Virus record (IMG/VR): IMGVR_UViG_3300007234_000086
Span: 1 to 25,667 of that record
Reading direction: 5' to 3' (one strand)
Length of the DNA stretch: 25,667 bases
From: a virus
The stretch's first letter is position 1. Each line of letters starts with the position of its first letter. Below the pieces are notes generated by a model. The model saw nothing but the letters and a program-made list of their open reading frames with translations, was not told the origin of the DNA and made no database searches. The position numbers and the translations under genes were made by a program. Positions 1-25,667 of the stretch are shown here, piece by piece.

Positions 1-519
1 TTTAAGCCTGAAGAATGGAGGCCCGAAAAGAAGGGCGCAGATGAGATGGAGACATTTCGCGCAGATGCGGCAGGCACAGGGTGCATGGTCGTCCGAAGGC
101 CCGTCTTAGAGCGCATACGGGATGAAAAAAAGCTATGGTTTGTCTTTGATTACGTGGAGGGAAGGCGCGTGGGAGAAGATTTCACCTTCTGCGCTAAGGC
201 AGGGGGCGTCACGGTGCTGCCTACCTACGTGTGTGCCCATGCACGCGAGGTGAACATCACGGAGTTAGTGCCCATGACACAGCTTGCCGCCCTTGGCGCA
301 CAGTACTTGCAATCGCAATCGCGTCAAGCACCTGTTGAGGAAAATCGGATGGCGGTTGCATCAGAGGTGTCTACTATAATAGAAGGGGTGCCGCCTGCGC
401 CGCCTCCGCTGGATTTAAACGGCCCTATCATTGGCAATTTTGGTAAAAACCAAGGAAATAGACCCAATAGAAGCCAAAACACGCGGCGAAGGAGACAAAA
501 GGGGGCTAAAAAAAGATAA
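1..519 (+). CDS. Glycosyltransferase-like protein, 5'-truncated
   Basis: The reading frame is open from base 1, so the N-terminus lies outside the window; an internal ATG at 46 is probably not the true start. The visible part has the end of a GT-A (family 2-like) glycosyltransferase fold: a Gly-Thr-Gly segment followed by 'CMVVRRPVLERI', then 'GEDFTFCAKAGG' (GED encoded at 172-180), then a Cys/His segment 'VCAHA'. In this superfamily the GED-type acidic motif holds the catalytic base and the later His helps bind metal. A disordered tail follows, ending in a strongly basic run (RRRRQKGAKKR). Such phage enzymes may modify virion glycans, host surface sugars or DNA; the sequence does not say which. 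The next gene starts 3 nt after the stop. Confidence 0.6.
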   Translation, partial: FKPEEWRPEKKGADEMETFRADAAGTGCMVVRRPVLERIRDEKKLWFVFDYVEGRRVGEDFTFCAKAGGVTVLPTYVCAHAREVNITELVPMTQLAALGAQYLQSQSRQAPVEENRMAVASEVSTIIEGVPPAPPPLDLNGPIIGNFGKNQGNRPNRSQNTRRRRQKGAKKR

Positions 520-522
520 ATC

Positions 523-1263
523 ATGCGTTTCTTAGTAGCCTCACCTCTGCCCAATGGATGGGTTAAACTCATATATCAGCATCAGGTAGGACGCAACGCC
601 AACGAGCCGTTGGAGATGAAGTTTAGGCGTGTGGCGATTGGTGTCTGTCTGGACACCCCATCGTTTGCTGTGGCCGTAGGAGAGCGCGTATATGAGCATA
701 ATGGTCGCAGTGAGCGTATCTATGTTGTTTTGGACGAGTTTGAGCAATCCGTGCCTGCGCGTATGTTTCCCAAGCTAATTGAATGGAAAGACCAGTATTT
801 AGCGCAATACATGTACAGCGCGTCAAGCCCTGCCGATCAAGTAGAGGCGTTGCGGCGAACAGATGGTTTGGTTCACTATAATGGCTTAACGCCTGGCGTA
901 GCGCAAAGCCGTTGGCCCACGTTTGTGCACATTATGCACACTGCATACCCGCGCACCCTGAACATACCTGACGAGAATGAGATGCACCGTGACTTGGAGT
1001 TAGTGCTGAGTGCGGAGGCAACAGACCCTCATTCGGGCATGACGCTTTATGGCGTAGATGCCGAGCCAATATACAGGCTTATGTTTCCTTACGATATACC
1101 GACCTTACAAACCCAAGCAGGCGTGCGTGGTGCACGGGTAACAGTATGCAAGGCGCTATGGTTAGCTGTTATGGGGTTAGAGCGATCATCGGGGGCATCA
1201 AGTTTAAATATGCACAGCGAGGACACGCATACACATCAGCCATCCAGCATAACGGGGTATTGA
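523..1263 (+). CDS. Unknown protein, possibly RNase H-like (terminase-nuclease-like)
   Basis: A 246-aa protein not recognised with confidence. Its middle follows the order of a large-terminase nuclease domain: a strand 'RRVAIGVCLDTPSFAVAVG' with an acidic residue at D44, a second strand 'RIYVVLDEFEQ', a helix, a strand leading into 'SASSPADQVEALRR' (about 99-112), and a C-terminal helix 'KALWLAVMGLE' (210-220) where terminases usually carry 'DALRYA'. The Asp expected in that last helix is absent, so if the relationship is real the protein may be inactive or divergent. The comparison matters because the terminase gene near the other end of the window (23196-24179) has no nuclease domain. The ribosome-binding site is weak (an A-rich stretch). 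The last 30 residues look disordered. This is inference. Confidence 0.35.
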   Translation: MRFLVASPLPNGWVKLIYQHQVGRNANEPLEMKFRRVAIGVCLDTPSFAVAVGERVYEHNGRSERIYVVLDEFEQSVPARMFPKLIEWKDQYLAQYMYSASSPADQVEALRRTDGLVHYNGLTPGVAQSRWPTFVHIMHTAYPRTLNIPDENEMHRDLELVLSAEATDPHSGMTLYGVDAEPIYRLMFPYDIPTLQTQAGVRGARVTVCKALWLAVMGLERSSGASSLNMHSEDTHTHQPSSITGY

Positions 1264-1282
1264 TAATGGAAAGTTGGGATAA

Positions 1283-1702
1283 ATGACGTTTGGTGACTTA
1301 TGGAAGTCTATTGATTGGTCGGTGGCCGAGATGGAGGAGGAAGGGTGGCTGAATAAGCACAAGGGCGATCCTACAGACCAAGAATTCAAGACCAAGTTTA
1401 GAATGACGTTAGTTGAGCAGGCCCTCTTTGGCTCGGCAGAGCAAAAGGAAGAAGCCAAATATCTTTTGCATATGGCAGGCGTATGGCCGCAGATCGTAGC
1501 TTTCTTGCGCCTTAACAACTTAATTGAGGAGAAGCCCGATGGACCTGATAGAGCAGATAGGCATGGAGGTGAAGCCGTTACGCAAGAGGGTGTTGTTACA
1601 GCGGGATGGCGAGTGGGAGGAGGAGACGCAGGGCGGGATAATGATTCCCGACAGCGCAGTGAGGCCTCCACAGACAGCGAGGATATTACAGAAGGGGCGT
1701 GA
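1283..1702 (+). CDS. Hypothetical protein overlapping groES
   Basis: The predicted product is 139 aa and resembles no family I know. The first ~85 residues are charged and helical, with aromatic positions (WKSIDWS, EEEGWLNKH) and a segment 'AEQKEEAKYLLHMAGVWPQ'. From 1539 onward the frame runs inside groES in another phase for 164 nt, and the encoded tail is rich in Gly, Asp, Arg and Ser, as expected of an out-of-frame shadow. The real protein may be essentially the first 85 residues, with a stop lost by mutation or sequencing error, or the overlap may be genuine. GGAAAG at 1268-1273 may serve as ribosome-binding site. An ATG at 1267 gives only a 6-codon peptide. Confidence 0.5.
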   Translation: MTFGDLWKSIDWSVAEMEEEGWLNKHKGDPTDQEFKTKFRMTLVEQALFGSAEQKEEAKYLLHMAGVWPQIVAFLRLNNLIEEKPDGPDRADRHGGEAVTQEGVVTAGWRVGGGDAGRDNDSRQRSEASTDSEDITEGA

Positions 1703-1829
1703 CGTTAGTCAAGACATAGAGATAGATCGGCTGGCTATTGTGCCTCAGTGGGCAGGAACGGAGGTAAAGATCAATGATGCATGGTATCTACTGTTAGCCG
1801 AAGAGGAGATCATGGCATATGTCGATTAA
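1539..1829 (+). CDS. groES: Phage GroES-like co-chaperonin (Cpn10)
   Basis: A 96-aa protein, the usual GroES length. It opens with the family N-terminal strand 'VKPLRKRVLLQRDG' (11-24), then a mobile loop 'EEETQGGIMIPDSA' (27-40) whose GGIMI matches the GGI-hydrophobic-hydrophobic element that docks on GroEL, then 'ARILQKG' (compare 'GEVLAVG' in bacterial GroES), 'GTEVKIND' and the terminal strand 'LLLAEEEIMAYVD'. GroES caps GroEL and encloses a folding protein; phage versions (T4 gp31 by analogy) help fold capsid protein. No GroEL gene is visible, so host GroEL would be the partner. I chose ATG 1539 over a TTG at 1524 because GAGGAGA at 1526-1532 lies 6 nt before it; ATG 1563 is a shorter alternative. 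It shares 11 nt with the next gene. Confidence 0.88.
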   Translation: MDLIEQIGMEVKPLRKRVLLQRDGEWEEETQGGIMIPDSAVRPPQTARILQKGRDVSQDIEIDRLAIVPQWAGTEVKINDAWYLLLAEEEIMAYVD

Positions 1830-2004
1830 ATCAACTGTAGTTAAAGATGCTGTCTCTAAGAAACAAATGGAGCGCGTATGTAGGATGTACTATACGGATG
1901 CCGACGCTTTTAAAGCGTTAGGCATAGCGCCCAGTACGTTTAGGAGGCTCTGCAAGCAATACGGCCTATTGACGCCCTCTGCAAGAAAAAAAATTGCTAA
2001 ATAA
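1819..2004 (+). CDS. Small helix-turn-helix-like protein
   Basis: A 61-aa basic protein starting inside the end of groES (ATG 1819, groES stop 1827-1829). Residues about 26-50 read as a homeodomain-like helix-turn-helix: 'TDADAFKALGIAPSTFRRLC', with 'LGIAPSTFRRL' as turn plus recognition helix, followed by 'KQYGLLTPSARKKI'. This is typical of small DNA-binding proteins. It could be a regulator of the promoter just downstream (2013-2041) or a minimal small-terminase-like DNA-recognition protein, since the portal gene follows; neither is proven. It is the last gene before the only sizeable AT-rich intergenic gap in this part of the window. Confidence 0.6.
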   Translation: MSIKSTVVKDAVSKKQMERVCRMYYTDADAFKALGIAPSTFRRLCKQYGLLTPSARKKIAK

Positions 2005-2012
2005 AAAATATG

Positions 2013-2041
2013 TTGACAAAGAATTTTGATAAGTATATTGT
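2013..2041 (+). promoter_or_regulatory. Sigma70-like promoter before portal gene
   Basis: A perfect -35 box TTGACA lies at 2013-2018 in an AT-rich gap. Two -10 candidates overlap: TATATT at 2034-2039 (5 of 6 consensus, 15-nt spacer) or TATTGT at 2036-2041 (4 of 6, 17-nt spacer). It sits between the helix-turn-helix gene and the portal gene and would drive the long co-directional virion operon. Transcription would begin near 2046-2048, leaving a leader of about 30 nt. Confidence 0.6.
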
Positions 2042-2077
2042 CCACCTAAAGGACTCTTTTGCCTAAAAAGGATTTGT

Positions 2078-4396
2078 GTGGCTAATCCAGACTTTCCAGC
2101 GCCAGAACTATTAGATTTAGATGATGAGGAAAAAGAAGAGATCCTTACTTCTATTGCCCATCTATACAGAGATCGAATAGAAGAGCGCACTAAGTTAAAT
2201 GAGCAGCACATTGCCTATGACAATATGTTCAGGGGCAAGTTGGATGATGGACGCACTGGCCCATGGCCCAATAGCTCTAATCTCCATGTGCAGATGCCCT
2301 ATTGGTTAGTTGACTCTATTAACACACGCTTAGTCTCTTCTGTGTGGGGTCAGACGCCTTTGGTATCTGGTAAAGCGGAAGAGGATGACGATCAAGCCAT
2401 CTTTGATGATGCCTGTAAGCTAGTCGATTGGCACTTACAGCCTGCACGCATGAATGCTCGCCAGATGTGGTCTTTGATCTCTAAAAACCGATGCATACAC
2501 GGCGTGGGAGTGGGTATCTTCTCCTACGTCACCGATGAATACACCTACCGCGCAAAACAGCCCACCTCCGCACCAGCTATCCTCTTTAATCCTGACGGCA
2601 CGCCACAGATTGATGTCGATGGCGAGTTGGTAGTACGGCGCGAGGAAGAGACTATTCTCCAGCGTGAGATTAAGTATGATGGCCCTGTGCTGCACCCTGT
2701 GGAGTGGGATGATCTCATTAAGAGTCAAGAGGGATTAAACCTACAGCCACTCACGCCATCAAACCCTGGTGGCTCAGATTACGTGGGCATTCGCCAATGG
2801 CAGACGCTCTCTTACATCTGGCAGCGCAGGAATGAAGCGTATGGCTATATCTTGGACGATACAGAGACGAGCGACAAAGAGTGGTGGATAAAGAAGGCTC
2901 CTGCTCAAGATCGTTCAGGCGATTCCATCACCTCAGATAACCAGCGCAGGGTCAAAGCACAAGACAGGCATGAGGGCACGCAGCGTGCGCTCTCTACCCG
3001 TAAGACACCCAACGCAAGGCCCAACCCTGAGTTTGAGACGGTGATGTGGTTTATGCCGTGGGAGTTGGAGAATGAGGAGGGCGAGAAGGAGTGGACAGAA
3101 TGCGTTTTCTTTGCCTGCCTACAGCCTCAGTTCCTCCTTGGCGCATACCGCCTCAGTGACATTGCATGGCGCAATCAGCGTCCTCTCTTGGAGTTGCACT
3201 ACCAGCGCGTAGGTACGCGGTGGTGGTCGATGGGCGTCATGGAGGTCGCCAAGCCCCTGAGTGCTGAGTTAGATACGATACACAACCTACGCATGGACAT
3301 TGGCTTTGCCACTAACATGCCCTTCTTCTTTTATCGTGCTACGTCCACCTTAAATCCTGAGAAGATACAATTGCGTCCTCTCAAGGGTGTTCCTGTAGAT
3401 GACGTTAATGATGTGCGCTTCCCGCAGTTGCAGAATGTCACGGGATTCTATGCACAAGAAGAGCAGCTACTCTACACGCTGGTAGAGCGCGTGATGGGCG
3501 TCACGGATTTGTTTCTGGGCATGTCTCCTACGCGGGGCGCAGCAGCGCGACACGCTACAGGCTTTGTCGGCACGCAGCAAGAGTCTATGGCGCGCACCTC
3601 GGAGATGCTGAATCAGGACTCGGAGGCGTTTGGCTTCATGTGTAAGATGGCGTATAACATGGAGTTACAGTATGGCCCTGAGTATAGGATGATACGTCTG
3701 GAAGGCAATGAGGGGCCTTTGACGCAGAAGCTATCGCGTAAAGACTTATGGATGCGCGGTGAATATGACTTTAGGCTTGGTGCTAATGCAGGGTTATATG
3801 GTTCGATGCTACGGCAGGAGCAGGGCAATGCGCTTTTACAACTTGCTGCCAACTCGCCCATCATTATGAACGATCCTGCCAAGCGATGGGAAGTAGAAAA
3901 CTTTTACCTACAAGCCATAAACATACCCACACCGCAACAGTTTATTGGTCCAAGAGAAGCGTTGTCTAAAGGGGTGTCAAAAGATTGGGAAGAGGAAAAC
4001 GGCGAGATGGATCAGATGGTCTATGGCCGTGACGCTCCTGCACCAGTGCATCCTAATGACAATGACGATGAGCACTTACAGGGCCACATGGCGCACATAC
4101 AGTCAGAGTCGTATCAGGCTATGGGCAGTCCTAACCTACAAGGATACATGCTTCACCTACAACAGCATGTGCAGTCCAAGCAGCAAAAGATGATGATGCA
4201 ACAGCAACAAGCTATGGCGGCAATGCAACAACAAGGTCAAGGTCAAGCACCTGGACAAGCACAACAGCAGCCTACCGCCAATAACGTAGCACAGCTACAA
4301 GGCGTGGGTCAGATGGGTGCGATGGGTGACATTAATCAGTCCCCCGCCGCTAGCAACGGTCAAGGTCCACCTAACCTACAATCATTAGGGGCGTAA
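2078..4396 (+). CDS. Portal protein
   Basis: A 772-aa protein in the size range of large podovirus portals (P22 class). Portals form the dodecameric ring at one capsid vertex through which DNA is packaged and ejected. Supporting features are an acidic, helical N-terminus; the segment 'GPWPNSSNLHVQMPYWLVDS' (61-80) followed by 'SVWGQTPLVSG', a signature of portal N-terminal regions; a tryptophan-rich wing/stem region; and 'VMGVTDLFLGMSP' near the middle. The last ~105 residues are Gln/Met rich (runs such as KMMMQQQQAMAAMQQQ) and probably disordered or a helical barrel. The start is GTG 2078, supported by AAGGA at 2068-2072. It is the first gene after the promoter and stops 2 nt before the next ATG. 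Confidence 0.88.
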   Translation: MANPDFPAPELLDLDDEEKEEILTSIAHLYRDRIEERTKLNEQHIAYDNMFRGKLDDGRTGPWPNSSNLHVQMPYWLVDSINTRLVSSVWGQTPLVSGKAEEDDDQAIFDDACKLVDWHLQPARMNARQMWSLISKNRCIHGVGVGIFSYVTDEYTYRAKQPTSAPAILFNPDGTPQIDVDGELVVRREEETILQREIKYDGPVLHPVEWDDLIKSQEGLNLQPLTPSNPGGSDYVGIRQWQTLSYIWQRRNEAYGYILDDTETSDKEWWIKKAPAQDRSGDSITSDNQRRVKAQDRHEGTQRALSTRKTPNARPNPEFETVMWFMPWELENEEGEKEWTECVFFACLQPQFLLGAYRLSDIAWRNQRPLLELHYQRVGTRWWSMGVMEVAKPLSAELDTIHNLRMDIGFATNMPFFFYRATSTLNPEKIQLRPLKGVPVDDVNDVRFPQLQNVTGFYAQEEQLLYTLVERVMGVTDLFLGMSPTRGAAARHATGFVGTQQESMARTSEMLNQDSEAFGFMCKMAYNMELQYGPEYRMIRLEGNEGPLTQKLSRKDLWMRGEYDFRLGANAGLYGSMLRQEQGNALLQLAANSPIIMNDPAKRWEVENFYLQAINIPTPQQFIGPREALSKGVSKDWEEENGEMDQMVYGRDAPAPVHPNDNDDEHLQGHMAHIQSESYQAMGSPNLQGYMLHLQQHVQSKQQKMMMQQQQAMAAMQQQGQGQAPGQAQQQPTANNVAQLQGVGQMGAMGDINQSPAASNGQGPPNLQSLGA

Positions 4397-4398
4397 CG

Positions 4399-4758
4399 AT
4401 GCCAAATTATGATAATCAAATGAGAATGGGTATGTCACCAATTGAAAGGATGAGTTTTCCTTCAAGGCCAAATGATGCATCTGGCCCAAATAACAGTGCA
4501 AGAATGCAGGACCAAGGTATGCAACTCCCCAACTATGATATGGGCTCAAAAGGATTTGCACCTCAAGCATTGCCAGCGTCAATCGGCCCGATGCAAGGCT
4601 ATGCTAATAACATGGATCCTGAGATGCTACAGCAGATCATTGCAATGATGATGGCAACGCAAGGCAGGATTGGACAATCGCGTCCGAACAATTATATGGG
4701 TTTAAACAATCTTGGGGATTCGGGTGGCCAAAACTCTACCTATGATTATTACAAATAA
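4399..4758 (+). CDS. Hypothetical low-complexity protein
   Basis: A 119-aa protein not recognised. It is rich in Met, Asn, Pro, Gly and Gln and looks largely disordered; 'PNYD' occurs twice (near residues 2 and 44). A short helical segment 'MDPEMLQQIIAMMMATQG' lies near the C-terminus. It begins 2 nt after the portal stop and resembles the portal's own Met/Gln-rich tail in composition, so it may be a small virion or portal-associated protein. No catalytic motif is visible. Confidence 0.6.
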   Translation: MPNYDNQMRMGMSPIERMSFPSRPNDASGPNNSARMQDQGMQLPNYDMGSKGFAPQALPASIGPMQGYANNMDPEMLQQIIAMMMATQGRIGQSRPNNYMGLNNLGDSGGQNSTYDYYK

Positions 4759-4773
4759 CATCAGGGGTTGTGG

Positions 4774-5007
4774 ATGAGTGAGCAGGACAGGCTAAGTAGA
4801 GCCAAGAGAGACTTCTTTACCAACCCATACTTTAACGTCTTCGTTAATGTTATGCGCGAGGTAGCAGTTAAAGAGGTCGAGGGATTACGCGCAGCGGCTC
4901 GTGCAGGAGACTTGGGTAAGATACAGTATCACACGGGCCTCACCGATGGCATTGATCGTGTCATTACACGATTGCAAAACGAGCAAGAGGATGCGCTAAG
5001 TGGCTGA
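4774..5007 (+). CDS. Hypothetical small helical protein
   Basis: A 77-aa protein of unknown function. ATG 4774 is preferred over TTG 4768 because AGGGG at 4763-4767 gives 6-nt spacing to it. The sequence is amphipathic and helical: 'LSRAKRDFFTNPYFNVFVNV' then 'REVAVKEVEGLRAAARAGDL' and 'GLTDGIDRVITRLQNEQED'. No membrane segment or cysteine motif is present. It overlaps the next gene by 8 nt (GTGGCTGA), which suggests translational coupling. Its position between portal and scaffold genes suggests a role in head assembly. Confidence 0.65.
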   Translation: MSEQDRLSRAKRDFFTNPYFNVFVNVMREVAVKEVEGLRAAARAGDLGKIQYHTGLTDGIDRVITRLQNEQEDALSG

Positions 5008-5254
5008 CCTTCCAAGAGAAGTAAAAGATCAGGTAGTGCGAAATATGGTGAGTCAAGGGCCATTCGCCTTTGTCTCGTTAAAGAATGGGGAACCTTCAAT
5101 CGTATGGCACGATTTGAAACCCATGCAGTGGTTAACGGTATTCACTGCTTTAGCAGATGCGGCAGGATTATCGTTGCCAACATCCGTGACGGTGCGCTTG
5201 CGTGAGCAAGCCGCTGTTTTACACAATAACCAAGTAGCAGAGGAGATCAGATAA
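5000..5254 (+). CDS. Hypothetical protein
   Basis: An 84-aa protein that I do not recognise, starting at GTG 5000 within the previous stop. It has an alternating strand pattern 'GPFAFVSLKNGEPSIVWHDL' followed by helices 'MQWLTVFTALADAAGL' and 'TVRLREQAAVLHNNQ', consistent with a small alpha/beta fold. No signal peptide or metal-binding motif is visible. Its stop TAA overlaps the ATG of the following lysine-rich gene by one base (TAATG), so the small genes between portal and scaffold appear translationally coupled. Confidence 0.65.
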   Translation: MADLPREVKDQVVRNMVSQGPFAFVSLKNGEPSIVWHDLKPMQWLTVFTALADAAGLSLPTSVTVRLREQAAVLHNNQVAEEIR

Positions 5255-5391
5255 TGGACTGGTCGGGAAATAAGAGCTATAGCAATGCAAAGCCGCGCAA
5301 GGCGTCTGACAAAGGCAAGACGGGCGGCAAGTCAGCTAAAGCCAAAAAGAGCGGTTCGTGCGGTCATAAAGACCCCGCCAAGCAGTACTAA
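5254..5391 (+). CDS. Very small lysine-rich protein (45 aa)
   Basis: A 45-codon gene starting at ATG 5254 in a TAATG overlap with the upstream stop and ending at TAA 5389-5391. About a quarter of its residues are Lys or Arg, with many Gly, Ser and Ala ('KPRKASDKGKTGGKSAKAKK') and a single Cys-Gly-His near the end. The composition is like histone-H1 tails or small nucleic-acid-binding proteins, so a DNA- or RNA-binding role is plausible. It fills the otherwise unexplained gap between 5254 and the scaffold gene and keeps the coupled spacing of its neighbours. Confidence 0.6.
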   Translation: MDWSGNKSYSNAKPRKASDKGKTGGKSAKAKKSGSCGHKDPAKQY

Positions 5392-5409
5392 TCAACCTGG
5401 AGCTAAGGA

Positions 5410-6267
5410 ATGTCAGAAGCTGTTAGGGACGTAAATTATAATGGAGATTCGTCCACTCCAAACGGCTCTGAAAGTTCGGGAGGCGACCCGTCATCATCGT
5501 CAGAGGGCCAAGATAATCGCGTGCCATATGACCGCTTTAAAGAGGTCAATGACAAGGCACGCACGTATGAACAGCAACTAGCTCAGTTTCAACAACGGGA
5601 TGCTCAGTGGGCGGCGCGTGACGCAGCCCTACAGCAGCAGATGCAGCAAATGCTAAAAGCACAAGCTGATAGACAAAGGCCCGTTGACCAGAGTCAGCAG
5701 TCGAAACCTGACCCTACTGAGCAACTGATACGCCAACAGCTAGGCAATGATGAAGCAGGTAAACAGGCGTACGAGACATTGCAAAGGCACTTTGAGCATC
5801 AGTATGCTCAGAGGGCTGGCAACCTTGTTACAAAAGAGGAATTGGCGCGGCGTGATCAAGCGGTGCACAAGCGGGTCATGGACGAGCTTGCTTCTACTTT
5901 TGGTACGTCTAATAGGTTTACCGAGTGGGAAAAGAAGGGCATGATTACTCCTGCACAGTCTGCTGAGTTACAAGTCAGACTGAATCAGGCCCTAAAGCAA
6001 TACCCAGACTTGGCCTCGCGTCCTCGTGACTTAAAGGCTTATGTCTCGGAATTGTTGGTTGAGGAGATGGAGCAAGGTAAGATTAAACCTTTCTCCGAGC
6101 GCCCCAAGAATCCCATATCCGCAGGAGCTAGCGGTGCACCACTAAATGAACCTCCCCCGTTGGAGCCTGGGAAAAGTAACTTTGGTCGGTTGCGTAACAT
6201 GAAACCTGAGACGGCTAAACGTCTTATGGATATCAGCTTGAATCGTCACAGTGGAGCGAATGGCTAA
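5410..6267 (+). CDS. Scaffold-like head assembly protein
   Basis: A 285-aa protein with the layout of phage capsid scaffolds: a Ser/Gly/Asp-rich disordered start, the phrase 'RVPYDRFKEVNDKARTYEQQ' (near residues 37-56) that is common in such proteins, a Gln-rich coiled coil (about 50-95), a charged helical middle and a Pro-rich C-terminal linker before a short basic end ('NFGRLRNMKPETAKRL'). Scaffolds bind the major capsid protein, direct shell assembly and then leave. The gene lies between portal and capsid genes, the usual place. GGAG at 5399-5402 and AAGGA at 5405-5409 precede the ATG. Its stop overlaps the next start (TAATG). Confidence 0.75.
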   Translation: MSEAVRDVNYNGDSSTPNGSESSGGDPSSSSEGQDNRVPYDRFKEVNDKARTYEQQLAQFQQRDAQWAARDAALQQQMQQMLKAQADRQRPVDQSQQSKPDPTEQLIRQQLGNDEAGKQAYETLQRHFEHQYAQRAGNLVTKEELARRDQAVHKRVMDELASTFGTSNRFTEWEKKGMITPAQSAELQVRLNQALKQYPDLASRPRDLKAYVSELLVEEMEQGKIKPFSERPKNPISAGASGAPLNEPPPLEPGKSNFGRLRNMKPETAKRLMDISLNRHSGANG

Positions 6268-7040
6268 TGAGCGAGAACAAAGATCCCAAAGAGATGCAGA
6301 TTATCAATGCGGGTGTAGATTATGTCTTTGAGCGTTCGGATGGCCAAGAGTGTCCATTTTGTGGCGCACGCATGGGTGTAGGGGAAGAAGCAAACCCCAA
6401 AGCCTTAAAGAATCACTTGCGATCCAAGCATCCGCAGCAATGTTCGATGTCTATGGCGCAAGATTCGCTCAATCCCGTATTGGTTAACAAAGCCGATGAG
6501 TCTCCTCATGCCGTAGCGGGTATACAGCTACAAGACGAGTATGATCGTTTTAATGCCCTGTATATCCCAGAGGAGTCTCGTAAAGATGCAGAGCGCAACG
6601 GTGCAGTGCTTCGATGGGCGGCTCCTGATAAGGTCAGGCGTATGCTTGATCAAGGAGCAGTCATCGAGAATATGCCAAAAGGGTCGGACCTACGTGCGGT
6701 GCAAGGATCTACTGAAGATAATCGCATCCGCGCCAATGAGATGACACTATTGCGTATTCCAGCAGCATTAGCCGAGCGTAGACAAAAGCAGAAGCGCAGT
6801 CGCGTGGAACGCCAGTTGTCTGCTTCGCGGGAGTCGTATGAGCAGCAGCGTGAAGGCATAGAGAAGTTGGTCTATGACTCTATGAAAGCAAAGGGACATG
6901 ATTCGCAAAAAGCAGGGCAAGTAGCTCGTGCTGTAGCAAATCGTGCTCAACGTGACCAGCAAGGTAATTTTACCATGGGTGATCCTGGCGCAAGGGAGGG
7001 TATAACGATCACTGACCAACGAGGGTCGCGCACCTTATAA
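6267..7040 (+). CDS. C2H2-like zinc-finger head-module protein
   Basis: A 257-aa protein without a family I can name. Near the N-terminus is a possible zinc site: C29-x2-C32, then H50-x4-H55 in 'CPFCGARMGVGEEANPKALK' continuing to 'NHLRSKHP'. The spacing C-x2-C-x17-H-x4-H resembles a long C2H2 finger. The middle is mixed; residues about 160-205 are a basic helix or coiled coil ('ALAERRQKQKRSRVERQLSA'), and the tail is Gly/Arg rich. Similar proteins with a Cys/His knuckle sit next to scaffold genes in some environmental phages, but I cannot assign a function. It is coupled to the scaffold gene by TAATG and precedes the capsid genes. Confidence 0.65.
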   Translation: MSENKDPKEMQIINAGVDYVFERSDGQECPFCGARMGVGEEANPKALKNHLRSKHPQQCSMSMAQDSLNPVLVNKADESPHAVAGIQLQDEYDRFNALYIPEESRKDAERNGAVLRWAAPDKVRRMLDQGAVIENMPKGSDLRAVQGSTEDNRIRANEMTLLRIPAALAERRQKQKRSRVERQLSASRESYEQQREGIEKLVYDSMKAKGHDSQKAGQVARAVANRAQRDQQGNFTMGDPGAREGITITDQRGSRTL

Positions 7041-7041
7041 T
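7012..7041 (+). promoter_or_regulatory. Possible promoter before capsid genes
   Basis: A perfect TATAAT lies at 7036-7041, spanning the stop of the preceding gene, with CTGACC at 7012-7017 (4 of 6 matches to TTGACA) at an 18-nt spacer. Initiation near 7048 would give a short leader into the decoration and capsid genes, which need the highest expression. The weak -35 box makes this tentative. Confidence 0.4.
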
Positions 7042-7073
7042 GCGTAGTCTCGTTATTTAAAAGGAAAAGTATA

Positions 7074-7625
7074 ATGGCAGCAGCTTCTCCAGCAAATGCT
7101 GACACGCCTCATGGCGCTACCGCCACGGGCATTATCTATGGGCTGAATGCTTATGCTGTTGATTCATCGAACAGCACGGCATTCTTTCGCGGTGACTTGG
7201 TTGCTATGGAAACGGACGGCAACGTGATCCCCTCTGCGGCTTCTAGCACGCACGTAGTTGGCGCAGTAGAGAGCGTTACCTCTATTAGCACGGCAGCTAA
7301 AACCCTCTTGGCGGCTAGCACGGCAGGAACGGTTTTGTGCCACTATCATCGTTCGCAGCAGTATTACATGCAGATTGATGACGGCACTCCTGCTGTTACC
7401 CACTATGGTGCTAACGCAGATATCTCTGTCACGAACCATACGGGTAACACGAACACGGGTATCTCTGGACAAGAGTTGGACGATGCTACGGTAAACACCA
7501 CGGCGGGTCTGCTCATGCGTATTCACGGTCTACTTAATCGCTCGGATAACCTTATCGGTGACCACGCGGAATTGGTATGCACCATCAACGGACATTTTGA
7601 AACCGCTGGTACGGCGGGTATCTAA
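7074..7625 (+). CDS. Probable capsid decoration / head structural protein
   Basis: A 183-aa Thr/Ala/Gly-rich, beta-strand-rich protein immediately upstream of the major capsid gene. It has the pattern of head-decoration proteins: 'FFRGDLVAMETDGNV' followed by 'HVVGAVESV', then strand segments and a conserved-looking C-terminal block 'TTAGLLMRIHGLLNRSDNLI' ending in 'ELVCTINGHF'. I infer that it binds the outer or inner capsid surface; no enzyme motif is present. It has a good ribosome-binding site (AAAAGGAAAAG) and lies just after a possible promoter. The gap to the capsid gene is 12 nt and contains AAAGGAGA. Confidence 0.65.
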   Translation: MAAASPANADTPHGATATGIIYGLNAYAVDSSNSTAFFRGDLVAMETDGNVIPSAASSTHVVGAVESVTSISTAAKTLLAASTAGTVLCHYHRSQQYYMQIDDGTPAVTHYGANADISVTNHTGNTNTGISGQELDDATVNTTAGLLMRIHGLLNRSDNLIGDHAELVCTINGHFETAGTAGI

Positions 7626-7637
7626 AGGAGATAAACA

Positions 7638-8543
7638 ATGGCTAGTATTCATACCATTGGTAGCTTTCCTTTTTCAGCTACCCTGCGCGACATCGATTTG
7701 GTCATTTTCCATGAGTGGATGGAGCGTTCCGTTGTGGGCCGTGACATCTTCAATGTGCGCGAGAGCTCACAGTATCAGGAAGATACGCTGACCATTGGTG
7801 GTGTTGGCATTATGTCGCAGAAGCTGGAAGGACAGCCCATTGATTACGTTAGCAACAATGAAGGCTTCCGTAACACCTTCACGCACTTGGACTATGGTTC
7901 GGGTATGCGGGTAACGCGCAATATGTTGCGTGATGACCTGTATGCCACCATGGAGAAGCTCGCTGTTGAGTTGGCGCGCAGTGCGCGTGCTACTGAGGAG
8001 ACGATCCTCGCCAATCACTTCAACAACGGCTTTAGCAACTCTTTCACGGGACCTGATGGCATCGAGTTGTTTGCCACCAATCACGTTCGTGAAGATGGAA
8101 GCACCTTTGCCAATGAGTTGTCCTCGGCGGCAGACCTTTCGCAGACCTCCCTTGAGCAGGCGCTGATTGACTTCAGTGACTTCCGTGATGGCGGTGGCAA
8201 GCGCGTGACTATTGAGCCGCGTACCTTGCTTGTGCCCAAGGAACTGCGTTTTGAGGCACATCGCCTCATTAAGTCTAACCTCGTGAGCGAGAACGACACC
8301 AATGCGTCGAACCCGCTGCAAGACATCATGGGCGTACAGGTATGGAACTACCTTACTGACCCTGATGCTTGGTTTATCCTTTCGGACAAGAGCGACCATC
8401 AGTTGTTGCTGTATGATCGTGAAGAGTTCTGGACGGACTACGAGTATGACTTCGATACCAAGGACTACAAGATCACGGGTATGTTTGCACAATCGAGTGG
8501 TTGGGCCGATCCTCGTGGTGTCTTCGGCAGCCCTGGTGTCTGA
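7638..8543 (+). CDS. Major capsid protein (HK97-type fold)
   Basis: A 301-aa protein that I read as the capsid subunit. Evidence: position after scaffold and decoration genes; the strongest ribosome-binding site nearby (AAAGGAGATAA); and a family-like internal block 'DGIELFATNH' (140-149) followed by 'ANELSSAADLSQTSLEQALI', which resembles the P-domain region of Mu gpT-like HK97 capsid proteins. Later come 'TLLVPKELRFEAHRLI' and 'DPDAWFILSD', also typical. It has a long N-terminal arm with strands and the helix 'YATMEKLAVELARSARATEE' (102-121), probably the spine helix. No cleavage site or Ig-like insertion is apparent. Capsid subunits of this fold assemble the icosahedral shell around scaffold. 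Confidence 0.85.
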   Translation: MASIHTIGSFPFSATLRDIDLVIFHEWMERSVVGRDIFNVRESSQYQEDTLTIGGVGIMSQKLEGQPIDYVSNNEGFRNTFTHLDYGSGMRVTRNMLRDDLYATMEKLAVELARSARATEETILANHFNNGFSNSFTGPDGIELFATNHVREDGSTFANELSSAADLSQTSLEQALIDFSDFRDGGGKRVTIEPRTLLVPKELRFEAHRLIKSNLVSENDTNASNPLQDIMGVQVWNYLTDPDAWFILSDKSDHQLLLYDREEFWTDYEYDFDTKDYKITGMFAQSSGWADPRGVFGSPGV

Positions 8544-8678
8544 CGTAACACGGGCATCTGCCCAAGATAGGTAGCAATCTCGCCACAGGCGTACAGGATG
8601 CCCTGTGGAGACTTACAGTGAGAGGGGGGAGTAGGCACACGCCCAAACCCCCGCTTACCTAAACTAAGAAAGTGAACA
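8544..8678 (+). other. Structured spacer with three hairpins after capsid gene
   Basis: This 135-nt gap is the longest non-coding stretch in the window and can form three consecutive stem-loops: GGGC 8552-8555 with GCCC 8560-8563; CCACAGG 8583-8589 with CCTGTGG 8602-8608 (12-nt loop); and GGGGG 8625-8629 with CCCCC 8648-8652, containing an inner GGC 8634-8636 / GCC 8641-8643 helix with an ACAC loop. No U-tract follows any of them, so none is a standard intrinsic terminator. They could be a partial terminator, an RNA-stabilising 3' end for capsid mRNA, or an RNase processing site. Confidence 0.5.
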
Positions 8679-9680
8679 ATGGCTAATTTGAGCTTCTCCC
8701 ACGGTCAGTGGGTAAATAACGACAAGCCAGGTGGCGCGGTCTTTTTCGTAGGCGGCGGCACGGTGGCGTATAAAGGCATAGGCGCTTCGGACATCAACGA
8801 TGGCCTAACGCCGCAGCAGCCCCTCTCCACGATCTCTGCCGCTCACACCAAGTGCGTAGCGGGTCGTGGTGATACTATTGTAGTCCTTCCTGGCTCTGTA
8901 ACGATCACGGCGGCTATTGCCCTGACCAAGACTGATGTGACCTTGACGGGCTTTACCAGCGTCCCTGTGGGCGTTGAGGGGCCGTCTGAGATCGCCTGTG
9001 CTACGGACTCCGTAGAGATGATCGCCGTTGATGGCAATAACATCACGGTTGAGAACCTTGTTCTCACCAACACGGCCACTACCTCCGATACGTTTATGGT
9101 AGATGTCGCTGACACGACTGCTTCGGCGGGTGTGGTTATCCGCAATGTCTTCTTTAAGATGACGGGCGGTGCTGCTGCCCTGAACGGTTTGCGTCTTGGC
9201 GATGGCACGACTGTAGCCACCAACTGCTTGGTGGAGGGTTGCACCTTCTCGGATACAGACGATATCGCTATCACGGTGTCTGCCGCTTCGGATGAGAACA
9301 CGCTGCGCGGTAACATCATCTATGATGGCGTTACGGCCAATGCCTCGCTGGACGCGATCTCTTGTGCGGGAGACGGTTGCTTGATTGAAAAGAACCAGAT
9401 TCGCGTTGATGGCACTTCAGGCATTAGCTTGGTAGGTACGCTTAACCAACTGAACGACAACCGTATCTCGGTGACGGGCGCTAACACGATTGGTATTTTG
9501 TTGGCTGATGGCGCTACGGCGTTTGGTAATGGCAACGTGGTTACGGCGATTGCTGCTGGCAACCTCATCGATGCCACCACCGATGCTGACTCGCCCACGG
9601 TCTTTGCTGACACGGGTAACGTCCACGCGGCTGATCCTGCACTTGCCGCATTCATTGCACCCACAGTTGGCGGTAGTTAA
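8679..9680 (+). CDS. Parallel beta-helix-like virion protein
   Basis: A 333-aa protein rich in Thr, Ala, Gly, Asn and Asp with short strand repeats typical of right-handed parallel beta-helices (pectate-lyase-like fold): 'PLSTISAAHTKCVAGRGDTI' near the start, a layout common in such folds, then rungs such as 'NNITVENLVLTNT', 'VVIRNVFFKMTG', 'CLVEGCTFSDT', 'CLIEKNQIRVDG' and 'NQLNDNRISVTG'. Beta-helices in phages are usually fibres, tailspikes or surface decorations. It lies directly after the capsid gene rather than near the fibre gene at the window end, so a capsid-attached role is possible. No catalytic triad can be named. The start ATG 8679 follows AAGAAAG, a modest ribosome-binding site. 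Confidence 0.7.
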   Translation: MANLSFSHGQWVNNDKPGGAVFFVGGGTVAYKGIGASDINDGLTPQQPLSTISAAHTKCVAGRGDTIVVLPGSVTITAAIALTKTDVTLTGFTSVPVGVEGPSEIACATDSVEMIAVDGNNITVENLVLTNTATTSDTFMVDVADTTASAGVVIRNVFFKMTGGAAALNGLRLGDGTTVATNCLVEGCTFSDTDDIAITVSAASDENTLRGNIIYDGVTANASLDAISCAGDGCLIEKNQIRVDGTSGISLVGTLNQLNDNRISVTGANTIGILLADGATAFGNGNVVTAIAAGNLIDATTDADSPTVFADTGNVHAADPALAAFIAPTVGGS

Positions 9681-9683
9681 ACT

Positions 9684-9860
9684 ATGGATAAAGCCACAGA
9701 AGAAGTGGCGTTGGTACTTAAGGCGCGTGGGCTTTCTGCAAAGGAGGCTCACGCACGCCTTAACGCTACTTATCGCCCCTGCACCTTATCAGAGATAGAA
9801 AGTCTCTTTACAGGTACGGTTAAGCCAAAAGCTAAGAAGAAGGTTGCTCCAAAAAAGTAG
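9684..9860 (+). CDS. Small protein with lysine-rich tail (58 aa)
   Basis: A 58-codon gene starting 3 nt after the beta-helix gene stop and ending at TAG 9858-9860. The N-terminal 45 residues look like a small helical domain ('EEVALVLKARGLSAKEAHAR' then 'CTLSEIESLF'), a pattern similar to short DNA-binding or UBA-like helix bundles. The end is a basic tail ('KPKAKKKVAPKK'). No family is recognised. It occupies what would otherwise be an unexplained gap of about 240 nt between two virion-type genes, which supports it as a real gene. Confidence 0.6.
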   Translation: MDKATEEVALVLKARGLSAKEAHARLNATYRPCTLSEIESLFTGTVKPKAKKKVAPKK

Positions 9861-9922
9861 ACGATTTGCCGCCATTATACAGCGCGCATTGAGCCGCTAA
9901 AGCGAAGAAAGGAAATCCGCTC

Positions 9923-10321
9923 ATGGCAAACACTATTACCAAGACTACCCTCCACGACTCACGCCGCAGGGTCATTGCCAAAGTTGACATCACGGGCGAT
10001 GCCTCTGGCGATGAGACAGCTACGCAAATTCTTGATATATCTACCCTTACTCCTACTCCGACAGAAGTCTCTGTGGTGCGCGTGCAGAGTTCATTGGGGG
10101 GTTTTAGCGGTTCTATCTTGTTTGATGGCACAGCCGATGTAATCATCTGTGCAATCCCAGATGGCAACATGGATCTTGACATGACCCGCTTTGGTGGCAT
10201 ACCAGACACCTCAACAGGCGCTAATAGCGACATCATGCTAACGACATTGGGTCTGGGCGCAAATGAACGAGGAACGATTATCATCGAAGCTGTGAAAAAT
10301 GGCTTTATTTCTGGATCGTAA
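9923..10321 (+). CDS. Hypothetical virion structural protein
   Basis: A 132-aa protein with alternating strands and no enzyme motif. It starts 'MANTITKTTLHDSRRRVIAK', continues through 'DETATQILDISTLTPTPTEV' and includes 'GSILFDGTADVIICAIPDG' and a C-terminal 'ANERGTIIIEAVKNGF'. The pattern suggests a compact beta-sandwich, as seen in small head or tail decoration proteins. GAAAGGAAA shortly upstream is a good ribosome-binding site. It lies in the run of small genes between the beta-helix and the tail adaptor, which points to a virion role, but no function can be named. Confidence 0.65.
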   Translation: MANTITKTTLHDSRRRVIAKVDITGDASGDETATQILDISTLTPTPTEVSVVRVQSSLGGFSGSILFDGTADVIICAIPDGNMDLDMTRFGGIPDTSTGANSDIMLTTLGLGANERGTIIIEAVKNGFISGS

Positions 10322-10328
10322 GTGGTTA

Positions 10329-10430
10329 ATGAATCTATCATACGGCGCATTGATGAGCCAGTGCCAGAAGGAATGGATCATCTACCTTCTGTTTATCGTC
10401 GCGTATTGCCTCGACGTCATAGGGTATTAA
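10329..10430 (+). CDS. Possible 33-aa single-pass membrane peptide
   Basis: A short frame starting at ATG 10329 and ending at TAA 10428-10430, one base before the next gene's ATG. It encodes a hydrophilic start ('MNLSYGALMSQCQKE') followed by a hydrophobic segment ('WIIYLLFIVAYCLDVIGY') long enough to cross a membrane. The clean fit between its neighbours favours a real gene; the weak ribosome-binding site does not. A competing frame from GTG 10322 to 10474 would encode a 50-aa Arg-rich product overlapping the next gene. Small membrane peptides in phages can be holins, spanin-like or superinfection proteins; none can be chosen here. Confidence 0.4.
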   Translation: MNLSYGALMSQCQKEWIIYLLFIVAYCLDVIGY

Positions 10431-10431
10431 G

Positions 10432-10677
10432 ATGGGTCACTACGCTAATTTCAAGGCATACGAAGAGTCGCTGAATGGTACAAAAACTATATACTTCCCT
10501 TGGAACGCGTACAAGGTGATCTTAATGAATGACTCGTCATCCAAAGATCTAGTATTTGAGATTAGTGGTGAAAGAGGGACTCTCAGGCCCACCGAAACCT
10601 TTGCGGCCAGCGTGCGATTAAAAGGTATCACGTTAGTTGCAAACGAAGTTTCTTACAGGCTATGGATATATGGCTGA
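10432..10677 (+). CDS. Small virion-type protein, related to next genes
   Basis: An 81-aa protein with strand-rich sequence: 'KTIYFPWNAYKVILMNDSSS' then 'KDLVFEISGERGTLRPTETF' and a final 'LVANEVSYRLWIYG'. The segment 'VILMNDSSSKDL' resembles 'IYLKNNDTKNL' and 'LHIKNNDTTKNL' in the two larger proteins that follow, which suggests a shared small beta-sandwich. It may be a reduced paralogue or a domain unit of that family. It overlaps the next gene by 8 nt through ATGGCTGA. No ligand-binding or catalytic residues are evident. Confidence 0.6.
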   Translation: MGHYANFKAYEESLNGTKTIYFPWNAYKVILMNDSSSKDLVFEISGERGTLRPTETFAASVRLKGITLVANEVSYRLWIYG

Positions 10678-10837
10678 TTCAATTTCTACCACAAGCACAG
10701 CAAATGCTGACCAAAGCGTTAGAGACAGCAATGTTGAAGAATACCTCAGAGATGTGATAAGAGAATTGAGAAAGATCAACGTGTATCTATCCAATATGAA
10801 TGACTTTGTTGTGCAAAATGAAGATATAGAGGTTTAA
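10670..10837 (+). CDS. Small helical hypothetical protein
   Basis: The product is 55 aa if translation starts at ATG 10670, which overlaps the previous stop as ATGGCTGA; an in-frame upstream codon at 10637 would extend it by 11 residues into the neighbouring gene and is less likely. After a Ser/Thr/Ala-rich start it has one clear amphipathic helix 'NVEEYLRDVIRELRKINVYL' and an acidic end. It could be a small coiled-coil oligomerisation or chaperone-type protein for virion assembly. It is followed 2 nt later by the next ATG, in keeping with the operon. Confidence 0.6.
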   Translation: MADSISTTSTANADQSVRDSNVEEYLRDVIRELRKINVYLSNMNDFVVQNEDIEV

Positions 10838-10839
10838 TA

Positions 10840-11424
10840 ATGCCTGATATGATTAGAGATGGAAAAGGGCGAGGGTTTCTTGCTGAAGTAGACGAAAAAA
10901 ATGATTTGCACGTACGTGCCATATCGGTAGAAGAGTCAATAGAAATTAACACGATAGGGAATGCGTATAACATTAATACAGGCGCGATAACGCTTACTAA
11001 TGACGCAGAAACGCCTGTAATTTATCTAAAAAACAACGATACTAAAAATCTAATTATTACGGCTATTGCTGTTGGCTTAGGACCTACCAATGGCACAAGC
11101 TCTGACATTGCTCGTGTCACTGTAGTGCGTAATCCTACGACAGGCACTATTGTTGACAATAAAACGGCTGTAGCTATTAATTCCAATCGCAATTATGGGT
11201 TAAATAAGACGTTAAATGCTGATGTATACAAGGGAGCTACAGGGGCTACAATGACAAACGGCACTGACCACCTTTTGCTGTTTCAAGGGTTAAGCGGTAG
11301 ACTCTTTTCCTCAATAGATGAGGTTATTCCATTTGGGTCAACCATAGGCGTAAAGATAGATCCACAAACTTCTTCTAATACATCGCTCTCCGTTTACGCG
11401 GCGCTTATCTGCTATTTAAAATAG
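10840..11424 (+). CDS. Virion-type beta-rich protein, paralogue A
   Basis: A 194-aa protein starting with 'MIRDGKGRGFLAEVDEKNDL' followed by 'HVRAISVEES', a short N-terminal module also present in the next two proteins. The body is beta-rich, with 'VIYLKNNDTKNLIITAIAVG' closely matching the following protein, then Gly/Thr/Asn-rich loops and a final strand 'SLSVYAALICYLK'. No catalytic motif, signal peptide or coiled coil is visible. The repeated N-terminal module suggests a common docking element on the virion, but the protein could equally be a decoration or tail-surface protein. The final codons form a small AT-rich hairpin (11411-11425). Confidence 0.65.
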   Translation: MPDMIRDGKGRGFLAEVDEKNDLHVRAISVEESIEINTIGNAYNINTGAITLTNDAETPVIYLKNNDTKNLIITAIAVGLGPTNGTSSDIARVTVVRNPTTGTIVDNKTAVAINSNRNYGLNKTLNADVYKGATGATMTNGTDHLLLFQGLSGRLFSSIDEVIPFGSTIGVKIDPQTSSNTSLSVYAALICYLK

Positions 11425-11447
11425 CATAGGTAAAAGGAACGTATAAC

Positions 11448-12029
11448 ATGGCTTTAACAATTGAAGATGGCGGTGGCTCAGGTAAGTTAGCCAAAGTTGA
11501 CGATGAAGGACAAATGCTTGTAGTCGCTGAGTCGCAAGAACTACAGCATCACGTAGCTAGGGTTGAGCAAAACGCCTATCAAGTTATTGGAGACTTTGCT
11601 AGCGTCAACAACAGCACGCACACAATCTTGCATATTAAGAACAATGATACAACTAAAAATTTGGCGGTCACTTTTGTTCGTTTGCAATTTTTAGATCAGG
11701 CGGGAGGCACAGCACTGCCAGCCGCTGCTACACGGTTTGAGCTTGGCTTTGGCCGCACTTTTTCCAGTGGAGGAACAGTGGTTACCCCCGTAAACACAAC
11801 CGCTTTCTCTAATAAGGTGGCTTCTGTTACTTGCTATGACAATAACCCAACTATGGCAGGTACGTTTACAGAATTAGATCGATATTATGTAAAAGACGAG
11901 GGCGATAGTATTGTATACAACAAACAGGGTTCAATAATCTTGGGATTGAACGATACGTTTGAAGTGCGTATCGTCAGCGATCATACAAGCGGGTTAGCGT
12001 ATGCTCGCGTTACCTTTATAATGATTTAA
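11448..12029 (+). CDS. Virion-type beta-rich protein, paralogue B
   Basis: A 193-aa protein of the same design as its upstream neighbour. It opens with 'IEDGGGSGKLAKVDDEGQML', has 'ILHIKNNDTTKNLAVTFVRL' in the same relative position as paralogue A, and ends in strands 'DTFEVRIVSDHTSGLAYARV'. Nearly equal length and shared motifs indicate duplication. A hydrophobic, Ala/Gly/Thr-rich middle ('GGTALPAAATRFELGFGRTF') probably forms loops or a receptor-facing surface. AAAAGGAAC at about 11433 provides a ribosome-binding site. Its stop overlaps the start of the next gene (TAATG). Confidence 0.65.
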   Translation: MALTIEDGGGSGKLAKVDDEGQMLVVAESQELQHHVARVEQNAYQVIGDFASVNNSTHTILHIKNNDTTKNLAVTFVRLQFLDQAGGTALPAAATRFELGFGRTFSSGGTVVTPVNTTAFSNKVASVTCYDNNPTMAGTFTELDRYYVKDEGDSIVYNKQGSIILGLNDTFEVRIVSDHTSGLAYARVTFIMI

Positions 12030-12466
12030 TGGCTCAACCTATTGTCATAAAAGATGGAGGCAGAGGCACGCGGCATGGTGCTATAGTAACCTCGTTAGGT
12101 CAGTTGGTTACCTCGCCCGTCAGCTATGACCAAACTATATTTAAAGAGCTAGCCGAGCCAGATACGGCATACAATTTCTATCGCATTGTTGCTGGCAAGC
12201 AGTTTGTCATTACGGGCATCATAGCTAAGGCAGATAAGCAAGTATCTTCTACGGTAGATGCTATATTGGTGGTTTACGAGGCGGCAAGCGATTCGGACAC
12301 CACGCCAAGTAAAGTGCTTTTTCAGACAGCCGTAGTCCAAGGAGATCAGTTGGTTTTATTGCCTCTTAATATTGTAGTTAACGAAGGGGTATATATTAAC
12401 GCCAAAACCACGGACGATGATATCTACATGACTGTTATGGGATATTTTATAGATAGGATTACCTAA
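12029..12466 (+). CDS. Virion-type beta-rich protein, paralogue C
   Basis: A 145-aa protein coupled to its neighbours on both sides by TAATG. Its start 'IVIKDGGRGTRHGAIVTSLG' followed by 'QLVTSP' carries the same DG-G-A-V-G-L module as paralogues A and B, but the body differs: 'YNFYRIVAGKQFVITGIIAK', 'STVDAILVVYEAASDSDTTP' and 'GVYINAKTTDDDIYMTVMGY' read as a jelly-roll-like sandwich. Similar short proteins ending in an 'a-G-Y' strand occur among phage surface proteins, but no family is assigned. Shared N-terminus with a divergent C-terminal domain fits a common anchor with a variable head. Confidence 0.65.
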   Translation: MAQPIVIKDGGRGTRHGAIVTSLGQLVTSPVSYDQTIFKELAEPDTAYNFYRIVAGKQFVITGIIAKADKQVSSTVDAILVVYEAASDSDTTPSKVLFQTAVVQGDQLVLLPLNIVVNEGVYINAKTTDDDIYMTVMGYFIDRIT

Positions 12467-13506
12467 TGGCAAAGACACTGGGTACCATAATTAATGAGGG
12501 ATTAAAAGAGATAGGTGAGCCTGAGATTACTTCATTCACGGCGTTAAATATCCTTCAGCAACGGATGATAGAAGAAGCTAACGACACCGTAGAAGAGATT
12601 ATGACCTACGGTGACTTCAGGTGGGCGCTTAAACATGTTAACATCTTAACGGCGGCTGATATAACTACGGATAAAGCGGCGGTCACCAACGGATCAGCTA
12701 CGGTCACCTCTGTTACAAGTACTGCGGTGGATGCAGACTCTTTTACTGGCGCTACCACCGATATGTGGTTTAGGGTTACGGGCGATAATGTGTCTTATCC
12801 CATCGCCGCAGTAGACACCGACTCCTCGCCAGACACGCTTACGTTAGGTATCTCTGCTGCTACGGGATCACGCGTCTATGTAGGGACAACCAGCACAGCA
12901 GCAGGCTATCGCATATTTCAAGACACCTACGACCTATCGGTTACCACTGACATTGATGAGGTCAAGCATATTACATTTGGTGACGCAAGCTCATGGTCGC
13001 AAGGACTGACAGGCGTTACCCCGAATAACCAGATAGACTACGTTAACTTACAGACTATACTTAACGCTTCAGGCGGCGATTTGCATAGGAATACCAGTGG
13101 GCGTCCTCGCCTTGCTACCCTAATATCCAATGATGCGGACGAGAACAAACGTCTGTTGTTATGGCCTTTTCCCACCGAGCAGTATCTGGTAGATATATGG
13201 TATAAAGAGCTTATTGGCGAAAACACTACGTTTGGCACGAACCTCTTTGGCGGTGATGCGCCTGGCATTGCCTATCAGGCCGTTTCGCATCGAGTCAAGG
13301 TTGCTGCCTGTGTCTACGATGAAGACTACGATAGGGCATCACTGTATGAGCAACGCTACCAAGCGGCTATTGGCCATCTGATGCGCCGCGAGAACCGTCA
13401 AGAGATTGACGCGGGTTTCTCTATTAACACCTACCGCAGAGATTATGGCGTTACTATGCCTACGCGGAGTGGTTTGTGGTTTGACTCTAAAGGAGCCGTT
13501 CGGTAA
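12466..13506 (+). CDS. Head-tail adaptor / tail tubular A-like protein
   Basis: A 346-aa protein with the layout of podovirus adaptors (T7 gp11 / P22 gp4 type), which bind under the portal and begin the tail. The N-terminal helices 'TLGTIINEGLKEIGEPEITS' and 'RMIEEANDTVEEIMTYGDFR' followed by 'WALKH' are characteristic. An inserted beta-rich segment lies at about residues 60-150 ('AAVTNGSATVTSVTSTAVDA', later 'AGYRIFQDTYDLSVTTDIDE'), then a pocket-like 'RLLLWPFPTEQYLVDIWYKE' and a final helical part. The last residues ('SGLWFDSKGAVR') probably contact the next tail component. It is coupled to both neighbours through TAATG and precedes the propeller-type tail gene, the expected order. Confidence 0.75.
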   Translation: MAKTLGTIINEGLKEIGEPEITSFTALNILQQRMIEEANDTVEEIMTYGDFRWALKHVNILTAADITTDKAAVTNGSATVTSVTSTAVDADSFTGATTDMWFRVTGDNVSYPIAAVDTDSSPDTLTLGISAATGSRVYVGTTSTAAGYRIFQDTYDLSVTTDIDEVKHITFGDASSWSQGLTGVTPNNQIDYVNLQTILNASGGDLHRNTSGRPRLATLISNDADENKRLLLWPFPTEQYLVDIWYKELIGENTTFGTNLFGGDAPGIAYQAVSHRVKVAACVYDEDYDRASLYEQRYQAAIGHLMRRENRQEIDAGFSINTYRRDYGVTMPTRSGLWFDSKGAVR

Positions 13507-15044
13507 TGAGCCGCTGGCAATATGATATGCACTATCAGATAGGGCATGGCATTGATAGGAGGCTCAATCAGTCCAACCCTGAGTTTGACTCACAGGCCCT
13601 GTGGGAGATGCTCAATATAGTGTATACTAAAGACACCTCAGAGCCTGAGAAGATGAGAGGTGCTACGCAGATTGGAACGACTACGTTAGGCAATGCACGC
13701 GTTACGGGCCTCTTTGATTACGATGAAGGGTTGCGGCTGATAGGCACCGCTGCGGATGGTAAGATATATGAGTCTACAGGGACCGACTTCTCTCAATCGA
13801 CAGGCGGCACGGGCTTCAATACAGGGGCCGATGCGCGTTGGTTTGGTGGTATGTTTTACGGTGCTACTACGGCGGCTAACTTACTCTTGCTCTCTAACGG
13901 CGTAGACGCACCGCAGAAGTATACTAGCGGAGCGGGTGTCTCTGCTTTGGGTGGATCACCCCCCGCCACGGGTAAGTATGGCATCAGTTGGGGGGGCAGG
14001 TGGTGGTTAGCAACGGGCGATACCCTATTTTATTCTAAGGTCAACGATGCGGAGGTGTGGGCCGCTCCTGATGGGGGGTCCATACAAATAGACCGAGGCT
14101 CTGGCGATATAACGGGCTTATCGGTGTTTATGGGTAACTTAATGATCTTTAAGCGGCGTAAGATCTTACGACTGCTTCCCTCTACTAACCTAGCCTCTAC
14201 AGCGGTTAGGGAGGTGTCCTCGCGTATTGGCACTATGTCGCATGGGACTATAGCTGAAGCGCGCGGCGGCATCTGTATGTTTGCGTCAGACAACGGTATT
14301 GGGGGTATCTTTGCTACGTCATCTACGGGTGGCTTCTATGTTGATAACATCTCCGATGCCATTAAGCCTATCTTAGACCGCAGGAACCTACCTACCCAAT
14401 CTACGGCGTGGTCGATATATAATGAAGCACGGGACGAGTATTGGTATCAATATGGCACGACAGGCTCAACGCCTTCAGAGGGCGTCATCTGCAACACGGG
14501 CTTAGGCCGCAATAGGCTGCGATACACGCGGCACAATAGAGCAAACATATTGTGTGGGACCATATGGCGTAAATCGGGCGAAGATGTGCAAGTGGTGGGC
14601 ACAACGACAGGTAAGGTGCTACAGATGCACTCAGGTGATGCGTGGGACAACACCAATTACACGGGGCGCATTGTCACGCCAAGTCACACGCAAGGTCGCT
14701 TAGGTTGGATGAAACGATATAATCGCGTCTTTGCTGATTTTCTCACTAACGGCTCGTATCCCTTGACATTAAAGATATCTTTGGGGCGCAAAGACCTGCC
14801 TGGCCTGGGTGGTGAGACGCTAACATCAACGGCTGGAGGCGTTAGCGATGGATGGGGCGTGGGTGAATGGGGTGCTGCTTTATTTGGTGGAGCAGAGCAA
14901 CGCGGAGCGCATTTTCGTTTGACTAAAGCAAATCGGGGATATTATTGTAGGTTAACCTTTGAGACTACGGGCGCTAATCAGTGGTTTAAGGTTAATGGAT
15001 ACCACTTGGAACATAGGTTACGTGCAGAACAACCTGTTGCATAG
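13506..15044 (+). CDS. Tail beta-propeller / nozzle-like protein
   Basis: A 512-aa protein that resembles short-tail nozzle or plug proteins (P22 gp10, T7 gp12 class). Strand repeats fit a beta-propeller: 'VTGLFDYDEGLRLIGTAADG', 'LLLLSNGVDAPQKYTSGAG', 'GRWWLATGDTLFYSKVNDAE', then the family-like stretch 'LSVFMGNLMIFKRRKILRLL', followed by 'EVSSRIGTMSHGTIAEARGG' and 'CMFASDNGIGGIFATSSTGG', a pattern of a control that reads 'the data show, then state'. The C-terminal domain has large strands ('NRVFADFLTNGSYPLTLKIS'). In the proposed role it follows the adaptor and seals or extends the DNA channel. The start overlaps the previous stop (TAATG). Confidence 0.7.
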   Translation: MSRWQYDMHYQIGHGIDRRLNQSNPEFDSQALWEMLNIVYTKDTSEPEKMRGATQIGTTTLGNARVTGLFDYDEGLRLIGTAADGKIYESTGTDFSQSTGGTGFNTGADARWFGGMFYGATTAANLLLLSNGVDAPQKYTSGAGVSALGGSPPATGKYGISWGGRWWLATGDTLFYSKVNDAEVWAAPDGGSIQIDRGSGDITGLSVFMGNLMIFKRRKILRLLPSTNLASTAVREVSSRIGTMSHGTIAEARGGICMFASDNGIGGIFATSSTGGFYVDNISDAIKPILDRRNLPTQSTAWSIYNEARDEYWYQYGTTGSTPSEGVICNTGLGRNRLRYTRHNRANILCGTIWRKSGEDVQVVGTTTGKVLQMHSGDAWDNTNYTGRIVTPSHTQGRLGWMKRYNRVFADFLTNGSYPLTLKISLGRKDLPGLGGETLTSTAGGVSDGWGVGEWGAALFGGAEQRGAHFRLTKANRGYYCRLTFETTGANQWFKVNGYHLEHRLRAEQPVA

Positions 15045-15056
15045 GAGAGTATAGCA

Positions 15057-15446
15057 ATGCCAAATAATGATTTTAGAGATACACCTTCGCAGGGTGCTGG
15101 CGCGCAAAGGCCCCCCACACGAATGCCTGACCGAGCTTATTACCCTAGCCACATGGAAATACCGCCTAACTTAGAAATGGCGATGAGGCAAGGGTCCAAT
15201 GCTATGATTGGTGGTATTCCACATTGGATGGATGACGCAGGGCAGGTATTTACTTATTGGAATAATATCCCTGATAGATCGGAGGATATGTATGCTTCTG
15301 ATCCATATTATGGGTCAGGATGGACTGTAAGTAGTGACTATGGAGGTAATAACTATCAATCATACCCTTCGTCTTTGCAGGGAAGAAGTGTTTATCAAGA
15401 TATAAATGAGTGGAATCGTCGCAGGAGAGGTGGTAGTAATGGCTGA
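15057..15446 (+). CDS. Hypothetical Pro/Tyr/Asn-rich protein
   Basis: A 129-aa protein of unknown function with AGGAGAG at 15043-15049 as ribosome-binding site. It is rich in Pro, Tyr, Ser, Asn, Met and Gly and has little hydrophobic core ('TRMPDRAYYPSHMEIPPNLE', 'DPYYGSGWTVSSDYGGNNYQ'), so it may be largely disordered, with a basic end 'EWNRRRRGG'. Between the tail propeller gene and the large repeat-bearing gene, it is probably a small virion protein. It ends in an 8-nt ATGGCTGA overlap with the next start. Confidence 0.6.
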   Translation: MPNNDFRDTPSQGAGAQRPPTRMPDRAYYPSHMEIPPNLEMAMRQGSNAMIGGIPHWMDDAGQVFTYWNNIPDRSEDMYASDPYYGSGWTVSSDYGGNNYQSYPSSLQGRSVYQDINEWNRRRRGGSNG

Positions 15447-17319
15447 ATACGTAGATGATCCACCAGCACCTGAAGAATCGGATGATGGATTAGGACTACC
15501 TGAAGAGTGGGAAGGTAAAGATTGGGATAACGCCATGAAGCTGTTGGCGCGTGAAGCTGTTAATAATGCGCGCTTTCAGAATGCGGTGATGAAGTGGCGT
15601 ATGGAGAATGAATCACGATACCTGCCCTCTCTCTTGGGTGGCGCGCATCAATTCATGACGCAAGAGGCCAATCGTCCTGAGACTATGTTTGTCTCTCCTA
15701 TGTTTCAACCGCAGCATACTAATAGGCAGAGGACTTCTTTTGACCCCCTCTCTGACTTTGTAAGTTTTGAAGCTCCTGAGATATTAGACCCTGAGGGAAA
15801 GGGGCCTCCTCCTCCTCCTCCTCCTCCCGTTGGTCCATGGGTTCCTCCTCCTGGCTATATGGTCGGACCTGTTATGAAAAGTCCTCCTACTGTAGACGAT
15901 GAGAGAGACTTTACCTTTGATGCGGATGCATGGAAATCTGTTGGACAATTACCCCCACAGAAGACAGATGATGAGAGGGATATATCCGCCCTGATGATGG
16001 GCACACAAGGTCAGTTGCCCTATGGGGTGACTAGCACAGATGATGAGAGGGACTTTATTTTTGATGCAGATGCATGGCGATCTGTTGGACAATTACCCCC
16101 ACAGAAGACAGATGAAGATAGGGATATAGCCGCTCTAATGATGGGTACACAGGGTCAGTTGCCCTATGGGGCGACTAGCACAGATAATGAGTTAGACATA
16201 GCCGCCTTGATGATGGGCACACAGGGTCAGCTTCCCTATGGCGCGACTAGCACAGATAACGATGTAGATTTAGCTGCCCTTATGGCAGGAACTCAAGGGC
16301 AGTTGCCTTATGGCGCGACTAGCACAGATAATGAGTTAGATCTAGCCGCATTAATGGGAGCTACGCAAGGGCAGTTGCCTTATGGCGCAGTGGCCACCGA
16401 AGAGCCAATTGATCCCCAAGCGATGATGATGGGTACACAGGGTGCTTTGCCTTATCTCAATCGTCCAGAACAGGAGATGACCTTCGATGCAGATCTATGG
16501 CGTAATATGGACCCCTCTACCTTTAGTAGAGAGAATACATACGATAGATCGCCTTTAAGTGAAAGAGATGCGGCATTGGCGGCATATGAACTATTAGAGC
16601 GACCTGATACAAGCGTTTATGCTCGTGAAGCGGCTTTTGACCCCCGCGATGCATTTGCGGCATATGGTCAGATGGAGCGGGATGCAGCACCTCCCCCTTC
16701 GCTCTCCGCATATGAACGAGAGGCGACAATGGGGCCAGGGATGGCGGCAGAGGCATACACATTGCCTAATATGCAGATGGGCGCTGTAGCGGGTGGAGGT
16801 AGTGCTGGTGGCGCAGGTGCTGGAGGAGGTGGCGGTGCTGGCAATCAAGAGCGCGTGAGTCCAGTAGAGGGCATAGAGCGGTTTGTTAATGAGAACCCAC
16901 AGCTTATGGGTCAGGCAAACCTTATCCCCGCTTCGTTACGCGACTATATTACTACCAATACAGGTGTAGACGCCAGAGGCATGACCGCTGTGCAATTTGA
17001 CGATTGGATGAATGGCCGCGATGTGATAGTGCAGGGAGAGGTGATCCCCTCTAACCCGCGCATAGTGGATGCTATCAGAAAATCTGAGGGTGCAGAGAAC
17101 TTCCTCGCTGTCTTATCCACATGGGCTGAACGGCATAGAGAAGATGAGTTTCAGAGGCGTGGTGGGACGGTAGGATTTCAGGGTCAGGCTGGCGGTTTTC
17201 CTAAGATCGATTTGGGCATATTAAGTGGATATGTAACAGGGGAAGCACTGCCTCCCATCACACAAGCTGACATTGATGAGGCCAATGTTTCAAGTGAGCC
17301 TATTAGAAAGATAAAGTAA
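15439..17319 (+). CDS. Large repeat-bearing virion-type protein
   Basis: A 626-aa protein not known to me, starting at ATG 15439 with AGGAGAGG at 15423-15430. Regions in order: an acidic, helical N-terminus ('WDNAMKLLAREAVNNARFQN'); a Pro tract of eight residues; eight consecutive 24-residue repeats (residues about 152-343); a second repeated helical section (about 360-444); a Gly-rich linker; and a 150-residue C-terminal domain that starts near 'RVSPVEGIERFVNENPQL' and contains 'MTAVQFDDWMNGRDVIVQGE'. The repeats hold a fixed Asp and 'GQLPYG' and resemble linear binding motifs displayed many times. It lies between tail and ejection genes, so a virion or assembly role is likely. The stop overlaps a following ATG (TAATG). 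Confidence 0.7.
   Translation: MAEYVDDPPAPEESDDGLGLPEEWEGKDWDNAMKLLAREAVNNARFQNAVMKWRMENESRYLPSLLGGAHQFMTQEANRPETMFVSPMFQPQHTNRQRTSFDPLSDFVSFEAPEILDPEGKGPPPPPPPPVGPWVPPPGYMVGPVMKSPPTVDDERDFTFDADAWKSVGQLPPQKTDDERDISALMMGTQGQLPYGVTSTDDERDFIFDADAWRSVGQLPPQKTDEDRDIAALMMGTQGQLPYGATSTDNELDIAALMMGTQGQLPYGATSTDNDVDLAALMAGTQGQLPYGATSTDNELDLAALMGATQGQLPYGAVATEEPIDPQAMMMGTQGALPYLNRPEQEMTFDADLWRNMDPSTFSRENTYDRSPLSERDAALAAYELLERPDTSVYAREAAFDPRDAFAAYGQMERDAAPPPSLSAYEREATMGPGMAAEAYTLPNMQMGAVAGGGSAGGAGAGGGGGAGNQERVSPVEGIERFVNENPQLMGQANLIPASLRDYITTNTGVDARGMTAVQFDDWMNGRDVIVQGEVIPSNPRIVDAIRKSEGAENFLAVLSTWAERHREDEFQRRGGTVGFQGQAGGFPKIDLGILSGYVTGEALPPITQADIDEANVSSEPIRKIK
15805..15828 (+). repeat. CCT microsatellite encoding polyproline
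   Basis: Seven CCT codons and one CCC encode eight prolines in a row, shortly before the 24-residue repeat array, followed by further Pro-rich sequence ('VPPPGY'). Trinucleotide runs of this kind can change length by slippage, and consecutive prolines slow bacterial ribosomes unless EF-P helps. Confidence 0.85.
15892..16467 (+). repeat. Eight phased 72-nt repeats (24 aa each)
   Basis: Eight consecutive units of exactly 72 nt fall in frame from 15892. Two unit types are visible. Type A (units 1 and 3, starting at 15892 and 16036) reads 'DDERDFTFDADAWKSVGQLP'. Type B (units 2, 4, 5, 6, 7 and the divergent 8) reads 'TDNELDIAALMMGTQGQLPY'. Both start with an acidic cluster and share the 'GQLP' core, so A and B derive from one ancestor. 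The order A-B-A-B-B-B-B-B suggests an early AB duplication and later B expansion. A ninth, broken A-like piece ('EMTFDADLWRNM') follows. Confidence 0.9.
16516..16770 (+). repeat. Three ~30-aa degenerate repeats
   Basis: A second repeat class follows the first in the same protein. Units begin at about 16516, 16609 and 16699 and share Ser/Thr-x-aromatic, Arg-Glu, then a helical stretch ending in Ala-Ala-Tyr or Ala-Glu-Ala-Tyr: 'STFSRENTYD', 'TSVYAREAAFD' and 'LSAYEREATMG', followed by 'ALAAYELLERP', 'AFAAYGQMERD' and 'AAEAYTLP'. The third is shorter. These look like helix-turn modules. Confidence 0.65.
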
Positions 17320-17328
17320 TGGTAGGCT

Positions 17329-17448
17329 TTGCCGAGTCTGCAATTTGGCTTGAGTCCTCAAGAGGTTGCAGCGCTGATGACCAACATGCAAGCGCCTGTA
17401 GGTCGATCATTTTTAGGCGGGAAACGTGTTTACTGTAAATTTTGCTGA
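17329..17448 (+). CDS. Possible 39-aa peptide in ambiguous junction
   Basis: In the 106-nt stretch between two large genes, two short frames run on the same strand. One starts at TTG 17329 and reads as plausible protein ('PSLQFGLSPQEVAALMTNMQ', then 'APVGRSFLGGKRV'). The other starts at ATG 17319 in a TAATG overlap (ends 17438) but has an unlikely composition. The first has no convincing ribosome-binding site. It may be a small real gene, a frameshifted start of the next gene, or a fragment of a formerly longer gene. Confidence 0.3.
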   Translation: MPSLQFGLSPQEVAALMTNMQAPVGRSFLGGKRVYCKFC

Positions 17449-19033
17449 CCTTGGTGGGTCTTTTCGGGATAGCAAAGAAGACTTAAACCGTAGATATGAG
17501 TATTATTATGGTGATCCGTTAGATGATGAGTCTTTAACAACCCTATATGGTGGTGGAAGAATAAATGTATCATTTGTACCTAGTGGGGAACAGATAAAAG
17601 TATTTAACGGCACCAATAACTTTACCGCCAATGATGACAATACTGGAGGAAGTGACATGAGCGAAGTAACGGATACATGGACGAACTTTCTAACTAATAA
17701 TAACACGGGAGAGAATGGCGTAGGATATAGTGGGGCAGGATTTAATCCTACTTTTGGTCAATATAACGCTGATCGCGGCGGCAATGTATTGATGCCCACA
17801 CAGCAGACAGCCTATAGCCCTACTAACACGGGCGCCGTCAACTCGTCTGTAACGCAAACCAGTCAAACGGCTTATTCGCCTTATTCTATGGGCCAAACGG
17901 GATTTGCGCCCACTTCCAATCCATATACGCCACAAAATCAAACACAATTTAACCCTTACGCTCCCAATGCAGCGTTGGCAGGACTACAGCAAGCACCTAC
18001 GCAAGCAATGCCAAGTGCATCACCTACTTCAAATGCGAACCTGACTGCACTTGCCAGTACGCCTACAGCAGGGGTTTATAATACGCAACCTACGCAAAAT
18101 GCCATGGATGCGTATTTTAGTGGTCAGCAGACCTTGCCGCAGTTGCAAGCGCTTATGGATGAGATGGAGCGCAAGCAGGGGCTGGAAACGTCCATGCAAG
18201 AAGAGCAGATGACTAATAGAGGATTGGGCAACTCCACTTTCATGGATCAGGCCAGAGCAGACCTCGGATCGCGTCAGCGCAATGAGCTAATGAACCTCGC
18301 TACGCAAGCGACGATGCAGCTATTGCCTATGCAGGTGGGCCTCTCAGAGCAGATGCGTCAGGGGGACATGGCGCAGCGGAGCCAGCAAGTGCAAGAGCTA
18401 TTTGGTGCTCTTGGTCTTCAAGATCAGTTGGGTGGCTCCCAATTTGGGAGGGAGTTAGCCACGCGCCAGCAAGGGTTTAATGAGCTTATGGGGGCTATGG
18501 GGCTAGAGGAGCAGTTAGAGCAGGGCGAATTTGGGCGCAATGCAGCTATAGCGCAGTTAAGAGAGAACCTCATGCAGGGGCAGTTTGGCCGCGAAGCAAC
18601 ACAGGCACAACTGTTGGATCAGTTTAAGCAATCACAGTTTGGTAGGGATTTGAGCAGCACGCAACTGCAAGATGCTCTCAAGCAAAGTCAGTTTGGCAGG
18701 CAGTTACAACAGACGCAGCTTAATGACCAACTGCGCCAGAGTGGGTTTGCGAGAGAGGCGGCGGCAGCACAGCTACAGGATGCCCTCACACAAAGTCAAT
18801 TTGATCGTCAGCGTGCTGGATACGGTCAGCAATTTGATGAGTTTGCGCGCATGGCTGACCTGTATAACCAGAATCGTCAGATCGATTACAACCAACGTCT
18901 AGGTGGCTTTAATGCATTCTCTCAGGCGCTTGGGCGCTTGAGTCCTGCGGCCGTAAATCCAGGCCAAGCACCTGGCCCTGAACCATGGGAGTCGGGCCTA
19001 AATGCACTCTTGACCTACCTTGGGGGTAAATAG
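17426..19033 (+). CDS. Helical-repeat virion protein, ejection-like
   Basis: A 535-aa protein. The first ~80 residues are strand-like and acidic; the next ~150 are disordered and rich in Gln, Thr, Pro and Asn ('QTAYSPTNTGAVNSSVTQTS'); the remainder is a long helical region containing 18-residue repeats (18527-18796) based on 'QFGR'. Long amphipathic helical proteins at this point in podovirus-like operons are often internal ejection proteins (compare T7 gp14-gp16 or P22 gp7, gp16, gp20); that role is inferred. The start is uncertain: GTG 17426 follows AGGCGGGA, while ATG 17657 follows GGAGGA at 17645-17650 with ideal spacing and would give a 458-aa protein. Both could be used. Confidence 0.65.
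   Translation: MFTVNFADLGGSFRDSKEDLNRRYEYYYGDPLDDESLTTLYGGGRINVSFVPSGEQIKVFNGTNNFTANDDNTGGSDMSEVTDTWTNFLTNNNTGENGVGYSGAGFNPTFGQYNADRGGNVLMPTQQTAYSPTNTGAVNSSVTQTSQTAYSPYSMGQTGFAPTSNPYTPQNQTQFNPYAPNAALAGLQQAPTQAMPSASPTSNANLTALASTPTAGVYNTQPTQNAMDAYFSGQQTLPQLQALMDEMERKQGLETSMQEEQMTNRGLGNSTFMDQARADLGSRQRNELMNLATQATMQLLPMQVGLSEQMRQGDMAQRSQQVQELFGALGLQDQLGGSQFGRELATRQQGFNELMGAMGLEEQLEQGEFGRNAAIAQLRENLMQGQFGREATQAQLLDQFKQSQFGRDLSSTQLQDALKQSQFGRQLQQTQLNDQLRQSGFAREAAAAQLQDALTQSQFDRQRAGYGQQFDEFARMADLYNQNRQIDYNQRLGGFNAFSQALGRLSPAAVNPGQAPGPEPWESGLNALLTYLGGK
18527..18796 (+). repeat. Five phased 54-nt helical repeats (18 aa)
   Basis: Five successive units of 54 nt start at 18527, 18581, 18635, 18689 and 18743. 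Examples are 'QFGREATQAQLLDQFKQS', 'QFGRDLSSTQLQDALKQS' and 'QFGRQLQQTQLNDQLRQS'. Aromatic Phe followed by Arg begins each unit and Gln-Leu occurs in the middle. Eighteen residues equal five helical turns, so the Phe would line up on one face. Related but imperfect copies flank the run (about 18437 and 18797-18850). Confidence 0.85.
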
Positions 19034-19039
19034 TAGCAT

Positions 19040-20632
19040 ATGAACTTTTTTAAACAATTAGCGCGTGGCGCGGAGCGGGGTGTTCCTGCGTATCTAGCGG
19101 GACAGAAAGCAAAGCAAGAGCGCGAGGATCGATTAGCGCGTGAGAAAGAGGCGCGGGATCAATACGAAGCACAGTTAGTGCGTCAGCGCATTATGGCGGG
19201 AATACAAATAGCACAGAACTCAGGCGATCCCGATGCGATTGCCTCTGCTATACAGAAGGGCGTCGATGAAGGTGTACTTCCTTCAACGCCCAATAGACCT
19301 TCTATCTCATCTCCCAAAGATGCAGGGACGGGGACTGTTGATGAGCGAACGATAATCCCTGGGACTGAAACGACTGTAACCTCTACAAGCCCATATGCGG
19401 ATATGGATCCTCTTGCTCGTGGATCGGCACAAAGCGCGGCACGGGAGCAGCTTAGGAAAGATGAAGAATGGAGAATGAGGCAAGCTGAAGCACAGCGTAA
19501 AGCAGCAGAAGATGATAAGTGGACCGTACTGGGCGATGGAGTCTTATTTATGAATGTTCCTGATGGCCAAGGAGGATTTAAGCCTGTTTTTAATGTAGAT
19601 GGTCAAGTAGATAAAGTAACAAGCTATGATAAAGAAACGGGTATTGTTACATGGGATATAGCGGGTCCAAGGTTGGTTACGGATCCAAATATAATTAACC
19701 GCATTGATGAAGTTCGCAAAGCAAAAGTTCAAGAGAGGATATCTATTGAAGAGGTTAAGCAGGCAGCAAGGAGTGCGCTGGTAAACGAAAGGCAGCTTGC
19801 AAGAACGAATGAACAGACTGCTAGAGCGTATACTGGGGCTTTCAAACAAGCGGTAAAAGATTTACAGAGCGACAGTAATCCACTGCCTTTGGATGATGTC
19901 ATATCTAACTTTGAAGCAGTTATGGCGGCTTATCCTGATGTTGGAGAGCTTATACAAACGGCTAAGGTCGCTTTAAACAATCAATATAACCCACTAAAGT
20001 TGGGTTTCAGTGATGCACAACAAAAAGACTTAGCGGGAATCCGCACTTCACAGTATTATGCCGATAGACTAATCTCTCAATTAGATAATAAAGAAATACA
20101 GGACATCCTTGGCCCATTGCAGGGTCGATTGGCAAATATAGGTTCTATCCTTTCTGGGGGAGGGAGCTACACAGATAAGCAGAAACAGTTTCTCACTAGT
20201 TTATCGCGGTTAATGGATAATGCGCGGCGTGAAGCTACAGGCGCGGCAATATCCATGAAGGAACAAGATTTTTACCAAAATCTTATAGGCGATCAGTATA
20301 TGACTCCTGAAACTTTAAAGGCTGCACTATCGACTCTTATTGATGATTTAAATAGTGATGTGCAGGCTGTATATGAAACGGGTATTTTTAGTAGATATGG
20401 CGAACTAGATGCTACGGCAATAGAGGCAATGAATAAACACGTTATTTTTCGCCCTAGCTATCGAGAAAGTGAACCTAACTTCAACTTGGATTTAGATGAT
20501 GAGTCACTATTTGTGGAAGAGGGACCACCAACTCCTAGCGATGATCAAGTGTATGATAAGTCATTTGACTCTATCGCTAACCGTATAGTGCCACGAAAAA
20601 ACAACAGACCGCCACTTTTACAGCAGAGATGA
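19040..20632 (+). CDS. Probable internal virion (ejection) protein
   Basis: A 530-aa, mostly helical protein with no enzyme motif. Residues 1-60 form a charged helix ('YLAGQKAKQEREDRLAREKE'); a linker rich in Thr, Ser and Pro follows; a second coiled coil ('REQLRKDEEWRMRQAEAQRK') leads to a small strand-rich insertion ('DKWTVLGDGVLFMNVPDGQG'). The rest is helical, with an acidic, Pro-rich C-terminus. Large helical soluble proteins of this type between the tail and terminase genes are typical of podovirus ejection machinery, which is an inference from context. Codon use is more AT-rich from about 19540 than at the gene's start. The next gene starts 3 nt after the stop. Confidence 0.6.
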   Translation: MNFFKQLARGAERGVPAYLAGQKAKQEREDRLAREKEARDQYEAQLVRQRIMAGIQIAQNSGDPDAIASAIQKGVDEGVLPSTPNRPSISSPKDAGTGTVDERTIIPGTETTVTSTSPYADMDPLARGSAQSAAREQLRKDEEWRMRQAEAQRKAAEDDKWTVLGDGVLFMNVPDGQGGFKPVFNVDGQVDKVTSYDKETGIVTWDIAGPRLVTDPNIINRIDEVRKAKVQERISIEEVKQAARSALVNERQLARTNEQTARAYTGAFKQAVKDLQSDSNPLPLDDVISNFEAVMAAYPDVGELIQTAKVALNNQYNPLKLGFSDAQQKDLAGIRTSQYYADRLISQLDNKEIQDILGPLQGRLANIGSILSGGGSYTDKQKQFLTSLSRLMDNARREATGAAISMKEQDFYQNLIGDQYMTPETLKAALSTLIDDLNSDVQAVYETGIFSRYGELDATAIEAMNKHVIFRPSYRESEPNFNLDLDDESLFVEEGPPTPSDDQVYDKSFDSIANRIVPRKNNRPPLLQQR

Positions 20633-20635
20633 CCA

Positions 20636-23206
20636 ATGCCCACGACATATAGCTCTTTTGAAGAATTAGGCAAAAAAGTAAAGGAAGATAATCCGCGTGT
20701 AACGCTGCCAGATCGTGAAGCGGGGTTAAAGTTTGCTCAGAAGTTTCCCAATATGGCTACGGTCAAAGAGGTTGAGGATCAGGTAGATATCAAAGAAGAA
20801 CCATGGGGGCAGTCGCTAGTGCAAGGAGTGCAGGCTGTAGATAATGCTTTGCGTTCTTTGACTACAGAAATGCCCGTAGCAAAGCAATTTAATGAGTTTT
20901 CTCAAGGTTTTGCATCGGGTCTTTCTGCTGGTGCCACAAAGGAACTTGCAAAGCGATGGGATAATCCTCAAAATGAAAGTTTATTTCATACAGCAGGAGA
21001 GATAGTAGGCGAAATTGCTGGTCCTATGAATCTAATTCATAAAGCATGGGGAACAGCAAAAGCGGCCTCTATGCTTGGAAAAGCGGCGGTTGCTGGTGGA
21101 GAAGGTGTAACTACTGAAGGTATAAAGGGCGCAGTAAACTACGCACTTCGTCCAAGTTATGAAAAAGAGGATTTAGGTGCTCAAGCTCTTATTGGTGGCG
21201 GTGCCGCTCTTGGTATGGATTTAGGATTAAGAGGAACGGGTAAAGCTGTTGGGACTGTAGCAAGTAAGATATTGGGAGTAGCACCTACGCAGATTAATAA
21301 TGATTATGTCCAGTTTATGCGTAAGCATGGTCAAAAAGTTATCCCTACGATGGCTGCACCAGAAAGCCAAGGGGCTAGGCGTGTTTTGCGATGGATGCGC
21401 GAATCGGCGGGTAGTGCAAATAAACTTCGTGGCGCAGCGCAAGAATTAATGCAGTATACTACTGATCAAAAAAATAGATTCGTTGCACATTTGGGCGGTG
21501 AGCAGATTACTTCCTCCAAGGCGGGTCGTGCGTTGGTGCAGTCATTTAAAGAAACGCATGATGCACTAAAAAGTGATGCGGCAGAAATATATCGTGATAT
21601 GATTCGCGCTAATCCAAAAATCGGGAAAATGCCTATACAGGCTAATGCTGATGTAATGGTCCCTATGAATGATGGATCAATTAAGCGCATAAATATGTTA
21701 GAAACCTTGGATGATGCTGTAAAAGAATTGCGTCCTGAAGATCCAAATGAATTAAAAAAACTGAAAAAGCAAGTGGATAGATTATTAGGTCGAGCGAAGG
21801 AGGCCAAAAATCCACAAGCCGTAACAATGAAAAAAGAACTGCGCCCTCTCCGCTCAAAAACACTCCAGAAAGATATAAGTGAACAGCAATATACACCTGA
21901 AGGTGGATTTGTCAGGAAGCGCTATAAAGCATCCGCATCAGGTGAAGAGGGCGATTTAACCCCTGAAGTACGTTCTCGCCTTAGATTAGATCCCACTGCC
22001 AAAATTGGCAATACGACTCTATATACACCTACAGATGTCCCATACGGCACATCCGCAGATATAGGAGGCGCTCCATATTCAACCCGATACGGACAAACGC
22101 AGGGTGGATCGCGCTCTGCTATGCAAGATCCAACAAATCCTGCTGTACCAGCGGGTCAAGTTTCGCAAGAAGCATTAGAGGCTGCTGGAGCTAAAGTTCG
22201 TCAGCGGTATGAAGAGGTGGAAGTGCCTCAGTATATGACGTATGAGCAATGGTGGGAGGAATTGCAAACTATTGGTAATTTAATAGGAGAGGCAAAGGGG
22301 CGTAATATGCCAGGTGTTGCTGGTAAATTAGGCCGCGTATATGGAGACTTGCAAGATGCGTTAGATTGGACAGCAGAGCAAACTCAGCCTGGTTGGTCTG
22401 AACCGATACGTTTAGCTCGACAAAAATATCGTATGTATAAGACGTTTGCTGATAATCCAATCGTTGACCGCATCGCTAAACTTGGTAATATGAAATTGCG
22501 CGGAGGTAAGGAAACCATTGAAAAGTTTAGCAATATTGCAGGTGAGATGTTTAAAGATGTAGATGTAATACGCCAAGCAAAACAAATTATCCCACCAGAA
22601 CAATTTGCAATGCTTCGATCTGCTCATATACAAGACCTTATCTGGAAAGCTCGTGCCACAGGAGACATTAAAGAGGGCAATGTAATAGAGCGCCTTGATT
22701 TTGATAAGCTCATTAATGCCATAGAACATCCTGGAAATACGAAGCGTGGTGGTCTTAATGGAGAGTATTGGGAAGAGCTTTTTAGTGATGAAGGATTTAC
22801 AGATGTTTTCGGTCAACCTGTTCAGTATAATGGTGGCGGTGCAGAGCTTGGTGAACAAATGAAAGAGTTAGTGCGCCTAGCCGCCGTCACAGATATACAA
22901 GCAGGATCATTAGCCCCAGGATCGGAAGGTTTTACATCTGCCATGGCAGAGAATTTTGCGCCTGGTGTAATAGTGAAAGACCCCGTAGCAAATTTTAATA
23001 TGCTTGAAGGGCTATTAGCAAATATTCTCACTACTAAGAAATTTGCCAGAGACTTTTTTGAGCAAGACATAGATAAAAACATATATTTACAAGGCAAGTT
23101 TAAAGGGGAGTTGCCTGACTTCTTAACTGCAAAAGATGATTTAGTGCAACGAGGTATGCGTAGCACATTAACGAATATGCTGACAGGAGCCGCTGGTGTT
23201 AGGTGA
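20636..23206 (+). CDS. Large internal virion / DNA ejection-like protein
   Basis: An 856-aa protein, the largest in the window, not identified to family. The N-terminal ~110 residues are helical and charged. Residues about 120-215 are Gly/Ala rich and moderately hydrophobic ('GEIVGEIAGPMNLIHKAWGT', later 'GAQALIGGGAALGMDLGLRG'), like membrane-inserting segments of ejection proteins. A long coiled-coil region follows (to about 400), then a mixed section ('YTPEGGFVRKRYKASASGEE') and a helical C-terminus. I see no lysozyme or transglycosylase motif. By position (third large helical gene before the terminase) it may form a channel across the host envelope. It overlaps terL by 11 nt. Confidence 0.6.
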   Translation: MPTTYSSFEELGKKVKEDNPRVTLPDREAGLKFAQKFPNMATVKEVEDQVDIKEEPWGQSLVQGVQAVDNALRSLTTEMPVAKQFNEFSQGFASGLSAGATKELAKRWDNPQNESLFHTAGEIVGEIAGPMNLIHKAWGTAKAASMLGKAAVAGGEGVTTEGIKGAVNYALRPSYEKEDLGAQALIGGGAALGMDLGLRGTGKAVGTVASKILGVAPTQINNDYVQFMRKHGQKVIPTMAAPESQGARRVLRWMRESAGSANKLRGAAQELMQYTTDQKNRFVAHLGGEQITSSKAGRALVQSFKETHDALKSDAAEIYRDMIRANPKIGKMPIQANADVMVPMNDGSIKRINMLETLDDAVKELRPEDPNELKKLKKQVDRLLGRAKEAKNPQAVTMKKELRPLRSKTLQKDISEQQYTPEGGFVRKRYKASASGEEGDLTPEVRSRLRLDPTAKIGNTTLYTPTDVPYGTSADIGGAPYSTRYGQTQGGSRSAMQDPTNPAVPAGQVSQEALEAAGAKVRQRYEEVEVPQYMTYEQWWEELQTIGNLIGEAKGRNMPGVAGKLGRVYGDLQDALDWTAEQTQPGWSEPIRLARQKYRMYKTFADNPIVDRIAKLGNMKLRGGKETIEKFSNIAGEMFKDVDVIRQAKQIIPPEQFAMLRSAHIQDLIWKARATGDIKEGNVIERLDFDKLINAIEHPGNTKRGGLNGEYWEELFSDEGFTDVFGQPVQYNGGGAELGEQMKELVRLAAVTDIQAGSLAPGSEGFTSAMAENFAPGVIVKDPVANFNMLEGLLANILTTKKFARDFFEQDIDKNIYLQGKFKGELPDFLTAKDDLVQRGMRSTLTNMLTGAAGVR

Positions 23207-24179
23207 TGCCCCCATAGTCACCCTCATGGAGGAGGAGTATTACCTTGACGATACGGGTGAGTTGATTGCCTTTGAGGATCATCAGCGCCGTATCCTCAAT
23301 GAGATCTTCACGCCTAACGCGGATGGTAAGATCGGCTATGAGACGGTGGTGTGGTCTACCCCTAAGAAGGAGGGTAAGACAGGCGTGGCAGGGGCGGTAG
23401 GGTATGGCTTTTCTCGCATCTTTGGCGGCAACGCCTTCTCTCTTGCCAACGATAAGGAGCAAGCGGGAGAGCGTATGTTTGACCGTGTGGTGAGCAACTT
23501 TAGACACATGAAAAACAAGAATTCTGATCTCTTTGAGTCGATCATCAAAGAGGACTACCATGAGCGCATCACCAAGAACAACATGATTGAGTTCAACAAT
23601 ACAGGACAGATCAACCCTGGGCCGCACTGGTTAAAGTTTGTTGCAGCAGATTACGCAGGCGAGGCGGGCGGTAGACCTGCTATGACCTGTTTTGATGAGT
23701 TGTGGGCCTACAAGGGCGATAGGATGGCGAGGCTATGGGATGAGTTCCAACCTCTGTCTATCATGCCTGTATCATTGCGGTTTATCACCACGTATGCGGG
23801 GTGGTATGGAGAATCTGACTTACTATGGTCTATCTATGAGACGGTAGTGCAGCCAGATAGCTACGATCCATTGGTGAAGCACGGGACCAGAGTTCCTGGC
23901 CTAGAGGACTTACCAGTGTATCAGTATGGAGAGAAGTATCTGCCTGGCTCCTATCTGGTCTATTGGGACCATGAGAATAGGATGCCATGGAAATCATTCG
24001 AGTATCTGGAAGGACGCAGGAAAGATCCAGCGGTCAAAGGCCGTGAGGCTGAGTATCGGCGCTTATGGCGCAATGAGTGGACCACGGGCATGGATGCGTT
24101 TTTATCACCAGAGCTTGTTGATGAACTGATGCAATTAGGCCATGACCATGGCTTAGTTAATAACATGGAGAATTGGTAA
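23196..24179 (+). CDS. terL: Large terminase, ATPase domain only
   Basis: A 327-aa packaging motor ATPase. A Walker-A-like 'TPKKEGKTG' (55-63) resembles 'PRKNGKS' of Terminase_1-type proteins, followed by 'AFSLANDKEQAGERMFDRVV' and a Walker B 'PAMTCFDELW' with D167 and E168 (strand-Asp-Glu). The coupling segment 'VSLRFITTYAGWYGESDLLW' lies at 192-211. The protein ends about where the RNase H-like nuclease domain would begin, after 'AFLSPELVDELMQLGHDHGL'. Full-length large terminases are usually 450-600 aa, so this is an ATPase-only form. GTG 23196 has AGGAG at 23185-23189; ATG 23226 is a shorter alternative. It overlaps the upstream gene by 11 nt and the fibre gene by one base (TAATG). Confidence 0.85.
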   Translation: MLGDAPIVTLMEEEYYLDDTGELIAFEDHQRRILNEIFTPNADGKIGYETVVWSTPKKEGKTGVAGAVGYGFSRIFGGNAFSLANDKEQAGERMFDRVVSNFRHMKNKNSDLFESIIKEDYHERITKNNMIEFNNTGQINPGPHWLKFVAADYAGEAGGRPAMTCFDELWAYKGDRMARLWDEFQPLSIMPVSLRFITTYAGWYGESDLLWSIYETVVQPDSYDPLVKHGTRVPGLEDLPVYQYGEKYLPGSYLVYWDHENRMPWKSFEYLEGRRKDPAVKGREAEYRRLWRNEWTTGMDAFLSPELVDELMQLGHDHGLVNNMENW

Positions 24180-25667
24180 TGTCAACGGCAATTAGAGACT
24201 CATTCGTTGACCACAGCGCCTTAGATGGGACGGGCGATGCGATCAATGGCAGTGAGGTGGATGAGAATGGCAACACAATAGCGGATATCCTTGATGGCAC
24301 TACCGCTACGGATTTGGCAGGTGCAGGGACATTGGATTTTGTTTTCACGGATACGCGGTCAGGTATCCGATTGCTGGATCTTAATAATGCCGCAGGCGCT
24401 GTGCATACGGGCCTTACCATAGAGTGGGACCCTGGTGATGGGGGCAACCTCACGGATAACACTTCAGGCGTAGGCATTGACTTTAAGATGCCCGATGACG
24501 CGGACAACCAAGATGTCTTTGCTTCCCTCAATGTCATTGTAGTAGATGATGCTAACACCACAGAAGACGGGGAGTTTAGCTTTAAGGTGGCAACGGCAGG
24601 CACTAACACGGAGCAGATGACGCTCTCTGCATCAGCGTTAACTGTCACGCCCCCCTCCACGTTGACGGGCTTGGTGACGGCCACGGCGGGCATCACTTCA
24701 GGTGCCAACATTGTATCGGATACGGACTCTGCCGACGATCTGGGCACAACGAGCGTGCATTGGGCAAACCTGTACGTAGACAGCATTGGTGATACGGGAC
24801 AGGCACTGACGATAACAGCAGGGGCGAATAATGTAAACATGACGGCAGGTACGTTCGCTCTTACGGGCGCTCAGACCGTTTCCTCGACGCTGGGTGTCAC
24901 GGGCCTCACAACGGCTACGGGCGGCGTGACCAGCGGTGGTAACATCATCAGCGATACGGATTCCACAGACGATCTCGGCACAAGCTCTGTGCGATGGGCC
25001 AATTTGTATGTCGATTCCATTGGCGATACGGGTCAAGCATTGGATATTGCCGCGACCACGCTGTCCTTCAACACAACCAGTGCTATCGATACGTCGGGTA
25101 ACAACGCACTGACGCTCAATAGCGGCACGGCGGCGCTGACAATCACCGCTGGCGATGTGACCATCTTTGACGACAACAACAACGCCGACACCAGCCTGTC
25201 GATTGGCACGTCCGCGACTGAGGCGCTAAAAGTCGAGATCCTCAACGGCGCAGCTAACAAGACGGCTGAGGAAGTGCGTTTTACCACGTCTACGGCCAGC
25301 GCAACAGCGGACCACGGCAAGATGAGCTTTTATGTGGACGACGCGCAGATCGCCACCATAGACGATGGCGGCATCGATCTGGCCGCTGGATTGGCGTTCA
25401 CCGTCAATGGCGCGGCGGTAGGCGGTGCGGCGCTAACAGGCAGCACGGACAATACAATCGTGACCGTCACGGGAGCCGACGCGATACAGGGCGAGGCGAA
25501 CCTGACGTTCGATGGGAGCACGCTTACGGTGACAGGCGCTCTATCTGTAGCTGGCAATTACACCAACTCAGTGCAGCCAGCGTTCCATGCCAATTCCACA
25601 ACTGACGTAGCAAACGCGACAGGAGATGGCACAACAGTCACAGTAGATTACGACACAGAACGCTTCG
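24179..25667 (+). CDS. Tail-fibre-like protein, 3'-truncated
   Basis: The frame is open from ATG 24179 to the window end (496 codons). It is Thr, Ala, Asp, Gly and Asn rich and strand dominated, with no lysine-rich core, as in trimeric phage fibres. Two copies of a 41-residue unit ('TSGGNIISDTDSTDDLGTSS' then 'VRWANLYVDSIGDTGQAL') occupy 24692-24814 and 24926-25048; 'W-NLYVD' segments are common in phage fibre shafts. At the very end 'QPAFHANSTTDVANATGDGT' followed by 'TVTVDYDTERF' matches the start of a C1q-like (jelly-roll) receptor-binding domain, cut off by the window. The first part is less GC-rich than the last ~600 nt. It probably binds the host cell surface. Confidence 0.75.
   Translation, partial: MSTAIRDSFVDHSALDGTGDAINGSEVDENGNTIADILDGTTATDLAGAGTLDFVFTDTRSGIRLLDLNNAAGAVHTGLTIEWDPGDGGNLTDNTSGVGIDFKMPDDADNQDVFASLNVIVVDDANTTEDGEFSFKVATAGTNTEQMTLSASALTVTPPSTLTGLVTATAGITSGANIVSDTDSADDLGTTSVHWANLYVDSIGDTGQALTITAGANNVNMTAGTFALTGAQTVSSTLGVTGLTTATGGVTSGGNIISDTDSTDDLGTSSVRWANLYVDSIGDTGQALDIAATTLSFNTTSAIDTSGNNALTLNSGTAALTITAGDVTIFDDNNNADTSLSIGTSATEALKVEILNGAANKTAEEVRFTTSTASATADHGKMSFYVDDAQIATIDDGGIDLAAGLAFTVNGAAVGGAALTGSTDNTIVTVTGADAIQGEANLTFDGSTLTVTGALSVAGNYTNSVQPAFHANSTTDVANATGDGTTVTVDYDTERF
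24692..25048 (+). repeat. Duplicated 123-nt (41-aa) fibre unit
   Basis: Two 123-nt units, 24692-24814 and 24926-25048, are separated by 111 nt. They encode 'SDTDSADDLGTTSVHWANLY' and 'SDTDSTDDLGTSSVRWANLY' at matching positions, then 'VDSIGDTGQAL' in both. The DNA differs at many third positions although the protein is nearly identical, so the duplication is old and conserved by selection or the units are functional shaft modules. Confidence 0.8.

Follow-up and report, generated by a model that had tools for sequence, protein, structure and literature searches.

We identified a tandem array of eight repeat units, each of exactly 72 nt or 24 residues, within a single open reading frame (g1) of the window, by which we mean the whole stretch of DNA analysed, a 25.7-kb virus record that is probably a fragment. 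The record belongs to a group of uncultured short-tailed phages (podoviruses), and g1 is the second gene past the tail nozzle gene, ahead of ejection-like genes (Table 1). In relatives, the repeat peptide itself has been replaced, in g1 or in the next gene (g2), which the preliminary description of this DNA had not foreseen; its observation of the array is confirmed, and its interpretation is partly supported, the repeated binding sites that it proposed for a partner on or in the virion being conjectural. We give an even chance to the reading in which g1 is an acidic, disordered protein of the virion, part of the nozzle-ejection module, with repeats that would present a short motif many times over for docking.

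Table 1. Features of g1, its array and its surroundings (positions in the window, except where another contig is named).
Feature	Position	Strand	Basis or remark
Conserved gene upstream of portal	523-1263		
Tail nozzle / head-closure protein	13506-15044	+	predicted fold matches: Pa223 tail 9nwi (E 2e-22), VP1, P22 gp10 8eap (E 7e-15), SU10, T7 gp12
g0, small gene between nozzle and g1	15057-15446	+	no family match
g1, array-carrying gene, 626 aa, net charge -52	15439-17319	+	open frame; start overlaps stop of preceding small gene
g1 N-terminal conserved region, residues 27-111, probable anchor	15517-15771	+	34% identity to sister group, hhalign E 5.8e-10; helix in model
Poly-proline stretch GPPPPPPPPVGPWVPPPGY	15808-15861		directly before array, in g1
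Array, eight 24-residue units A-B-A-B-B-B-B-B'	15892-16467	+	direct reading, TRF, self-similarity score
Unit 1, type A, VDDERDFTFDADAWKSVGQLPPQK	15892-15963	+	
Unit 2, type B, TDDERDISALMMGTQGQLPYGVTS	15964-16035	+	
Unit 3, type A, TDDERDFIFDADAWRSVGQLPPQK	16036-16107	+	91% nt identity to unit 1
Unit 4, type B, TDEDRDIAALMMGTQGQLPYGATS	16108-16179	+	88% nt identity to unit 2
Units 5, 6 and 7, type B, TDNELDIAALMMGTQGQLPYGATS, TDNDVDLAALMAGTQGQLPYGATS, TDNELDLAALMGATQGQLPYGAVA	16180-16395	+	
Unit 8, diverged type B, TEEPIDPQAMMMGTQGALPYLNRP	16396-16467	+	GALP for GQLP
Ninth, A-like remnant, EQEMTFDADLWRNM	16468-16509	+	direct reading; FDADL found; three residues out of phase
Further repeat, two loose copies, ERDAALAAYELLERP / PRDAFAAYGQMERD	16558-16740		in g1, beyond array; much decayed
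Gly-rich linker	about 16791-16842		in g1, after array
g2, own 18-residue repeat (about 18503-18808) and domain conserved in all groups	17426-19033	+	
g3, probable ejection-block protein	19040-20632	+	position only; relatives at same place
g4, probable ejection-block protein, P22 gp16-like slot	20636-23206	+	1 of 5 family members matches P22 gp16 family
Terminase large subunit	window 23196-24179; L067 17219-18211; L069 19284-20252; L125 2397-3371; L127 4310-5284; L128 9613-10602		

The eight units and their order, as set out in the preliminary description, were borne out by direct reading, by TRF on the DNA (period 144, score 484; period 72, score 257) and by self-similarity of the g1 protein, with a score of 73 at a lag of 48 compared with 5.5 for the best of 40 shuffles. 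We retained the unit phase of that description for all unit sequences. Its statement that the phase never breaks holds over the eight units and fails only at the ninth, A-like remnant. Unit 8 is diverged, with 44-52% nucleotide identity to the other B units. Each B unit consists of an acidic head, DIAALMM, GTQGQLPYG and a tail, ATSTD. The two unit types had been described as sharing an acidic head and GQLP. The head, DERD, is indeed common to both, but GQLP lies at residues 16-19 in A and 14-17 in B, an offset of two residues, and the DNA of A and B units is only 31-38% identical, which is near chance; thus A and B are not simple variants, nor clearly versions of one unit. From the unit sequences, a 48-residue A-B pair was evidently duplicated, with later amplification of B alone. 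A control scan of the 23 genes of the window identified arrays in g1 and g2 only. Elsewhere in g1 we noted a poly-proline stretch, a Gly-rich linker and the two decayed copies of a further repeat.

The same eight units are present in a second contig, IMGVR_UViG_3300006802_000608 (g1 protein 100% identical, DNA 99.9% over 15.7 kb), the sample of which may not be independent of that of the window. As the units are also distinct enough in DNA for an assembler to separate, an assembly artefact is unlikely.

For the g1 protein, no recognised domain or family was found in Pfam, PHROGs or the phage collection, in agreement with the earlier remark that no described family with such an array was known. 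Searches of named phages yielded no homologs, and the N-terminal region as a probe matched only contigs already known as relatives. Weak Pfam matches over the array (AP3D1, DUF3429) were below cut-off and were dismissed. The AlphaFold2 model has reasonable confidence only at a helix, residues 29-77, with a pLDDT of about 30-40 over residues 150-476, which include nearly all of the array (about 30 for array residues); the underlying alignment is shallow, with ten proteins, so that low confidence fits disorder without proving it. The array and the middle of g1 are accordingly only predicted to be disordered, and the array would place several copies of one conserved short motif in such a region, as expected of multivalent short linear motifs. 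Gly-X-Y triplets are absent from the 24-residue unit, which is therefore not collagen-like. All 18 g1 proteins examined are acidic, with net charges from -33 to -149.

We investigated the gene neighbourhood of the array. Upstream of g1 lie genes for a portal-like protein, a capsid protein, an SU10-type adaptor and the nozzle, and downstream g2, g3 and g4, followed by terminase and fiber. The nozzle profile had no match to PDB sequences, and the nozzle was identified from fold comparison alone. Members of the g2 family have weak matches to phrog_21132, 'DNA ejection' (4 of 9 members, E 0.008 to 0.1, best 0.0077), and one of the five members of the g4 family has a weak match to phrog_770, the P22 gp16 family 'DNA transfer protein' (E 0.0014). 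Direct profile comparison (hhalign) with P22 gp7, gp20 and gp16 found nothing, so that g2 to g4 form an ejection block, by gene order and size, only probably. Lying in the block that follows the nozzle / head-closure gene (from the fold match and the gene order of P22), g1 is placed like an ejection protein; it has no sequence or profile similarity to known ejection proteins, and we thus do not file it as a member. The nozzle and ejection-like genes nearby lend support to the virion setting proposed earlier, and we infer the place of g1 itself in the virion from this gene context only. The nozzle and capsid proteins as probes found no match in bacterial and archaeal genomes, and thus gave no clue to the host; g4 as a probe found no match.

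Two further observations concern these neighbours. In g2, each unit of the 18-residue repeat (QFGRExxxxQLxxxLxQG) amounts to five turns of helix, and the sister group has this repeat too. The large subunit of the terminase is short, at 322-330 aa in all relatives read, and aligns only to a central part of the PHROG profile (at most positions 191-471 of 812), as though nothing but the ATPase portion were present; the nuclease half might be supplied by the conserved gene upstream of the portal, a role for which family searches gave no support.

Capsid and nozzle searches identified dozens of related uncultured contigs, in which the repeats of g1 and g2 differ between groups. In a sister group, with a nozzle 71% identical to that of the window, g1 retains the N-terminal region and carries a 14-residue repeat, NPTLLDEGMRGLVT. 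This repeat has 11 units in contig L013 and 13 in L014. The two contigs are nevertheless 99.4% identical: their nozzle genes differ at three positions over the full length, and the 648 nt preceding the array at two; both are from one assembly, and repeat collapse may explain the unequal unit numbers. The suggestion that copy number varies among related phages is thus borne out by these relatives, but they carry a different repeat, and the sole other contig with the repeat of the window also has eight units. In L069 (nozzle 56% identical), g1 carries the 10-residue YQAPVYDAPD plus other repeats; in the more distant L125 (45%), it carries a 43-residue array of two alternating parts, NPYEFISGMGLDPSLTSRT and EEDVDFSDYIRAMRGMREFDDDGP, resembling the A-B arrangement of the window; and in L128 the g1 repeat is SGDFGMPDFGDLG. 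Finally, in a clade at 41% identity (the 41% clade), g1 is mostly without a long array, which we counted against the docking reading, and g2 has one instead, of a 19-residue VANPAAMADRPDVPPVVPP, a 16-residue TTNVDPTSLVPSATYP or NPYETTQGNFSGTGG. The reading frame is preserved in every array examined.

The g2 proteins are homologous across the groups compared. For g1, sequence homology is solid inside each of two groups, whereas between the two it is borderline (P 0.005 for the N-terminus of the window and sister group against the 41% clade), so that the correspondence to that clade rests on position; shared position, acidity and architecture suggest that the g1 proteins are one family. Homology between the C-terminal parts of g1 from different clades, first suggested by visual comparison, was not supported, the single low E-value arising from a Gly-rich linker. 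The B units of the window and g2 of the 41% clade share a suggestive sequence motif (DIAALMMGTQG and DVEAMMQSTLGG), first spotted by eye, which was equalled at best in 0 of 200 shuffles and in the other cases in 2-9 of 200. Searching all viral contigs for the DNA pattern of GTQGQLPYG recovered only the near-identical second contig as a true match; three further matches lie in frames full of stops and were rejected as chance. The motif is thus specific to the lineage of the window, as the replacement of the repeat in relatives also implies, and its lack of conservation beyond that lineage was likewise counted against docking.

We additionally noted an EF-hand-like loop, DADGDGxVxxxEL, in g2 of the 41% clade (L028 6355-7818, L080 3798-5339, L082 5890-7383, L083 5655-7217), with Pfam matches below cut-off; the loop is a possible calcium site. 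Among the phages fetched for comparison, none had a gene after the nozzle with an array of comparable strength. The only strong array among them is in a structural-region protein upstream of the nozzle of the distant phage MW202601 from Manatee Spring (L105 6844-8361), with a near-perfect 18-residue repeat, ALPAGTNNIGDVDVLTLP.

The preliminary description had proposed that the repeats form a peptide array around a conserved linear motif, and we found that selection maintains GTQGQLPYG, with drift in the remainder of the unit. Comparison of the B units with one another showed differences at 57% of synonymous and 16% of nonsynonymous sites over the whole unit, and at 64% and 4%, respectively, over GTQGQLPYG, giving a pN/pS of 0.06 for the motif, compared with 0.36 for the head and 0.74 for the tail. 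None of 1000 neutral simulations was as low as observed, either for the motif or for the whole unit. From these differences the B units are judged to be old, and the pattern points to selection on the peptide, in the g1 frame, since gene conversion would also have erased synonymous differences. The units of the window were taken in fixed phase, none being chosen by pattern; for most other arrays the units were picked by protein pattern, which lowers pN, and the selection claim thus rests on the window.

This focused constraint favours the docking reading, as do the place of g1 after the nozzle and before genes with weak DNA ejection and DNA transfer matches, the arrays of other peptides at the same place in relatives, the copy-number difference, the acidity and the low pLDDT. 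The conserved N-terminal helix would probably anchor g1, followed by a long acidic disordered middle holding the array and by a C-terminal part. Each B unit would display one GTQGQLPYG behind the acidic head and DIAALMM, offering the same docking peptide five or six times, such that several weak contacts might hold or guide one partner on a chain flexible enough for packaging or tail passage. Candidate partners would be the nozzle, another of the ejection proteins or a factor of the host envelope. Copies may be gained or lost as units recombine, and over longer times a whole unit may be swapped for another.

It is possible, if somewhat doubtful, that the array is instead a flexible spacer or length ruler, an unfolded linker setting the reach from the N-terminal anchor to the C-terminal part of g1, for which only length and an acidic, Gly-, Gln- and Pro-rich composition would matter and repeats would be the way in which linkers grow and shrink. 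The predicted disorder, the copy-number difference, the exchange of the peptide between lineages with acidity and place retained, and the poly-proline and Gly-rich stretches flanking the array are all consistent with this. However, a spacer needs no nine particular residues kept in five units whose synonymous sites are near saturation. A pure spacer thus accounts for the replacement between lineages and leaves the focused constraint on the units of the window unexplained; the selection pattern is best fitted by a motif-presenting disordered acidic virion protein, and a changing partner would reconcile the two.

We consider it distinctly unlikely that g1, or its repeats, lies exposed outside the tail and binds the cell surface, with the peptide changing with the receptor. 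The fast turnover of repeats between lineages and the position of g1 near the nozzle and not far from the fiber gene would fit such a role, but the fiber of these phages is encoded by a gene of its own, g1 and g2 belong to the ejection block, g1 has no predicted beta-rich or trimeric fold, and the fiber moves in other clades while g1 to g4 stay together. In several clades (L004, L015, L016, L019, L020, L033, L070-L077 and L088-L096) the fiber gene directly follows the nozzle and the g2-g4 block, where located, is in another part of the contig; that of the window lies between nozzle and fiber. Very unlikely, in our estimate, is an ejected cargo that, early in infection, would imitate nucleic acid or tie up a host factor with its acidic disordered core: the strong, conserved acidity and the ejection-block position would suit it, but charged residues occur throughout the protein, GTQGQLPYG, the best-conserved segment of the unit, carries no charge, and known counter-defence families were unmatched in Pfam or PHROGs. 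Neutral repeat expansion or an assembly artefact without function is extremely improbable, for although tandem repeats expand readily and all relatives are metagenome contigs, neutral evolution is rejected by the site ratios, the second contig has the same units and the frame is kept throughout.

The slot of g1, soon after the nozzle / head-closure gene, resembles that of the P22 tail needle gp26, the first gene after gp10. The needle is a folded coiled-coil trimer; g1, in contrast, is predicted to be mostly disordered, and profile comparison of the two found nothing. The order and size of the genes that follow the nozzle are similar to those of P22 gp7/gp20/gp16 and T7 gp14/gp15/gp16 (PMC8954989 for review), and the weak matches of the g2 and g4 families may be a further likeness to podovirus ejection proteins. 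T7 gp15 has been modelled with disordered C-terminal arms during ejection (PMC8954989). Unlike g1, P22 gp7, gp20 and gp16 are not acidic and have no tandem array, and profile comparison gave no link between them and g1. In-frame repeats whose number differs between relatives also occur in phage structural genes for collagen-like proteins (PMC3368898) and in Xanthomonas phage tail fibers, which have domain duplications (PMC2248197). Those are fiber-type proteins with one repeat type, whereas g1 and g2 are a non-fiber pair in which arrays persist while the peptide is replaced. Neither the array of the window, nor the g1 family, nor such a pattern, in which the slot is conserved and the repeats are exchanged, was found in Pfam, PHROGs, 50,697 phage records or the literature searched; that literature also gave no disordered repeat arrays in ejection modules. 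Repeat-bearing phage proteins are already known, but the arrays of g1 and g2 are a new element in the picture of podovirus ejection proteins.

Rapid change in phages is usually sought in tail fibers; here it affects probably disordered proteins beside the injection machinery, in which the repeat core is exchangeable and the frame around it conserved. Should the arrays serve for docking, the binding peptide displayed would differ from lineage to lineage, and the partner could be found by peptide pull-down. The window, L014, L069, L125, L078 and L028 form a natural series varying in repeat sequence and copy number, which makes the choice between spacer and binding site testable. A broader proposal, which we regard as unlikely, is that this uncultured podovirus group keeps a two-gene 'repeat slot' (g1/g2) by the nozzle, in which an array is required as such and the peptide is reinvented in each lineage, probably matching a partner that itself changes fast, for instance a host envelope protein used in DNA entry. 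If true, such a slot would represent a rapidly evolving device for host interaction that has not been described before, located in the injection apparatus and not in the tail fibers.
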